This document shows positions 1-64,000 of a DNA stretch of 64,000 nt, one piece after another. The stretch is from positions 124,001 to 188,000 of the forward strand of contig NZ_LBNQ01000022.1 of assembly GCF_001005215.1 (NCBI RefSeq), read 5' to 3'. A program made the position numbers and the translations under genes. Source of the DNA: Lampropedia cohaerens. Lineage in GTDB: Bacteria > Pseudomonadota > Gammaproteobacteria > Burkholderiales > Burkholderiaceae_C. Under the pieces are notes generated by a model that worked only from the letters and a program-made list of their open reading frames with translations, did no database searches and was not told the origin of the DNA. Position 1 is the stretch's first letter, and each line of letters opens with the position of its first letter.

Positions 1-2082
1 TACCACCCGCATGGCGACAGCGCGGCCTACGACGCCTTGGTGCGCATGGCGCAGGACTTCTCGCAGCGCTACCCGCTCATCGACGGGCAAGGCAACTTCG
101 GCAGCCGCGATGGCGATGGCGCAGCGGCGATGCGCTATACGGAGGCGCGCCTGGCCAAGATCACGCGGCTGCTGCTGCAGGAGATCGACCAGGGCACGGT
201 CGACTTCGTGCCGAACTACGATGGCTCCTTTCAGGAGCCGCGTCAGCTGCCGGCGCGGCTGCCATTTACGCTGCTCAACGGCGCCAGCGGGATTGCGGTC
301 GGCATGGCCACGGAAATTCCCAGCCACAACCTGCGCGAGGTGGCCGACGCGACGGTCGCATTGGTCAGGAACCCGAAACTGGCTGATGCGGAACTGTTCG
401 CATTGATTCCGGGGCCGGATTTTCCGGGCGGTGGGCAGATCATCAGTGCTGCGAGCGACATCGCCGCCGCCTACCAGAGCGGGCGAGGCTCTATCAAGGT
501 ACGCGCACGCTGGCAGACGGAGGAACTGGCGCGCGGCCAGTGGCAGCTGGTCGTCAATGAGCTGCCTCCCAACGTCAGCGCCCGTCGCATCCTCGAAGAA
601 ATCGAGGAATTGATGAACCCCAAGGTCAAGGCCGGCAAGAAGGCCCTGACCCAGGAGCAAACGCAGCTGAAGGCAACCGTGCAGGCGGTGCTCGATAGCG
701 TGCGCGACGAATCCAACAAGAACGCACCGGTGCGCCTGGTGATCGAGCCCAAGTCCAGCCGCGTCGACCCCCAGGAGCTGATCGGCACGCTACTGGTGCA
801 CACCAGCCTGGAGACTTCGGTCAGCATTAACCTGACGATGGTGGGCATTGATGGCCGGCCCACGCAGAAATCGCTGCGTCAGATCCTCACCGAATGGATC
901 GCCTTTCGCCAGACCACCATCACCCGGCGCAGCCAGCACCGCTTGGGCAAGGTGCGCGAGCGCATCCACATTCTGGAGGGGCGCCAGCTCATTTTGCTCA
1001 ACATTGATGAAGTGATCGCCATCATCCGCGAAAGCGACGAGCCCAGGGCCGCGCTGATGGGGCGCTTTCAACTCAGCGAGCGGCAGGCCGACGACATTCT
1101 GGAAATCCGCCTGCGTCAGCTTGCCCGTCTGGAAGCGATCAAGATCGAGCAGGAACTCTCCGAACTGCGCGCCGAGCAGGAAAAGCTTGAGGACATCATC
1201 GCCAACCCGAGCAGCCTCAAGCGGCTGATGATCAGGGAAATCGAGGCCGATGCGAAGGAATTTGCCGATGCACGCCGCACCCTGATCCAGGAGGAAAAGC
1301 GCGCCGTGGCCGAGGTCAAGGTACTCGACGAGCCGGTGACTGTCGTCGTGTCACAGAAAGGCTGGGTGCGCGCCCGCAGCGGCCATGGCCATGATCCGCA
1401 AAGCTTTCACTTCAAGTCCGGTGACGGTCTGTATGGCACGTTCGAGTGCCGCACCGTGGACGTCATGCTGGCCTTCGGCAGCAATGGGCGCGTGTATTCG
1501 CTGCCGGTTGCTGGCCTGCCGGGTGCGCGTGGGGATGGGCAGCCGCTGACGGCGCTGATCGAGCTGGAAAAGGGCACGGACCTGCTGCATTACTTCGCCG
1601 GTCCTGCCGAAGCGCAGCTGCTGCTGGCAGTCTCTGCCGGCTATGGGTTCATCGCCAAAGTCGCCAACATGGTCTCGCGGCACAAGGCCGGCAAGGCCTT
1701 CGTCACCATCGGCGAGGGAGAGCAGCTTTGCACGCCGTCCCACGTGGCACATGCGTCCGGGTCGGCGGAACTGCCGCCTGCCACCCACGTCTGCGCGGTC
1801 TCCGAAACAGGACGCATCCTGACCTTCCCGGTCGGCGAGGTGAAGATGCAGGCCAATGGAGGCCGGGGTGTGCAACTGCTCAGTCTGGAGCCCAAGGATG
1901 CACTGGCCGGCGCCGCGGCCTACACGCGCAGCGTCTCCATCCGTGGGATTGGCCGTGGCGGCAAGGCTCGCGAGGAAACACTGGAGATCCGCAGCCTCAA
2001 CAACGCCCTGGGTAAACGTGCCCTCAAGGGCAAAAAAGGTGATTTCGGCTTCAAGCCCAATGCCGTGGTACGGGTGCTGTAA
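1..2082 (+). CDS. parC: DNA topoisomerase IV subunit A (5' end outside window)
   Basis: ParC pairs with ParE to decatenate daughter chromosomes using ATP. The frame is open from base 1, so the N-terminus is missing and 693 residues are visible. The first codons read [11 protein letters not shown], the quinolone-resistance region. Its Ser and Asp sit where E. coli ParC has Ser80 and Glu84, so there is no obvious resistance substitution there. The active-site tyrosine is in AMRYTE (codon at 136-138), followed by GYRASE/topo A breakage-reunion sequence, a long coiled-coil region (about bases 950-1320) and a short C-terminal beta-propeller. The short C-terminal domain and the [16 protein letters not shown] end favour ParC over GyrA. 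The next gene is convergent. Confidence 0.93.
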
Positions 2083-2401
2083 ATCCGCGTCGATGCCTTC
2101 AAGCGCCGTTGAGGCAGGCCAGCGCAACGCTGGCTTGACTTCGTGCGCGGTCAGGCGCTGCGCGGGCAAGGTTGGTGAGTCGCTGCCGTTGCGCGCGAGC
2201 GATAAGCGATCTGAGGGCGTATCGCTTTTCTGGCTTTGACGGCGATGGCACCGCGCTAGCCCGCACGGTGCACTGGTGCCGGGCAGCCGTTAGGCTTCAG
2301 CGATGAAGCGTTTTGCTGACGCGTATTCACTCCGGTGCGCCTGCACCGCGTGCGGTAATGCCTGCGTAAGCGCCGATTTTGAACAGGTTCCCGAACGTGG
2401 C
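2083..2401. other. Intergenic region between convergent parC and DUF3106 gene
   Basis: 319 bases without a convincing gene. It holds three hairpins: GCCAGCG/CGCTGGC at 2118-2134 with a 3-base loop, AGCGATA/TATCGCT at 2198-2226 followed by Ts, and GCTTCA/TGAAGC at 2294-2309 followed by GTTTT. Such clustering fits a bidirectional termination zone between converging genes. Short frames here have no ribosome site or coding bias I would trust. Confidence 0.5.
2198..2229 (+). terminator. Candidate rho-independent terminator of parC
   Basis: Seven-base perfect stem (AGCGATA with TATCGCT) separated by 15 bases and followed directly by TTT. It lies about 115 bases after the parC stop. The long loop and short T run keep confidence low. 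Confidence 0.35.
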
Positions 2402-3337
2402 CTAGTTCTGGTAGACCGGAGGGTCCGCTGGCGGCGTAATGGGAATGCCGTGCCAATAGGTCACCCGTGGCGAGGTGCGGGGCTGCGCAGGGCTGCCTGG
2501 GGAGGTCGTTACGACCTCCGCCTCCTGCACATGGCGCACCGCCGGCGCTGCGGCTGCGCCGCTGGCAGGCGACGCTCCCTTGACCGCCTTGCGAAGGTCG
2601 GCATAACGCACCGGCTCAAGCGGAATCTTCGGCAGATTGGACAGTCCCGGGCGAACCTGCGCGGCAGCGCGAATCGTCACCCGCGTCTTCTTGCGCGAGG
2701 TGCGGGCGCTGGTCTGCGAGGTGTACCGGTTCTTCTGCAGCAGTGCACGCCGCTGCTGCGCATCCAGTGCGCTGTAGGCCTGCCAGGCCTGGCTAATCGA
2801 TGCCAACTGCTGGGCATCGACGCCGCTCAGCAGCTGGCGCACCGCCTGCCGATCAGACTCGGACATGTTCGCCCATATGCCGATGTTGGCCATCACCTGG
2901 CTGGCCTGCGCCGGGTCAAGCTGGGCGACCTCGCGTGCCAGTGCCAGCCAGCGCCGTTTCTCCGCACTGCTGATGTAGGGCCAGATCTCCTTCAGACCAG
3001 CCAGAGTGTGTTGCTGCGCATTACTCAGATCGCTCCAGACCGGCCTTGTGATGTGCAGCCCGCGCAGCTGCGTGGGATCAGGCTGTACCCATTCAGAGGG
3101 CGGCCTGCTGAAGTCCGGTGCGCTCTGCGGCTGACCAAACAGCATCAACGGCCCGGCATAACTAACCCCCGCCGGTAGCGCGGGCGTCAGCAGGGGACGC
3201 TGCCAGCCCCACCAGCTACCCAGCAGGGCAGCCAGCAGCACTGTACCGCACAGCAGCCACAGCGCTGCGTGGATAGTCTGCGAACGATGCCCCCTAGAGG
3301 ATTCAGCAACGGACGTCAAACCAGTATCGGAATTCAA
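2402..3337 (-). CDS. DUF3106 domain protein, membrane-anchored
   Basis: 311 residues if the TTG at 3337 is used. That is the only common start codon between it and the in-frame stop that ends the upstream gene, although I see no good ribosome site. There is a hydrophobic anchor at about residues 25-45 (ALWLLCGTVLLAALLG). Next comes an alanine/glutamine-rich helical region with repeated W-x-x-L and ARxVAQL-like segments, where DUF3106 proteins carry their conserved domain. The tail is rich in Pro, Ala and Thr. The cellular role is unknown. It is the third gene of a sigma factor - DUF3619 - DUF3106 set, so I infer it is an extracytoplasmic member of that signalling module. Confidence 0.75.
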   Translation of the reverse strand: MNSDTGLTSVAESSRGHRSQTIHAALWLLCGTVLLAALLGSWWGWQRPLLTPALPAGVSYAGPLMLFGQPQSAPDFSRPPSEWVQPDPTQLRGLHITRPVWSDLSNAQQHTLAGLKEIWPYISSAEKRRWLALAREVAQLDPAQASQVMANIGIWANMSESDRQAVRQLLSGVDAQQLASISQAWQAYSALDAQQRRALLQKNRYTSQTSARTSRKKTRVTIRAAAQVRPGLSNLPKIPLEPVRYADLRKAVKGASPASGAAAAPAVRHVQEAEVVTTSPGSPAQPRTSPRVTYWHGIPITPPADPPVYQN

Positions 3338-3376
3338 AACGGGTGCAGAAGTTGTAATCGGACAGGAAAAGGGGCG

Positions 3377-3856
3377 TTACGGTGTTGCCGCGTCGCCACC
3401 ACCGGGCAAGTGAATGGACTGCGCTTCCAGGTAGGCCATGAAAGCCGGGTCGGCAAATGCCGAGGGCGGCACCGGCGCTTGGAGAATCTTCAGGTCGATG
3501 GCTGCGCCAGCCTGCATGCCATCGTCGCTGACGGCTCCCTGCATGAAGACGGCGCCGGCCCCAGCTGCAAGGAAGGGCACCGCCGCCAAAGTTTTCTTCC
3601 ACCAGCCAAGCGGTCTGCGCGGCTGCGACGGCACAGGCTGCTGATGCGCCACGCGCGCACTGGCCAGTGCGTGCGCCTGCAGCGCCTGCTGGCGTGCAAA
3701 GCGCAGGCGTGCGGCCACATCCGGCGCCAGCGCGGCCTCACCGCGCCGCAACAGCTTGCCGATCGCCGCGCCCTGTGCATCCAGCGCCTGTTGCGCAGGC
3801 AACGCATCGTTTTGGTGCAAGGTATGGGTGGATTGAGTGTGGCGCATCGTCGTCAT
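3377..3856 (-). CDS. DUF3619 family protein, probable anti-sigma-like membrane protein
   Basis: 159 residues. The ATG at 3856 overlaps the stop of the sigma factor by four bases (ATGA), so the two are translationally coupled. About 87 residues of cytosolic, Ala/Arg-rich helix (LAPDVAARLRFARQQAL) precede one membrane span (about 88-106, TLAAVPFLAAGAGAVFMQ). A short periplasmic segment follows, including PPSAFADPAFMAYLEAQ. This one-span layout next to a sigma factor resembles anti-sigma factors. No ZAS zinc motif (HxxxCxxC) is present. Family membership is from recognised sequence pattern; the anti-sigma role is inference. Confidence 0.75.
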   Translation of the reverse strand: MTTMRHTQSTHTLHQNDALPAQQALDAQGAAIGKLLRRGEAALAPDVAARLRFARQQALQAHALASARVAHQQPVPSQPRRPLGWWKKTLAAVPFLAAGAGAVFMQGAVSDDGMQAGAAIDLKILQAPVPPSAFADPAFMAYLEAQSIHLPGGGDAATP

Positions 3857-4425
3857 AAAGTCACCCCCTGCGCTGCCAGCATTGCGCTGAGTGCCTGCAC
3901 GGCACGGTGGCAGTGCGTCTTGACGCTGCCTTGCGAGCAGCCCATTGCTGCGGCGGTTTCCGCAACGTCCAGTTCTTCCCAGTAACGCAAGATGAATGCC
4001 TCCCGTTGACGCGCGGGCAACTTTTGTAACGCCTGTTCAATGAGTTCAAACGTTTGCTTACGTGCGATGCTGCTTTCGGCACTCTCAACGAGATCCGTGC
4101 CCTGGGGTCCGGCATAATTTTCAAGCAGCGAATAGGAGCCGTCGCCGTCGTCCACGCTGTGCTCGAAATCCCCCATGCTCGATAGCACCGCATTGCGCGA
4201 TTTTTGCCGGCGAAACCAGTCGAGCGTGCAGTTTGCGAGGATGCGGTGAAACAGCATGCCCACCTCCTCGATGGGCTTGTCCGCGTACTTTTCGGCCAGA
4301 CGCAGCATGCTGTCCTGCACGATATCCAGCGCGGCCTGCTCATCCTTGACGTGAAACAGCGTGCGCTTGAACGCACGGCGCTCCACCTGCTCAAGAAACG
4401 CTGCAAATTCTTTGGAAGAAGCCAA
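3853..4425 (-). CDS. RNA polymerase sigma factor, sigma-70/ECF family
   Basis: About 190 residues from the TTG at 4425 (ASSKEFAAFLEQVERRAF, matching how related sigma factors begin). An upstream in-frame TTG at 4497 would add 24 residues that do not look conserved. Region 2 is seen as DEQAALDIVQDSMLRLAEKY and LDWFRRQKSRN. Region 4 is a helix-turn-helix: LPARQREAFILRYWEELDVAETAAAMGC then SQGSVKTHCHRAVQAL. It presumably directs polymerase to its own regulon. It heads an operon with the DUF3619 and DUF3106 genes, divergent from ilvB. Confidence 0.88.
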   Translation of the reverse strand: MASSKEFAAFLEQVERRAFKRTLFHVKDEQAALDIVQDSMLRLAEKYADKPIEEVGMLFHRILANCTLDWFRRQKSRNAVLSSMGDFEHSVDDGDGSYSLLENYAGPQGTDLVESAESSIARKQTFELIEQALQKLPARQREAFILRYWEELDVAETAAAMGCSQGSVKTHCHRAVQALSAMLAAQGVTL

Positions 4426-4721
4426 GATCGGTGTACGAAACGGTATGACAGGACGCCACGGGGCGAACGTTAATCGGCTGCAGGCCAAAGCCCGCAATTA
4501 TCGCTCAACCGCCAGCATGCACCATATTTTTCCTTCCGCGCGCCTTTCTGGTGCCATAATGGCGCAATCTCATCTTTCAAACGGCGTGTGATCCGGTGGC
4601 TGGCAGTATTGTCAGGCGGTGTACCCATGTTCCCACGCCTAAGTCTTGAGTCGGCCCCACAAGGGCTTGGCAAGAGGCACCGAAGGTTTTTCAGTTCCGA
4701 AATTCTCAGAAGGTTCTTCTC
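4426..4721. promoter_or_regulatory. Divergent regulatory region between sigma factor and ilvB
   Basis: 296 bases. A near-palindrome GTGCCAT-A-ATGGCGC at 4551-4565 contains a CATAAT (4555-4560) that could be a -10 element for ilvB. No good -35 is visible. A short frame starts at 4628 but is not rich in Ile, Val or Leu codons, so I see no classical attenuator leader peptide. The ribosome site of ilvB is weak (AGAAGGTTC upstream of 4722). Confidence 0.4.
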
Positions 4722-6500
4722 ATGGAAATCTCCAAAGCCGAAATTCGCGCAGCCCATGCCGCGCACGACGCTGCTGCGCCCCAGGAATTGATGGGGGCGG
4801 ACATTCTCATTCGCGCACTGGCTGCCGAGGGCGTGCAGCATGTCTGGGGCTATCCGGGCGGTGCCGTGCTCTATATTTATGACGCGCTGTATCGCCAGCA
4901 GTCGGTCAACCACTATCTCGTGCGGCATGAGCAGGCTGCGGTGCACGCCGCCGATGGCTATGCCCGCGCTACCGGCGAGGTGGGCGTGGCGCTGGTGACA
5001 TCGGGGCCAGGATTGACTAATGCCGTCACGGGCCTGGCGACGGCGTATATGGACAGCATCCCGATGGTGGTGATTTCCGGTCAGGTGCCAACGCCTGCGA
5101 TCGGGCAGGATGCCTTTCAGGAGTGCGACACCGTTGGAATCACGCGCCCGATCGTCAAGCACAACTTCCTGATCAAGCGTGCTGAGGACATCGCCATTAC
5201 CGTCAAGAAGGCTTTTCACATTGCCCGTTCTGGCCGGCCGGGTCCGGTGGTGATCGACATTCCCAAGGACGTCTCGTTCAAGAAAGTCGTCTACGAGGGC
5301 TATCCGCAGACCTGTGAGATGCGTTCCTACAACCCGGTGCGCAAGGGCCATGGCGGGCAGATCCGCAAGGCCATGCAATTGCTGCTGACGGCCAAGCGTC
5401 CCTACATCTACGTCGGGGGTGGCGCCATTTTGGGCAACGCCACAGCGCAGGTGCGTGCGCTGGCCGACAGGCTGGGCGCGCCGGTCACCAATACGCTGAT
5501 GGGGCTGGGGGCGTTCCCCGCGTCCGATCCGAAGTTTCTGGGCATGCTGGGCATGCATGGCACGGTCGAGGCGAACAACGCCATGCAGCACTGTGATGTG
5601 CTGCTGGCCATTGGCGCCCGCTTTGACGATCGCGTCATTGGCAACGTCAAGCACTTTGCCCAGAACGAGCGCAAGATCATCCATATCGATGTCGATCCGT
5701 CCGTGATCTCCAAGCGTGTCAAAGCGCATGTGCCGATCGTCGGCGACTGCAAGGATGTGCTGACGGAGCTGCTGAACATGCTGGCGGAAACCGATGAGCG
5801 GCCCGATGCGCAGGCGCTGGAGCAGTGGTGGGCCACTATCAACGGCTGGCGCGCGCAGCGCTGCCTGGACTACGACCGCAGCAATACCGAGGTCATCAAG
5901 CCGCAGTACGTCATAGAGACGCTGTGGAACATGACCCGGGGCGACGATGTCTACATCACTTCCGATGTCGGGCAGCACCAGATGTGGGCGGCGCAGTATT
6001 TCCGCTTTGACGAGCCGCGCCGCTGGATCAACTCGGGCGGGCTGGGCACGATGGGCGTTGGCATCCCCTACGCCATGGGCATCAAGCTGGCGAAACCGGA
6101 CAGTGAGGTGTTCTGCATCACCGGCGAGGGCTCTGTGCAGATGAACATCCAGGAGCTCTCGACCTGCCTGCAGCACAACACACCGATCATCATCTGCGCG
6201 CTCAACAACCGCTATCTGGGCATGGTGCGCCAGTGGCAGGAAATCGAGTACTCTGGCCGCTACAGCCACAGTTACATGGATGCCTTGCCCGACTTCGTCA
6301 AGCTCGCCGAGGCGTATGGACATGTCGGCATGCTGATCGAGAAACCGCAGGATGTCGAGGGCGCGCTGCGTGAGGCGCGACGCCTGAAGGACCGTACGGT
6401 GTTTCTCGACTTCCGCACCGATCCTGGCGAGAACGTCTTCCCCATGGTGCAGGCCGGCAAGGGCATCACCGAGATGCTGCTGGGCGCAGACGACGTGTGA
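4722..6500 (+). CDS. ilvB: Acetolactate synthase large (catalytic) subunit
   Basis: 592 residues, usual length. It condenses two pyruvates, or pyruvate with 2-oxobutyrate, in the first common step of valine and isoleucine synthesis, using thiamine diphosphate, FAD and Mg. The catalytic glutamate is in LVRHEQAAVHAADGYARA. The thiamine-binding motif reads ITGEGSVQMNIQEL followed by LNNRYLGM, i.e. GEG instead of the textbook GDG. I recall the Glu form from other beta-proteobacterial homologues. GAFPASDPKFLGMLGMHG marks the FAD-binding central domain. It is followed by ilvH and ilvC in the same direction, consistent with an ilvBHC operon. Confidence 0.96.
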   Translation: MEISKAEIRAAHAAHDAAAPQELMGADILIRALAAEGVQHVWGYPGGAVLYIYDALYRQQSVNHYLVRHEQAAVHAADGYARATGEVGVALVTSGPGLTNAVTGLATAYMDSIPMVVISGQVPTPAIGQDAFQECDTVGITRPIVKHNFLIKRAEDIAITVKKAFHIARSGRPGPVVIDIPKDVSFKKVVYEGYPQTCEMRSYNPVRKGHGGQIRKAMQLLLTAKRPYIYVGGGAILGNATAQVRALADRLGAPVTNTLMGLGAFPASDPKFLGMLGMHGTVEANNAMQHCDVLLAIGARFDDRVIGNVKHFAQNERKIIHIDVDPSVISKRVKAHVPIVGDCKDVLTELLNMLAETDERPDAQALEQWWATINGWRAQRCLDYDRSNTEVIKPQYVIETLWNMTRGDDVYITSDVGQHQMWAAQYFRFDEPRRWINSGGLGTMGVGIPYAMGIKLAKPDSEVFCITGEGSVQMNIQELSTCLQHNTPIIICALNNRYLGMVRQWQEIEYSGRYSHSYMDALPDFVKLAEAYGHVGMLIEKPQDVEGALREARRLKDRTVFLDFRTDPGENVFPMVQAGKGITEMLLGADDV

Positions 6501-6656
6501 CACCGTACCGGGCCCGGCGCAACGGCCCACTCTTGCGGTGGCTGCAGCCTTGTTGCATCAGCCCATCGCGCTATTTCACTGTTGAATGAATCAATTGCCT
6601 GCCAAGCCCGTGCATTACCGTGCACGGGGGAGGGCAGCGAAAAGAGGAATCACCCC

Positions 6657-7148
6657 ATGCGACACATCATCGCAGTCCTGCTCGAGAACGAGCCAGGCGC
6701 ACTCTCGCGCGTCGTCGGTCTTTTTTCCGCCCGTGGCTACAACATCGAATCACTCACCGTCGCGCCCACTGAGGATCCGTCGCTGTCGCGCATGACGATC
6801 CAGACCGTAGGCTCTGACGAGACCATCGAGCAGATCACCAAGCATCTCAACCGGCTGATCGAGGTCGTGAAGGTGGTCGACCTGACTGACGGCGCCTACA
6901 CCGAGCGCGAACTGATGATCGTGAAGGTGCGTGCCTCGGGCAAGGAGCGCGAGGAGATCAAGCGTACCACGGACATCTTTCGCGGCCGCATTATTGACGT
7001 GACCGACAAGAGCTACACCATCGAGCTGACAGGCGACCAGGCCAAGATCGATGCCTTCCTCAACGCATTGGACCGCTCGGCCATTCTGGAGACCGTGCGC
7101 ACCGGCCCGAATGGCATCGGGCGCGGTGAGCGCATCCTGCGCCTCTGA
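6657..7148 (+). CDS. ilvH: Acetolactate synthase small (regulatory) subunit
   Basis: 163 residues from the ATG at 6657, preceded by AAAGAGGAAT. The in-frame codons upstream are not conserved. The N-terminal ACT domain (MRHIIAVLLENEPGALSRVV, then LFSARGYNIESLTV) binds valine and gives feedback inhibition. The C-terminal half (about 75-163) completes the ACT-like pair and activates the large subunit. It sits about 155 bases after ilvB and 93 before ilvC. Confidence 0.96.
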   Translation: MRHIIAVLLENEPGALSRVVGLFSARGYNIESLTVAPTEDPSLSRMTIQTVGSDETIEQITKHLNRLIEVVKVVDLTDGAYTERELMIVKVRASGKEREEIKRTTDIFRGRIIDVTDKSYTIELTGDQAKIDAFLNALDRSAILETVRTGPNGIGRGERILRL

Positions 7149-8258
<1,110 letters not shown>

Positions 8259-8281
8259 CGCGAATCGGCTCAGCTTCCCCC

Positions 8282-8307
8282 AAAGGCCACTTTCAGGTGG
8301 CCTTTTT
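8282..8307 (+). terminator. Rho-independent terminator of the ilvBHC operon
   Basis: Perfect 9-base stem AAAGGCCAC/GTGGCCTTT with a 6-base loop and a run of five Ts, 23 bases after the ilvC stop. Confidence 0.9.
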
Positions 8308-8386
8308 GCGTTCTGGTCAGCGGCGGCATGCAGCGCGCACGGGGATAATGCGTTGAACAGACTCTACTTTCGTTCCATCGAGCACC

Positions 8387-9265
8387 ATGAACACCAACGA
8401 CGAGCAGCACCTAACCGAGGACTCCACCGCAGACCGCGCGGCCGCCGGCGTTTCGCCGGCATCGGCGCACCGGATGGATGTGCCTCGACGCAGAAAGGGC
8501 ATATACATGCTGCCCAACCTCGTTACGCTGGCGGCCTTGTTTTGTGGCTTCTATGCCATCGTCATGGCGATGGAAGGACGCTTCAGTGTGGCGACGCTGG
8601 CCATCTTTGCCGCCATGGTGCTTGACGGGCTCGATGGACGGGTTGCGCGCATGACCAAAACCCAAAGCGCATTTGGCGAGCAGATGGATTCGCTGTGCGA
8701 CATGGTTTCGTTCGGCGCGGCGCCGGCGCTGGTGGCCTATGTCTGGGCGCTGCACGAGCTCGGACGCTGGGGCTGGACGGCCGCATTTATCTACTGCGCC
8801 TGTGCCGCGCTGCGGTTGGCGCGCTTTAACGTCAACACTTCCGTGGTTGACAAGCGGTGGTTCCAGGGCCTGCCTTCGCCGTCCGCCGCTGCGCTGGTCG
8901 CCGGCTTCATCTGGCTGATGACGGACGAGGGCAGGGGTTACGAGACCTACCTGTCCGAGACCACCATGGCCGCGCTGATGTTCGTTATCACCTTGTACAC
9001 GGGCATTGCCATGGTGACCAATCTGCCGTTCTACAGCTTCAAGGACTTGCAGGTTCGCCGCAGCGTTCCGTTCGTCAGCGTCGTGCTCATCGTGCTGATC
9101 ATTGCCATCATCAACATCGATCCACCCCTGGTGCTTTTTGGCATGTTTGTTGTCTATGCCTTCAGCGGCCTGGCGGTGTATGCACGCCGCAAGGCCCGTG
9201 GCGAGCCCGTAAGCGTCATCAGCACGTCAACCGACGAGCCTGAAGAGCAGGGACTCCACAAGTAA
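8387..9265 (+). CDS. pssA: CDP-diacylglycerol-serine O-phosphatidyltransferase
   Basis: 292 residues. This inner-membrane enzyme makes phosphatidylserine, the precursor of phosphatidylethanolamine. The CDP-alcohol phosphatidyltransferase signature is split over DGLDGRVARM and FGEQMDSLCD (DGxxAR..G..xD..xD pattern) at about residues 85-105. Roughly eight hydrophobic spans follow. The first 40 residues are polar and variable. This is the eukaryotic-like membrane form, not the soluble E. coli type. It lies just past the ilvC terminator and so has its own promoter. Confidence 0.94.
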   Translation: MNTNDEQHLTEDSTADRAAAGVSPASAHRMDVPRRRKGIYMLPNLVTLAALFCGFYAIVMAMEGRFSVATLAIFAAMVLDGLDGRVARMTKTQSAFGEQMDSLCDMVSFGAAPALVAYVWALHELGRWGWTAAFIYCACAALRLARFNVNTSVVDKRWFQGLPSPSAAALVAGFIWLMTDEGRGYETYLSETTMAALMFVITLYTGIAMVTNLPFYSFKDLQVRRSVPFVSVVLIVLIIAIINIDPPLVLFGMFVVYAFSGLAVYARRKARGEPVSVISTSTDEPEEQGLHK

Positions 9266-9357
9266 GGCCCAGCAAGAAGCTGGAGGTCGACAAGGCTGGT
9301 TGCATTGAGATGTTCCATTGGGGATAGCGCATGTGCGTCCGGCCAGAAGTACCGCCT

Positions 9358-9386
9358 TCCTGCTTGCCCTTCACTGGCAAGCAGGA
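9358..9386. repeat. Perfect 11-base inverted repeat (hairpin) downstream of pssA
   Basis: TCCTGCTTGCC and GGCAAGCAGGA pair perfectly across a 7-base loop. No T run follows on either strand, so it is not a standard terminator. It lies about 95 bases after pssA. Confidence 0.7.
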
Positions 9387-9722
9387 CACGATCAACGTCA
9401 CCGCGTAGCGGAGCTGGCTTGCAGCCGCTCGCGCCAGAGATCGTCGCTGTCGCCAATCAGCCATGGGATCCATGCCGCTTGCTGACGCACTGAATGCGAG
9501 GCAATCAAAATTATTACTTAACATAATATACATCGTATCAAATGATCCATCAGCGCAGCAATCTCCCAGATAACACGTCTTGGATACATCTTGAGACAAC
9601 TGCAGCCAATATGCACGTATCGGCGCTTCTGACCTGTATCGCTGTAGGTCTTTTGCGGAAAATGTTGCATTCAACCCACATTCTTCCTGATAATGCAGAC
9701 TTTTGAAATTTGAGCGAATTTG

Positions 9723-9758
9723 CAGCACTTTTCGAGCAATTTCGCAGCAAAAGTGCTG
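9723..9758. repeat. Perfect 10-base inverted repeat with 16-base spacer
   Basis: CAGCACTTTT and AAAAGTGCTG flank GAGCAATTTCGCAG-type sequence inside the AT-rich gap before the mrp operon. There is no T run, so an operator or an RNA stem is possible. Confidence 0.6.
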
Positions 9759-9936
9759 TGGCTTGCGGTGTTGAGGACTGTACGCCGCCTACCCGGCGCT
9801 TCCTGCAGGGAAGCGACGACACCTCCTTCACTACAAGAAATTAATCAAGACTTGCCGTCAAGGCCTTGAAATTACGACAACTTTTTAACCTTCTGCCCAA
9901 GTTCTCTTTGGGCAACTCCCGTAAAATCCAGCGATC

Positions 9937-12900
9937 ATGGAGCCAGCCGCCCTTACCACCATCATCCTGCTGCCATTCATTGCCAGCGTGGTCGCTGCGG
10001 CGCTGCCTTCCAATGCGCGCAACATGGAGTCCACGCTGGCCGGCCTGGTAGCGTTGTTTGGCGCGATCAACCTGGCCATGTACTACCCAGCCATCGCGCG
10101 GGGGGACATCATCGAGCAGCAGTTCCTGTGGCTGGCCAGCTTCGGGCTGAATCTGTCGCTGCGCATGGATGGCTATGGCTGGATGTTCGGGATGCTGGTC
10201 TATGGCATCGGAGCCTTGGTGGTGCTGTATGCGCGCTACTACATGTCCCCGCAGGATCCTGTACCGCGCTTCTTTGCCTTCCTGCTGGCCTTCATGGGGT
10301 CGATGGCTGGCGTAGTGCTGTCTGGCAACATCATCCAGATCGCCTTCTTCTGGGAGCTGACGAGCATCTTCTCCTTCCTGCTCATTGGCTACTGGCACCA
10401 TCGCAAGGACGCGCGGCGCGGCGCGCGCATGGCATTGACGGTGACAGGAGCCGGTGGCCTTTGCCTGTTTGCCGGCATGGTGATGCTCGGGCACATTGCC
10501 GGTAGTTACGACCTGGATGTGGTGCTCGCTTCCGGCTCGCAAATCCGCAGCCACAGCGCCTACCCGATTGTGCTGTGTCTCATCCTGCTGGGTGTATTTA
10601 CCAAGAGCGCGCAGTTTCCCTTTCATTTCTGGTTGCCCAATGCCATGGCCGCGCCAACGCCTGTGTCGGCCTACCTGCATTCGGCAACCATGGTCAAGGC
10701 TGGCGTGTTTCTGCTGGGGCGCTTCTGGCCGGTTCTCAGCGGCACGGAGCTGTGGTTCTGGCTCGTCAGCGGCGTCGGGGCGCTCACCCTGCTCTTTGCC
10801 GCTTTCGTGGCGATGTTCCAGCGTGACCTCAAGGGATTGCTGGCGTATTCAACCATCTCCCACCTCGGGCTGATTACGCTGCTGTTCGGGCTTAACCGCG
10901 ATCTGGCGGCCGTTGCTGCAGTCTTTCACATCATGAATCATGCGACGTTCAAGGCGTCGCTGTTCATGGTTGTGGGCATTGTGGACCACGAGACCGGCAC
11001 ACGGGATATCCGCCGCCTCTCCGGGCTGCGCCACACCATGCCGATCACCTTCGTGCTGGCCCTGGTGGCCACCGCCGCCATGGCCGGCGTGCCGTTCTTC
11101 AATGGTTTCCTGTCCAAGGAGATGTTCTTTGCGGAAACCACGTTGGTCCACGCCCCCACCTACATCCAGGCAAGTCTGCCGGTGCTGGCGGTGGTGTTCG
11201 GTATCTTCAGCTGCATTTATTCGCTGCGGTTCGCCTACGACGTGTTCTTTGGCGCGCCTGCAGACGACTTGCCCAAGGATCCGCACGATCCGCCAATCTG
11301 GATGAACGTGCCCGTCGGCTTTCTGGTCGTCATCTGCTTTGCGGTGGGCGTGCTGCCCTCGCTGACCATCGGTGGATTTCTCGCCGCGGCGGCAACGCCG
11401 GTAGTGGGCGGAGATCTGCCCTATTACAGCCTGGCGGTATGGCACGGCATCAACCGTCCTCTGATCATGAGCGTGATCGCGCTCACGGTGGGTGCAGCGT
11501 TGTTTTTCTTCGTTGCGAAGTTTGTGCGCGGCAAGGACTATCTGGCCGATTACGCGTTTACCTGGACCTTGACGGGCCAGCGCCTGTTTGAGTATCTCCT
11601 TGCGTACTGCACCCACTCGGGCCGGAATCTGCTAGGCCGGCTCATCACGCACCGGCTGCAGTGGCAGATTTTCTGGGTGCTGATGGTGACCTTCTTCGTG
11701 GCATTTACCCCGCTGTGGTATGGCGGGCTGCGCCTTGGCGATCATGCACCACAGCCGCTGTCGCCAAGTTTCGGCACGATCTGGCTGGTCGGATGCGTTT
11801 GCGCCATCGCTGCGGCATGGCAAGCCAAGTTCCACCGGCTCGCAGCGATGATTCTTCTGGGGGTGACGGGCTTGTGCGTCGTCATCACATTCACCTGGCT
11901 GTCCGCGCCAGACCTGGGCCTGACGCAACTGACGGTGGAGGTGGTGACCACCATCTTGCTGCTGCTGGGGCTGCGCTGGCTGCCGCAGCGGGACAAGTCG
12001 ATCCGCCCTTCCACGTGGTCGATCGATCAGAATGTCGCACAGGCACGCCGCGCCCGCGATTTGATCATTGCGATGTTCGCCGGCAGTGGCATTGCCCTGC
12101 TGGCCTACGCGATGATGTCGCGCACCTACACCGACAGCAGCTCGCTGTTTCACCTGCAGCGCGCCTATACAGAGGGTGGCGGCGCGAATGTCGTCAACGT
12201 CACGCTGGTGGACTTCCGCGCCTTCGATACCTTTGGCGAGATCGTCGTGCTGGGCATCGTCGGCATCACCATTTATGCGTTGCTGCGCCGTTTTCGCCCG
12301 GCGCGTGAAACCATGGACCTGCCGATGCAGCAGCGCGTGCTGCCAAGCGACCTGGTGACCGACCTGTTCAACCCCCGCCAGGCCAAGGATACGGCCATTG
12401 GCTACCTGACCGTGCCCGCTGTGCTGGTGCGGCTGCTGTTGCCCATCACGACACTGGTGGCCGCCTACCTGTTCTTGCGCGGGCATAACGAGCCCGGAGG
12501 CGGCTTTGCGGCCGGGCTGGTGTTCTCGGTCGGGCTGCTGCTGCAGTACATCATCTCCGGCTCGCAATGGGTGGAAGCCAACCTGACTCTGTACCCGCGG
12601 CGCTGGATCGCCCTGGGTTTCGTATGCGCCATTGTGGCCGGCATGGGCTCGCTGTACTGGGGCTACCCATTCCTGACGTCCCATTCGCGCTATGTCACGA
12701 TTCCCTACATTGGTGACGTCCACCTGGCCAGTGCCATGGCCTTTGACCTGGCGGTTTTCTCCGTGGTGGTCGGCGCAACCCTGCTCATCCTGATTGCGCT
12801 GGCCCACCAGTCCACCCGCGCGCATCGCTATCACGCCCGCAAGATCGAGGACGAGGCCGAGCAAAAGCAGGCTGCTGCGCTGCGCGCGCGCGCCAAGGCC

Positions 12901-12954
12901 GCGTATGCCGAAGCCGCACGGTTCAACGTCCAACAGCATCATTCCCGGAAGTGA
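9937..12954 (+). CDS. mrpA: Monovalent cation/H+ antiporter subunit A, fused A-B type
   Basis: 1005 residues. It is the largest subunit of a Mrp/Mnh/Pha antiporter, an inner-membrane complex related to respiratory complex I that exchanges Na+ or K+ for protons. The N-terminal part resembles NuoL, with key residues in FFWELTSIFSFLLIGYWHH and the lysine-bearing FTKSAQFPFHFWLPNAM. The C-terminal part carries the MrpB region (about residue 800 on, from DTAIGYLTVPAVLVRLLLPI). The A-B fusion defines the six-gene group 2 (Pha-type) operon. It ends in a charged helical tail. Genes C to G follow, mostly with overlapping stops and starts. Confidence 0.94.
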   Translation: MEPAALTTIILLPFIASVVAAALPSNARNMESTLAGLVALFGAINLAMYYPAIARGDIIEQQFLWLASFGLNLSLRMDGYGWMFGMLVYGIGALVVLYARYYMSPQDPVPRFFAFLLAFMGSMAGVVLSGNIIQIAFFWELTSIFSFLLIGYWHHRKDARRGARMALTVTGAGGLCLFAGMVMLGHIAGSYDLDVVLASGSQIRSHSAYPIVLCLILLGVFTKSAQFPFHFWLPNAMAAPTPVSAYLHSATMVKAGVFLLGRFWPVLSGTELWFWLVSGVGALTLLFAAFVAMFQRDLKGLLAYSTISHLGLITLLFGLNRDLAAVAAVFHIMNHATFKASLFMVVGIVDHETGTRDIRRLSGLRHTMPITFVLALVATAAMAGVPFFNGFLSKEMFFAETTLVHAPTYIQASLPVLAVVFGIFSCIYSLRFAYDVFFGAPADDLPKDPHDPPIWMNVPVGFLVVICFAVGVLPSLTIGGFLAAAATPVVGGDLPYYSLAVWHGINRPLIMSVIALTVGAALFFFVAKFVRGKDYLADYAFTWTLTGQRLFEYLLAYCTHSGRNLLGRLITHRLQWQIFWVLMVTFFVAFTPLWYGGLRLGDHAPQPLSPSFGTIWLVGCVCAIAAAWQAKFHRLAAMILLGVTGLCVVITFTWLSAPDLGLTQLTVEVVTTILLLLGLRWLPQRDKSIRPSTWSIDQNVAQARRARDLIIAMFAGSGIALLAYAMMSRTYTDSSSLFHLQRAYTEGGGANVVNVTLVDFRAFDTFGEIVVLGIVGITIYALLRRFRPARETMDLPMQQRVLPSDLVTDLFNPRQAKDTAIGYLTVPAVLVRLLLPITTLVAAYLFLRGHNEPGGGFAAGLVFSVGLLLQYIISGSQWVEANLTLYPRRWIALGFVCAIVAGMGSLYWGYPFLTSHSRYVTIPYIGDVHLASAMAFDLAVFSVVVGATLLILIALAHQSTRAHRYHARKIEDEAEQKQAAALRARAKAAYAEAARFNVQQHHSRK

Positions 12955-12958
12955 CGAC

Positions 12959-13324
12959 ATGGAGATTGTTCTGGCCATTGCCATAGGAGTTCTGACCGGC
13001 GCCGGAGTCTGGCTGCTGCTGCGCCCGCGTACGTTTCAGGTCATTGTCGGATTGGCATTGCTGAGCTATGCGGTCAACCTCTTCATCTTCTCCATGAGTC
13101 GGATGGGCATTGCGATCAACAAGGAACCGGTGCTGCAGCCTGGCGTGCCGGCCGATCTCGCGCACTACACCGATCCCCTGCCCCAGGCGCTGGTGCTCAC
13201 GGCCATCGTGATCGGCTTTGCGACGCTGGCGCTGTTTCTGGTGGTCCTGCTCGCACTGCGCGGCATGGCCGGTACCGACCATGTGGACGGCAGCCTCGCG
13301 GCAGAAAAGAGCGAGGCATCATGA
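12959..13324 (+). CDS. mrpC: Monovalent cation/H+ antiporter subunit C
   Basis: 121 residues from the ATG at 12959, four bases after the mrpA stop. It is NuoK-like with three spans (about 1-22, 28-48, 72-100). It has the conserved YAVNLFIFSMSRMG segment and the PLPQALVLTAIVIGFA motif. Its stop overlaps the mrpD start by four bases. Confidence 0.93.
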   Translation: MEIVLAIAIGVLTGAGVWLLLRPRTFQVIVGLALLSYAVNLFIFSMSRMGIAINKEPVLQPGVPADLAHYTDPLPQALVLTAIVIGFATLALFLVVLLALRGMAGTDHVDGSLAAEKSEAS

Positions 13325-15048
13325 AGGCGTGGTTGTTCTCCCTGATCCCGCATCTGATGCTGGCGCCGGTTCTGGTGCCCATGGCGATGGCGGCGATTCT
13401 GCTGCTGCTGCGCGAGGAACGCCAGCACACCAAACTGGTGCTCAACGTCATCTCCTGCGCGGTAGTGCTGCTCGTCAGCATCTACCTTCTGCAGTGGACC
13501 CACAGGCAAAGCGCTCCGACGGCCATGGGCGTTTATCTGGCCGGAAACTGGCCCGCCAGCAGCGGCATTGCGATGGTGATCGATCGCCTAGCTGCCCTGA
13601 TGCTGGTGCTCACTTCGGCGCTTGCGCTGATGGCCGCAATCTATTCGTCAGCACACTGGCATCGGGCGGGGGTCAACTTCCATGCCTTATTCCAGCTGCA
13701 GCTGATGGGGCTCAACGGGTTGTTTCTCACCGGCGACCTGTTCAACATGTTCGTCTTCGTCGAGATCCTGTTGGCCGCTTCCTACGGCTTGCTGCTGCAC
13801 GGCTCCGGGCGCGCGCGCGTACAGGCAGGCCTGCATTACATCGCGGTCAATCTGCTGGCGTCTTCGCTGCTGCTGATTGGCATTGCCATGGTCTACGGTC
13901 TGACGGGCACGCTGAACATGGCCGCCATTGCCAGTGCCATCCCGTCTATCGCAGCCGAGGACCGGCCCCTGCTTCACGTGGCAGCAGGCATTCTGTCGGT
14001 TGCCATTCTCATCAAGGCGGCAATCTGGCCACTGAACTTCTGGCTCACCCGCGCCTACAGTGCGGCAACAGCCCCCGCCGCTGCGCTGTTTGCGATCATG
14101 ACCAAGGTCGGGATCTATCTGATCCTGCGGCTGTGGACGCTGATGTTCGGCTACGATGCTGGCGATTCCGCGCAGTACGGTGGCCAATGGCTCATCTACG
14201 CGGGCATGGCCACCTTGGCGGTGTCCTCGATCGGCGTGCTCAGCTCGCAAAAGCTTGGCAATCTGGCCGGCTACAGCGCCATCGTCTCATCGGGCACACT
14301 GCTGGCTGCCATGGGTTTCGGACAGAACCTGCTGACTGCGGCCCTGCTCTACTACATGGTCAGCTCCACGCTGGCGGTCAGCGCGTTCTTTCTTCTGGCC
14401 GACCTGCTTGACCGTTGGCGCAACGACGGCAAGGACTATGCGCCTTACGAGGAGGAAGACGAAGCCCCCTTTCTCACCCCCGATCTGCAAGGCCAGCTGG
14501 ATGCGCTCAATCTCGACGAGAAGGAAGAAGCACTGGTCGGTCGTGTCATCCCCGCTGCGGTCGCCATGCTGGGCTTGAGCTTCGGAGCCTGTACCCTGCT
14601 GATTGCGGGCCTGCCGCCCCTGTCTGGTTTCATCGGCAAGTTCGCCATGCTCAGTGCCATGCTCAACCCGCTGGGCATCGGCGCATCCACCGGACATTCA
14701 CCAGGTACAGAAGGATGGCTGCTGCTGGGGCTGCTGGTCGCCTCGGGACTGCTGGCACTTGTGGCGTTCTCGCGCGCGGGCATCCGCCACTTCTGGGCGG
14801 CACATGATCGCAACCCGCCTGAGGTGAAAGTGGTCGAAGGCCTGCCCATCGCCCTGCTGATGGCATGCTGCATCGCCATGACGGTGCGCGCCGACGACAT
14901 CATGCGCTATATGCAGGTTACCGCCAATTCCCTGTATTCACCGGATGACTACATCAACGCGGTCCTGCAGACGCAGCCCATCCCCTATCCCTCACAGGCC
15001 GAGGGCGATAGCCTAGCCGCACCTGGCGCACAGGAGGCGAGCGAATGA
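13321..15048 (+). CDS. mrpD: Monovalent cation/H+ antiporter subunit D
   Basis: 575 residues with many membrane spans, related to NuoM/NuoN. The conserved glutamate lies in FNMFVFVEILLAASYGLLLHG and the lysine in ILIKAAIWPLNFWLTRAYS. A hydrophilic acidic loop (about residues 370-395, YEEEDEAPFLTPD) interrupts the membrane part and is longer than I expect in the family. ATGA overlaps with mrpC and mrpE indicate translational coupling. Confidence 0.94.
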   Translation: MKAWLFSLIPHLMLAPVLVPMAMAAILLLLREERQHTKLVLNVISCAVVLLVSIYLLQWTHRQSAPTAMGVYLAGNWPASSGIAMVIDRLAALMLVLTSALALMAAIYSSAHWHRAGVNFHALFQLQLMGLNGLFLTGDLFNMFVFVEILLAASYGLLLHGSGRARVQAGLHYIAVNLLASSLLLIGIAMVYGLTGTLNMAAIASAIPSIAAEDRPLLHVAAGILSVAILIKAAIWPLNFWLTRAYSAATAPAAALFAIMTKVGIYLILRLWTLMFGYDAGDSAQYGGQWLIYAGMATLAVSSIGVLSSQKLGNLAGYSAIVSSGTLLAAMGFGQNLLTAALLYYMVSSTLAVSAFFLLADLLDRWRNDGKDYAPYEEEDEAPFLTPDLQGQLDALNLDEKEEALVGRVIPAAVAMLGLSFGACTLLIAGLPPLSGFIGKFAMLSAMLNPLGIGASTGHSPGTEGWLLLGLLVASGLLALVAFSRAGIRHFWAAHDRNPPEVKVVEGLPIALLMACCIAMTVRADDIMRYMQVTANSLYSPDDYINAVLQTQPIPYPSQAEGDSLAAPGAQEASE

Positions 15049-15551
15049 AAAAGGTGTTTCACTTTCTCATCCCCGCGCCGCTGATCACGCTGATGCTGGT
15101 GGTCATCTGGCTGGTAATGACGCAAAGCTACAGTCTTGGCAATTGCGTGCTGGCGCTGGGGCTGGGGCTGGGCATTCCGCATTTCAGCGAGAAGCTGCGC
15201 CCTCAGTATGTGCGCATCCGCAAGCCATGGGTGATTTTGCGACTGTGCTTCATCGTGATGGTGGACGCGTGGAAATCCAACTGGATGGTGATCCGCATCC
15301 TGCTGAGCCCCAAACTGACCAAGGAAGATACCTCCATTTTCATCCGCATTCCGCTGGACGTGCGTGATCCGAACGCGCTGGCGGTATTGGCCATGATCGT
15401 GACGATCACGCCCGGCAATGCCTGGGCGGAACTGTCGATGGATCGCTCCACCTTGCTGTTGCACGTGTTCGACGGGCGCATTGACCAGCAAGTGGTGATC
15501 GATACCGTTAAGCAGCGTTACGAGCGCCCATTGATGGAGATTTTCGAATGA
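15045..15551 (+). CDS. mrpE: Monovalent cation/H+ antiporter subunit E
   Basis: 168 residues. Two or three N-terminal spans precede the conserved cytosolic part with FIRIPLDVRDPNALAVLAMI and TPGNAWAELS, the hallmark of MrpE. It overlaps mrpD and mrpF by four bases each. Confidence 0.93.
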   Translation: MKKVFHFLIPAPLITLMLVVIWLVMTQSYSLGNCVLALGLGLGIPHFSEKLRPQYVRIRKPWVILRLCFIVMVDAWKSNWMVIRILLSPKLTKEDTSIFIRIPLDVRDPNALAVLAMIVTITPGNAWAELSMDRSTLLLHVFDGRIDQQVVIDTVKQRYERPLMEIFE

Positions 15552-15829
15552 ATGGATTGATTCTCGCCTGGGCCATTCCCGCCGCACTGGCGATGCTGGC
15601 CGTTTCGATGCTGCTGGTGACACTGCGCTTGCTCATCGGGCCCAGCGCGCAAGACCGCATCCTGGCCGTCGATTGCCTGTTCGTGCTGGGCATGTACATC
15701 ATGCTGGCGCTATCGATTTACTACGACAGTTTTGCCTACTTCGAGGCCGCCTTGCTGATTGCCCTGCTCGGGTTCGTCGGCTCGGTGGCGATGGCAAAAT
15801 TCCTGTTGCGTGGCGAGGTCATCGAGTAA
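15548..15829 (+). CDS. mrpF: Monovalent cation/H+ antiporter subunit F
   Basis: 93 residues, three spans, with the MrpF pattern RLLIGPSAQDRILAVDCL near residue 30 and a FLLRGEVIE end. Its stop shares a base with the mrpG start. Confidence 0.92.
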   Translation: MNGLILAWAIPAALAMLAVSMLLVTLRLLIGPSAQDRILAVDCLFVLGMYIMLALSIYYDSFAYFEAALLIALLGFVGSVAMAKFLLRGEVIE

Positions 15830-16470
15830 TGGAAGACAGTGTGATTGCCATTCCGCTGTGGGCCGAATTACTGACGGCGTTCTTTGCGCTTCTGGGTGGC
15901 GTCGTGGCCCTGCTTGGCGCATCCGGCCTGCTGCGCCTGCATACGTTTTTCTCGCGGATCCATGCCCCAGCACTCATCACCACGGCGGGCATATGGTGCC
16001 TGATGCTGGCCACCATCACCTACTTCACCGTCACCACCTCCAAGCCGGCGCTGAACGTCTTTTTGCTGGGCCTGTTCATCAGCATCACTTCGCCGGTAAC
16101 CACAATTTTCCTGATGCGAGCGGCCCTGTTTCGCGCGCGCCAGCGCGGCGAGGATGTGCCCCGCAGTGTTAATGTCCTGCGGATCGCCACGCCCAAGAGT
16201 GCCCCTGAAATCGAACGGGAAGAGCAGGAGTTGCGCGAGGAAGGCCGCCGAAACCGTCTGGCCAAGGAGCAGGCAGAAGCACTGGCGCACCAGCAACGCG
16301 AAGCGGAGGTGGCGGTTCAACAGGCCAAGACCGCCGCAGCGCAAGCCAAGCCTGCCTCGATGCCTTCTGGCGAGAATACCGATGACGCCGAAGCCCCTTC
16401 CGGCGACGGCGTGGCCTCATTTTCCACCAATACAGACCGGCCAGATCCGCCGACCTCCCCCAGGGACTGA
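15829..16470 (+). CDS. mrpG: Monovalent cation/H+ antiporter subunit G with long coiled-coil tail
   Basis: 213 residues from the ATG at 15829, which overlaps the mrpF stop by one base. Residues 1-110 are the normal MrpG, with three spans and GASGLLRLHTFFSRIHAPAL. The rest is a roughly 95-residue hydrophilic extension: a charged coiled coil (EREEQELREEGRRNRLAKEQ), an Ala/Gln stretch, then an acidic, Pro/Ser-rich end. Most MrpG proteins stop near 110-125 residues. The tail should face the cytosol or periplasm at the edge of the complex; its role is unknown. Confidence 0.9.
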   Translation: MEDSVIAIPLWAELLTAFFALLGGVVALLGASGLLRLHTFFSRIHAPALITTAGIWCLMLATITYFTVTTSKPALNVFLLGLFISITSPVTTIFLMRAALFRARQRGEDVPRSVNVLRIATPKSAPEIEREEQELREEGRRNRLAKEQAEALAHQQREAEVAVQQAKTAAAQAKPASMPSGENTDDAEAPSGDGVASFSTNTDRPDPPTSPRD

Positions 16471-16506
16471 TACGGCTGCACGACGCGTCAATCCGAGCAC
16501 GCACCC

Positions 16507-17286
16507 GTGGATGCCGCCGGCACCATAGTCATCATGCCAGCACCGTTGGCCGCTTGGCCCTACCCGTTCTGGATTGCCCATCGCGGCGCCGGCAAGCTGG
16601 CTCCGGAAAACACGCTGGCGGCCATGCGCGTCGGGCAGGCACATGGTTACCGCATGTTCGAATGCGACGCCAAACTCAGCGGAGATGGCGTGCTCTACCT
16701 GCTGCATGATGCGACGTTGGATCGCACCACCTGCGCTCAGGGACCCGGGCAAGGCAAGCCGTGGGCCTGGCTGGCACAGCGCGATGCAGGCCGCTGGCAC
16801 AGCCGCCTCTACGGCGGCGAGCCACTGCCCACGCTGGCCACGATTGTGCAGTGGTGCATCGCCCAGCATCTTTTTCTCAACATCGAAATCAAGCCCCATG
16901 CGGGAGAGGAAGTGCGCACGGGCCAGGCCGTGGCCGAACTCGTCTCGCAGTGCTGGCCCGCCGCGCGCCCAGCGCCACTGCTTTCATCATTCCAGCCCGA
17001 GGCGCTGGCAGCAGCGCGGCAGGTCAATGGCAAGTTGCCGCTAGGACTGCTGGTGGATGCATGGCGTGACGACGTCCTCCTCGATGCCCACGCACTCGGC
17101 TGCGCGGCACTGATTGCCCATTACGCCTTGTGGGATCAAGCGTGCGTACATGCCGCGCACGCGCGCAGCTTGCGCTGCCTCAGCTATACCGTCAATGAAC
17201 GCGAGCAGGCTCAGCGCCTGATCGGCCTGGGCATCGACGGCATCATCACGGACCGCGTGGATCTGTTCGATCCCGACTGCCGCTGA
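16507..17286 (+). CDS. ugpQ: Glycerophosphodiester phosphodiesterase, cytosolic UgpQ type
   Basis: 259 residues (an ATG at 16534 may be the true start and gives 250). It hydrolyses glycerophosphodiesters to glycerol 3-phosphate and an alcohol. The catalytic pattern is complete: IAHRGAG, APENTLAA, the acidic pair in FECDAKLSGDG, and LLHDATLDRTT with the second histidine. LNIEIKPH and the C-terminal SYTVNERE and GIDGIITDRVD complete the TIM-barrel. There is no signal peptide, so it is probably cytosolic. Confidence 0.92.
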   Translation: MDAAGTIVIMPAPLAAWPYPFWIAHRGAGKLAPENTLAAMRVGQAHGYRMFECDAKLSGDGVLYLLHDATLDRTTCAQGPGQGKPWAWLAQRDAGRWHSRLYGGEPLPTLATIVQWCIAQHLFLNIEIKPHAGEEVRTGQAVAELVSQCWPAARPAPLLSSFQPEALAAARQVNGKLPLGLLVDAWRDDVLLDAHALGCAALIAHYALWDQACVHAAHARSLRCLSYTVNEREQAQRLIGLGIDGIITDRVDLFDPDCR

Positions 17287-17408
17287 CCGCCGCAACGCGC
17301 CCCATGCGGCGGGCGTGACCACTTGCGCGTCCACAGGCCGGGCAGACGCGGCACAATGCTGGATTTGCCCCACGCTGGGCACTTTTCTTACCGTCAGGAT
17401 CTTCGTTC

Positions 17409-18305
17409 GTGTTCAAGAATCTGTTGTTTTACCGCATTGCTCCCGGCTGGCAGCCCGATCTGCAGGCAGCCCTTGCCGCCACCGAGGCCCACCCGTTTAC
17501 ACCATGCTCGCCGACGCAGGAGCGCGCCAGTGGCTGGGTGGCGCCACGCGGGCAGGAGCACTCGTCCATGGTCGAATCTGTCCAGGGACAGTGGATCTTG
17601 CGCCACGTCACCGAAACCAAGATTCTTCCATCCTCGGTGGTGCAGGCACAGGTCGACGAGAAGGCCCGCGCCATCGAAGCGCAGGCCGGTCGCCGGCCAG
17701 GCAAGAAGGAACTGCGCGACCTCAAGGATGAGGTGCGGCTGTCACTGCTGCCGATGGCGTTTACCAAAACCTCCGGCACCTGGGTGTGGATCAGCCCAAG
17801 CCTCAACCTGCTGGTCATCGATGCAGCCAGCGCGCAGCGCGCCGACGACATTCTCACGGCGCTGGTCGAGCAGCTTCCGGGCTTTGCACCGCGCATGATC
17901 CAGACGCGCGAAAGCCCGGCTGCGGCCATGACCGAGTGGCTGCAGGAGCAGGCCGCTCCGGGCGCATTCAGCCTCGGCGACGAATGCGAGCTCAAAGCGA
18001 CCGATGACACCCGCGCCAGTGTGCGCTACGCACGCCATTCGCTCGAAATTGAGGAAATCCAGGGACACCTGCAGGCGGGCAAGCGGCCCACCCGTCTCTC
18101 GCTGGGCTGGGGGGATCGCTGCCAATTCGTATTGACCGACACCTTGCAGGTCAAGAAACTTGCCTTCAGCGATGCGGTACATGAGGACCGCAGCAGCGAT
18201 GAGGATCACTTTGACGGCAACGTCGCGCTGGCCACGGGTGAGCTGTCACAGCTCATCCCGCAACTGCTCGATGCATTGGGCGGCGAGGAACCTGCCGTCG
18301 GCTGA
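17409..18305 (+). CDS. rdgC: Recombination-associated protein RdgC
   Basis: 298 residues, usual size, from a GTG start with CAGGAT upstream. RdgC forms a dimeric ring on DNA and restrains RecA. The start MFKNLLFYRI and the segments GRRPGKKELRDLKDEV and TWVWISPSLNLLVIDAAS are diagnostic. The last 100 bases overlap the 3' end of queG on the other strand. Confidence 0.95.
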   Translation: MFKNLLFYRIAPGWQPDLQAALAATEAHPFTPCSPTQERASGWVAPRGQEHSSMVESVQGQWILRHVTETKILPSSVVQAQVDEKARAIEAQAGRRPGKKELRDLKDEVRLSLLPMAFTKTSGTWVWISPSLNLLVIDAASAQRADDILTALVEQLPGFAPRMIQTRESPAAAMTEWLQEQAAPGAFSLGDECELKATDDTRASVRYARHSLEIEEIQGHLQAGKRPTRLSLGWGDRCQFVLTDTLQVKKLAFSDAVHEDRSSDEDHFDGNVALATGELSQLIPQLLDALGGEEPAVG

Positions 18306-19417
18306 GCGGCCGCATGCCCAGGCTGCTGCGCCAGCGCCCACTGGCAATGCTCGCGCAGCCACGGCGGCGCATCCGGCGCAGCCTGCCAGCGCTGCAGCGT
18401 CTCGCATATCGCCGCTATGGTGGCTTGCGGCAGGCGTGCGCTGCGCAGCGCGTTGCCGCAAACCACGGTCAGATTCCGTTGCCAGCGCAGGTAGCCGATA
18501 CGGCGTATCGGACTGCCCTCGGTGTAGCGCAGAAACTCTTCTTGCGTCCAGTTCAGCAACTGCAGCAGGTTGCCTTGCGCAAGTGCCGCACGGGCCGTGA
18601 AATCCACCAGCTGCGACGGCTTGGCGAACTTGTTCCACGGACAGACCAGCTGACAATCGTCGCAGCCATACACCCGGTTGCCGATCTTCTCGCGCAGCGC
18701 TGGATCGATCGGCCCGGGATGCTCGATCGTGAGGTAGGACACGCACAGCCGCGCGTCCACCCTGCCGGGTGCGACGATGGCACCTGTCGGGCAGGCCTTG
18801 ATGCAGGCGCTGCAGGCCCCGCAGTGCGCGCTGGTTGGCGGTGTGTGCGGCAGATCGATGTCCAGAAAGATCTCGCCGAGGAAAAACATCGAGCCGGCAT
18901 CGCGCGAGAGCACCAGGGTGTGCTTGCCGCGCCAGCCCAGCCCGCTGCGGGCGGCCAGCTCCGCCTCAAGCACCGGCGCCGAATCGGTGAACACGCGGTG
19001 GCCCAGCGGCCCGACTGCCTGCTGGATGCGCTCGGCCAGTTTCTGCAGCCGCGCGCGCAGCACCTTGTGGTAATCACGCCCGCGCGCATACACCGACACA
19101 ATGGCCTGCTCGGGCGCCTGCAGGCGCTGCAGTTCGCTGGAGGCCCAGTTGCCTGGCGTTCCGGACGGCAGGTAATTCATCCGCGCCGTCACAATGCTGA
19201 CCGTACCCGGCACCAGCTCGGCCGGCCGCGCACGCAGCACGCCATGGCGCGCCATGTAGTGCATCTCGCCGTGAAAGCCCTGTGCCAGCCATTCAAGCAG
19301 ATCAGCTTCGGCGTCGGACAAGTCCACACCGGCCACGCCGATCTGAGAGAATCCCAACGCGCTGGCCCAGCTTTGAATGTCCTGCACCAGTTGATGCTTG
19401 TCGATGTCGGCCGGCAT
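18206..19417 (-). CDS. queG: Epoxyqueuosine reductase
   Basis: 403 residues. It reduces epoxyqueuosine to queuosine in tRNA, using cobalamin and two [4Fe-4S] clusters. Cluster ligands are C199, C202, C205 and C209 (CGACSACIKACP), and C252, C255 and C259 (CDDCQLVCPWN). The catalytic aspartate is probably D145 in FTDSAPVLE. The family-like sequence ends near residue 365 (WALAQ). The final 39 residues are low-complexity Ala/Ser/Pro with two Cys and are encoded antisense to the end of rdgC. They look like stop-codon drift into the neighbouring gene. Confidence 0.94.
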   Translation of the reverse strand: MPADIDKHQLVQDIQSWASALGFSQIGVAGVDLSDAEADLLEWLAQGFHGEMHYMARHGVLRARPAELVPGTVSIVTARMNYLPSGTPGNWASSELQRLQAPEQAIVSVYARGRDYHKVLRARLQKLAERIQQAVGPLGHRVFTDSAPVLEAELAARSGLGWRGKHTLVLSRDAGSMFFLGEIFLDIDLPHTPPTSAHCGACSACIKACPTGAIVAPGRVDARLCVSYLTIEHPGPIDPALREKIGNRVYGCDDCQLVCPWNKFAKPSQLVDFTARAALAQGNLLQLLNWTQEEFLRYTEGSPIRRIGYLRWQRNLTVVCGNALRSARLPQATIAAICETLQRWQAAPDAPPWLREHCQWALAQQPGHAAAQPTAGSSPPNASSSCGMSCDSSPVASATLPSK

Positions 19418-19487
19418 AGGTGCAGGATTGTAGGAAGTTCGCGCTCAACCGCTTGCCATATTTCCACGCCTTCTTCGCCCCGCCTTC

Positions 19488-20003
19488 ATGACAGCTGCCC
19501 TCCCCAGTCCCCGTGCCTCCCACACCCTGGCGCTTGCCGATGAGCTCGCCACTGCGGCGGTTGCACGCACGATCGCTGCGCGCATGGAGGAGGTGGGCGA
19601 TCTGCGCATCGATCTGCTGGGCGAGCTTGGGGCCGGAAAGACCACGTTCGTGCGCCATTTGCTGCGCAGCCTGGGGGTGCAGGGGCGCATCAAAAGTCCC
19701 ACCTATGCGCTGCTGGAATCCTACGAACTGTCGGATGGCTTGCCGGAGGTGGCACATTTTGACCTTTACCGCCTGGAGTCACCGCAGGAGTGGCTGGACT
19801 CCGGCCTGCAGGATGTGCTGCATGGGCCAGGGCTGCGGCTGGTGGAGTGGCCCCAGAAGGCAGGGGAACTTATCGGCACGCCGGACCTCTCGCTGTCCTT
19901 TGCCTTCGGCTCCCACGACCCTTCGCGCCGCCAGCTGAGCCTGCGTGCCTACAGCGCAGCCGGCCACGACGTGCTGCAATCCGTAATGAAATCGCCGCTA
20001 TGA
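19488..20003 (+). CDS. tsaE: tRNA threonylcarbamoyladenosine biosynthesis ATPase TsaE
   Basis: 171 residues. A P-loop ATPase that works with TsaB and TsaD to form t6A37 on ANN-decoding tRNAs. Walker A is GELGAGKTTFVRHLLRSLG, followed by the family segment IKSPTYALLESYEL and HFDLYRLESPQEWLDSGL. Its stop overlaps the amiC start (ATGA), a common tsaE-amidase pairing. Confidence 0.95.
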   Translation: MTAALPSPRASHTLALADELATAAVARTIAARMEEVGDLRIDLLGELGAGKTTFVRHLLRSLGVQGRIKSPTYALLESYELSDGLPEVAHFDLYRLESPQEWLDSGLQDVLHGPGLRLVEWPQKAGELIGTPDLSLSFAFGSHDPSRRQLSLRAYSAAGHDVLQSVMKSPL

Positions 20004-21565
20004 CCAAACCGCTTTCCGCTGCCCGGCTGTGGACCGCCCGTCCGGCATACACTGCTCCGACGACGCCATGCCCTCCCCCCAACGCCGGCGACGATGCTGC
20101 AGTCGATCGGCGTGGCGTGCTCAAGGCTGGCATGCTGCTGTGCGCCTTTGGCGTGCACCATCTTGCGCGCGCACAGATTGGCGAGCAGCACTACCCAAAG
20201 ACGGCGGGCATCGGCAATCGCAAGGGCATCGTTGCCATTCGCATCTGGCCGGCCCCGGAATATTCCCGCGTGACCATCGAGTCGGAAAACGAGCTCGAGG
20301 CAACCTACGAGATGCTGTCGGATCCACCCCGCCTGTTCGTCGATATCAACCATCTGCAACTGGGCCCGGAGCTGCGCAATCTGGAAACCCATGTGCAGGC
20401 TGACGATCCGAATATCGCCGGCATCCGCATCGCACAGAACCAGCCCACCGTCGTGCGCATGGTGCTGGACTTGAAGCAGCCCGTCAGGCCCGAGGTCTTC
20501 ACGCTCAAGCCGATTGACCCCTATCAGCACCGGCTGGTATTTGACCTGTACCCGCTCACGCCCGTCGATCCCATGGCGCAGCTGATTGAGGAGCGGTTGC
20601 GTACCATTGCCCAGGCACCCGACACGGCCGCAACACCGTTGCCAGCGCCTGCAGTGCCGCCAGCGGCGCCCCTGCCCGCGCCGGATGCGTCAGATCCGCT
20701 GGGGGACTGGATACGCCAGAATGGCGATCGGCCCGTGCCCGCGCCCGCAGCGCCAGCACCAGTGCCTGCCCCGCCACCTGTACGCCCGCCCTCGCCACCG
20801 CCGCCTCCCGTTCCCAGTCCGCCCGCTACCCGCAGGCAGACCGACCGCATCTACATCGTGGCGCTCGATCCCGGACATGGCGGAGAAGACCCTGGCGCGA
20901 TCGGTCCGTCCAGAACGTTTGAAAAAAATGTGGTGCTGGCCATTGCGTTGCAGGTGCGCGAGCGCCTCAACCGCAGCCGCGTCAACGGCGTGCCGGTGCA
21001 GGCATTCATGACCCGTGACCGGGACTTCTTCGTGCCGCTGGCGACGCGCGTCGAGCGCGCACGCCGCGTGCAATCGGACCTCTTCGTCTCCATCCATGCC
21101 GATGCCGCGCTCAACCGCAGCGCGCGCGGGGCCAGTGTCTACGCCCTGCATCCACGTGGAGCCACCAGCGCGGCCGCGCGGCTGCTGGCAGAGCAGGAAA
21201 ACCGTGCCGACCAGGTTGGGGGGCTGAACATCCACTCCAAGGATCGGCACGTCCAGAACACCCTCGCGGCGATGAGCCTGGACGCACAGATCCGCGACAG
21301 CCTTGCACTGGGCGCCATCATGCGCGCTGCACTTGCCAAAGCAACCACGGTGCGCGGCAGCCGCGTGGAACAGGCCAATTTCGCCGTGCTGCGCAACCCC
21401 GACACCCCCAGCGTGCTGGTGGAAACGGGTTTCATCAGCAACCCGCAGGAAGAGCAGCTGCTGCGCAGCGCCAGGCATCAGGCCAAACTGGCCGACGCCA
21501 TTGCCGCAGGCGTACTGGGCTATCTGGAACGCTTTCCTCCGCTGCCGCGGGTGCGCAGCGTCTGA
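20000..21565 (+). CDS. amiC: N-acetylmuramoyl-L-alanine amidase AmiC, Tat-exported
   Basis: 521 residues from the ATG at 20000. It cleaves septal peptidoglycan side chains during cell separation. A twin-arginine signal (DRRGVLKAG at about 36-44, then a hydrophobic stretch to ARAQ) fits Tat export as for E. coli AmiC. The AMIN targeting domain covers about residues 70-190. A Pro/Ala-rich linker (about 205-280) precedes the zinc amidase_3 domain: DPGHGGEDPGA and TFEKNVVLAIA hold the first His and the Glu, and LFVSIHADAA the second His. VLVETGFISNPQEE supplies the catalytic Glu region. Confidence 0.95.
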   Translation: MTKPLSAARLWTARPAYTAPTTPCPPPNAGDDAAVDRRGVLKAGMLLCAFGVHHLARAQIGEQHYPKTAGIGNRKGIVAIRIWPAPEYSRVTIESENELEATYEMLSDPPRLFVDINHLQLGPELRNLETHVQADDPNIAGIRIAQNQPTVVRMVLDLKQPVRPEVFTLKPIDPYQHRLVFDLYPLTPVDPMAQLIEERLRTIAQAPDTAATPLPAPAVPPAAPLPAPDASDPLGDWIRQNGDRPVPAPAAPAPVPAPPPVRPPSPPPPPVPSPPATRRQTDRIYIVALDPGHGGEDPGAIGPSRTFEKNVVLAIALQVRERLNRSRVNGVPVQAFMTRDRDFFVPLATRVERARRVQSDLFVSIHADAALNRSARGASVYALHPRGATSAAARLLAEQENRADQVGGLNIHSKDRHVQNTLAAMSLDAQIRDSLALGAIMRAALAKATTVRGSRVEQANFAVLRNPDTPSVLVETGFISNPQEEQLLRSARHQAKLADAIAAGVLGYLERFPPLPRVRSV

Positions 21566-21686
21566 GCGCTCCGCCTGTCTCGCGTCATGGCGCAGGTGGT
21601 CGGCTGCGCGCCTGCCCGGGAAGACTGCGCCAAGGCCCGCCTGGGTGTGTTCTGGCAGGCCGCGCGCAACTTCTTTCTCAAAAGCA

Positions 21687-22454
21687 CTACTCGCCGAGAT
21701 AGGCCGCGCGCACCTTCGGGTCGTGCAGCAGCTGGCGTGACGGCCCCTGCAGGATGACCTCGCCGGACTCCATCACATAGCCTCGCTGGCTCAACTCCAG
21801 CGCCAGCTTGGCGTTTTGCTCGATCAGCAAAATGGTCACGCCCTCGGCGGCAATGCTACGCACAACCTCGAAGATCTTCTCGACCATGATGGGCGCCAGC
21901 CCCATCGTGGGTTCATCCAGCAGCAACAGCTCCGGTCTGGAGAGTATGGCGCGCCCCATTGCCAGCATCTGCTGCTCCCCGCCCGAGAGCGTGCCTGCAG
22001 TCTGGCGTCGGCGCTCGGCCAGGCGTGGGAACATGGTGTAAACCCGCTCCGTGTCGCGCAGCACGACAGCCTTGTCCTCACGCGTGTAGGCGCCCATGAG
22101 CAGGTTTTCCTCAATGGTCAGCTGCGCAAAGATGCCACGCCCTTCGGGAACCATCACCAGGCCCTTGCGCACCAGCGTGTGCACGGGTTGCCCGGCCAAT
22201 GGCTCACCGCGGTAACGAATGCTGCCGCCTGCAACCGGCACCAGGCCGCAGATAGCGCGCAAGGTGGTGCTCTTGCCTGCGCCATTGGCGCCAATCAGGC
22301 ATACCAGCTCTCCCTTGTCGACGTGCAAGTCCAGCTGACGCACCGCGCGAATGCCACCGTAGGCAACATCGACCTGACCGAGCGCCAACAGCGGCGCCGT
22401 TGCCGCTGCAGCTTCGGGGCCGACAGCCGCAGGCGCATGATGGACGTCATGCAT
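21687..22454 (-). CDS. livF: Branched-chain amino-acid ABC transporter ATPase LivF
   Basis: 255 residues from the ATG at 22454, which overlaps the livG stop by eight bases. It energises uptake of Leu/Ile/Val. Walker A is GANGAGKST, the signature is LSGGEQQM, Walker B is LLLLDEPTMGLAP. The segment VPEGRGIFAQLTIEENL is typical of LivF. It is last of the livKHMGF genes. An upstream in-frame start at 22499 would place the start deeper inside livG and is less likely. Confidence 0.94.
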   Translation of the reverse strand: MHDVHHAPAAVGPEAAAATAPLLALGQVDVAYGGIRAVRQLDLHVDKGELVCLIGANGAGKSTTLRAICGLVPVAGGSIRYRGEPLAGQPVHTLVRKGLVMVPEGRGIFAQLTIEENLLMGAYTREDKAVVLRDTERVYTMFPRLAERRRQTAGTLSGGEQQMLAMGRAILSRPELLLLDEPTMGLAPIMVEKIFEVVRSIAAEGVTILLIEQNAKLALELSQRGYVMESGEVILQGPSRQLLHDPKVRAAYLGE

Positions 22455-23313
22455 GGGGGACCCCCTCTCCACGGCCAGACTCCGCATCGCCAGCGGCAAC
22501 CCCTAGCTCAGCGGCGGCTCCCTGCCCCAGATAGGCCTCGATCACCCGTGGGTCGCGCTGCACCACCTCGGGCCGACCAAAGGCCAGCACCTGGCCGTAC
22601 TCCAGCACGAGCACGTGATCACAGAGGTTCATCACCAGTTTCATGTCGTGTTCAATCAGCAAGACGGTGATGCCATCGGCGCGGATCTTCTCGATCAGCG
22701 TGCGCAGCACCTGCGTTTCCGAGGGATTCATGCCGGCAGCCGGCTCATCCAGTGCCAGCAGCGTCGGCTCGGTCGCCAGTGCGCGGGCGATCTCCAAACG
22801 GCGTTGATCGCCATAGGACAGCGCCGACGCCACCTCATTGGCACGCTGGGCAATGCCCACATAGTCGAGCAGCTGCATGGCACGCGCCTCAATGCGCGCC
22901 TCTTCCGCGCGTGTGCGACGATCCCGCACGATGGCACCCAGCACACCAGCGCGCGTGCGCATGTGCTGCCCGATCATGACGTTTTCCAGCGCGCTCAGGC
23001 TTCTGAACAAGCGGATGTTCTGGAAGGTGCGCGCCAGTCCGTGCTGGGCGATCTGATGCGGCTGCAAGCGCGTCAGGTCTGCCCCCAGGAACTGGCAACT
23101 GCCTGCATCCGGCACGTACAGTGCCGTCATCACGTTGAACAGCGTGGTCTTGCCGGCACCGTTGGGCCCGATCAGGCCAAAGATCTCACCCTGTTCGATG
23201 GTGAAGCTCACATCCTTGAGGGCCTGTACGCCGCCAAAGCGCTTGGAAAGCCCCTGCGCCACCAGCAACGGCTGTCCGGCACTCACGGGGGTAGTGGAAA
23301 TGCCCTGATTCAT
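22447..23313 (-). CDS. livG: Branched-chain amino-acid ABC transporter ATPase LivG
   Basis: 288 residues. Walker A GPNGAGKTT; signature LSYGDQRRLEIARAL, the LivG variant with Tyr-Gly-Asp; Walker B LLALDEPAAGMNPSE. It overlaps livM by four bases upstream and livF by eight downstream. The first 15 residues are variable. Confidence 0.95.
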   Translation of the reverse strand: MNQGISTTPVSAGQPLLVAQGLSKRFGGVQALKDVSFTIEQGEIFGLIGPNGAGKTTLFNVMTALYVPDAGSCQFLGADLTRLQPHQIAQHGLARTFQNIRLFRSLSALENVMIGQHMRTRAGVLGAIVRDRRTRAEEARIEARAMQLLDYVGIAQRANEVASALSYGDQRRLEIARALATEPTLLALDEPAAGMNPSETQVLRTLIEKIRADGITVLLIEHDMKLVMNLCDHVLVLEYGQVLAFGRPEVVQRDPRVIEAYLGQGAAAELGVAAGDAESGRGEGVPHA

Positions 23314-24404
23314 GCGCGCTCCTTGTCGGCACGCAGCTCACGCTTGCGCACGGCCGAAGGCCAGAGCCCTTCCGGGCGGAAATTCATCACCAGCACCAGT
23401 GCCAGACCAAACAGCAGCATCCGAATGGCATCGGGATCAATCACCACCCCGCCAAAAATGCTCTGCTGCAGCGGTACGACCGTGGCGCGCAGCACCTCCG
23501 GAAACACCGACAGCAGCAACGCGCCGACGATGACACCGGGCACATGCCCCATGCCGCCCAGCACCACCATGCAGAGGATCGCGATCGACTCCTGCAGGCC
23601 GAAGCTTTCTGGACTGACAAACCCCTGCATGGAGGCAAACAGACTGCCCGCCACGCCACCGAAGCTGGCGCCCATCGCAAAGGCCAGCAGCTTCATGTTG
23701 CGGGTATTGATGCCCATGGCCTTGGCAGCGATCTCGTCCTCGCGCACTGCCTCCCAGGCGCGGCCAATGCGCGAATTCTGCAGGCGCACACAGATGAAGA
23801 TGATTGCCAGCACCAGCGCCATCAGCAGGTAGTAGTACTTCTCCGGGCCAGTAATGCGCAAGCCCAGTATCGTCTCGGTACGCCCGAAAGCAAACTCGCC
23901 GATCCTGAACGTGTCGATGCGGTTGATGCCCTGGGGGCCGTTGGTGATGTTGACCGGCGCATCCAGATTGTTCATGAAGATGCGGATGATCTCGCCAAAC
24001 CCCAACGTCACGATGGCCAGGTAGTCACCGCGCAGCCGCAGCACCGGAAAGCCCAGCATCACGCCTGCCAGTGCCGCCAGCGCGATGCCCAGCGGCAGCA
24101 CGATCCAGAACGGCAGATGCAGGCCAAAATGCGGGGAGGCCAGCATCGCCCACACATAGGCGCCCACGGCATAAAAGGCGATGTAACCCAGATCAAGCAG
24201 GCCAGCAAAGCCCACGACGATGTTCAGTCCCAGCGCCAGCATCACATACAGCAACGCGAAGTTGAAGATGCGGATCCAGCCCTGCCCGCCCAGTTCGCCC
24301 AGCGCGAACGGCAGCACCAGCAGGACCGCTCCCACAAGCACCGCCCCCACCCAGATTCTGGCGGGAATCCTTGCAGCCTGTTCAGCAGCGATGTGCGTAT
24401 TCAT
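23310..24404 (-). CDS. livM: Branched-chain amino-acid ABC transporter permease LivM
   Basis: 364 residues with about ten spans. The permease motif is REDEIAAKAMGINTRNMKLL at about residue 220. It has the typical ALGLNIVVGFAGLLDLGYIA segment. It overlaps livG downstream and livH upstream by four bases each. Confidence 0.95.
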   Translation of the reverse strand: MNTHIAAEQAARIPARIWVGAVLVGAVLLVLPFALGELGGQGWIRIFNFALLYVMLALGLNIVVGFAGLLDLGYIAFYAVGAYVWAMLASPHFGLHLPFWIVLPLGIALAALAGVMLGFPVLRLRGDYLAIVTLGFGEIIRIFMNNLDAPVNITNGPQGINRIDTFRIGEFAFGRTETILGLRITGPEKYYYLLMALVLAIIFICVRLQNSRIGRAWEAVREDEIAAKAMGINTRNMKLLAFAMGASFGGVAGSLFASMQGFVSPESFGLQESIAILCMVVLGGMGHVPGVIVGALLLSVFPEVLRATVVPLQQSIFGGVVIDPDAIRMLLFGLALVLVMNFRPEGLWPSAVRKRELRADKERA

Positions 24405-25330
24405 GCGCGATCTCCCGAGCGTTCACCCAGCAACCCCGAAGGGCGGAAAATCAGCACCACAATCAGCACGATGAAGCTGAATACATCCTGGTAATGGCTG
24501 CCGAAAAATCCGCCGGTCAGATCACCGATGTAGCCTGCGCCCAATGCCTCGATCAGTCCCAGCAACAGTCCGCCCAGCATGGCACCGGGCAAGTTGCCGA
24601 TGCCGCCGAGCACGGCCGCGGTGAATGCCTTGAGGCCAAGCATGAAGCCCATGGTGTACTGCGCCACGCCGTAGTAGGCGGTAATCATCACGCCCGCGAC
24701 GGCCGCCAGCGCCGAGCCGATCAGAAATGCGGCAGAAATCACCGTATTGATGTTCACCCCCATCAGCCCGGCCACTTCGCGGTTCTGGGCCGTCGCACGC
24801 ATGGCCGTGCCGAGTTTGGTCTTGAGCACCACCATCAGCAGCGCGGCCATGATCAGCAAAGCGCTGACAATGATGCCGATCTGCAGCAGGCTGATGCGCG
24901 CCTGCCCCAGCTGGAAAATCACCGGCTCGATGACATGCGGAAAATTCAGGTAGTTGCGGCCCCAGTACATCATCGCCAGGTTCTGGATGATGATGGAGAC
25001 ACCGATGGCCGTGATCAGCGCCGCCAGCCTGGGCGCGCGTCGCAGTGGGCGGTACGCGTAACGCTCGGCGGTCCAGCCAACGGCCATGCAGACGGGAATG
25101 GCCGCCAGCAATGCCATCAGCAGCACCAGCAGCACCGAGGGCGCAGAACCCGCGCCCACCAGCGCCAGGGCTACGCTGGTGGCCACCATAGCCCCCACCA
25201 TGACCACATCGCCATGCGCGAAGTTAATCAAGCCGATGATGCCGTAGACCATGGTGTAGCCCAGCGCCACCAGCGCGTAGACGCTGCCGACCGTCAGGCC
25301 GTTGATGATTTGTTGGATGAAGGTGTCCAT
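24401..25330 (-). CDS. livH: Branched-chain amino-acid ABC transporter permease LivH
   Basis: 309 residues from the ATG at 25330 (MDTFIQQIINGLTVGSVYAL, a family-typical start). The open frame continues upstream but without conservation. It has about eight spans. The permease loop is TAQNREVAGLMGVNINTVIS. It follows livK after 98 bases containing a GC-rich hairpin. Confidence 0.95.
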   Translation of the reverse strand: MDTFIQQIINGLTVGSVYALVALGYTMVYGIIGLINFAHGDVVMVGAMVATSVALALVGAGSAPSVLLVLLMALLAAIPVCMAVGWTAERYAYRPLRRAPRLAALITAIGVSIIIQNLAMMYWGRNYLNFPHVIEPVIFQLGQARISLLQIGIIVSALLIMAALLMVVLKTKLGTAMRATAQNREVAGLMGVNINTVISAAFLIGSALAAVAGVMITAYYGVAQYTMGFMLGLKAFTAAVLGGIGNLPGAMLGGLLLGLIEALGAGYIGDLTGGFFGSHYQDVFSFIVLIVVLIFRPSGLLGERSGDRA

Positions 25331-25365
25331 GGGCGATCCGTGATGGGGTAGAAGCTGACTGCGCA

Positions 25366-25385
25366 CGGCGCCGGCAACGGTGCCG
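25366..25385 (-). terminator. Intercistronic hairpin between livK and livH
   Basis: CGGCGCC/GGTGCCG stem (one G-T pair) with a 6-base loop and no T run, between livK and livH. Such hairpins often let a binding-protein gene be expressed more than the downstream permease genes; that use here is inference. Confidence 0.4.
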
Positions 25386-25428
25386 CGCGCAGCCGCACCG
25401 CGCAAAGGGCGCCATTGTGCGGGCAGTT

Positions 25429-26580
25429 TTACTGTGCGGAGTTGACCATGGTCTTGACCATTTCCCACTGGCCGTCCTTGACGACGTAGATGGTCACGGC
25501 CACTTCGTTGAGATCACCATTCTCGTCATAGGCAATGTGCTCGCTGGTGGCACCGCTGCGCTGCAGGTTCGCAAGTTTTTCCAGATACTTGCCGGGGTCG
25601 GCGGTGCCGGCTTGCTCGATCGCGGTGATCATGTTCCACGCACCGTCATACGCATAGGGCGCATACACGCCCGGCTCTGTGTTGAAGCGTGCCTTGTAGT
25701 CGGCAGCAAACTTCTCGCCCTGCGCCATCGAGTCCAGTGGTACACCGGCCAGCGAGGCGTAGGTGCCGTTGGCGGCGTCGCCTGCCAGGCGCAGGAAGGT
25801 CTCGCTGCGCGTCATCTCGCCCGAGACCAGCGGGATGTCAATCCCGAGCGTGGCCATCTGGCGGCGCATCGGGCCGGACTGCGCATCCAGCCCGCCAAAG
25901 AAGATCGCATCGGCCTCACGCGCCTTGATGTTCGTGAGAATTGCGGTGAAGTCGTTGGCCTTGTCGGTGGTGTACTCGCGCGCGACGATGGTGCCTCCCG
26001 AGCGCTCGACGGCGGCTGCGACCTGGTCCGTCAGCCCCTGGCCATAGGCGGTGCGGTCATCGATCAGCGCCACCTTCTTGGCACCCAGGTCCTCGACCAT
26101 GAACACGCCCACTGCAGCGCCTTGCTGGGTGTCGCTGGTCATCATGCGGAAGGTGGTGTCGTAGCCTTGCTGCGTGTATTCCGGGGAGGTGGCCATGGCG
26201 ATCTGCGGCAGACCGGCATCGTTATAGACGCGCGAGGCGGGAATGGTCGTGCCCGAGTTGAAGTGGCCCAGCACGCCGTGCACCTCCTCGTCGACGATTT
26301 GCTGTGCCACCTGCACGGCGATGCGCGGGTCGGCCTGATCGTCCTTGGAGACAAGCTCGAAGCGCGCCTTTTCACCATCGACAATGATGCCCTTGACGTT
26401 GGCCTCCTCGATGGCCAGCAACAGGCCATTGCGCATGTCCTCGCCGTAGTGCGATTGCGGCCCGGTCAGGGGCGCGGCAAAGCCGAACTTCACCACGGTT
26501 TCAGCCTGTGCGGCCGCGCTGGCAACTGCTGCGCAGGCCAATGCAATACTGCCGGCGAGTTTTTTGAAGGTAGGGGTCAT
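25429..26580 (-). CDS. livK: Branched-chain amino-acid ABC transporter substrate-binding protein
   Basis: 383 residues from the ATG at 26580, which has a strong ribosome site (AAGGAGATCGTC). Sec signal peptide at 1-26 (ALACAAVASAAAQA|E). It is a periplasmic type I binding protein with the LivJ/K-like start VKFGFAAPLTGPQSHYGEDM, RVYNDAGLPQIAMAT and YGQGLTDQVAAAVERSGG. It feeds LivHMGF. The exact amino-acid preference cannot be read. Confidence 0.94.
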   Translation of the reverse strand: MTPTFKKLAGSIALACAAVASAAAQAETVVKFGFAAPLTGPQSHYGEDMRNGLLLAIEEANVKGIIVDGEKARFELVSKDDQADPRIAVQVAQQIVDEEVHGVLGHFNSGTTIPASRVYNDAGLPQIAMATSPEYTQQGYDTTFRMMTSDTQQGAAVGVFMVEDLGAKKVALIDDRTAYGQGLTDQVAAAVERSGGTIVAREYTTDKANDFTAILTNIKAREADAIFFGGLDAQSGPMRRQMATLGIDIPLVSGEMTRSETFLRLAGDAANGTYASLAGVPLDSMAQGEKFAADYKARFNTEPGVYAPYAYDGAWNMITAIEQAGTADPGKYLEKLANLQRSGATSEHIAYDENGDLNEVAVTIYVVKDGQWEMVKTMVNSAQ

Positions 26581-26704
26581 GACGATCTCCTTGTGCAATG
26601 ACTGCTCGTGAGCAGAGAGGATGAAAACGCGGTGCGCGGAAAGCACGCCACAGTTTCGCGGAAAAAAAGGCTGCGATGATACGGAGCAAATACGGACATG
26701 CGGC

Positions 26705-29700
26705 TCAACCAATCATCATCAGGCTGGCGTTGCCGCCTGCCGCGGCGGTGTTGATGCTGAGCGCGACTTCCCTCACCAGACGCTCGGGGGCGTAGCAGGC
26801 ACCTTGGCGCAGTTCTTCCTGCGTCAGGCCTTGCACCCCGACCAGCGGCCCCGGACGCTGTGCCAGCTGCTGCTGAAATGCCAGCAGTTCATCGGGGTCC
26901 CCCTCGAACAACGCCTGCTGAAAGGAGCTTGCCGCATACTGTTCACGCGACAGCCATGCGATACGCACCGCGCCGTCAGCAGCCTGCGGCAAAGCAGCCT
27001 GCTGCACCAGTGCACGCAACGCAGCATCGTCGCGCAGCAGCAGCGTATTGCCCGAGCGCTGGCACGCCTGCCACTGGCGCTGCAGTCCCAGCACCGTCCT
27101 GGGCGCGCCCAGGACCTGCCCGCGCGGCCACACGCCATAGCGGTTGAGCTCGCCAGTCGGCCCCTCCAGGTCCTGCCACTGCTCCAGCACCCATTCCGGC
27201 CCGGCACGCGATTCGGTGCGCAAGGCCTCGGTCCAGAAGCGCGGCAGATACAGCGGCCCTCCAGCCTTCGGCCCAGTGCCCGACAACCCTTCACCGCCGA
27301 AGGGCTGCACCCCGACCACGGCGCCCACAATGTTGCGGTTGACGTAGAGGTTGCCGGCGCGGATGCGACGGGTGACCTGGGTGACGGTCTCGTCAATGCG
27401 CGTGTGCACGCCAAAGGTCAGCCCGTAGCCGAGCGCATTGATGGCCTGCAGCACGGCATCCACTTCGCTGCGCGCGTAGCGCAGTACATGGAGTACGGGG
27501 CCGAACACCTCGCGCTGTACGTCGCCGACCGCGCGCACCTCGATCAACGTAGGCGCAACAAACGTGCCGTGCCGACACTCCGCAGGCAGCTCCAGGCGCT
27601 GCACTGGAAACCCGGCCGCCTGCATCTGCGCCACATAGGCTTCGATATCTGCCCGTGCACCGGCATCGATGACCGGCCCGACGTCCGTGCTCAACTGGTC
27701 CGGATTGCCCACATATAACTGCTGCATGGCCCCGCGCAGCATCTCCAGCACGCGCTCGGCGCAGTCCTCCTGCACGCACAACAGGCGCAACGCAGAGCAC
27801 CTTTGCCCGGCCGAATCGAAGGCCGAGGTCAGCACATCCAGCACAACCTGCTCGGCCAGTGCCGACGAATCCACCAGCATGGCATTGATGCCACCAGTCT
27901 CGGCAATCAGCGGGATCGGCTTGCCCTTGTCCGACAGGCGCTGCGCCAGGCGCTGCTGAATCGCCCGCGCCACCTGCGTCGAGCCCGTGAACACCACCGC
28001 GTCGACGCCGGCATGTTCCACCAGCGCCTGACCCACGGTTTCCCCCTCGCCGGGAACCAGCTGCAGCGCATCGCGCGGAACTCCCGCGCGGTGCAGCAGG
28101 TCGACCGCCTGCGCGGCAATGAGGTTGGTCTGCTCGGCCGGCTTGGCGACCACGGCATTGCCGGCAGCCAATGCTGCGCTGACCTGGCCGAGAAAGATGG
28201 CCAGCGGGAAATTCCAGGGACTGATGCACAGCACCACGCCCAGGGGCTCAAGCGCATCGTCGGTGTCGCGGTCGCGCTGCGCAGCCTCGGCCTGCAGCGC
28301 GTAGTAGCGCAGGAAATCCACCGCCTCGCGCACTTCCGCAATCGCGTTGGCGAAGGTCTTGCCCGCCTCCCGGACCAGCAGGCCCATCAGCTGCTGCATC
28401 CCTTCTTCCAGCAGCTGGGCGGCGCGCTGCAGGATGCGGCTGCGCTCGGCCACGGGCGTGGCCTGCCAGATCGGCGCGGCAGCGCGTGCCCGCTCGACAG
28501 CTGCCGCCGCCAGCTGCGGCGTGGCCAGACGCACATGCCCCACGCAGTCCATGCGGTCAGCGGGGTTGCGCACTTCCTGCCACGGCAGCGCGTCGTCGCA
28601 AGCACAGCCCGGCTCGGCCTGCCAGGGCGTCTGCGCACTGGCAAGTAGCGCGGCCGCCAGCGAGCCCAGGCGCTGCTCGTTGCTCAGGTCCAATCCGGCG
28701 GAATTGCGCCGCTGCTGGCGCGCATACAGTTCTGCAGGGAAAGGAATGCGCGCATGTGGTTGCCCGACAGGCTGCAGGGCCAGCGCCGCTTCGACCGGAT
28801 CGGCCACCAGCTGCTCGACGGGAATGCGAGCATCCCCGATCTGGTGCACGAACGAGGTATTGGCGCCGTTTTCAAGCAGCCGACGCACCAGGTAGGCCAG
28901 CAGGGTCTCATGGGTGCCCACCGGCGCATAGATGCGGCAGGGGCGCCCCAGCTTGCCCTCGGCCACCGGGCCCACGACCTGCTCGTAAAGACCCTCGCCC
29001 ATGCCGTGCAGGCATTGAAATTCGTACTGGCCGGGGTAGTAGTTCTGCCCAGCCATGTGATAGATGGATGCCAACGTATGCGCATTGTGCGAGGCGAACT
29101 GCGGGAACACCGCGTCCGGTACGGCCAGCAGCTTGCGGGCGCAGGCCAGGTAGGCCACGTCGGTGTGGACTTTCCGGGTGTAGACCGGATAGTCCTCCAG
29201 CCCGTCGACTTGCGCGCGCTTGATCTCGCTATCCCAGTAGGCGCCCTTGACCAGACGCACCATCAGGCGGTGGCGGCTGCGTCGCGCCAAATCGATCAGA
29301 TAGTCAAGCACGAACGGGGCACGCTTCTGGTAGGCCTGCACGACAAAGCCGATGCCGTTCCAGCCGGCCAGCTCAGGCTCGAAGCACAGCCGCTCCAGCA
29401 GGTCCAGCGACAACTCCAACCGGTCGGCCTCCTCCGCATCGACATTCAGGCCAATGTCGTAGCGCCGTGCCAGCAGTACCAGCTGGCGCAACCTGGGGTA
29501 GAGCTCCTGCATGACGCGCTCGCGCTGTGCGCGGCAATAGCGCGGATGCAAGGCCGAAAGCTTGATGGAGATGCCCGGACCTTCGTAGATGCCGCGTCCG
29601 GCGGACGCCTGGCCAATGGCGTGGATGGCCTGCTCATAGGACTGCAGGTAGCGCAGCGCATCGTCTTCAGTAACGGCCGCCTCGCCCAGCATGTCATAGG

Positions 29701-30526
29701 AATAGCGAAACCCGCGCTTTTCCCACTTGCGACTGGCCGCCAGCGCCGCCGCAATGGTTTGCCCGGTCACGAACTGCTCGCCCATCATGCGCATGGCGGC
29801 GTTCACACCCTGGCGGATCAGCGGCTCGCCGCCCTTGGCAATCAAACGGGTCAGTGCATTGCCAAGCGTTTTCTCGCTGTGCACTGCCGCCAGCTTGCCC
29901 GTCAGCATCAGCCCCCAAGTCGCCGCGTTGACGAAGATCGAGGGCGAGTCCGCATGGGTCTTCCAGTCCCCCTGGCTGACCTTGTCGCGGATCAGCGCAT
30001 CCCGGGTTGCCTTGTCCGGAATGCGCAGCAGGGCCTCGGCCAGGCACATCAGCGCCACCCCTTCCTGACTGGAGAGGTCGTACTCCTGCACCAGAGCCTC
30101 CACGCCACTCTGGTGGGCACGCCTGCTGCGCAGGCCCTCAACCAGCCGTGTGGCCAATTGCCGCACGGCCACCTGATCCGAGGCGCGGGCCGCTTCGATC
30201 AGCTGCGGCACACAATCGGTTTCCCGGCGGCGGTAGGCTGAGGTGATGGCCGCGCGCAATACGGACTGAGGTTGCACATCCTGCGCGAATGCGTAGAACG
30301 GCGTGCGACTTTCCGTCCATGCTGGAGCGCCTTCTCCGCCCCGTGCGCAATCGCCATCGAAGTGGGCCAGCTCTGCCGGCAACGCTCCTTTCTCGATCGC
30401 CTCGATGTAGGCAAGCAGCGCCTGCTTGTGTAACCAGTGCGGCGTGCATCCCAACCGCGCCGCTGCAGCGCGCAGGCGCTCACGCACAGATTCGTCGACC
30501 TTGATGCCCAATGTGGTGGTTGTCAT
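26705..30526 (-). CDS. putA: Trifunctional PutA: proline dehydrogenase, P5C dehydrogenase, repressor
   Basis: 1273 residues from the ATG at 30526. It oxidises proline to glutamate in two channelled steps. Residues 4-47 form a ribbon-helix-helix DNA-binding domain (TLGIKVDESVRERLRAAAAR), so it should also repress its own promoter. The proline dehydrogenase barrel (about 200-530) shows GPGISIKLSALHPRY, RLMVRLVKGAYWDSEIKRAQ and GTHETLLAYLVRRL. The aldehyde dehydrogenase domain (about 610-1065) has the glutamate in AETGGINAM and the cysteine in SAGQRCSALRLL. The C-terminal domain ends at TAAAGGNASLMMIG. No putP transporter gene is adjacent. Confidence 0.96.
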   Translation of the reverse strand: MTTTTLGIKVDESVRERLRAAAARLGCTPHWLHKQALLAYIEAIEKGALPAELAHFDGDCARGGEGAPAWTESRTPFYAFAQDVQPQSVLRAAITSAYRRRETDCVPQLIEAARASDQVAVRQLATRLVEGLRSRRAHQSGVEALVQEYDLSSQEGVALMCLAEALLRIPDKATRDALIRDKVSQGDWKTHADSPSIFVNAATWGLMLTGKLAAVHSEKTLGNALTRLIAKGGEPLIRQGVNAAMRMMGEQFVTGQTIAAALAASRKWEKRGFRYSYDMLGEAAVTEDDALRYLQSYEQAIHAIGQASAGRGIYEGPGISIKLSALHPRYCRAQRERVMQELYPRLRQLVLLARRYDIGLNVDAEEADRLELSLDLLERLCFEPELAGWNGIGFVVQAYQKRAPFVLDYLIDLARRSRHRLMVRLVKGAYWDSEIKRAQVDGLEDYPVYTRKVHTDVAYLACARKLLAVPDAVFPQFASHNAHTLASIYHMAGQNYYPGQYEFQCLHGMGEGLYEQVVGPVAEGKLGRPCRIYAPVGTHETLLAYLVRRLLENGANTSFVHQIGDARIPVEQLVADPVEAALALQPVGQPHARIPFPAELYARQQRRNSAGLDLSNEQRLGSLAAALLASAQTPWQAEPGCACDDALPWQEVRNPADRMDCVGHVRLATPQLAAAAVERARAAAPIWQATPVAERSRILQRAAQLLEEGMQQLMGLLVREAGKTFANAIAEVREAVDFLRYYALQAEAAQRDRDTDDALEPLGVVLCISPWNFPLAIFLGQVSAALAAGNAVVAKPAEQTNLIAAQAVDLLHRAGVPRDALQLVPGEGETVGQALVEHAGVDAVVFTGSTQVARAIQQRLAQRLSDKGKPIPLIAETGGINAMLVDSSALAEQVVLDVLTSAFDSAGQRCSALRLLCVQEDCAERVLEMLRGAMQQLYVGNPDQLSTDVGPVIDAGARADIEAYVAQMQAAGFPVQRLELPAECRHGTFVAPTLIEVRAVGDVQREVFGPVLHVLRYARSEVDAVLQAINALGYGLTFGVHTRIDETVTQVTRRIRAGNLYVNRNIVGAVVGVQPFGGEGLSGTGPKAGGPLYLPRFWTEALRTESRAGPEWVLEQWQDLEGPTGELNRYGVWPRGQVLGAPRTVLGLQRQWQACQRSGNTLLLRDDAALRALVQQAALPQAADGAVRIAWLSREQYAASSFQQALFEGDPDELLAFQQQLAQRPGPLVGVQGLTQEELRQGACYAPERLVREVALSINTAAAGGNASLMMIG

Positions 30527-30872
30527 GGCAATGCCCAAGCAGGTTTCATGCCATTGGGCAATAAGTTAACCTAATTAGCAATGATGGTTAACCCTGCCGA
30601 TGAACAAGTACTACCGTTACGGATGACAACGATGCCATTGGCACCACACGCCAGCAGCGAACACCCCAAAGCGGTGCAGACACGCCGCCAGCCGCCCTAC
30701 AACGGGGACCAGATGCCAGCGAGCTGATGGCCTCCGCATGGTTTGCCGCGACCTCAAAGCGGAATGAATGGGCGCGAACAGGTTTTTGCGCCAGTGCCGA
30801 CACGCGCAATACAGACGCACAACGCTAGAATGGTGCGCTTTGCACTCATTGAAGTGACGGGCTTTTTCGCGC
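30527..30872. promoter_or_regulatory. Divergent putA-lysS regulatory region
   Basis: 346 bases without a gene. Near putA it holds two inverted repeats: TGCCCAA/TTGGGCA (30532-30560, next to the putA start) and GTTAACC/GGTTAAC (30565-30592). Near lysS a TAGAAT (30826-30831) about 42 bases before the start could be its -10; the -35 is unclear. The middle is GC-rich and featureless. Confidence 0.5.
30565..30592. promoter_or_regulatory. Candidate operator upstream of putA
   Basis: Perfect 7-base arms GTTAACC and GGTTAAC spaced by 14 bases in an AT-rich patch, 39 bases upstream of the putA start. The 21-base arm-to-arm period places both on one DNA face. PutA itself or a Lrp-type regulator could bind; neither is shown. 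Confidence 0.5.
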
Positions 30873-32432
30873 ATGTCTGAGCAAACCCCCTCCCCCATTT
30901 CGGAAACGGTACCTCTTGGCACCCAGGAAGAAAACCAGCTGATCGCCGAACGGCGCGAAAAACTGCAGGCCCTCCGTGAGGCCGCAAAGGCGCAAGGCGT
31001 AGCTGCGTTCCCCAACGACTTCCGTCCGCAGCATCGTGCGCAGCCCCTGCACGCGCAGTACGACAGTGTTGCGCCCGAACAGCTGGAGGCCGAAGGCCTA
31101 AGGGTGTCCATTGCCGGGCGCATGATGCTCAAGCGCATCATGGGCAAGGCCAGCTTCGCGACCATCCAGGACGCCACCGGGCGCATCCAGCTCTACATCA
31201 CCCGCGATGCCGTGGGAGAGGCGCTGTATGCCCAGTTCAAGCGCTGGGACCTGGGTGACATCGTGGCCGCCGAAGGCCTGTTGTTCAAGACCAAAACCGG
31301 CGAACTCTCCGTCAAGGTGGAGACGCTGCGGCTGCTGACGAAAAGCCTGCGCCCACTGCCCGACAAGTTTCACGGTGTGGCCGACCAGGAGCTCAAGTAC
31401 CGCCAGCGCTACGTCGATCTGATAACCGACGAGACGACGCGTCAGCGTTTCGTCCAGCGCAGCCAGGGCGTCAACGCCATCCGTAGCTTCATGGTTGAAC
31501 ACGGCTTTCTCGAAGTCGAGACCCCCATGCTGCACCCGATTCCAGGCGGCGCCAATGCCAAGCCGTTTGTGACCTATCACAATGCGCTGGATCAGGAAAT
31601 GTTCCTGCGCATTGCGCCCGAGCTCTATCTCAAGCGCCTGATCGTCGGTGGCTTCGAGCGCGTGTTCGAGATCAATCGCAATTTCCGCAATGAAGGCATT
31701 TCGGTGCGCCACAATCCGGAATTCACGATGATGGAGTTCTATGCGGCGTACTGGAATTACCTGGATCTGATGGACTTCACGGAGGCGCTGTTGCGCCACA
31801 CCGCGCAGCAGACCGCGGGCCAGCTGCAGCTGAGCTACCAGGGCAAGGAGGTCGATCTGGCACAACCCTTTGCGCGCATGACCATCCGTGAAGCAATCCG
31901 CGCCCACTGCGATGGTGGCGAACACGTGGATGAGCGTGACTGGCTGCTGCAGCAATTGCGCAAGGCCGGTCTCAGTGAGCAGGAGCATCAGCTCTCGGGC
32001 CGCTCGCTGGCGAATCTGCAGGTACTCTTGTTCGAGGAAGCCGTCGAACAGCAGCTCTGGCAGCCTACGTTCATCATGGAGCACCCGACCGAGATCTCCC
32101 CGCTGGCCCGTGCCAACGACCAGCGTCCGGAAGTGACCGAGCGCTTCGAGCTCTACATCACTGGTCGTGAGATGGCCAACGGCTTTTCCGAGCTCAATGA
32201 TGCGGAAGACCAGGCCGAGCGCTTCAATGCCCAGGTGCAGGCCAAGGACAGCGGCGACGACGAAGCCATGTATTTCGACCACGACTTCGTGCGGGCGCTG
32301 GAATACGGCATGCCGCCGACGGGAGGCTGCGGCATCGGCATCGACCGGCTGATGATGCTGCTGACCGACAGCCCCAGCATCCGTGACGTGATCCTTTTCC
32401 CGGCCCTGCGCCGCCAGCAGCAGGAGCGCTGA
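30873..32432 (+). CDS. lysS: Lysyl-tRNA synthetase, class II
   Basis: 519 residues. It charges tRNA-Lys. The anticodon-binding OB fold lies at about 75-165 ([20 protein letters not shown]). Motif 2 includes [20 protein letters not shown] and motif 3 is [14 protein letters not shown]. About 70 polar residues precede the OB fold. The next gene starts 20 bases after the stop. Confidence 0.97.
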
Positions 32433-32452
32433 AGGCGCGCCGCTCCCACACC

Positions 32453-33490
32453 ATGAAGCAGCAGCCGTCATCGCGCCCCGTCCTGCAGCCGATGACCGTG
32501 CTCGTCGTCGAGGACCAGTACGCCCTGCGCCAGGCGATGGTGCAGATGCTGCACAACGTTGGTGCTACCCACGTGTGGGAGGCGGGCTCCGGCGCACAGG
32601 CGCAGTTGATCTTCAATGCCCATCAGCCGGACCTGGTACTGCTGGATGTCATCTTGCCCGACTGCAGCGGCCTGGACCTGCTGCGCCGCATCCGCGCCGC
32701 CGAGCGGCAGGCAGACAGCCCTGCATGGACGCCGATTGTTCTGGTCTCCAGCCTGGATGACGAAGCAGCCATCTGGGACGGCATCCTCGCCGGAGGCGAC
32801 GACTATCTCGCCAAGCCCGTCTCACCCACCATTCTTGCGGCCAAGATGCTGGCGATGCAGCGTCTGCAGCATACGCGCCGCCAACTGGAGGTCACGGGCG
32901 CTGCGTTGCGCCAGGCCAATACATTGCTGGAGCAGCTGGTCGAGATCGACCCCTTGACGGAGCTGACCAACCGGCGCGGACTGGACCGCATTCTGACCGT
33001 GGAACTGGGTGCCGCGCTGCGCGAGCAGAAACCCTTGTCGCTGATTCTTTGCGACATCGACTACTTCAAACAGCTCAATGACGCTGCTGGGCATGTCCAT
33101 GGAGATGCGGTATTGCGTCAGGTCGCGCAGCTGTTGCGCAGCGCCTGCATGCGGCCACGTGACGTCGCCGTGCGTTATGGCGGCGAGGAATTTCTGCTGG
33201 TGCTGCCGGGCACGCCCCAGTCCGGCGCCATGACGCTGGCGCGGGGCATTCAACACGTGTTGGCCGAGGTGGCCATTGCGCATCCGGCTTCGCCCGTGGC
33301 GTCGCACGTCAGCCTTTCTGGCGGCATCGTGACGCTGGACCACTACGCCAGCGAGGTATGCCAAGCCGAACTGCTCGAACAGGCCGATGCCGCGCTGTAT
33401 GCGGCCAAGGCCGGCGGGCGCAACCGTTTCGTGCACGTGCGCGATGGCGCGCAATCCGGGCGCGCTGGTCACGCCTCCGGCGAACAGTAG
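32453..33490 (+). CDS. Response regulator with diguanylate cyclase (REC-GGDEF) output
   Basis: 345 residues, 20 bases after lysS and likely co-transcribed. The receiver domain is at about 14-135, with the acid pair E20/D21, phospho-acceptor D65 (LVLLDVILPD) and K121. A short helix links it to the GGDEF domain (about 165-330). The active site reads RYGGEEF (243-247), so cyclase activity is expected. RPRD at 234-237 lies five residues before it and is an intact product-inhibition I-site. It should make c-di-GMP when phosphorylated, similar to WspR/PleD. No partner kinase is nearby. Confidence 0.93.
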   Translation: MKQQPSSRPVLQPMTVLVVEDQYALRQAMVQMLHNVGATHVWEAGSGAQAQLIFNAHQPDLVLLDVILPDCSGLDLLRRIRAAERQADSPAWTPIVLVSSLDDEAAIWDGILAGGDDYLAKPVSPTILAAKMLAMQRLQHTRRQLEVTGAALRQANTLLEQLVEIDPLTELTNRRGLDRILTVELGAALREQKPLSLILCDIDYFKQLNDAAGHVHGDAVLRQVAQLLRSACMRPRDVAVRYGGEEFLLVLPGTPQSGAMTLARGIQHVLAEVAIAHPASPVASHVSLSGGIVTLDHYASEVCQAELLEQADAALYAAKAGGRNRFVHVRDGAQSGRAGHASGEQ

Positions 33491-33579
33491 CACCCGGAAC
33501 CACGGGCATGGAACCTGCGCGGCAGGCCCAGGTCCGGACCTCGCATTTCTATCCCCGTTTCAACACGCTGTAAGCTGCC

Positions 33580-34176
33580 ATGGAATTCTCTCTGCCCGAC
33601 TGGATGCACGTGCATCTGCCGCATCTGCCCCTGGTACTGCGCATTGCCGGCCTGGTGCTGGCGGCCTGGCTGATCAAGCGGCTGGTATGGCGCGTGGTGG
33701 GGCGCCTCGGCGAGGTCTACCATCTGCCACCGGGCATGCTGGTGCCGCTTCGCACCGTCCTGGGCTGGGTCATCGTGCTGGTGGCGCTGCTGGCCATCAT
33801 GCAGCAGCTTGGCGTATCTGCGGCAGTCATCTGGTCCGCCTTCACGGGCTTTGCCGCCGTTGCGGCCGTCGCATTCTTTGCGGCCTGGAGTGTTCTGTCC
33901 AACCTTTTCTGCTCGTTTTTGCTGTTCACTTCGGTACCGTTTCGCATCGGCGACCGGCTGGAGGTGCTCGATGCCTCGGACAAGCCTGGCGTCAAGGGAA
34001 GGGTGCTGGAAATCCGCCTGCTCTACACTGTGCTGGAAGATTTGACCGATGAATCGTCCCGTGGCGCAAGGCTGCAGATTCCCAACAGTGCGTTCTTTCA
34101 GAAAACGCTGCGCCGCTGGCCCGCCGGGTATGACGATGCCCAGCAGTTCCGGTGGGGCGCTGACAGCACTTTCTGA
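33580..34176 (+). CDS. Small MscS-family mechanosensitive channel protein
   Basis: 198 residues. Three hydrophobic spans (about 18-36, 58-80, 85-118). The last has the Gly/Ala-rich pore-helix pattern FTGFAAVAAVAFFAAWSVLS, then FRIGDRLEVLD starts the beta domain. The large C-terminal alpha/beta vestibule of E. coli MscS is lacking. It is a minimal channel-like protein; osmotic gating is inferred from the family. Confidence 0.85.
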   Translation: MEFSLPDWMHVHLPHLPLVLRIAGLVLAAWLIKRLVWRVVGRLGEVYHLPPGMLVPLRTVLGWVIVLVALLAIMQQLGVSAAVIWSAFTGFAAVAAVAFFAAWSVLSNLFCSFLLFTSVPFRIGDRLEVLDASDKPGVKGRVLEIRLLYTVLEDLTDESSRGARLQIPNSAFFQKTLRRWPAGYDDAQQFRWGADSTF

Positions 34177-34392
34177 CAGTTTTTCATGATTGGTTCACAT
34201 GTTGGTAACAAACCACAAATTTGCATGAATGGCATAAATTTTGCTTTCAGAGCCGTCAAGCGTGGCTAAACTCACGCGCCATCCCTGCCGTTTCTCTGGA
34301 TTGGTCGAGACGGAAGGGATGTCGATGGAAGCTGGCAACATGGCACATGCCTGAGGCACAGTCCTTTGAACCACTCTTACCTTTCACATGCC
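34177..34392. promoter_or_regulatory. Porin promoter and leader region
   Basis: AT-rich stretch at 34180-34255 with TTGGTAACA (about 34203) and CATAAATTT (about 34234) that could serve as -35 and -10 elements. It is followed by a GC-richer leader up to the porin start. A weak ribosome site precedes the ATG at 34393. Confidence 0.35.
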
Positions 34393-35421
34393 ATGAAAAA
34401 AAATGTCTTTCTTGCGCTGATCCCCATGCTGGCCGTAAGCGCTGCGGCCCAGGCTCAGAGTAACGTGACCCTCTACGGCCGCATCAACACCACGGTAGAG
34501 CATCAGAAATTCCAGGGCGAGTCTTCCACGACTGGCCTGCACAGCAACTCGTCGTTCATTGGCTTTCGCGGCGTCGAGGATCTGGGTTCGGGCCTGAAGG
34601 CTGGTTTCGTGCTGGAGCAGCAGATCGATGCGACCAACGGAGCTGCCAGCGGTTTTGAACGCGAAACGCACATAAGCCTGTCTGGTGCATTTGGTACGCT
34701 GAAGGCCGGAAATTACAACTCCACCGCCTATACCTACACCGCTGACTACATCAGCATGCACAACCACGACACAGGTTCTTCGGCCGATGCCCTGTTCGCT
34801 TACGTGGTTCCCAACGATACCAAGATCGGCTATATCAGCCCTGATTTCGGTGGCTTCTCCTTCGAAGTGGGCTATGGCTTCGAAGACAACCATGGTGACA
34901 AATCGCCCTACGATCTGAGCCTGCGTTACGTCTACGGAGACTTCGACCTAGGCGCAGGCTACGCCAAGTGGGACGAGGCCGAAGCTTTCACCATCCGCGC
35001 GCTCTATCACAACGGGACGTTTGCACTGGGCGGCTATGTCCAGTATGACGACAATGGTCATGCTGGAACAGTGGCAAATTGGATAAACGGTCAACTGCCT
35101 GCAGGCACGCCTCCTGTATCGGCATCTGATGTAACCAATGCCTTTGATCTCGGCGACCGCCTGTCCGCACGCCTTGTCGGTGCCTACTACTTCGGCAACT
35201 CCGAACTGCATGCCAACGTGGGCTGGGCCGATGAGTACGACAACGTGGCCGACAGCGACGCCCTGCAGTACACACTGGCCTACAACTACAACCTGAGCAA
35301 GCGCACCAAGCTGTACGGTTTCTACACCCACATCGACAACAAGCGCAATGCCATCTACGGCGGCGCTGATGCCGGCAAGGACTTCAGCTCCTTCGCGCTG
35401 GGTGTTCGCCACCTGTTCTGA
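34393..35421 (+). CDS. General porin, Gram-negative Omp32/OmpC type
   Basis: 342 residues from the ATG at 34393. The signal peptide MKKNVFLALIPMLAVSAAAQ-A is cleaved at AQA|Q. The mature start QSNVTLYGRINTTVE, the repeated amphipathic beta strands and the terminal SSFALGVRHLF with final Phe are those of a trimeric 16-strand beta-proteobacterial porin. It sits in the outer membrane as a diffusion channel. It has its own promoter and a strong terminator. Confidence 0.93.
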   Translation: MKKNVFLALIPMLAVSAAAQAQSNVTLYGRINTTVEHQKFQGESSTTGLHSNSSFIGFRGVEDLGSGLKAGFVLEQQIDATNGAASGFERETHISLSGAFGTLKAGNYNSTAYTYTADYISMHNHDTGSSADALFAYVVPNDTKIGYISPDFGGFSFEVGYGFEDNHGDKSPYDLSLRYVYGDFDLGAGYAKWDEAEAFTIRALYHNGTFALGGYVQYDDNGHAGTVANWINGQLPAGTPPVSASDVTNAFDLGDRLSARLVGAYYFGNSELHANVGWADEYDNVADSDALQYTLAYNYNLSKRTKLYGFYTHIDNKRNAIYGGADAGKDFSSFALGVRHLF

Positions 35422-35442
35422 CCTGCCTGCAATGGCATGACT

Positions 35443-35478
35443 ACTGCCAGTCTAGCGTGCGATGCTAGGTCTGGCAGT
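35443..35478 (+). repeat. Long imperfect hairpin after the porin gene
   Basis: ACTGCCAG then CTAGC pair with GCTAG then CTGGCAGT, giving 13 paired bases with one small internal bulge. It lies 22 bases after the porin stop and just before the terminator, and may stabilise the mRNA 3' end. Confidence 0.6.
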
Positions 35479-35491
35479 GGCAATCGATCAC

Positions 35492-35524
35492 CCGCGACCG
35501 CCGCAAGGCAGTCGCGGTTTTTTT
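35492..35524 (+). terminator. Rho-independent terminator of the porin gene
   Basis: Stem CCGCGAC/GTCGCGG with a 12-base loop, followed by seven Ts. Confidence 0.9.
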
Positions 35525-35585
35525 CTGTTCGCAGCGTGCGGGAAAGAAGCGCCGGCCAGTCTTTGTAAAGCGCTGGACTGCCCTA

Positions 35586-36605
35586 TCAGAGATGGCCCCA
35601 TATCAGCATCGCCTCGCGAGCGCCCACCCGCAAGGAAACCTCCGCGCCAAACGGCAAGCACACCTTGGTGGACACGTGGCCAAACGGCAGCCCGGTCAGC
35701 ACGGGCACGCTCACCCGCTGACGCAGCGCTGCCACAACCTTGGTGAGATTGAAGCCGCGATCGTGCGGAATCACGCGTGCGTCGGTAAAGTGCCCGAGCA
35801 AAATGGCCTGCTGCGCTGCCAGCACACCTGCCTGCTCCAGCTGCACGAGCATGCGCTCGATGCGATACGGAGGCTCTCCCACGTCTTCAAGAAAGAGAAT
35901 GCCGCCTTTGATCGCGGGAAAGTAAGGCGTGCCAATGAGCGAGGTCAGTACGGCCAGATTGCCGCCCCACAGCGTGGCCTGGGCGATCTCCAACCCATCA
36001 TAGGGCGCGCAGTCCTTGCGGATGCGCCAGCCGGTGCCCTCCCCCACGCCATGGAGCACATCCTCAAAGCAAGCCAGGGTGATCTCATCGGGCTGCGGCG
36101 TTGCGCCAAAGTCCACGCCAAGGCTTGCACCCGCCCAGGTGATGCGTCCGGTACGGGCGTACAGCGCCATTTGCAATGCCGTGAAATCACTAAACCCCAT
36201 GAACTGCGTGCCGCGGTCGATCGCGCTGGCAATGCGGGCGTAGTCAAGCAGCGGCAGCAGATGATTGATGCCATATCCGCCGCGGCTGATCAGGGCCAGA
36301 TCAGCGCCGCTATCGGCAGCGCGGTGTACGGCGGCAACCCGGCTGGCATGGTCGCCAGCGAACCGGGTGGCACGTGCCAGTACGGCCTCGTCAAGCGTGA
36401 CGTGGTAGCCCGACTTCTTGAGCCAGCGCACACCACGGTGAAATGCGGTCTTGTCCTGTACTGCTCCCGAAGGGGAATAGACGTAGATGCGAGGCGCTTT
36501 CTGCGACGCATCCTCGGCTGCGACATCGGACGCGGTCATCCCGGCATGATCGTGCGTCGGGTTCTGGCAGCACGGGTCGCTGCAGTAACTCTTGAAAGTA
36601 GCCAT
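35586..36605 (-). CDS. LD-carboxypeptidase (peptidase S66, LdcA-like)
   Basis: 339 residues from the ATG at 36605 (others: 36650, 36539). It should cut the terminal D-Ala from muropeptide tetrapeptides during wall recycling. The core starts at RIYVYSPSGAV. The nucleophile is probably the serine in FMGFSDFTAL, supported by ISRGGYGINHLLP. ATLWGGNLAVL and LFLEDVGEPPYRIERML carry the conserved Glu region, and LLGHFTDAR probably the histidine. An N-terminal extension includes a Cys/His cluster (CSDPCCQNPTHDH) with coding-like third positions. Confidence 0.88.
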   Translation of the reverse strand: MATFKSYCSDPCCQNPTHDHAGMTASDVAAEDASQKAPRIYVYSPSGAVQDKTAFHRGVRWLKKSGYHVTLDEAVLARATRFAGDHASRVAAVHRAADSGADLALISRGGYGINHLLPLLDYARIASAIDRGTQFMGFSDFTALQMALYARTGRITWAGASLGVDFGATPQPDEITLACFEDVLHGVGEGTGWRIRKDCAPYDGLEIAQATLWGGNLAVLTSLIGTPYFPAIKGGILFLEDVGEPPYRIERMLVQLEQAGVLAAQQAILLGHFTDARVIPHDRGFNLTKVVAALRQRVSVPVLTGLPFGHVSTKVCLPFGAEVSLRVGAREAMLIWGHL

Positions 36606-36805
36606 CTGGGTCAGAAATCCATTTCGATTGGGCTGCATTGTTGCGCACAAATGCGACGCGAGTGCACAACGCGCGCACCGGCAGGATGCAACCGGGTATC
36701 CATGCCGCTACCATAGCGCCAGCAGCGTGTGGCATGCCGATGGCCGCAATCGCTTCCTTGCGCGCCACATGCCGCTGCTTTTTGAACTGGTTCCGAAATC
36801 CCACC

Positions 36806-37534
36806 ATGCCCCCTTCCCCGCTTGTGCCCATTTCCACGGAAGCGGCTTCGGCCAACGTAGCCCTGCCGCGCCCGACCAGGCCCAAGGCGCTGTATGAGGA
36901 CAAGTACCTTCTGGTACTGGTCAAGCCGCACGAATTCCTGAGCGTGCCGGGCCGCGGCGAGGACAAGCTCGACTCCCTCGCCTGGCGGGCTCAGCAGTAC
37001 TGGCGCAACGCCCGCATCGTGCACCGCCTGGACATGTCCACCTCCGGCCTGCTGGTGCTCGCGCGCAGTGCGCAGGTACACCGCCAGCTGTCCATCGCCT
37101 TCGCCGAGCGGCGTGTGCACAAGCGCTACGTGGCGGTCGTCGCTGGCGCCATGGCCCCGCCTGCAACCGCCGATGGCTGGGGCGTGATTGACAAGCCACT
37201 CGCATTCGACTGGGAGCGCCGGCCGTTGCACATCGTGGACCACGACAACGGCAAGCCGAGCCAGACGCGCTGGCGCATTGCGCTGCCGCCTGTCGGCGCA
37301 CCGACGTACGCAATCCCCCATACCAGGCTGGAGCTTGAGCCGGTAACCGGTCGCACACACCAATTGCGCGTGCACTTGCAAAGTATGGGCCATCCCATTC
37401 TCGGCGACCCGCTGTACGCGCAGGATGCTGCCCTGCGGGCCGCACCGCGCCTGCTGCTGCATGCGCGCGAATTGGGGTTCACGCACCCCATCACCGGCGA
37501 GGAGATGTTTTTCGAACTGCCGCCCGATTTCTGA
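36806..37534 (+). CDS. RluA-family pseudouridine synthase
   Basis: 242 residues from the ATG at 36806; in-frame codons upstream lack conservation. It isomerises specific uridines in rRNA or tRNA. The catalytic aspartate is in RIVHRLDMSTSGLLVLAR. The family segments RVHKRYVAVVAG, TRLELEPVTGRTHQLRVHLQ and GHPILGDPLYA are all present. There is no S4 domain, so it resembles RluA/TruC rather than RluC/D. Its exact target is not readable. Confidence 0.92.
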   Translation: MPPSPLVPISTEAASANVALPRPTRPKALYEDKYLLVLVKPHEFLSVPGRGEDKLDSLAWRAQQYWRNARIVHRLDMSTSGLLVLARSAQVHRQLSIAFAERRVHKRYVAVVAGAMAPPATADGWGVIDKPLAFDWERRPLHIVDHDNGKPSQTRWRIALPPVGAPTYAIPHTRLELEPVTGRTHQLRVHLQSMGHPILGDPLYAQDAALRAAPRLLLHARELGFTHPITGEEMFFELPPDF

Positions 37535-37567
37535 TGCTGCATGTGCGGCGACTGCGAGGAGGAACCA

Positions 37568-38332
37568 ATGACCCCGACAACCCCGACCCTGACCATACTC
37601 ACCGGCAGCTCTCGCGGCATGGGCGCAGCCATGGCCGAGCAATTGTTGCAGCGCGGCGATGCCGTGTTGGGCATCGCACGCAGCACCAACGACCACCTGC
37701 AGGCGCTGGCAGCGCAGCATGGCACCTGGCTGCAGCAGTGGTCACATGATCTGGGTGACGCCAGACCGGCAGCGGCGCAGCTGGCACGCTGGCTGGAGCA
37801 GCAGGATCCCCGGCAATGGCGGGAGATCCGCCTGATCAACAATGTCGGCGTGATTCCTGCAATCGCGCCATTGGATAAGCTTCCTGCCGATGCCATTACG
37901 CAAGGCCTGCGGGTCGGCCTGGAGTCAGTCATGCTCATCACCGCGGCATTCCTCTCAGCCACTGCCGCATGGAAGACGCCGCGCAAGGTACTCTCCATCT
38001 CCTCGGGACTGGGGCGCAGACCGATGGCATCACAGACGATCTACTGCGCTGCCAAGGCCGGTATCGACCACTTCAGCCGGTGCCTGGCACTGGAAGAAGC
38101 GCGCAAGCCCCATGGCGCACGCGTGTGCGCACTGGCGCCGGGCGTGATCGCCACCGACATGCAGCAACAGCTGCGTTCGGCCGATGCCGCAGATTTCCCG
38201 GACCGCGCGCGCTTCGAATCGCTGCTGGCGCGTGGTGAACTGCTGACGCCGCAGCAAGCCGCCAGCCACGTCCTAGCGCGCCTGGAGCGCAGCAGCTTTG
38301 GCGAAACCGTCATTGATGACGTACGCGATTGA
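37568..38332 (+). CDS. Short-chain dehydrogenase/reductase (SDR)
   Basis: 254 residues. The ATG at 37568 is set by the ribosome site GAGGAGGAACCA. Cofactor motif TGSSRGMGAAMA, NNVG in place of NNAG, catalytic Ser in ILSISSGLGRR and YCAAK. The pattern is nearest to sepiapterin/benzil reductase-like SDRs that use NADPH. The substrate is unknown. It follows the pseudouridine synthase by 33 bases. Confidence 0.88.
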   Translation: MTPTTPTLTILTGSSRGMGAAMAEQLLQRGDAVLGIARSTNDHLQALAAQHGTWLQQWSHDLGDARPAAAQLARWLEQQDPRQWREIRLINNVGVIPAIAPLDKLPADAITQGLRVGLESVMLITAAFLSATAAWKTPRKVLSISSGLGRRPMASQTIYCAAKAGIDHFSRCLALEEARKPHGARVCALAPGVIATDMQQQLRSADAADFPDRARFESLLARGELLTPQQAASHVLARLERSSFGETVIDDVRD

Positions 38333-38391
38333 TGATTGATGGCAGACCGCCGGATATCACCGGCCGGTAAAAATCGCGCCTACGTCACAGA

Positions 38392-38409
38392 CCGCCTGTT
38401 GCCAGGCGG
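38392..38409. terminator. Hairpin between convergent SDR and thiolase genes
   Basis: Perfect 7-base stem CCGCCTG/CAGGCGG with loop TTGC, no T run on either side. It lies between the two stop codons. Confidence 0.35.
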
Positions 38410-38416
38410 CCCACAC

Positions 38417-39592
38417 TCACAGCACTTCGAACACACCCGCTGCGCCCATGCCGCCGCCGATGCACATGGTCACCAGCACCTTTTTGGCACCACGACGCTT
38501 GCCTTCAATCAGCGCATGGCCGGTCAGCCGCTGCCCCGAGACGCCGTAGGGATGGCCAACGGCAATCGCGCCGCCATTGACGTTAAGGCGGTCGGCCGGG
38601 ATGCCCAGCCTGTCACGGCAATAAAGGACCTGTACGGCAAAGGCCTCGTTAAGTTCCCACAGATCGATGTCATCGACTGACAACCCGAGCTGCTTGAGCA
38701 CCTTGGGCACGGCAAACACCGGGCCGATGCCCATCTCGTCAGGCTCGCAGCCCGCAACGGCAAATCCAAGAAAACGCCCCAACGGCTGGAGGTCATGCGC
38801 ACTGGCGTACCGTTCGCTGACCAATACACAGGCGCCAGCCCCGTCCGAGAACTGGCTGGCATTGCCTGCGGCGATGGTGCCTCCTGGCAGGGCCGGCTTG
38901 ATGTTGCGAATCGCGTCGACGGTCGTGCCCGGGCGAATACCCTCGTCCTGCGAGACGGTGACCTTCTTGGTGCGCATGCCGGTCTTCATGTCCGCCACGC
39001 CGGCAACAACGGTGATCGGTGCAATTTCGTCGTTGAACAGGCCCGCCTCAAGCGCCGCCGTCGCCTTTTGCTGGCTGGCCGCGCCGTATTCGTCCATCTG
39101 CTCGCGCGAGATGCCGTAGCGCTTGGCAACCTGTTCGGCAGTCTGCAGCATGCTCCAGTAGATCTCGGGCTTGAGCCGGTCCAACTGTGGGTCCTTGAGC
39201 ATATGCATGTTCATGACCGGCGCGACGCAGGAAATGCTCTCTACCCCGCCTGCTACGAACACTTCGCCCTGGCCGGCAATGATGCTGTGCGCGGCGGTGG
39301 CGATGGTCTGGAGCCCGGACGAGCAAAAGCGGTTGATGGTCTGGCCAGCGACGCTGACCGGCATTCCTGCAGCCAGCGCGATCTGTCGCGCGATGTTGGC
39401 ACCCGTGGCGCCTTCCGGGGTGGCGCAGCCCATCAGCACATCCTCGACTTCGGCCGGCTCGATGCCGGCACGCTCTAGAGCGTGCTTGACCGCATGGGCG
39501 CCGAGCGTCGCACCATGGGTAAGGTTGAACGAGCCCTTGAAACTCTTGGCAAGGGGCGTGCGGGCGGTGGAGACAATCAATGCAGCTGTCAT
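38417..39592 (-). CDS. fadA: Acetyl-CoA acyltransferase (thiolase)
   Basis: 391 residues from the ATG at 39592 (ribosome site AAGGAATCTCC). It performs the last step of beta-oxidation, or acetoacetyl-CoA formation. The acyl cysteine is in [12 protein letters not shown], the base histidine in [15 protein letters not shown], the second cysteine in [20 protein letters not shown] is also conserved. It lies 59 bases after the FadB-type gene in the same direction, so it is the 3-ketoacyl-CoA thiolase partner by context. The gene symbol follows that context. Confidence 0.9.
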
Positions 39593-39651
39593 GGAGATTC
39601 CTTGTGTGCGCGGCAGCAACCCTACTGGCGATGCCCGCCGCTCTGAATGGG

Positions 39652-41751
39652 TTACTGGAATTGCTTGCCTTCTGCGGCCAGTTGACGCAACAAGCTGGCA
39701 GGCTGCCAGAAGGCCGCGTCATCCAGCGGATTGCGCGCAAAACGCTTCATGGCCTCGATGACGCTGAACAGCCCAACCTCATTGGCATAGTGCATCGGCC
39801 CGCCTCGCCAGAACGGAAAGCCATAGCCATAGATATAGACCACGTCGATATCGCTGGCGCGCTGGGCAAAGCCCTCTTCCACAATCCGCGCCCCTTCATT
39901 GACCAGCGAGAACACCAGGCGCTGGACGATCTCCTCGTCGCTGATGCGGCGTGGCGTGATGCCGGCATCCTTGCGGTGCTGCTCGATCATGTCGAGCACC
40001 TCCTGGCTGACGATGGGGTCACGCTTGCCGGGCGCGTAGTCGTACCAGCCAGCGCCGGTCTTCTGTCCAAAGCGCCCCTTCTCGCACAGCAGGTCCGCCG
40101 TCCTGCTATAGCGCAGATCAGGCTGTTCGACCGCACGGCGCTTGCGGATCGCCCAGCCAATGTCGTTGCCGGCCAGATCGCCCATGCGAAATGGCCCCAT
40201 GGCGAAACCGAAGTTCTCGATGGCCTTGTCCACCTGTTGCGGCGTGGCGCCTTCATCCAGCAGGAAGCCCGCCTGGCGCGCGTACTGCTCGATCATGCGA
40301 TTGCCGATGAAGCCGTCGGTGACACCAGCCACGACCGCCACCTTCCGGATCTTCTTGGCAAGCGCCATCACCGTAGCCAGCACATCCTTGGCCGTCTGGG
40401 CACCACGCACGACTTCCAGCAACTTCATGACGTTGGCGGGGCTGAAGAAGTGCATGCCCACCACATCCTGTGGGCGCTGGGTGAAGGAGGCAATGCGGTT
40501 CAGATCCAGGGTGGAGGTGTTGGAGGCCAGAATCGCTCCCGGCTTGACGACCTCGTCGAGCTTTCTGAACACCTGTTCCTTGACACCGATGTCCTCAAAG
40601 ACCGCCTCGATCACGAGGTCGACATCCTGCAGGTCCTGGTAATCCAGCGTGGTCGAGAGCAAGGCGATGGTCTGCTCGTACTTCTCCTGCTTGAGCTTGC
40701 CTTTCTTGATGCGGTCCTCATAGTTCTTGCGGATGACTCCCACGCCACGCTCGAGCGCTTCCTGCTTGGTTTCCAGAATGACGACCGGAAACCCCGCATT
40801 GAGGAAATTCATTGCAATGCCGCCGCCCATGGTGCCGGCACCGATGATGCCAACCTTCCTGATCTCGCGTTGCGGGGTGTCGGGCGGAACGTCATCGATC
40901 TTGGAGGCAGCCCGTTCGGCAAAGAAGAAGTGGCGCAGCGCGCGTGACTCGGGCGTGCCCATCAGCTGGATGAACAGCTCGCGCTCCCTGGCCAAGCCCT
41001 GCGCGAACGGGAGCGTCGTTGCCGCCTCCACGGCGTCCACGCACTTGATGGGGGCAGGCAGGTTCTTGGCCACGGCACCGGCGGTGTTGCGTGCGAACTG
41101 GAAGAATGCCTCACCCTGCGGATGCTTGGCCGGCAGATCGCGCACCCGCGGCAGATCCGTGACGCGGGCGACCGACCGCGCAAACGCCAAGGCCTCGTCA
41201 GCCAGACTTGCAGGGTCATCCACGACCTCGTCAAACAGCTTCTGTCCGGGCAGACTGGCCAGCAACTGCGCATCCACCGTCTCACCGCTGACGATCATGT
41301 TCAGCGCCGCCTCCACGCCAATGACGCGTGGCAGGCGTTGCGTGCCGCCTGCGCCGGGCAACAGGCCCAGCTTGACTTCCGGCAATGCGACCTTGGTGCC
41401 GGCTGCGACCACCCGGTAGTGGCACGCGAGCGCCAGTTCCAGACCGCCGCCCATGACGACCGAGTGCATCGCTGCCACCACCGGCTTGGGACTGTTTTCC
41501 ACGATCTCGATCACCCCATGCAGGTTGGGCTCGCGAAAGGCAATGTCCTTGCCAAACTCCGTGATGTCGGCGCCGCCACTGAAGGCCTTGCCTGCACCGG
41601 TAATGACGATGGCGGAGACCGTATCATCGGCATTTGCCTGCTCAATGCCGGACACAATCGCCTTGCGCGTGGCATAGCCAAGTCCGTTCACGGGTGGATT
41701 GTTCAGCGTGATGACGGCCACGCCGTCATGCACCTTGTATTCAGCCGTCAT
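39652..41751 (-). CDS. fadB: Enoyl-CoA hydratase/3-hydroxyacyl-CoA dehydrogenase (FadB/FadJ type)
   Basis: 699 residues. The hydratase/isomerase domain (1-190) has [29 protein letters not shown] and the catalytic Glu region in [20 protein letters not shown]. The NAD-binding dehydrogenase (about 295-475) starts [18 protein letters not shown] and has [12 protein letters not shown] and [16 protein letters not shown]. The two C-terminal dehydrogenase domains include [15 protein letters not shown]. It oxidises acyl-CoA chains with the downstream thiolase. A 24-base palindrome lies 26 bases upstream of its start. Confidence 0.94.
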
Positions 41752-41777
41752 GAAGTCTCCTGATTGGGGTTTGATTA

Positions 41778-41801
41778 AAAATAGAACGATCGTGCTATTT
41801 T
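41778..41801. promoter_or_regulatory. 24-base near-perfect palindrome, probable TetR-family operator
   Basis: Half-sites AAAATAGAACGA and TCGTGCTATTTT match in 11 of 12 positions. It sits in the fadB promoter region. Size and symmetry fit a TetR-type fatty-acid regulator (FadR/FadP class). No such regulator is encoded in this window. Confidence 0.75.
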
Positions 41802-41976
41802 ATGGCCAGATTCTAAGGCACAAGTGCGCACGGCGACAATCGCGACTGGGACAGCGCTGCCGCGCCAACAACCCTGCGCTTTCCTACAACGCCGCGCACA
41901 CTGGCAGCGCCACAATCAGCGTAGTCTGCGGCGCGCTCAGCAGTGCTGCCCTTTACTACCGTTCAGAGCGATAACG

Positions 41977-43104
41977 ATGCGCACATTTCAATGCACCCAA
42001 TGCAAGAGCATGGTGTTCTTCGAGAACTTCGCCTGTGTCGCCTGTGGCCATCCATTGGGCTTTGATCCTCACAGCCTGATGATGGTGGCCCTCGTCCCAG
42101 CGACGAACACGCCCACCACGGTTGCGCTCTGGCACACCGCCATCGGCCCCACCCACAACCATGCAGTGGCATTGCCGCTTGAGCCATTCAAACGCTGCCG
42201 CAACCATGTGGACTACGGCGCATGCAACTTTCTGCTGGCAGCCGATGATGTGCACGAGTACTGCGTCTCGTGCCGGCAGACCCATACCATCCCCAACCTC
42301 TCCAAGCCTGGCAATCTGGAAGCGTGGATCACAATCGAGAACGCCAAGCGGCGCCTGTATTACACGCTGGCCCGCCTGGGTCTGGAGGGCCTGGCCACCA
42401 CGCCGGCGTACGACTTCCTGGAGGATGTTCCAGGCGAGGATCCGGTGCTCACCGGCCATGCCAATGGCCTGATTACCATCAACATTGCCGAGGCAGACGA
42501 CGCCGAGCGCACCCGCAGGCGCATCGCCCTGCACGAGCCCTACCGCACGCTGCTGGGGCATCTGCGCCATGAGGTCGGCCACTTTTACTGGGATCGCTTT
42601 TTCCTCGGAAACTTTCAGGCGCTGGAGCAGTTCCGCCAGGTTTTCGGCGACGAGCGCGAAGACTATGCCGAAGCACTTGAGCGCCACTATCAGGCGCCCA
42701 GAACCGATTGGCAGGGCAACTACATCAGCAGCTACGCGACCGCCCACGCCTGGGAGGACTGGGCCGAGACCTGGGCGCATTACCTGCACCTGATCGACTT
42801 GCTGGAGACGGCGGCGGCCTATCAGATGTCCTTTGCGACGCTGGGAAGCCAGGGCTACGTGCCGATGCAGGCGCAGGATCCCTTCAGCTACTTCGCCAGC
42901 GCGCCCCGGGACGGCTCGCCACAGGATATTGGCGCCCTGCTCAACCTGGGCATGGGCGTTTCACTGGTGCTCAACAGCCTCAACCGCAGCCTGGGGCACA
43001 ACGATGCCTACCCGTTCACGCTTGCGACACCGGTGCTTGGCAAGCTCTCATTCGTGCACAACATGGTCCGGGCCTACGTGCGGGACTGCAGCAATCAATC
43101 GTAG
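41977..43104 (+). CDS. Zinc-ribbon metallopeptidase family protein (Peptidase_Mx/DUF2248-like)
   Basis: 375 residues from the ATG at 41977. The N-terminal zinc ribbon has C6, C9, C20 and C23 (FQCTQCK, CVACGHPLGF). A second Cys group is at C74, C83, C96 and C99. The zinc protease motif HEVGH is at 198-202 in HLRHEVGHFYWD. The third ligand is probably in AWEDWAETWAHYLH near residue 270. No signal peptide is seen, so it is cytosolic. The substrate is unknown. Its 3' end overlaps the convergent ABC ATPase gene by 10 bases. Confidence 0.85.
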   Translation: MRTFQCTQCKSMVFFENFACVACGHPLGFDPHSLMMVALVPATNTPTTVALWHTAIGPTHNHAVALPLEPFKRCRNHVDYGACNFLLAADDVHEYCVSCRQTHTIPNLSKPGNLEAWITIENAKRRLYYTLARLGLEGLATTPAYDFLEDVPGEDPVLTGHANGLITINIAEADDAERTRRRIALHEPYRTLLGHLRHEVGHFYWDRFFLGNFQALEQFRQVFGDEREDYAEALERHYQAPRTDWQGNYISSYATAHAWEDWAETWAHYLHLIDLLETAAAYQMSFATLGSQGYVPMQAQDPFSYFASAPRDGSPQDIGALLNLGMGVSLVLNSLNRSLGHNDAYPFTLATPVLGKLSFVHNMVRAYVRDCSNQS

Positions 43105-43853
43105 TAGGTCACGATGCGTTTGTCCCCGAGTTCGTGCACCTCGAACGCGGTCTCGTAAATTGTTGCCAGCACATCGGCCTGGATGATCTCGGCGGGGCTG
43201 CCCTGCATGAAGACGCGGCCTTTTTTCATCGCGATGATGTGGGTGGCGTACGCGGAAGCGAAGTTGATGTCGTGCAGCACCACCACAATGGTCTTGCCCA
43301 TGCCCCGCGCTGCCTGGCGCAGTAACCGCATCATGTCCACCGCGTAACGCACGTCCAGATTGTTGAGGGGCTCGTCAAACAGCATGTAGTCCGTGTCCTG
43401 GCACAGCACCATGGCCACGAAGGCGCGCTGGCGCTGCCCACCCGAGAGTTCGTCAATGAAGCAATCGGCATAGTCCTGCAACCCCAGATAGCCGATTGCA
43501 CGGTCGACATGCGCATCGTCCTCGGCCGTCATTCGTCCCCTGGAGTGGGGAAACCGCCCGAAGCAGACCAGCTCGCGTACTGTCAGGCGTGCACCGATGT
43601 GATTGTCCTGACGCAGGATGGCCAGCCGCTTGGCGAGCGCGTCGCTGGGCGCCTTGCGCACATCCAGTCCGTCGACGTGAATACTGCCTGCACTCATGGG
43701 AATGAGCCGGGCAATCATCGACAGCAATGAGGACTTGCCGGCCCCATTGGGCCCGATGATGGCGGTGATGCCGCCGCGCGCCAGCTGCAGCGACACGTCA
43801 TCCACTACGACAGTGTCCCCATAGCTGCGGCTGACGTGGGAAACCTCAATCAT
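43095..43853 (-). CDS. Ferric-siderophore ABC transporter ATPase (FepC/FatE type)
   Basis: 252 residues. Walker A GPNGAGKSSL, Q-loop LRQDNHIGARLTV, signature LSGGQRQRAFVAM, Walker B YMLFDEPLNNLD, switch His in VLHDINFAS. The RLAILRQDNHI and GRFPHSRGR segments are typical of the YclP/FatE/CeuD iron-chelate ATPases. It is last of a four-gene importer and overlaps the upstream permease gene by four bases. Confidence 0.92.
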   Translation of the reverse strand: MIEVSHVSRSYGDTVVVDDVSLQLARGGITAIIGPNGAGKSSLLSMIARLIPMSAGSIHVDGLDVRKAPSDALAKRLAILRQDNHIGARLTVRELVCFGRFPHSRGRMTAEDDAHVDRAIGYLGLQDYADCFIDELSGGQRQRAFVAMVLCQDTDYMLFDEPLNNLDVRYAVDMMRLLRQAARGMGKTIVVVLHDINFASAYATHIIAMKKGRVFMQGSPAEIIQADVLATIYETAFEVHELGDKRIVTYYD

Positions 43854-44836
43854 CGCATCGACCTTCTCATGACCAGAAAAATGAAGACTACGCCGCCAAG
43901 AAACTCAATGATGATGGACAGCGCGGTATTGAACGCGAACAGTCGCTCCAGCAGCGTCTGCCCGCCCACCAAACAGATCACGCCCAGCAAGATGGAGATG
44001 GGCAGAATGTCCGCATGCCGGCTGCGGCCAGCGATCGCATGCGCAAGGCTGACGATCAGCAGCCCAAAGAACGTGATCGGTCCCACCAGCGCCGTCGAGA
44101 CCGACACCAGCATCGCCACCACCGCAAGAATCGTCGACACCGTTGCTTTGTAGGGAACGCCCAGGCTGACCGCCACGGGTCGCCCCAGCGCCAGCACGTC
44201 CAGATACGGCAGCAGCCGCCACACAACGAGCGATGCCACGGCGATCAGCGCCGTCGAGATGCCCAGCAAAGTGCGATCGACCGCATTGAAGCTGGCAAAA
44301 AACGTATCCTGCAGCACCAGAAACTCGTTCGGGTCGAGCATGCGTTGCATCAGCGTCGAGAGACTGCGAAAGAATACGCCACAGACAATCCCCACCAGAA
44401 CCAGCAGGTGCAGGCTGCGGTTGCCCTTGAGAAACAACCATTGAAACAGCAGGCTGGAGAACACCGCCATGGCCGCTACCTCCAGGAGGAACTGCAGTCG
44501 CACGTCCATGGTCATCAGCGCTCTGGAGGAAAAGCCATACACGACGATTGTCTGGATCAGGATGTACAGCGCGTCAAAACCCATGATCGAGGGCGTGAGA
44601 ATGCGGTTGGCGGTCACCGTCTGAAACAGCACGGTCGAGACCGCGACCGCATAGGCGACGAGAACCAGCGCCAGCAGCTTGGTGCCCCGGAACGGCAAAA
44701 TGAAGTGCCAGTTGCCCTTGGCACCGATCAGCATGAAACACGCCATCGCCACCATTGCCAACGCCGAAAGCGCGAGCAGGGCCCAGGCCGGGCGCGAGAG
44801 CCGCCGGGCGCTGGCCGGACGTTCAGCTTGCCGCAT
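43850..44836 (-). CDS. Iron-chelate ABC transporter permease (FecCD, FatC/YclO type)
   Basis: 328 residues with about nine spans. FecCD motifs: LTPSIMGFDALYILIQT, VSLGVPYKATVST and GPITFFGLLIVSLAHAIAG. It overlaps the second permease gene by 14 bases. Confidence 0.92.
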   Translation of the reverse strand: MRQAERPASARRLSRPAWALLALSALAMVAMACFMLIGAKGNWHFILPFRGTKLLALVLVAYAVAVSTVLFQTVTANRILTPSIMGFDALYILIQTIVVYGFSSRALMTMDVRLQFLLEVAAMAVFSSLLFQWLFLKGNRSLHLLVLVGIVCGVFFRSLSTLMQRMLDPNEFLVLQDTFFASFNAVDRTLLGISTALIAVASLVVWRLLPYLDVLALGRPVAVSLGVPYKATVSTILAVVAMLVSVSTALVGPITFFGLLIVSLAHAIAGRSRHADILPISILLGVICLVGGQTLLERLFAFNTALSIIIEFLGGVVFIFLVMRRSMR

Positions 44837-45785
44837 AGGGCTTTCGCATCAACAGGTAAATGAATACGGCGCTGCCTATGACACCGACCACCACGCCGAT
44901 GGGAATCTCGTAGGGCGCGCGCGCGACCCGGCCGAAGATGTCGCAGGCGAGCACGAAGCTGGCGCCGCCGAGCGCGACCCACGGTACGGCGCGACGCATG
45001 TTGTCGCCAATCATCAGGCGCACGACATTGGGCACGATCAACCCGAGAAATGGCACCATCCCCACCGTCACGACCACACTGGCCGTCACCAGTGCCACGA
45101 TGCACAGTCCCAGCGCAACCAATGCGTGGTAATTGAGCCCCAGACTGGTCGATACCTGCTCGCCAAGCCCTGCCACGGTGAAACGGTCTGCGGCGACCCA
45201 GGCCAGTACGGTGCCCGCAAATCCGACCCATAGCAACTCATAGCGCCCCCGCAGGATGCCGGAGAAGTCCCCCATCGCCCACGCCAACATGGACGCCATC
45301 AGATCAAAACGGTAAGCAATGAAGGTCGCCACGGCACTGATGACGCCGCCAAGCATGATGCCGATCAGCGGCACCAGCAGCGGATCGCGCAGCGGCACCC
45401 AGTGCAGCAGCCGCAGAAACAGCGCCGTACCGGCCAATGCAAACAGTGCCGCCACCAGCATCTTGCCAACCACAGGCCACTGCGGAGCGAAAATCGTCAC
45501 CAGCAAGAAACCCAGGCTGGCGGACTCGACGGTGCCGATGGTGGAGGGTTCGACAAAGCGGTTGCGCACAATCATCTGCATGAGCAGGTCGGCGATGGCC
45601 ATGGACGCGCCCGCCAGAATCACCGCCAACGTGCGGGGAATGCGGCTGCCCAGCAGCACCAGCATGGGGCGGCTGTCCCCATCGGCGGCAAGCAGTGCGG
45701 CGAGGGACACATCGCTGACACCTACGAACAGCGATACCCCAGCCAGCGCGAGCAACACGATGAGGCCCGCCATCAAATATCGCAA
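44823..45785 (-). CDS. Iron-chelate ABC transporter permease (FecCD, FatD/YclN type)
   Basis: 320 residues from a TTG at 45785, chosen because AGAGGAG lies seven bases upstream and RYLMAGLIVLLALAGVSLFV then begins the first span as in relatives. The open frame extends to 45860 but without a ribosome site. Motifs: PSTIGTVESASLGFLLVT, TSLGLNYHAL, VGMVPFLGLIVPNVVR. Confidence 0.9.
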   Translation of the reverse strand: MRYLMAGLIVLLALAGVSLFVGVSDVSLAALLAADGDSRPMLVLLGSRIPRTLAVILAGASMAIADLLMQMIVRNRFVEPSTIGTVESASLGFLLVTIFAPQWPVVGKMLVAALFALAGTALFLRLLHWVPLRDPLLVPLIGIMLGGVISAVATFIAYRFDLMASMLAWAMGDFSGILRGRYELLWVGFAGTVLAWVAADRFTVAGLGEQVSTSLGLNYHALVALGLCIVALVTASVVVTVGMVPFLGLIVPNVVRLMIGDNMRRAVPWVALGGASFVLACDIFGRVARAPYEIPIGVVVGVIGSAVFIYLLMRKPYAAS

Positions 45786-45878
45786 GAAAATGCTCCTCTG
45801 AGAATCCGCGCACGAGACGCTGCTGCCGACACCGCGCAACATGCGCAGACGAGACAGCAACAGTAAAGTTACGTCTTG

Positions 45879-46819
45879 CTAATTCGCTGCAGCCAGCGCG
45901 GCCAGCACCTGATCGGCCAGGCGCATGATCGAGCGGTAGCCGTGCATCACGGTATAGGCATCCATCGGATCGAGGTACACGATGTGCTGCTGCTTCCAGG
46001 CTTTGGTCTGATGCATCAATGCGTTGTCCAGCAACTGCTGCGCCGCGCCCCCCTTGCCAATGCCGGCATCCCGGTCGATCACGAACAGCCAGTCCGGATC
46101 GGCCTCCAGCAGGTACTCGAAGGACACCGCATCGCCGCCATGGAAACGGTCATCGACATCCGTGTCCACCGAACGGAACCCGGTCTCGGTGAAGATCCAG
46201 CTCACCCGCGAGTTCGTGCCGTAGACGCCGAGCTTGCCGGCATTGGTCACGAGCACGATGGCCGTACTGTCGTTGTGCTGCGCGGCCTCGCGCAACTGCG
46301 CAAACTTTGCATCGATCGCGGCATTGAGCTCGGCTGCGCGCGCCTGCTTGCCAAAAATATCGCCGAAGGTCGTGATGTTGTGCTTGACGCCTTCGACCAG
46401 ATTGCGGTTGTCCACCGACAGGTCGATGGTGGGAAGGATGGCCGCCAGCTCACCCAGCTTGGCGCGTGAGCGTCCCGCCACGATCATCAGGTCGGCATCG
46501 GCTGCGGCAATGGTCTCGTAGTCCGGCTCCTGCAGCGTGCCGGTCTTGATGTAGTCGTCGCTGGCGTACTGGCGCAGATAGTCCGGCAGGCGATGGCTGT
46601 CGCCGGCACACCGGTCACCTTGACGCCCAGCGCGTCCAGAATGTCCAGCACCGCCACATCCTGCACCAGCACGCGCTGGGGCACCGCGTCAAGCACGAGC
46701 TCTCCTTGCGCGTGCCGCACGGTGACGGGCTGCGCAGCCAGGGCATGCGCGTTCAAACCCAGGGCAGCTGCGCTCAGCAGTGCGGCCAGCATCGGCCTGC
46801 CCAAACGGAAACTTGTCAT
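45879..46819 (-). pseudogene. Siderophore-binding protein gene (FatB/CeuE type), frameshifted
   Basis: This should encode the periplasmic binding protein of the importer. The start at 46819 has AAGGAG eight bases upstream and a Sec signal peptide (LSAAALGLNAHALA). The first part reads to LGVKVTGVP near 46606. The reading frame then shifts: the family-like continuation (SHRLPDYLRQYASDDYI..., then MIVAGRSRAKLGELAAILPT) lies in another frame to the stop at 45879. Adding one base at the GCCGGC at 46602-46607 would restore one protein of about 313 residues. It is either a real loss-of-function mutation or a one-base sequence error. Confidence 0.82.
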
Positions 46820-46881
46820 TCGCTGCACTCCTTGATCCCGAAAATGCTAGCTGCACGAATCGCGCTGGACGATGACGAAAC

Positions 46882-46900
46882 GAGAATTCTAATCATCCTC
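46882..46900 (-). promoter_or_regulatory. Candidate Fur box upstream of the iron importer
   Basis: The minus-strand 19-mer GAGGATGATTAGAATTCTC matches 13 of 19 positions of the classical GATAATGATAATCATTATC box, 63 bases before the binding-protein start. Confidence 0.5.
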
Positions 46901-47004
46901 ATGTCAAAAATTCGTTGCAGCGCTGGCACTTCGTCGGGGGCGGCAGCATGTCCGCACGCGCATGTCACAACGGCGTCAGCGCAGGGCTGACGGCAATGCA
47001 TTGC

Positions 47005-47499
47005 CTAGTCCACGGCACGCTCGGCAACGCGGGCAGTGAGCCGGTCAAGCACGATAGGATGCACGAACTGGCCCACCTCCCCGGGCGCACCCAGTGTGGC
47101 AATCTCCCGCACATGCGTCGAGCTGACGTACTGGTACTGTTCGGCCGGGGTCATGAAAATGGTCTCGACATCGGGCATCAGTTTGCGGTTCATGCCGGCG
47201 AGCTGGACTTCGTAGTCAAAGTCGGTAACGCCGCGCACGCCGCGCACCATCACCTGCGCGCCGATGTCGACGATGAAGTCACGCATCAACCCCGAAAAGC
47301 TGTGCACCGTCACGTTGGGCAGGTCCGCCAGCACTTCGCGCGCCATCTCCATGCGCTCTGGCAAGGTGAACATGGTCCGCTTGTGGTGCCCAGCCGCCAC
47401 GGCCACCACCAACTGGTCAAACAGCCGGGCAGTGCGGCGAATCAGCTCCTCATGCCCGCGCGTGATGGGATCGAACGTACCTGGGAACACGGCCAGCAT
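47005..47499 (-). CDS. coaD: Pantetheine-phosphate adenylyltransferase
   Basis: 164 residues from the ATG at 47499 (an in-frame GTG four codons upstream is possible). It makes dephospho-CoA from phosphopantetheine and ATP. The nucleotidyltransferase motif is FPGTFDPITRGHEELIRR (HxGH class, here TRGH). It also has MVRGVRGVTDFDYEVQLAGMNR and YQYVSSTHVREIA. It lies 47 bases downstream of folA in the same direction. Confidence 0.95.
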   Translation of the reverse strand: MLAVFPGTFDPITRGHEELIRRTARLFDQLVVAVAAGHHKRTMFTLPERMEMAREVLADLPNVTVHSFSGLMRDFIVDIGAQVMVRGVRGVTDFDYEVQLAGMNRKLMPDVETIFMTPAEQYQYVSSTHVREIATLGAPGEVGQFVHPIVLDRLTARVAERAVD

Positions 47500-47546
47500 T
47501 GCGGTGTGCACGCAAAATTCTCCTGCAGCTTGTCTGCGATGAAAGG

Positions 47547-48098
47547 TCAGCGATCTCTGCGCCGGTAATGCACAAAGGCAAACGGAACGGGTGCCCCACT
47601 GGGATCGGCCGATGCGATCGGCACCTGCTGGCTCTCGCGCGAGACTTCGACGAATGCACTGCGATCCCAAGGTGGAAAGAAGGTGTCCCCCTCCACCGCC
47701 GCATCGATTTCCGTAAGGTATAGGCTGTCGGCCAGGTCAAGCGCCTGCGCATAGATCTGGGCCCCTCCGATGACAAAGACCCGATCCTGCACCATGTCGC
47801 CGGGCAGCGGCAGCTGCAAGGCCTGCTGCAGGCTGCATGCCAGCCGCACGCCCGGCGGCAGCTGCAGCGGCTGCGACGAAACCACCACATGCTCGCGCCC
47901 CGGCAATAGCCCCGGCAGCGACTGCCAGGTGCGACGGCCCATGATAATGCGGTGCCCCATGGTCTTTTGCTTGAAATAGCGAAAGTCCGCCGGCAGATGC
48001 CACGGCATGCCGCCGTCACGTCCCATCACGCCGTTGGCAGCCACTGCCGCGATCAGGGCGATATGCGGTAAAGAATGCGCGCTCATGGACAATGCCAT
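47547..48098 (-). CDS. folA: Dihydrofolate reductase
   Basis: 183 residues from the ATG at 48098; an ATG four codons later (48086) is as likely. It reduces dihydrofolate with NADPH. Conserved: IAAVAANGVMGRDGGMPWHLPADF (loop and catalytic Asp), IIMGRRTWQSLPGLLPGREH and VIGGAQIYAQALDLADSLYL. No substitution linked with trimethoprim resistance is evident by eye. Confidence 0.95.
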   Translation of the reverse strand: MALSMSAHSLPHIALIAAVAANGVMGRDGGMPWHLPADFRYFKQKTMGHRIIMGRRTWQSLPGLLPGREHVVVSSQPLQLPPGVRLACSLQQALQLPLPGDMVQDRVFVIGGAQIYAQALDLADSLYLTEIDAAVEGDTFFPPWDRSAFVEVSRESQQVPIASADPSGAPVPFAFVHYRRRDR

Positions 48099-48179
48099 CG
48101 TTGCCTGTAGTCCCGAAAGTCTGCAAGCATACTATGTCCATGCCGCGTTCTGGCGGCCCCTCTGATTGACCTGCACCAG

Positions 48180-48527
48180 ATGATTGAACAGATTACTCCT
48201 GCCGGATTCCCGGATTGGGTTGCGAAAAACCAGACTGGTGATAGCCGCCCTCTGCTGATCGACGTACGCGAGCCCTGGGAATGGACCCTGGCAAGCGTCA
48301 AGCCCGATGCTGCTTTCGAGCTGCTGCAACTGTCCATGGGCGACATCCCGGCTGCGCTGAATCAGCTTGATCCAGACCGGCCCACCGCACTGCTGTGCCA
48401 CCACGGCATGCGCAGCCAGAGCGTGGCGCAGTTCCTACTCGCCAATGGCTTCGAGCACCTGGCCAACGTCACGGGTGGCATTGATGCCTGGTCGACCAGC
48501 GTCGACCCCAGCATCGCCAGATACTGA
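48180..48527 (+). CDS. Single-domain rhodanese-like protein
   Basis: 115 residues. One rhodanese domain: LLIDVREPWEW near residue 25 and the active-site loop CHHGMRS at about 73-79 with the persulfide cysteine. It is probably a cytosolic sulfur carrier or transferase; the partner is unknown. It is divergent from folA. Confidence 0.9.
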   Translation: MIEQITPAGFPDWVAKNQTGDSRPLLIDVREPWEWTLASVKPDAAFELLQLSMGDIPAALNQLDPDRPTALLCHHGMRSQSVAQFLLANGFEHLANVTGGIDAWSTSVDPSIARY

Positions 48528-49116
48528 CGGCATATTCAGGCTCCGAGCTCCCCCCAACCGGCTCTGCAATTTTCAGAGGCAATCCCTATAATCATTTTGT
48601 CAGGGATTGTCTGTAAAAAACCTTAGCACAGCTCCCGCGTTCTGCTTGCGCGATCGGGTACGTGTGTCAGGAATTTGCCTAGAACCTGTTGACGATCTTT
48701 TCATGCGCCGCGTTGACCCGCCGCGGGATGCGTTCCAAGGCGCAAACCGCAAGCGGAGCTGGGTGCCCGGCAAGGATTTGCAATGCTGCAGCGCGCCGTG
48801 GGCGGCGCACCCCCAACGGCAGTCAGGCGAAGATGCGTGAAAAGATCATCAACAGGTTCTTTCTTACGGACCGCACCGGTGTGGAGTGCTCAACAAGGCC
48901 ATTGGCGCATTGCTATTTGACACTCCGCTGTGCTTTCTGGGAACGCTGTTTCGCGCAAGTCCCGAGACTGCCTGCCATGGCATACATGCCATGCCGCGCG
49001 CTGCCCCGACGCGCTTGTGACATGCTGCGTTTCCTTCACCCGTGAATGGCGTCGACGCTGTTTGCTGCCTGTGCGGCAATGGCGCGACAAATTCCAAACG
49101 TTCAGGAGGAGAGTTC
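48528..49116. other. Intergenic region upstream of cfa, carrying a MITE-like element
   Basis: 589 bases without a supported gene. It holds a perfect TATAAT at 48587-48592 (weak -35 CTGCAA at 48564-48569), the 180-base inverted-repeat element at 48681-48860, and the cfa ribosome site AGGAGGAG just before 49117. The frames inside are short and not coding-like. Confidence 0.55.
48681..48860. mobile_element. MITE-like 180-base element with 26-base terminal inverted repeats
   Basis: The left end AGAACCTGTTGACGATCTTT matches the reverse complement of the right end, AGAACCTGTTGATGATCTTT. The match continues a few bases further, with two mismatches over 26 bases. The interior is GC-rich and noncoding. 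No target duplication is obvious, and no transposase is in the window. It is best read as a non-autonomous element or dispersed palindromic repeat. Confidence 0.6.
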
Positions 49117-50388
49117 ATGTGGGAAGCCAAAATCGAACAACGTCTGCGTGATCTGCCCGTGCGCGTGGCCGTCGAGCTGCCGGATGGCAAGCGAGCCGGC
49201 TCATCGAATCCACAGGTCACGCTGCGACTGAAAAATGCGCGCCAGATTGGCTGGCTTGCCACGGGGCAGGTCGGCGCCATTGGCGAGGCCGTGGTCGAGG
49301 GCAACGCCGACCTGGAGGGCACCATGCGCGACGTGATGGCCGCTGTCGTTGGCCTGTTGCCCGATGCACCCATTCAGCAGCGCAGCAGCTTCTGGAGTCA
49401 AGGCTGGCAACGTGCCGTCTCGGCCTTTCGCCACACCCGTGAGAAGGATGCCAGCCAGATTCAGTTCCACTACGACATCGGCGATGACTTCTACGGGTTA
49501 TGGCTCGACCCGCGCAGGGTCTATTCCTGCGCCTACTTCGACCGGCCCGATGCCACACTCGCCCAGGCGCAGGAAGCCAAGCTTGATCTGATCTGCCGCA
49601 AGCTGATGCTCAAGCCCGGTGAGCGTTTTCTCGACGTCGGCGCTGGCTGGGGCGGGTTGCTGCTGTGGGCGGCCGAGCATTACGACGTGCAGGCTCAGGG
49701 CATCACGCTCTCGCACAACCAGCACGCTTATGTCAATCGGCTGATCGAGGAAAAGGGCCTGCAAGAGCGCGTGCGCATGGACCTGATGGATTACCGCGAT
49801 CTGCCGCTGGATCAGCCATTCGACAAGATCTCCTCCGTGGGCATGTTCGAGCACGTGGGCGTGGTCAACATGCCGCATTACTTCGATCACCTGCGCAAAC
49901 TGCTGGTGCCCGGCGGCCTGCTACTCAACCACGGCATCACCGCAGGCGGCACCAAGAACAGCCAGGTCAGCGGCGGCCTGGGCGACTTCATCGCGCGCTT
50001 CATCTTTCCCGGCGGTGAGCTGATGCACGTCAGCATGGCAGCGCAGATTGCCAGTGAATCCGGCCTAGAGCTGCTTGATGCGGAAAGCCTGCGCCCGCAC
50101 TACGCCAAAACCCTGTGGGCCTGGTCGGATGCACTGGAAGGCCAACTCGACACCGCACTGCAGATGCTGCGTGCGCAGGGCCATGACGACGCACGCGCAG
50201 GCATGATCTTGCGCGCCTGGCGGCTTTATCTGGCAGGCTGTGCGGTGGCGTTCGAGCAGCGCTGGGTGTCCATCTATCAGCTCCTGCTCAGTCATCCGGA
50301 CGGCAAGATCGAAACCGGCACCCTGCCCGGCGCGCAAAGCTGCTACCCGTTTACGCGCGATTACATCTACCGCTCCACAGCGAAGTGA
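49117..50388 (+). CDS. cfa: Cyclopropane-fatty-acyl-phospholipid synthase family methyltransferase
   Basis: 423 residues; the ATG at 49117 is set by AGGAGGAG. It uses SAM to add a methylene across double bonds of membrane acyl chains. Residues 1-110 are the lipid-binding N-terminal domain. The catalytic domain has FHYDIGDDFYGLWLDP, YSCAYF, SAM motif LDVGAGWGGLLLWAA, GITLSHNQHAYVN and VGMFEHVGVVN. The DIGDDFY form is shared by CFA and related mycolic-acid cyclopropane synthases. Confidence 0.92.
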   Translation: MWEAKIEQRLRDLPVRVAVELPDGKRAGSSNPQVTLRLKNARQIGWLATGQVGAIGEAVVEGNADLEGTMRDVMAAVVGLLPDAPIQQRSSFWSQGWQRAVSAFRHTREKDASQIQFHYDIGDDFYGLWLDPRRVYSCAYFDRPDATLAQAQEAKLDLICRKLMLKPGERFLDVGAGWGGLLLWAAEHYDVQAQGITLSHNQHAYVNRLIEEKGLQERVRMDLMDYRDLPLDQPFDKISSVGMFEHVGVVNMPHYFDHLRKLLVPGGLLLNHGITAGGTKNSQVSGGLGDFIARFIFPGGELMHVSMAAQIASESGLELLDAESLRPHYAKTLWAWSDALEGQLDTALQMLRAQGHDDARAGMILRAWRLYLAGCAVAFEQRWVSIYQLLLSHPDGKIETGTLPGAQSCYPFTRDYIYRSTAK

Positions 50389-50393
50389 AGCGC

Positions 50394-50423
50394 GTGGCAC
50401 GGCGAACATGGGCGCCGTGCCAC
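50394..50423 (+). terminator. Strong hairpin after cfa
   Basis: Perfect 11-base stem GTGGCACGGCG/CGCCGTGCCAC with an 8-base loop, six bases after the cfa stop. There is no T run, so it may stop polymerase with Rho or protect the mRNA end. Confidence 0.5.
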
Positions 50424-50471
50424 GGGCATCGATGACGCAAGGCTGCTCCCTTGTGCCGCTGGCGCGCGCAT

Positions 50472-50559
50472 TCGCAAAACATGACATTAGCCATCGCAAA
50501 ACAAGAACAGCAAGAAAGAATAGGCCGATAAAATGCCTGCAGTCATCGAAAAACAAGAA
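50472..50559 (+). repeat. Three iterated 14-base motifs upstream of the LysR gene
   Basis: TCGCAAAACATGAC at 50472, TCGCAAAACAAGAA at 50494 and TCGAAAAACAAGAA at 50546 are near-identical direct repeats spaced 22 and 52 bases, i.e. about two and five helical turns. They are candidate regulator sites in the LysR promoter. Confidence 0.6.
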
Positions 50560-50573
50560 TTATCTTCTCACCC

Positions 50574-51554
50574 ATGCATGAATCGGCGCGCCTTACCCGC
50601 AACCTGAGCCTGACCACGCTGCAACTGTTCGCAACCGTGTGCGAAACTGGCAGCATCGCGCAGGCCGCCGAACGCGCCTTTATCGCCGCATCCGCCGTGA
50701 GCAAGCGTCTGTCGGATCTCGAATCGGAGCTGGGCCTGACCTTGCTGGAGCGCCACAGCCGGGGCGTGCGGCCCACACCTGCAGGCGAAAACCTGCTGCA
50801 GCATACCCGCAGCATTCTGGCGGACATCGACCGGCTGCATGCAGACCTTCAGGAATACGCCGAAGGCGTGCGCGGCCACGTACGCGTGCTGGCGAACCTC
50901 TCGGCCATTGTCCAGTTCCTGCCGGAAGACCTGAGTCGTTTCGCCGCGGAGAATCCCGCCATCAAGCTCGATCTGCAGGAGCGCATGAGCAGCCAGACGC
51001 TGGCGGCCGTGCAGGAAGGCTCCGTGGAACTTGGCATTTGCTATACGCCCGGCGCCATGCCGGCCATGGTCGAGGCCAGGCCATACCGGCAGGATCACCT
51101 GGTACTGGTGCTGCCGCGCGGCCATGCCCTGCTGCAGGCAGCGTCAAGCCCAGCGCCCGCGCTGGACTTCGCGCAGGCACTGGACTATGAGTTCGTCGGC
51201 CTGCACAGTGCCAGCAGCATCGGCCTGCTGATGCGCCAGGCAGCGGCCGCTGCCGGCAGGAGTCTGCGCCAGCGCATCGAAGTCAGCGGGCTGGATACGA
51301 TGTGCCGCATGATCGACAACGGTCTTGGTATTGGCGTCATGCCCGACCGCGCCTTTGCGCTGATGCAGGGGCTTGGGCGTCTCACTGCGCTTCCACTTGC
51401 CGATGCGTGGGCCCGGCGCCAGTCCTGGATCATTGCCCGTGATTTCGACGCGCTGCCCACCGCCTCGCGCCTGCTGGCCAGTCACCTTGCCGCGCAGGCG
51501 GCACAGCCGCTGCCACCCCTGATACCCCGGCATTCCCCCGTACAGATCGAATAA
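50574..51554 (+). CDS. LysR-family transcriptional regulator
   Basis: 326 residues. The N-terminal winged helix is at about 10-70 (LQLFATVCETGSIAQAAERA, then SAVSKRLSDLESELGLTLLE, ERHSRGVRPTPAG). The effector-binding domain follows (about 95-305). It lies 48 bases before leuC in the same direction, an arrangement I know from related bacteria, so control of leuCD or of a linked pathway is possible. The inducer is unknown. No clear ribosome site precedes the ATG. Confidence 0.9.
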   Translation: MHESARLTRNLSLTTLQLFATVCETGSIAQAAERAFIAASAVSKRLSDLESELGLTLLERHSRGVRPTPAGENLLQHTRSILADIDRLHADLQEYAEGVRGHVRVLANLSAIVQFLPEDLSRFAAENPAIKLDLQERMSSQTLAAVQEGSVELGICYTPGAMPAMVEARPYRQDHLVLVLPRGHALLQAASSPAPALDFAQALDYEFVGLHSASSIGLLMRQAAAAAGRSLRQRIEVSGLDTMCRMIDNGLGIGVMPDRAFALMQGLGRLTALPLADAWARRQSWIIARDFDALPTASRLLASHLAAQAAQPLPPLIPRHSPVQIE

Positions 51555-51602
51555 CAGCCTATCCGTCACCCGCCCCACCGCGCTTGCATAACGAGAATCC
51601 CC

Positions 51603-53054
51603 ATGAGCAAAACCCTCTACGACAAGATCTTCGACGAACACGTCGTCCATACCGAGGAAGACGGCACTGCCGTCCTCTACATTGACCGCCATCTGGTGCA
51701 TGAAGTCACCAGCCCGCAGGCCTTCGAAGGGCTGCGCGAGGCCGGGCGCAAGGTCTGGCGCGTTTCCTCCATCGTTGCCACAGCCGACCACAACACCCCG
51801 ACCACCGGCTGGGAACGCGGCTACGAGGGCATCGACGATCCCATCAGCAAGGAGCAGATCCTCACGCTCAACAGCAACATCAATGAGTTTGGCGCCGCCG
51901 CCTTCTTTCCCTTCATGAGTCGGCGTCAGGGCATCGTGCACGTCATCGGCCCGGAAAATGGCGCCACCCTGCCCGGCATGACCGTGGTGTGCGGCGACAG
52001 TCACACCTCCACCCACGGCGCCTTCGGCGCGCTGGCCCATGGCATCGGCACCAGCGAGGTCGAGCACGTCATGGCCACGCAGACTCTGTTGGCCAAGAAG
52101 GCCAGGAACATGCTCATTCGCGTGGAAGGTAACGTGGCCCCGGGCGTGACCGCCAAGGACATCGTGCTGGCCATCATCGGCAGGATTGGTACCGCCGGCG
52201 GCACCGGCTATACCATTGAGTTCGCTGGCTCGGCAATTCGCGCGCTGTCCATGGAGGGGCGCATGACAGTCTGCAACATGGCCATTGAAGCCGGCGCGCG
52301 GGCCGGACTGATGGCGGTGGACGACAAGACCATCGAATACCTCAAGGGCAAGCCGCTGGCACCGGGCTTTGATGCCAAGACCGGCCGTTTCGTCGGTGGC
52401 CCTGAGTGGGAACAGGCCGTGGCCTACTGGCGCACCCTGCACTCGGATCCGGATGCGGTGTTCGACAAGGTCGTCGAGCTCGACGCCACGCAGATCGTGC
52501 CGCAGGTTACCTGGGGCACCTCGCCGGAGATGGTACTCGGCATCGACGCGCGCGTACCCGATCCGGACAAGGAGCGCGATGCGGTCAAGCGCAGCGCCAT
52601 GGAGCGGGCACTGACCTACATGAACCTGGAGCCAGGCAAGCCGCTGACGGACATCCATGTCGACAAGGTGTTCATCGGCTCGTGCACCAACAGCCGCATC
52701 GAAGACATGCGCGAGGCGGCTGCCATGGTCAAAAAGCTGGGCCAAAAGGTCGCCAGCAATGTCAGACTGGCCATGGTCGTTCCCGGCTCCGGGCTTGTGC
52801 GCGAGCAGGCCGAGCGCGAAGGGCTGGACAAGATCTTCACCGCCGCAGGCTTCGAGTGGCGCGAGCCTGGTTGCTCGATGTGCCTGGCCATGAACGCCGA
52901 CCGGCTCGACCCCGGCGAGCGCTGCGCCTCCACCAGCAACCGTAACTTCGAAGGCCGCCAAGGTGCAGGTGGGCGCACCCATCTGGTCAGCCCGGCCATG
53001 GCGGCTGCCGCTGCCATCCATGGACATTTTGTGGACGTGCGCCGCTTTTCCTGA
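51603..53054 (+). CDS. leuC: 3-isopropylmalate dehydratase large subunit
   Basis: 483 residues. With LeuD it isomerises 2- to 3-isopropylmalate in leucine synthesis. Aconitase-type [4Fe-4S] ligands: [19 protein letters not shown] preceded by the first Cys, and [15 protein letters not shown] and [10 protein letters not shown] with the others. It extends to [11 protein letters not shown]. leuD is not directly adjacent: an entericidin gene and two hairpins separate them. Confidence 0.96.
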
Positions 53055-53064
53055 TGCAGGAAAA
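53046..53064 (+). repeat. Palindromic hairpin overlapping the leuC stop codon
   Basis: TTTTCCTG and CAGGAAAA pair perfectly across ATG; the leuC stop TGA lies inside the stem and loop. There is no T run after it on the plus strand. Confidence 0.55.
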
Positions 53065-53149
53065 CGTGTATGTTGCTGCGCAATGGGCGCTGCTTCTCAG
53101 GCAGCGCGCAGAGGCAATCGACTCTTCATTCCTTTTTGGGAGTATTTAC

Positions 53150-53281
53150 ATGAAAAAACTCGTATTCGGCTTGCTCGCTTCCTTCATCGCCCTCGTCGCA
53201 CTGACAGGCTGCAACACCGTCCAAGGCGTTGGTCAGGATGTGCAGGAAGGTGGCAAGGCCATCGAGAAGGCTGCCAAGTAA
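53150..53281 (+). CDS. Entericidin A/B family lipoprotein
   Basis: 43 residues from the ATG at 53150. Lipoprotein signal ending LVALTGC, so Cys21 is lipidated. The mature peptide NTVQGVGQDVQEGGKAIEKA is the entericidin pattern. It is a small membrane-anchored lipoprotein; in enterics its kin form a stationary-phase toxin/antidote pair, but only one member is present here. It sits between leuC and leuD. Confidence 0.93.
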   Translation: MKKLVFGLLASFIALVALTGCNTVQGVGQDVQEGGKAIEKAAK

Positions 53282-53346
53282 CGCCCTCGGCCAACCTCGA
53301 CGACTCTATTTGGAGGCCGGCGTCACCACCACCGGTCCACCTGCCA

Positions 53347-53367
53347 GGCCGCAGCGCCGCTGCGGCC
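53347..53367 (+). terminator. GC-rich hairpin between the entericidin gene and leuD
   Basis: GGCCGCAGC/GCTGCGGCC perfect 9-base stem with a 3-base loop, followed by GGTTTATC, 66 bases after the entericidin stop and 20 before leuD. It could terminate the lipoprotein transcript or affect leuD translation. Confidence 0.5.
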
Positions 53368-53386
53368 GGTTTATCAAGCTCCAGCC

Positions 53387-54055
53387 ATGCAAAAGTTCAC
53401 CGTTCACAAAGGTTTGGTCGCTCCGCTCGATCGTGAGAACGTCGACACCGACGCCATCATCCCCAAGCAGTTTCTCAAATCGATCAGGAAAACCGGCTTT
53501 GGCCCGAACCTGTTCGACGAATGGCGCTATCTGGATCAGCCGGGCAAACCCGGCGTACCCGAATCCGAGCGCAAGCCCAATCCCGACTTCGTGCTCAACC
53601 AGCCGCGCTACAAGGGGGCATCCATCCTGCTGACCCGCCAGAACTTCGGCTGCGGCTCCTCGCGCGAGCATGCGCCATGGGCACTGGACCAGTACGGTTT
53701 CCGGGCCATCATCGCGCCCAGCTACGCGGACATCTTCTTCAACAACAGCTTCAAGAACGGCCTGCTGCCCATCATCCAGCCCGAGGCGGTGGTGGACCAG
53801 CTCTTCAACGAGGTCTATGCCTTTCCCGGCTATGAGCTGACCATTGATCTGGAGCGCCAGGTCATCGTGCGTCCGCAGGGTGAGGAATTGCCGTTCGACA
53901 TCGTGCCGTTTCGCAAATACTGCCTGCTCAACGGCCTGGACGACATCGGCCTGACGCTGCGCCACGCCGACAAGATCCGAGCCTTTGAGGCAGCACGGCT
54001 GACCGCCAAGCCCTGGCTGGCGCACACCATGGGCGTGGACAAAGCGCCTGTGTGA
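53387..54055 (+). CDS. leuD: 3-isopropylmalate dehydratase small subunit
   Basis: 222 residues, usual size. Swivel-domain motifs: [20 protein letters not shown] at the start, [14 protein letters not shown] in the middle and [13 protein letters not shown]. It is the partner of LeuC. leuB does not follow; two tRNA genes do. Confidence 0.96.
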
Positions 54056-54102
54056 ACTTTCACAAAGCACGCGTTTTTTTCGTGCTAGAATTCGATCTTT
54101 CA

Positions 54103-54180
54103 GCGGCTGTAGCTCAGTTGGATTAGAGTACTTGGCTACGAACCAAGGGGTCGTGGGTTCGAATCCTGCCAGCCGCACCA
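54103..54180 (+). tRNA. tRNA-Arg (anticodon ACG), first copy
   Basis: 78 bases including encoded CCA. Acceptor GCGGCTG/CAGCCGC, anticodon stem CTTGG/CCAAG with loop CTACGAA (ACG at 54138-54140), T stem and loop GTGGGTTCGAATCCTGC. A TAGAAT at 54086-54091 lies 12 bases upstream and is probably its -10. Confidence 0.97.
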
Positions 54181-54188
54181 TATGCACA

Positions 54189-54217
54189 AGGCCTGCTTGA
54201 TCGCAAGTAGGCTTTTT
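54189..54217 (+). terminator. Terminator between the two tRNA-Arg genes
   Basis: GCCTGCTTG/CAAGTAGGC stem (one G-T pair), loop ATCG, then five Ts, nine bases after the first tRNA. The two tRNAs are therefore probably separate transcripts. Confidence 0.85.
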
Positions 54218-54259
54218 CAATCGCTCTTTCAGAAGCCTTGTTTTGGCTTCTTACCTTAT

Positions 54260-54337
54260 GCGGCTGTAGCTCAGTTGGATTAGAGTACTTGGCTACGAAC
54301 CAAGGGGTCGTGGGTTCGAATCCTGCCAGCCGCACCA
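54260..54337 (+). tRNA. tRNA-Arg (anticodon ACG), second identical copy
   Basis: Identical over all 78 bases to the copy at 54103. The flanks differ, so the duplicated unit is the tRNA itself or the flanks have since diverged. Confidence 0.97.
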
Positions 54338-54340
54338 TTG

Positions 54341-54379
54341 AAAAGCCTGCCAGACAGCAATGTCTGGCAGGCTTTTTCT
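54341..54379 (+). terminator. Strong rho-independent terminator after the tRNA pair
   Basis: Perfect 16-base stem AAAAGCCTGCCAGACA with its complement, loop GCAA, ending in a T run. Confidence 0.93.
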
Positions 54380-54499
54380 TTGGCAGGGTTGCGGCTTTCA
54401 CGTCAGGCGTACCGGGCAGTGGTGCGTCGAAACCTTCTCTTGAATGAGAGATCAGGTTATCCCGCTGCCGGCGCGCGCCTTGGCGCAAGGGTTTGCCTG

Positions 54500-54958
54500 T
54501 CAGGCGCTTTTGCCCAATGCACCTGCGTGCTGCAGGCACGCGGCGCACACTACCTGCACATCCACGCTGAATGCCCGAAACTGCCCGCCCTGCCTGGCAA
54601 CCAGCATCCTTACATACTCCTCCAATTCATCGCCAGGCAACTCCATGGATTGTCCGCAACTGACGCAGGTGGCAATGGCAGCGTGATTGCCGGTACTCCT
54701 GAGCACATACAGCGCCTTCCTGTTCGCACTCCAGTGCACATCAACAAGACCGCAGGCCGTCAACTGCTTGAGCACGGCATATACCGTGCTCAGATTGGCT
54801 CCGCGGTCGCTTTCCAGCAACTCCAGATAAATCTGGTGCACATCTATCCCACAGCTTTTGGACTGCAGGACCTCAAGCACGCGCAGGCGCGGCACGGTCG
54901 CCTTGAGGCCGACGCCTCGCAGCAACGTGACATTGTCAGTGGTTATATCGGTCAGCAT
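54500..54958 (-). CDS. Fur-family transcriptional regulator, atypical
   Basis: 152 residues. The winged-helix half (LRGVGLKATVPRLRVLEVLQ, then ANLSTVYAVLKQL) and the structural zinc pairs C98/C101 (CVSCG) and C138/C141 (CAAC) are Fur-like. The usual HHxDH metal cluster before CVSCG is reduced to one His (GNHAAIATC). The expected His before the last Cys pair is missing (FSVDVQVVC). The Arg of TVYRVL is Ala. It may respond to something other than Fe2+. It is downstream of and parallel to the TonB receptor gene (both minus). Confidence 0.87.
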   Translation of the reverse strand: MLTDITTDNVTLLRGVGLKATVPRLRVLEVLQSKSCGIDVHQIYLELLESDRGANLSTVYAVLKQLTACGLVDVHWSANRKALYVLRSTGNHAAIATCVSCGQSMELPGDELEEYVRMLVARQGGQFRAFSVDVQVVCAACLQHAGALGKSA

Positions 54959-55057
54959 CGTGCACAGTCCTAGTAACGGGCCGATGTTGCCGCAATGTCA
55001 GCGACATCCAGCCCTGCCCCACCGCATGGAGTGATGGCCACGCGGTGGGGTGATTCA

Positions 55058-57238
55058 TCACTCGAAGCGATAGGTCGCGTTGAGCATGTAGGAGCGGCCC
55101 GGCCCGACGTTGGCGAAGATGCCGACGTGCGAGGCTTCGTACATACGCGTATCGGTGATGTTATTCACATTGAACTGCACCGACCACGCCGGATTGATGT
55201 CGTAACGCGCCATTGCATCCCACCGCACGTGGCTGGGCAAGACCAGGCGGTTGGCATCATCGGCGTACCGCTCGCCAACGTAGGTGGCGCCACCGCCCAG
55301 CGTCAGCCCGGGCAGGATTTCGTAGGTTGACCATACACTCGCATTCTGCTTGGCAACGAACTTGATTTGATTGCCGTCGAACACGTTATTGCCGCTGCGG
55401 TAACGGATGATCTTGGGGTCCAGATAGGAGTAGCCCGCCCAGATGCTCCAGGCCGGCGTGATCGATCCGGCCACCCCCAGTTCTGCGCCCCGAACACGAT
55501 TGTTGCCGCCCAAGGTGACGTCACCGGAAACAGGGTCGGTGGAGCGCGCGTCGGTCTTTTCTGTCTCGAATACAGCTGCTGTGAGGGAGAGCCGCTGATG
55601 AAGTACGTCCCACTTGGTGCCCAGCTCCCAGCTACGGCTCTTCTCCGGCTTCACGTCACGGATCTGCGCACCACCTGCAACGCCATCAGCACCACCGCCT
55701 TGCCCCAAGTTCTCCCCTGCAGGGTTGGACGATGTGGCATACGAAAGGTAAATGCTGCCGTAAGGCACCGGTTTGTAGACCAGTCCGAGCTGGTAATTCC
55801 AGAAGCTGTCTTTCCGGCTGGCCGTCTGGTTGGACACCTCGAATATTTCGCGCCGCAGTCCCGCGTTAACCGAGAACTGCTCATTTAGTTCAATCGTATC
55901 CATCAAGTAGAGCGATTTGGTACGGATGCTTCCATCCTTTTCCTTGTCGCCGTACGTAATGTTGAAGTCGTAATGCTTGTGCGGATTCGGGTTATACAGT
56001 GAATCATGTTCCCGCCCCGGACCACCGCTCATGGATCGGCTGTAAATATTCTCGCGGCTAAACTCGAATCCGGTGCTGAAGGAGTGCTTTAGTCCGCCGA
56101 TCTGCACCGTGCCGTACAAGTCGGTCTGGTTGATCAGTGATTTGGCAGAGCGCCAGCGCATGCGGTCGTCCCTGCGGAACTGCACGTCGGGCCCTTCATC
56201 CGCGCAGGGTGGGCCTGCATTGGCCGCGCAATTGTCGAAGGTCGGCCGCGTCATCAGATAGTGATTCAGGCTGTCGGAGTGGCGGGTGATGTTGCGAACC
56301 GTCAAATCCGGCGAGAAGTCGTGTTCCAGCTTGACAGTGCCGGTCTTGATGGTGTTTTCACGGAAGTCCGCATTCAATCGGCCGTAGACGTTCTCGCGGT
56401 CCACGACAGGCGGCCGGTTTCGGTCAGGATTGGCGGCATTTCTGAACGGGATGCCCCAATCCGGGAAGTCATTGTTTTCCACGTGCGAATACGACAGCGT
56501 TGCCCGGGTCGGCGTTCCCAGGCCAAACGCGATGGAAGGCGCAACACCAAAACGATCCACGCCAATGCCGCCTCGGCCGGGCACCTCGCCGCCCATGCGC
56601 ATCACGTTCAAACGCGCAGCGATCGTCTCGCTGATGGGGAGGTTCACATCCGCAGTGGTGCGCCACTGCCCGGCATTGCCTGCGCCAGCGGTCGCCTCCA
56701 CGAAGCGATGCGCCTTGGGTGTCTTGGTAGTCAGGTTGATGCTGCCGCCCGTGCCACCCCGTCCGGTATAGGCGGAGCTCGGGCCCTTGATGACCTCGAC
56801 GGACTCCAGGTTGAAGGTCTCGTGCGAGCCGCGCGCGTAGTCACGCACGCCATCGATGAAGATGTCGGTGCTCGCTTCGTAGCCTCGCACAAAGGGCCGA
56901 TCTCCGGTCGGCGTGCCGCCTTCTCCCGAACCCAGCGTAATGCCGGGCGTGGTACGCAGCACGTCCTGCAGCGACGTAGCGCCACGGTCGCGCATGAGCT
57001 CCTCGGTGATGATGGTCACCGAACGCGGCGTCTCCAGCAGTGGCGCGGTGAACTTGGGACTTTGCGCTGCCACCGGTGCCTGGTAGCTGGCGGCAGGGGC
57101 CGTAACCGTCACCTCCTCCAGCTGCTGCACCTGCTGCGCAAGCGCTGGCGCACACGAAAGGCCTGCGCCGACCGCCGCGACGCCCAGCGGGCCATCCCTG
57201 CCTGGGCGGGCGAGCTGGCAAATGCAGACTGGAAACAC
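55058..57238 (-). CDS. TonB-dependent siderophore receptor (FhuE/Fiu-like)
   Basis: 726 residues as read from a GTG at 57238. It is an outer-membrane ferric-siderophore receptor. A TonB-box-like LEEVTVTA follows the signal peptide (GVAAVGAGLSCAPALAQ). The plug domain has TPRSVTIITEELMRDRGATS, FVRGYEASTDIFIDGVRDYA and ESVEVIKGPSSAYTGRGGTG. The 22-strand barrel ends at YMLNATYRFE. A much better start is the ATG at 57294 with AGGAG ten bases upstream. It reads in a different frame and would join the signal peptide if one C were added at 57189-57191. So the 5' end may be frameshifted. Confidence 0.9.
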   Translation of the reverse strand: MFPVCICQLARPGRDGPLGVAAVGAGLSCAPALAQQVQQLEEVTVTAPAASYQAPVAAQSPKFTAPLLETPRSVTIITEELMRDRGATSLQDVLRTTPGITLGSGEGGTPTGDRPFVRGYEASTDIFIDGVRDYARGSHETFNLESVEVIKGPSSAYTGRGGTGGSINLTTKTPKAHRFVEATAGAGNAGQWRTTADVNLPISETIAARLNVMRMGGEVPGRGGIGVDRFGVAPSIAFGLGTPTRATLSYSHVENNDFPDWGIPFRNAANPDRNRPPVVDRENVYGRLNADFRENTIKTGTVKLEHDFSPDLTVRNITRHSDSLNHYLMTRPTFDNCAANAGPPCADEGPDVQFRRDDRMRWRSAKSLINQTDLYGTVQIGGLKHSFSTGFEFSRENIYSRSMSGGPGREHDSLYNPNPHKHYDFNITYGDKEKDGSIRTKSLYLMDTIELNEQFSVNAGLRREIFEVSNQTASRKDSFWNYQLGLVYKPVPYGSIYLSYATSSNPAGENLGQGGGADGVAGGAQIRDVKPEKSRSWELGTKWDVLHQRLSLTAAVFETEKTDARSTDPVSGDVTLGGNNRVRGAELGVAGSITPAWSIWAGYSYLDPKIIRYRSGNNVFDGNQIKFVAKQNASVWSTYEILPGLTLGGGATYVGERYADDANRLVLPSHVRWDAMARYDINPAWSVQFNVNNITDTRMYEASHVGIFANVGPGRSYMLNATYRFE

Positions 57239-57294
57239 TCCATCGGCAGCAAGGACTGGCTGGCTTCAGGCGCTGGTGTTGGACGGGATGACAT

Positions 57295-57882
57295 GGGTCG
57301 TGAACTCCTGGTTGAAGAAAGAAACGCTTTCGCACCCCGAACGCTTGGCCGTTGCCTCTCCGATACAAGCACACCGATTTCCGATACGCTGAGCGCGTCG
57401 TAACCGGTTACCGACTACGACGCCATCTGCCGTAGGCATGTAGTGAACTGGCCGTGTCGCCCAGCGCCACACCATCGATAGAAAAACAACTAAACTCAAG
57501 AATGAGATGCGATCTCGTTAAGACTATCGACGGCTTCGTGAAATCTGCGTGGAATTTCCGGCGGGATATCAGAAGATGACGTGATAAACACGGCTGGAAT
57601 ACGAGGATTTATTGTTTTCACATTTATTTCACGAGGCGGCTGCTACCCTGATTGCCTCTCATTTACTTCGCGTTCCATCGCCTGCATGATCGCCGCACCA
57701 GCATCTGATGATCTCCCGCGTCATGCGCCCGTGCTGGGCATCATGGTGCGGCGCGAAACGGGCTTGCCTTATCAGGCAATGCGTTGCCACGGCAGATGCT
57801 GTCATGCATTTCTGGCTAGGCCATGGCCACGGCAGCAAGCATGGCTTGTGCGTCGCACTGCCCCACGTGATCGCGGCTGGCT
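57295..57882. other. Divergent region between TonB receptor and response regulator genes
   Basis: 588 bases. It contains the receptor ribosome site (AGGAG near 57306), a Fur-box-like palindrome at 57501-57519 and an AT-rich stretch at about 57580-57640. The rest is GC-rich with short frames lacking ribosome sites and recognisable content. No gene is called. Confidence 0.5.
57501..57519. promoter_or_regulatory. Candidate Fur box upstream of the TonB receptor
   Basis: The 19-base quasi-palindrome AATGAGATGCGATCTCGTT (minus strand AACGAGATCGCATCTCATT) matches 14 of 19 positions of AATGAGAATGATTCTCATT, the form I expect for Fur sites in non-enteric bacteria. It lies about 207 bases before the likely receptor start. 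Confidence 0.55.
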
Positions 57883-58626
57883 ATGCAGCCCATGAACCAA
57901 TCCTCCGGCACGACTGCCCTGTCCCACACGATCCTGATCGTGGAGGATGAGCGCGCCATTGCGGAAAATCTGCTGCTCACGCTTGAAAGCGAGGGCATGG
58001 TGGCGGACATTGCCCGCAACGTCGCGGCAGCGCGCTACTTTCTTCAGAAGGAGCACTACGATCTGGTGGTGCTTGACATCGGCCTACCCGACGGCGACGG
58101 CCATCAAGTAATCAAGCATCTACGCGAGCAACTCCAGCTGTCCACCCCCGTGCTGGTGCTGACCGCCCGCACCGCGCTGGAGGACAAGATCGCCGGTTTC
58201 AGCTTCGGTGCGGATGACTACCTGACAAAGCCCTTTGCGCTGGAAGAGTTGGTGCTGCGCGTGCGCGCGCTGATCCGCCGCTCCAAACAGCTGTCAGAAA
58301 GTATGTTTGTGCTGCGCCACGGCCCGCTGGAAATGTCGCTCAGCCATCGGCAGGTTACGGTGCACGGCAAGGAAGTCAGGCTCACGCGCAAGAGTCTGCT
58401 GGTGCTGGAGTGGCTGATGCGCTACGGTGGGCGGGTCGTGCCGCGCGAGAAGCTGGAGGACATCCTCTGGCATGGCGAGCCCCCTTCGGGCGATGCCTTG
58501 CGCAGCCAGTTGCACCTGTTGCGCAAGGCCTTGCAGGCGCACGGCTACGACGGCATCGAAACGGTACATGGCATCGGCTGGCGGCTTGCTGCGACCACAC
58601 AGCAGCCGACAGACAGCCCGCCTTGA
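57883..58626 (+). CDS. OmpR/PhoB-family response regulator, orphan
   Basis: 247 residues (an ATG three codons in is an alternative start). Receiver domain at about 15-130 with the acidic pocket in IVEDERA, phospho-acceptor D65 (LVVLDIGLPDGDG), LTART and K116 (DDYLTKPFAL). The winged-helix output is at about 145-237 (EVRLTRKSLLVLEWLMRYGG, then VPREKLEDILW, VHGIGWRL). It is QseB/PmrA-like. No histidine kinase gene lies beside it; NarX/NarL genes follow on the other strand but form their own pair. Confidence 0.9.
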   Translation: MQPMNQSSGTTALSHTILIVEDERAIAENLLLTLESEGMVADIARNVAAARYFLQKEHYDLVVLDIGLPDGDGHQVIKHLREQLQLSTPVLVLTARTALEDKIAGFSFGADDYLTKPFALEELVLRVRALIRRSKQLSESMFVLRHGPLEMSLSHRQVTVHGKEVRLTRKSLLVLEWLMRYGGRVVPREKLEDILWHGEPPSGDALRSQLHLLRKALQAHGYDGIETVHGIGWRLAATTQQPTDSPP

Positions 58627-58803
58627 GCGTCTTTTTCGGTGTGCGGCGTCCCACTCCTGTTAACACCGCGGACCATATCGTTAAGCAGAATTGCTGTCGC
58701 TATTGAGCACCGTAGCGCGGTCACACGCGGTTCATCGTCGGCCGCCTTTGCCAAGGTACTTCTGCCCGACTGTACGGCATTGATAAGCACGCAGGCAGAA
58801 TGG

Positions 58804-59472
58804 CTACTCCTCGCTGCGCGGAGCCAGACCGTGTTCGACTGCGTAGACGGCAACCTGGACTCGACTGTTAAGGTTGAGTTTCTTGAGCACGTTCTGCACG
58901 TGAATTTTCACGGTACTTTCGGTCACATCCAACTCCCTGGCAATGACCTTGTTGCTGGCCCCTCGCGCCAGCAGGCGCACCACATCCTGCTCGCGGGCCG
59001 TGAGTGTGCTGCGTGCGGTCTCGGGCGCTGCGGCGTGATCCGGCACAGGTGCCTGGCTGCGGAACTGCGCAATCAGCTTGGCAGTCATGCCCGGATCGAT
59101 CACGGGCTCGCCAGCGACAACCTTGCGGATGCTCGATACCAATGCCTCCGCGTGGATGTTCTTGACCAGGTAACCGCGTGCACCGTTGCGCAGCGCCTGC
59201 GCCAGTTCATCGCCCTCCTCCGAGACGGTGAGCACCAGCACCGCACAGTCTGGCAAGTCCTGGCTGAGTACCTGCAGCACCTCCAGGCCGCTGAGGCCGG
59301 GCATGTTCAGATCCAACAGAATGACATCCGGGCGCAGCTCGCGCGCCCGCTTGAGCCCCTCGACACCATCGGCAGCCTCACCGACGACCTCGAAATCCGG
59401 CTGGCGCCTCAGAAGCAGCTGCAGGCCAGAGCGGAACAAGGTGTGGTCATCGACCAGGAGGATGCGGATCAT
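58804..59472 (-). CDS. narL: Nitrate/nitrite response regulator NarL
   Basis: 222 residues from the ATG at 59472. Receiver domain with phospho-acceptor D54 (ILLDLNMPGLSGLEVL) and K104 (RGYLVKNIHAEALV). The LuxR-type helix-turn-helix is at about 155-215 (LTAREQDVVRLLARGASNKV, then LDVTESTVKIHVQNVLKKL). It is cognate to NarX, whose gene ends 26 bases upstream. It activates nitrate respiration genes when phosphorylated. Confidence 0.94.
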   Translation of the reverse strand: MIRILLVDDHTLFRSGLQLLLRRQPDFEVVGEAADGVEGLKRARELRPDVILLDLNMPGLSGLEVLQVLSQDLPDCAVLVLTVSEEGDELAQALRNGARGYLVKNIHAEALVSSIRKVVAGEPVIDPGMTAKLIAQFRSQAPVPDHAAAPETARSTLTAREQDVVRLLARGASNKVIARELDVTESTVKIHVQNVLKKLNLNSRVQVAVYAVEHGLAPRSEE

Positions 59473-59497
59473 GGGATATTTTGTTCTGAAATAACTG

Positions 59498-61447
59498 TCA
59501 TGCGGGCAAGCGCTCACGGGCGGGCAGCAGGAGCGACACGCGTGTGCCTTGCCCGGGAGCGCTGTCCAGATGGATTGTCGCGTTCATGCGGGCCGCGCGC
59601 TCGCGCATGATGTGCAAGCCTACATGGCCTTCGCCACGGTCGGCAACCTCCTGAGGGTCGTAGCCCCGACCGTCGTCTTCCACAGAGAGTGTGAAATCCT
59701 GCGCGTTTTCCACGCGCACTTTCACGTGGGATGCCTCGGCATGCTTGCGAATATTGGACAGCGCTTCCTGTAGGATGAACAGCACCTGCAGCTGCTGCTC
59801 GAGCGCCAGCGGCGCGCCGGCTGCGTGCTGGATATCCAGCGCCGTCTGCAGCCCGGTCTGGCGCCGGAAGCGCTGCACCGTCTGCTCGATGGCCGCGCCC
59901 AGATCACCCTGTTCGAGCTTGCTGCGAAAGTTCGTCAGCAGTTCGCGTACGTCCTGGTAGCTCTCGTCAACACCGGTGCGCAGCAGCGGCAAAATCTCCC
60001 GCACTTCCGCAATGTCGCCGCGGCGCATGGCATCTTCCATCAGCTGCAGCTGCAGGTTCAGGAAATTCAGTCCCTGGGCCAGACTGTCATGCAGGCCTTG
60101 CGCCACCAGGCCCCGCTCCTGTACGACCGCCAACTCGCGCGCCTGCGCTGCCAGGCGACGGTTCTCCAGCGCAACGCCCAGCAACTGCCCAAGCGATTCC
60201 AGCAGCTGGCGGCTCGAGTCGCTCATCACCCGTTGTCTGTGAAAGTGCAGCGAAAAGGAGCCAAGCACCGACTCTCCAGAGACAATGCGAAATACTGCCA
60301 CCGTCGCAAACCCCTCGCGTGCGCATGGCAGTGATCGTGACGCATCACCCGTTTGGGTAACGTCTCGAATGACGATCACCTCCGGTCCTAACGTGGCTTC
60401 GCCGCAATGACAGTCGTTGGCAGGCATGCAATGCTCGGCGTGCAGCAGCGCCGGGGACAGACCCACCGATGCCACCAGGCTGACTTGCTGCCGGGCCACG
60501 TCCAGCGTTCGAATGCTGGCGCCGGCGGCACCAAACTGGCGCGTGACCCGCTGCAGGAAACCTTCACACATGGCCTCGATATCGCCGGGCTGATTGAGAA
60601 ATGCCGCCATCTCGTACAACGAGGCGATCTCGTGGTTCTGCGCCGCCAGCTGGCTGGTCTTTTCGGCCACTCGCTGCTCCAGTGCGCCGTACAGGCCCTG
60701 CAGCTCCCGAGCCATCTGGTTGAAGCCTGCCGCCAGGACACCAAACTCGTCTTGAGTCTCCACCGGCAGTCGCTGGTCGAACTCATGCGCTGCCATGCGT
60801 CTGAGGCCCTGACTGAGCCTAAGCACGGGCACGATGATCCACAGATACAGCAGGCAAATCATGGCCAATGTACCCACCACGGCCAGTACTGCCAGCCCAC
60901 CCTGTGCCAGGCGCAAGGCAGTGGTTTTGCCAGCGTTGTCATGCTCGATCATCTGCACCAACTGGTCGGCGCGGGCGACTAGCTCGCGCAGACTGGCCAA
61001 ATAGGCCTGCGTGTCCCCAGTTTCGAGGCCCATGCGCGCAAGGGGATAGGCCACTTCCTGCCAATACTCGCTGACGGCATCAAGCTGCGCCCGGATCTGC
61101 GCGTCGTCGGGCAGCAACAGAGGACGCTGCGCGTCACCGCGGCGCAGCAGGGTCAGCGTCTGGAACACGTGTTCGAACTGCTGCATCACGCGTTCCTCGC
61201 GATTGGGCGCGTCGCTGGCCAACTCCACGGCAATCCGGTAGGAGCGCATGCGCAGGCTGCCAGTGTCGTTGATGGCCGCACCCGCGCCTTCCAGCCGCCA
61301 GGACAACCATAGCGTCAAGCCAATCATGCCCAGCACCACAAGCAGCGCGACCACGGAACTGGCCACTATGCGGGTGGAAATACGCTTGCGCCAGGGTGGA
61401 AACAGCGTGGGGTCAAAGCTCTCCATGGATTTGCAATGTATATCCAT
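59498..61447 (-). CDS. narX: Nitrate/nitrite sensor histidine kinase NarX
   Basis: 649 residues from the ATG at 61447 (61426 also possible; no clear ribosome site). Two spans (about 22-43 and 190-215) flank the periplasmic sensor with the nitrate P-box INDTGSLRMRSYRIA. HAMP follows, then the cysteine cluster CMPANDCHCGE in a GAF-like region. The HisKA_3 phospho-His is in GLHDSLAQGLNFLNLQLQ. The ATPase has LSNIRKHAEASHVKV and VEDDGRGYDP. It signals to NarL. Confidence 0.94.
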   Translation of the reverse strand: MDIHCKSMESFDPTLFPPWRKRISTRIVASSVVALLVVLGMIGLTLWLSWRLEGAGAAINDTGSLRMRSYRIAVELASDAPNREERVMQQFEHVFQTLTLLRRGDAQRPLLLPDDAQIRAQLDAVSEYWQEVAYPLARMGLETGDTQAYLASLRELVARADQLVQMIEHDNAGKTTALRLAQGGLAVLAVVGTLAMICLLYLWIIVPVLRLSQGLRRMAAHEFDQRLPVETQDEFGVLAAGFNQMARELQGLYGALEQRVAEKTSQLAAQNHEIASLYEMAAFLNQPGDIEAMCEGFLQRVTRQFGAAGASIRTLDVARQQVSLVASVGLSPALLHAEHCMPANDCHCGEATLGPEVIVIRDVTQTGDASRSLPCAREGFATVAVFRIVSGESVLGSFSLHFHRQRVMSDSSRQLLESLGQLLGVALENRRLAAQARELAVVQERGLVAQGLHDSLAQGLNFLNLQLQLMEDAMRRGDIAEVREILPLLRTGVDESYQDVRELLTNFRSKLEQGDLGAAIEQTVQRFRRQTGLQTALDIQHAAGAPLALEQQLQVLFILQEALSNIRKHAEASHVKVRVENAQDFTLSVEDDGRGYDPQEVADRGEGHVGLHIMRERAARMNATIHLDSAPGQGTRVSLLLPARERLPA

Positions 61448-61475
61448 TTCATGCAACGCACACGCGCAGCCTGCC

Positions 61476-62471
61476 TCAACCACCGGTTTGCGACATGAAG
61501 CGCACGACTTTCGTTGGCGCTGTGCCAAACTCGTGGCGCTCTGGCTTTGCTGCGATGCCAGCGCGGATGGCAGCCATCAGGTCCGCATCACTGGCGCCAT
61601 CCCGCAACATGCGTCCCAGCGGCACCTGGTCTTCCTGACCAAGACACAGATGCAGCGTGCCATCGACCGTCAGGCGAACGCGATTGCACGTCGCGCAGAA
61701 GTGGCGTGACATTGGCGTAATCACCCCCAGTGCTGGCCGATCCTCCCCGGCAGACCAGTAGCGCGCTGGTCCACCATCGCCGAAGTCCAGCGCTGGTACG
61801 AGCCCAAAACGCTCGGCGATGCGCTCGCCCCTCTGGGAAAGATCGACTGGGACGAACTGCTGGCCCGTACTGCCCATGGGCATGGTCTCGATCAGGCGCA
61901 GGATGAAGCCGCTGGCCAGCGAATAGGCCAACATGCGTGCCAATTCCGCTTCCTGCATATCGGGTGTGACGACGCAGTTGAGCTTGATGGGCATGAGACC
62001 AACGCGGCGCGCCTCCTGCAATCCGTCGAGCACCTTGGGCAGACAGTCGCGTCCACAAACCTTTGCAAAACGCTGCCGATCAAGGGTGTCGAGGCTAACG
62101 TTCAGCCGCGTCACACCAGCTGCCTTCAGCGCGGCGGCGTGGCGCGCCAGTGTAGTGCCGTTGGTGGAGACCGAAAGGTCCTGCACCAGCTTCATCGCCG
62201 CAATGCCCGCCGCCAAGTCGGTTACACCACGGCGCAGCAGCGGCTCCCCCCCGGTCAGGCGTACCTTGCGTACCCCCAGCTGCACGAACAGCCCGACCAG
62301 CCGAACCATTTCTTCATGGCTTAGCCAGTTCGCGGGCTCCTCAAAACCCTTGAAATCCTTGGGCATGCAGTAGTTGCATCGCAGATCGCAGCGATCTGTG
62401 ACGGATACACGCAAGTAATGGATATGACGGCCGAAACTGTCCACCAGCATGGGAGAAACACCGTCGCTCAT
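61476..62471 (-). CDS. moaA: GTP 3',8-cyclase (molybdenum cofactor step 1)
   Basis: 331 residues from the ATG at 62471 (AAGGGG upstream). It overlaps the parvulin stop by four bases. A radical-SAM enzyme with cluster motif CDLRCNYCMP, second cluster FCATCNRVRLTVDGTLHLC and the C-terminal GG (MSQTGG). It supplies molybdopterin precursor; its place in the nar operon ties cofactor synthesis to nitrate reductase expression. Confidence 0.95.
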   Translation of the reverse strand: MSDGVSPMLVDSFGRHIHYLRVSVTDRCDLRCNYCMPKDFKGFEEPANWLSHEEMVRLVGLFVQLGVRKVRLTGGEPLLRRGVTDLAAGIAAMKLVQDLSVSTNGTTLARHAAALKAAGVTRLNVSLDTLDRQRFAKVCGRDCLPKVLDGLQEARRVGLMPIKLNCVVTPDMQEAELARMLAYSLASGFILRLIETMPMGSTGQQFVPVDLSQRGERIAERFGLVPALDFGDGGPARYWSAGEDRPALGVITPMSRHFCATCNRVRLTVDGTLHLCLGQEDQVPLGRMLRDGASDADLMAAIRAGIAAKPERHEFGTAPTKVVRFMSQTGG

Positions 62472-63337
62472 GCGCATCCCCCTTGCCCTGATCCGCCACC
62501 GCAGCTGCATCCTGCATGCGCCTTGCCCGGGCTGTGGCCTGCCGCATCGGGTGTGTGCGGCACTGGCACAGAAGGCGCATGGCTTGCCCCCATGATGTTT
62601 TCGCGCTCGGCCTGATCTTCCAAATCGATACCATCGATGTGCGCACGCGCCACCAGTACCTTCGTGTACTGACGCCAAGCGGTATCGCGTGCCATGGCAT
62701 CCAGCACCGTGGCGATTTCGTCTGCCACACGCTCGTAAGGAAGAAGTTGTCCAGGCACGCTACGCACTACGCGGACGATATGCAGTCCATGTCGGCTGTT
62801 GACCAACGCCGGATGGACTTTGCCGGCCTCCATGGCAAATAGCGCGCGCTCGAATTCCGCAACGGTATCGCCTCTTCGAATTTGCCCCAAGCTCCCCCCC
62901 AACTGTCCGGATGGACAGTTGGAATAGCACCTGGCCAGATCCGCAAATCGGGTGGGGTCAGCCAGGGCCTCTTGCAGGACCTGCTCAGCCTTACCGCGCA
63001 GCGCCGCCAAATTGACGTCAGGCGTGACCTGAAACAGGATATGGTCCGCTTCGACCAGCGCACCGACAGTAAAGCGCTCAGGATGGGCCGCATAGAATCG
63101 CCGACATGCCTGCGCATCGGGCGTTGGATACGGTGCCTGACTGGCTAGGAGCGCATCGATGGCTTGATCCTCCTGGCGCGTGTCAATGCCCAGTCGCTGC
63201 GCCTCGTCCAGCAGCACACGGCGCAGAATTCTTGCCACGACAGCCTGGCGCAGCGGGTCTGCACTGTCTTGATGCGCGGGCAGCTCCTGCTCAATTTCGG
63301 CGTCGGTGAGTTCAACGCCGTTGACGGTTACGGGCAT
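62468..63337 (-). CDS. Parvulin-type peptidyl-prolyl isomerase with Cys-rich tail
   Basis: 289 residues, no signal peptide, so cytosolic. The parvulin domain lies at about 90-205 (VEADHILFQVTP, ADPTRFADLARCYSNCPSG, LGGSLGQIRRGDTVAEFERA, VNSRHGLHIVRV). About 90 residues before it resemble the helical part of NifM-like proteins. The tail ends in AGCSCGGGSGQGGCA. Parvulins at this position in nar operons are presumed to assist nitrate reductase maturation. It follows narI by 41 bases. Confidence 0.9.
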   Translation of the reverse strand: MPVTVNGVELTDAEIEQELPAHQDSADPLRQAVVARILRRVLLDEAQRLGIDTRQEDQAIDALLASQAPYPTPDAQACRRFYAAHPERFTVGALVEADHILFQVTPDVNLAALRGKAEQVLQEALADPTRFADLARCYSNCPSGQLGGSLGQIRRGDTVAEFERALFAMEAGKVHPALVNSRHGLHIVRVVRSVPGQLLPYERVADEIATVLDAMARDTAWRQYTKVLVARAHIDGIDLEDQAERENIMGASHAPSVPVPHTPDAAGHSPGKAHAGCSCGGGSGQGGCA

Positions 63338-63378
63338 GGCAATCCTTTAGACAAATTCCTGATTAAGCACAACTGCAT

Positions 63379-64000
63379 TCATTGCCGGGGACGCACCAGC
63401 TGCCAGGCGCGCCCGACATAGCCGATAGATGCGAAACCGCTCCAGACATGCACCAAGCGGGTGAACGGGAAGATGACAAACAAGGTCATACCCATGAACA
63501 TGTGTGCCTTGAACAGCCATGGTGCATCAGTAATGAAGGCCGCCGCCTGCAATCCACGCAGCGTCACGATGTGCTGCGCCCACTGCATCAGTTTCACCAT
63601 CATGTGTCCGTCGAGATGGCCTGCCGATACCCAGATGGTGGAAAGTCCGAGCGACAGGGTGATGATCAGCCAGGCCAGCACGAGAAAGTCGCCCTTGTGC
63701 GAGTTGTGCCGGATACGCGGGTCACTGAGGCGACGATGGATCAACAACACCAGACCGACAAAGCACATCAAGCCCATCACGCCACCAGCGGCCATGGCGA
63801 AGATTTGCTTCTGGGTATGCGTGATGCCGAGGGTGTCCCACACGACCACAGGCGTGAGCAACCCGACGAGATGGCCGAAGAAGATGCCCAGGATCCCGAC
63901 GTGAAAGAGGATGTTGCCCAGCCGTAGCTGCCCTGCGCGCAGTAATTGGGAACTGTCACTTTTCCAGGTGTATTGCTCACGCTCGAAGCGCGCCAGACTG
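63379..64000 (-). CDS. narI: Respiratory nitrate reductase gamma subunit (5' end outside window)
   Basis: NarI anchors NarGH in the membrane and carries two b-type haems that take electrons from quinol. The frame runs from the window edge (REQYTWKSDSSQLLRAGQLR, then GNILFHVGILGIFFGHLVGL) to the stop at 63379, about 206 residues. An internal start near 63861 is not real. Haem histidines are in LFHVG, FFGHLVG and, near the end, FKAHMFMGM and RLVHVW. narGHJ should lie just to the right of the window. Confidence 0.95.
   Translation of the reverse strand, partial: SLARFEREQYTWKSDSSQLLRAGQLRLGNILFHVGILGIFFGHLVGLLTPVVVWDTLGITHTQKQIFAMAAGGVMGLMCFVGLVLLIHRRLSDPRIRHNSHKGDFLVLAWLIITLSLGLSTIWVSAGHLDGHMMVKLMQWAQHIVTLRGLQAAAFITDAPWLFKAHMFMGMTLFVIFPFTRLVHVWSGFASIGYVGRAWQLVRPRQ

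Follow-up and report, generated by a model that had tools for sequence, protein, structure and literature searches.

A Fur paralogue without an intact iron site beside a siderophore receptor gene of Lampropedia cohaerens

The analyzed DNA, hereafter the window, is a stretch of 64,000 nucleotides from contig NZ_LBNQ01000022.1 of Lampropedia cohaerens (positions 124,001 to 188,000). It contains a gene encoding a Fur-like protein, a gene encoding a TonB-dependent siderophore receptor located 99 bp upstream on the same strand, and a divergently transcribed response regulator gene (Table 1). The receptor scores 309.8 bits against TIGR01783 (cut-off 223.5) and 477.4 bits against the Fiu model, which is below the cut-off of 686. 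Its N-terminus is split over two frames: the homologous start is read from 57294, and the segment 57238-57294 (minus strand) lies in a different frame from the main ORF, which reflects either a mutation or an assembly error. No partner kinase gene accompanies the response regulator gene in the window; in contig C35 of genome G152 the kinase gene follows directly. Two tandem tRNA-Arg(ACG) genes (54103-54180 and 54260-54337) adjoin the Fur-like gene.

Table 1. Features of the receptor and Fur-like gene locus (window coordinates)
Feature	Position	Strand	Basis or remark
Sensorless Fur paralogue, 152 aa	54500..54958	-	ORF, Pfam, alignment, model
Second structural Cys pair, C138-x2-C141	54536..54547	-	Alignment
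First structural Cys pair, C98-x2-C101	54656..54667	-	Alignment
Place of the HHxDH regulatory cluster, reads NHAAI, residues 91-95	54674..54688	-	Translation, alignment
Recognition helix, residues 56-68, LSTVYAVLKQLTA	54755..54793	-	Helix in model; alignment
GC-rich 13-bp stem-loop at the receptor/Fur-like junction, no T-run after it	55017..55050	-	Folding
TonB-dependent siderophore receptor, Fiu-like	55058..57238	-	Pfam plug and barrel
Fur-box-like palindrome AATGAGATGCGATCTCGTT	57501..57519		Between the receptor gene and the divergent response regulator gene
OmpR-type response regulator, divergent	57883..58626	+	Pfam

The junction between the receptor and Fur-like genes is predicted to fold strongly. 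A 108-nt stretch covering it folds at -50.2 kcal/mol (z -3.2), which none of 200 shuffled sequences matched, and no terminator is listed at this place. The stem-loop may lower expression of the downstream gene or protect the receptor transcript end. At locus L139 (genome G136), where the Fur-like gene also directly follows the receptor gene, a GC-rich stem-loop was seen by eye behind the receptor stop codon (around 8970-9005).

A preliminary description of this DNA, made from the sequence alone, had proposed an intact gene for a Fur paralogue with a Fur fold stripped of its iron site, and this holds on several grounds. The reading frame begins with ATG and has no internal stop, and its G+C content by codon position (0.62, 0.43, 0.71) is coding-like; together these rule out a frame artefact. 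FUR (PF01475) is the only listed Pfam family above its cut-off (58.1 bits versus 23.1), and the top PDB sequence match is V. cholerae Fur (E 3.3e-17). A structure model based on just two aligned rows, the window protein and L143 (a Fur from a viral contig), reached a mean pLDDT of 74.5, compared with only 39.9 for an AlphaFold model made without an alignment. In this model residues 7-144 adopt a predicted Fur fold, with the winged-helix and dimerisation parts of the superfamily. It resembles P. aeruginosa Fur 1mzb (Foldseek E 1.9e-9; VIA comparison: Z 14.9, rmsd 4.2, 133 residues aligned). The DNA-binding half matches best, with 38% identity and an rmsd of 1.4 Å over 80 residues when compared with the DNA-binding domain of E. 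coli Fur. The canonical Fur row in the alignment may have aided the predicted fold; the sequence evidence for the fold is independent of the model.

The regulatory site S2 of Francisella Fur is composed of His33, Glu81, His88, His90 and Glu101 (PMC6123631). Alignment of the window protein revealed replacement of three of these residues (H33 by Gly, E81 by Val, H90 by Ile), as well as of D89 (Ala), H125 (Phe) and H132 (Val); the last of these is the histidine before the second Cys pair, whose loss had been noticed earlier. The possibility that the ligands are conserved in shifted positions was ruled out by the alignment. The only histidine remaining in the cluster is H92, which aligns with H88, or with H87 if the region is read ungapped. 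The earlier statement that most metal ligands are lost and that the HHxDH cluster is reduced to H92 thus needs one amendment, as two acidic ligands that it passed over, E106 (equivalent to E101) and E113 (E108), survive. At most H92 and E106 of S2 are left; since these two residues and E113 persist, some metal could still bind. The structural Cys pairs are intact, as had been claimed; E. coli C93/C96 is the counterpart of C98/C101, and C133/C138 that of C138/C141. We call proteins of this kind sensorless. A PA2384/Fur2-type sensorless Fur, by our own definition, combines a Fur DNA-binding domain, the absence of an intact iron site and linkage of the gene to iron uptake genes, all found here.

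The canonical Fur of the same genome (L001) lacks three of the four structural cysteines (replaced by Thr, Ser and Ala), all of which are present in its sensorless paralogue. By eye, the other Fur proteins of the genus resemble it in this loss, with one more Cys retained in that of the sister species G153.

The recognition helix reads STVYAVLKQL, in agreement with the earlier reading of TVYAVL in place of TVYRVL. Of the base-reading pair of iron-sensing Fur, Tyr56 is present (Y60), but Arg57 of E. coli is replaced by Ala61; a lysine (Lys64) lies three residues on. Other residues of the DNA-contact half present in the alignment are K19 (the Lys of the L1 loop), R24 and T58. In MgFur, surface plasmon resonance detected no DNA binding by R57A and a very weak signal for Y56A, while K15A bound DNA at 977 versus 85 nM (PMC4506495). 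Since R57A abolishes DNA binding by MgFur in vitro, binding of DNA by the window protein may be weak or even absent. Arg57 is present in 39 of the 39 canonical Fur rows gathered (the Fur of this genome being counted twice). The lysine three residues past position 57 occurs in all four rows without R57 (the window protein, L048, L049 and L050), as against 0/39 canonical rows. Its position corresponds to that of N60, a helical turn beyond R57; as the Zur of the same genome has a lysine there too, this residue does not prove compensation for the lost arginine.

Family-level models place the protein outside the named groups. It scored below the cut-off of each NCBIfam equivalog matched: Fur (66.8 of 146 bits), Zur (38 of 167), IrrA (25.3 of 150), Irr (18.8 of 170) and the best PerR model (26.5 of 180); no Mur model was among the NCBIfam models matched. 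In the phylogenetic tree 12 canonical Fur rows form a clade (99/98) that excludes the window protein, and the branch separating it from 10 Zur-like rows has moderate support only (80/79). Membership of Zur or Irr, which had been named as a possible refutation, was rejected on both grounds, as was identity with PerR. The window protein groups with L048, L049 and L050 (91/87) and most closely with L048 (100/97); these four proteins are referred to below as its subclade. The sensorless rows, which may or may not share a single origin, were gathered on the same side of a branch in 5% of the bootstrap replicates. In this tree long branches meet, and two canonical rows (cFur_L016 and cFur_L031) are filled in less than half of the columns.

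The genome contains three PF01475 genes: canonical Fur, a Zur-like gene and the gene described here. Fur and Zur-like genes were found in 10/10 genus members searched, and further PF01475 genes, six in all, in four of them. Five of the six are sensorless: the window gene, L048 in G153, L049 in G154, and L050 and L051 in G152. The sixth, L106, was left out of the sensorless set as it groups with Zur-like rows (98/97), despite keeping only two S2 ligands like the window protein. The search was extended to 55 genomes of relatives, from which 20 stretches were read, covering 22 of the 33 non-genus family genes scoring no more than 62.6 bits. Sensorless genes were identified in L107, L108, L110, L111 (two genes), L112, L113 and L114; another, L139 in G136, was found through the receptor search only. 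Thirteen sensorless rows were aligned, with L108 omitted as a near-copy of L107 and the short L111b, devoid of a C-terminal domain, included.

None of the 13 rows has H33 or E81, and in every row the five S2 ligands are reduced to two or fewer. The closest relative, L048 of the sister species, is 39% identical to the window protein, and it lacks the same ligands and the arginine. As the loss of ligands is common to relatives, it is more than chance and no local accident. Other features vary within the set: at least one structural Cys is gone from 6/13 rows, while the Cys4 site is kept in the window's subclade, and R57 is kept in nine rows and replaced in exactly that subclade (by Ala in the window protein, by Val in L048, L049 and L050).

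Searches beyond these genomes added little. A profile built from five rows was run against 397 family genomes, where its own training rows (four of the five in the sample) scored 192-213 bits and the best other sequence 115.7 bits; absence by this profile proves little, because L139 was found only via the receptor search. Named genomes yielded a single match (residues 91-141, in an Oscillospiraceae MAG), which was not used. No sensorless relative was detected in viral contigs, where one canonical-type Fur (L143) was found. Matches on plasmids comprised 41 records, all below 60% identity, and the two Cupriavidus and one Variovorax matches read have an intact HHDH motif. A sensorless Fur-like frame (L151, a match of the L051 protein) was observed on plasmid NZ_CP070344.1 of Variovorax sp. 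PDNC026, where it overlaps the end of an ABC-exporter ORF; it stands outside all counts, as a named example from beyond the window's genus.

Sensorless genes are associated with TonB-receptor genes. Among the loci fetched, the latter were present in 9/12 with sensorless genes and in 0/14 with other Fur-family genes (Fisher p 7e-5, treating loci as independent, which L107 and L108, with nearly identical proteins, are not). This count refers to loci of 8.6-17 kb and excludes L151 and L138-L142, the latter having been fetched for their receptors. The receptor HMM, trained on the window, L048, L049 and L050, is circular with respect to them, with the window receptor confirmed by Pfam; the neighbours in L112 and L114 were poorly read, as the greedy ORF caller took antisense frames. 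Starting from the receptor, five of the six homologues with 51-100% identity (in the window's genome, G153, G152, G136, G022 and G128) share their locus with a Fur-like gene, the exception being G128 (receptor identity 70%). For more distant receptors (35-44%), three loci were read, L140-L142, and these have no Fur-like gene. Within the genus, a window-type receptor at 70% identity or more occurs in only 3/10 members, all of which have the Fur-like gene.

The gene order differs among these loci. The locus of the sister species G153 contains response regulator and kinase genes divergent from the receptor gene, followed by genes for a YbiX/PiuC-type hydroxylase, an FMN dehydrogenase and the Fur-like protein. 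The same order is found in C35 of G152 (L051), where the Fur-like ATG overlaps the dehydrogenase stop codon. In G136 (L139) the kinase and regulator genes are divergent and the Fur-like gene begins 38 bp behind the receptor gene. A Fur-like gene precedes the receptor gene in G022, and also in G018, where a PiuC gene and a second, short Fur-like gene follow. FecR and receptor genes are close to the Fur-like genes of L107 and L108, and L108 also has an ECF sigma gene. In L050 the order is receptor, methyltransferase and Fur-like gene, and in L049 the receptor gene is about 6 kb ahead, with HlyD- and MacB-type genes before the Fur-like gene.

The preliminary description had also placed a Fur-like box at the receptor gene, and a palindrome is indeed present in the intergenic region upstream of it. 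It differs by one mismatch from AATGAGA-N5-TCTCATT, a betaproteobacterial form of the Fur box. Four sites with up to two mismatches to this form were found in the genome, and none with the reversed control. The E. coli 19-mer consensus gave no site in the genome at up to three mismatches, and the palindrome itself scores only 11 of 19 with it. In random sequences modelled on the 644-bp intergenic region (first-order Markov samples, not exact shuffles), a site as good appeared in 4/200 by one consensus (14 of 18) or 11/200 by a second. A second Fur-box-like stretch of the window (46879-46903) scores as high as the palindrome or higher, depending on the consensus used. Another of the four genomic boxes (L145, G000:C33:240056-240074) lies between genes that appear, by eye, to be of isochorismatase and flavodoxin types.

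Boxes with up to two mismatches were found in 6/12 sensorless loci (the window, listed as L105, and L048, L107, L108, L110 and L113) as against 0/14 others, and in five of the nine sensorless loci with a receptor gene. No box at this threshold was detected in L049, L050, L051, L111, L112, L114 or L139. With three mismatches allowed, the numbers rise to 8/12 (L049 and L111 being added) versus 2/14, and the reversed control is positive only in L119 among the 26 loci.

Starting from what was observed – the fold, the loss of ligands and its recurrence, the receptor linkage and the Fur box – we tentatively propose, with confidence somewhat short of even, that the window encodes a metal-blind Fur paralogue, produced from a Fur-controlled receptor locus, which would act on Fur-type operators and probably opposes Fur there. 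Given its Fur box, the locus should be kept silent by holo-Fur as long as iron is abundant. Under iron scarcity the receptor would be made and, behind it, the Fur-like protein, whose state should not follow iron, as there is no intact S2 site; it would thus act whatever the iron level. It would then bind to Fur-type palindromes, those of its own locus and perhaps further ones, with a read-out altered by the loss of R57 and the presence of the lysine three residues on. By analogy with PA2384/Fur2 of P. aeruginosa, from which the sign of the effect is taken, such a protein would oppose holo-Fur and create positive feedback on iron uptake. Competition at operators is favoured over poisoning of dimers because the DNA-binding half, and not the dimer domain, is common to the set. 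Our confidence is held down by the loss of R57 in the subclade, the fast divergence and weak codon-position bias of the gene, and the apparent reduction of the locus.

Because of this apparent reduction, the main rival is a relic under relaxed constraint: a former local regulator of the receptor operon, drifting after the loss of the kinase, PiuC and dehydrogenase genes and damage to the receptor start. Homologues of these three genes of G153 were not detected in the window (tblastn, E <= 1e-3); a PiuC gene, 59% identical to that of G153, is located elsewhere in the genome. To this and the split receptor start may be added the damage in G152 (L051, 8231-10745), where the receptor ORF is shortened to 284 aa and the FMN dehydrogenase gene is divided between two frames, and a patchy presence among genus members (3/10). 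The Fur-like proteins of the window and G153 have diverged faster than the receptors (39% versus 73% identity), and the comparison of the two Fur-like genes shows a weak codon-position bias (0.41, 0.44, 0.59), which together suggest loose constraint. On the other hand, each of the three genus loci of the window-type receptor, the damaged ones included, has an open Fur-like frame, and the window frame has coding-like G+C. The four cysteines, Y60, R24 and the fold have been kept, and the ligand loss, being common to relatives, is older than the damage to the locus. We regard the relic as unlikely.

Alternatively, the protein could be a local repressor or activator with another input, which caps or drives receptor expression independently of iron, or responds to a siderophore, to haem, to redox state or to the divergent response regulator. 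The association with a single type of receptor and with genes of two-component or FecR/ECF-sigma kind would fit such a role, as would the Cys4 site kept in the subclade. The alignment, however, revealed no new conserved set of ligands. The haem or redox signal suggested in the preliminary description found no support: the extra Cys36 is absent from the closest relative, and the structural cysteines are incomplete in several other members of the set. We find this reading rather improbable.

More doubtful still is a dominant-negative subunit that pairs with the Fur of the same genome through its dimer domain, giving heterodimers without one metal site and one base-reading arginine. Retention of the dimer domain and Cys4 site together with loss of the S2 ligands and R57 in the whole subclade is what such a subunit would be expected to show, the behaviour of MgFur R57A is in line with it (PMC4506495), and PA2384/Fur2 offers a partial precedent for an effect against Fur. 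Yet most sensorless proteins (9/13) have R57 and nearly half (6/13) lack a structural Cys, the canonical Fur of this genome has itself lost three of the four, and Fur2 is described as having no dimer domain (PMC8768829); what all have in common is the DNA-binding half.

A conventional Zur, Irr, PerR or Mur that uses alternative ligands would share the fold and Pfam family, but is very improbable in view of scores far below the cut-offs of the models matched (Fur, Zur, Irr and PerR), the position outside the canonical Fur clade and, at moderate support, apart from Zur rows, and the presence of canonical Fur and a separate Zur-like gene in the genome.

The preferred reading, of a metal-blind paralogue opposing Fur at operators, could be extended to a class of receptor-linked antagonists in the Burkholderiaceae. 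A siderophore locus would produce its own Fur-derived antagonist, whose competition with holo-Fur for a shared palindrome would keep an active locus on even as iron starts rising, and in the window's subclade base reading would have shifted from Arg57 to the lysine one turn later. In this general form the idea is speculative, and we think it unlikely to hold. Recurrent paralogues of Fur, the textbook iron switch, that have its DNA-binding half but no iron site and lie near particular siderophore receptors would nonetheless mean a further, local level of iron control, and they would form a set of proteins for study alongside PA2384/Fur2. For annotation they carry a warning, as a "Fur family regulator" encoded beside a receptor gene need not sense iron.

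Several known systems can be compared with this locus. Canonical Fur (PF01475; 1mzb, 2w57, 8j6w) shares with the window protein the fold over residues 7-144, the DNA-binding half and the structural Cys4 site; the window protein differs in its incomplete S2, in Ala in place of R57 and in its NCBIfam score (66.8 versus 146). Loci combining a Fiu receptor with a PKHD hydroxylase (YbiX/PiuC) are similar in that the window receptor best fits the Fiu model and G153 has the full set, whereas the window has no hydroxylase gene at the receptor locus. The Fur antagonists YdiV and YlaN/Fpa have been described as countering Fur. To our knowledge, neither is a Fur paralogue.

The closest precedent, compared by description only, is PA2384/Fur2 of P. 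aeruginosa, a Fur homologue without the metal-sensing part that is linked to iron uptake. Iron starvation induces PA2384, and without it expression of siderophore and uptake genes is severely lowered; whether it acts directly or indirectly is stated to be open (PMC10281387). Fur2 is promoted by PvdS and HxuI (PMC10281387, PMC8768829) and is needed for HxuI-driven activation (PMC8768829), and its gene is found upstream of lldS-lldA, close to an iron-uptake region (PMC11389411). The entire C-terminal domain, which serves iron binding and dimerisation, is missing from Fur2 (PMC8768829), whereas the window protein keeps this domain together with the Cys4 site. A sensorless Fur paralogue as such is therefore already known. 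Among the titles and abstract openings surveyed, which are no proof of absence, none describes sensorless Fur paralogues beside TonB receptors in betaproteobacteria; relative to that literature, what is new is the receptor-linked set and, within it, a subclade in which R57 is replaced and the dimer domain and Cys4 site are retained.
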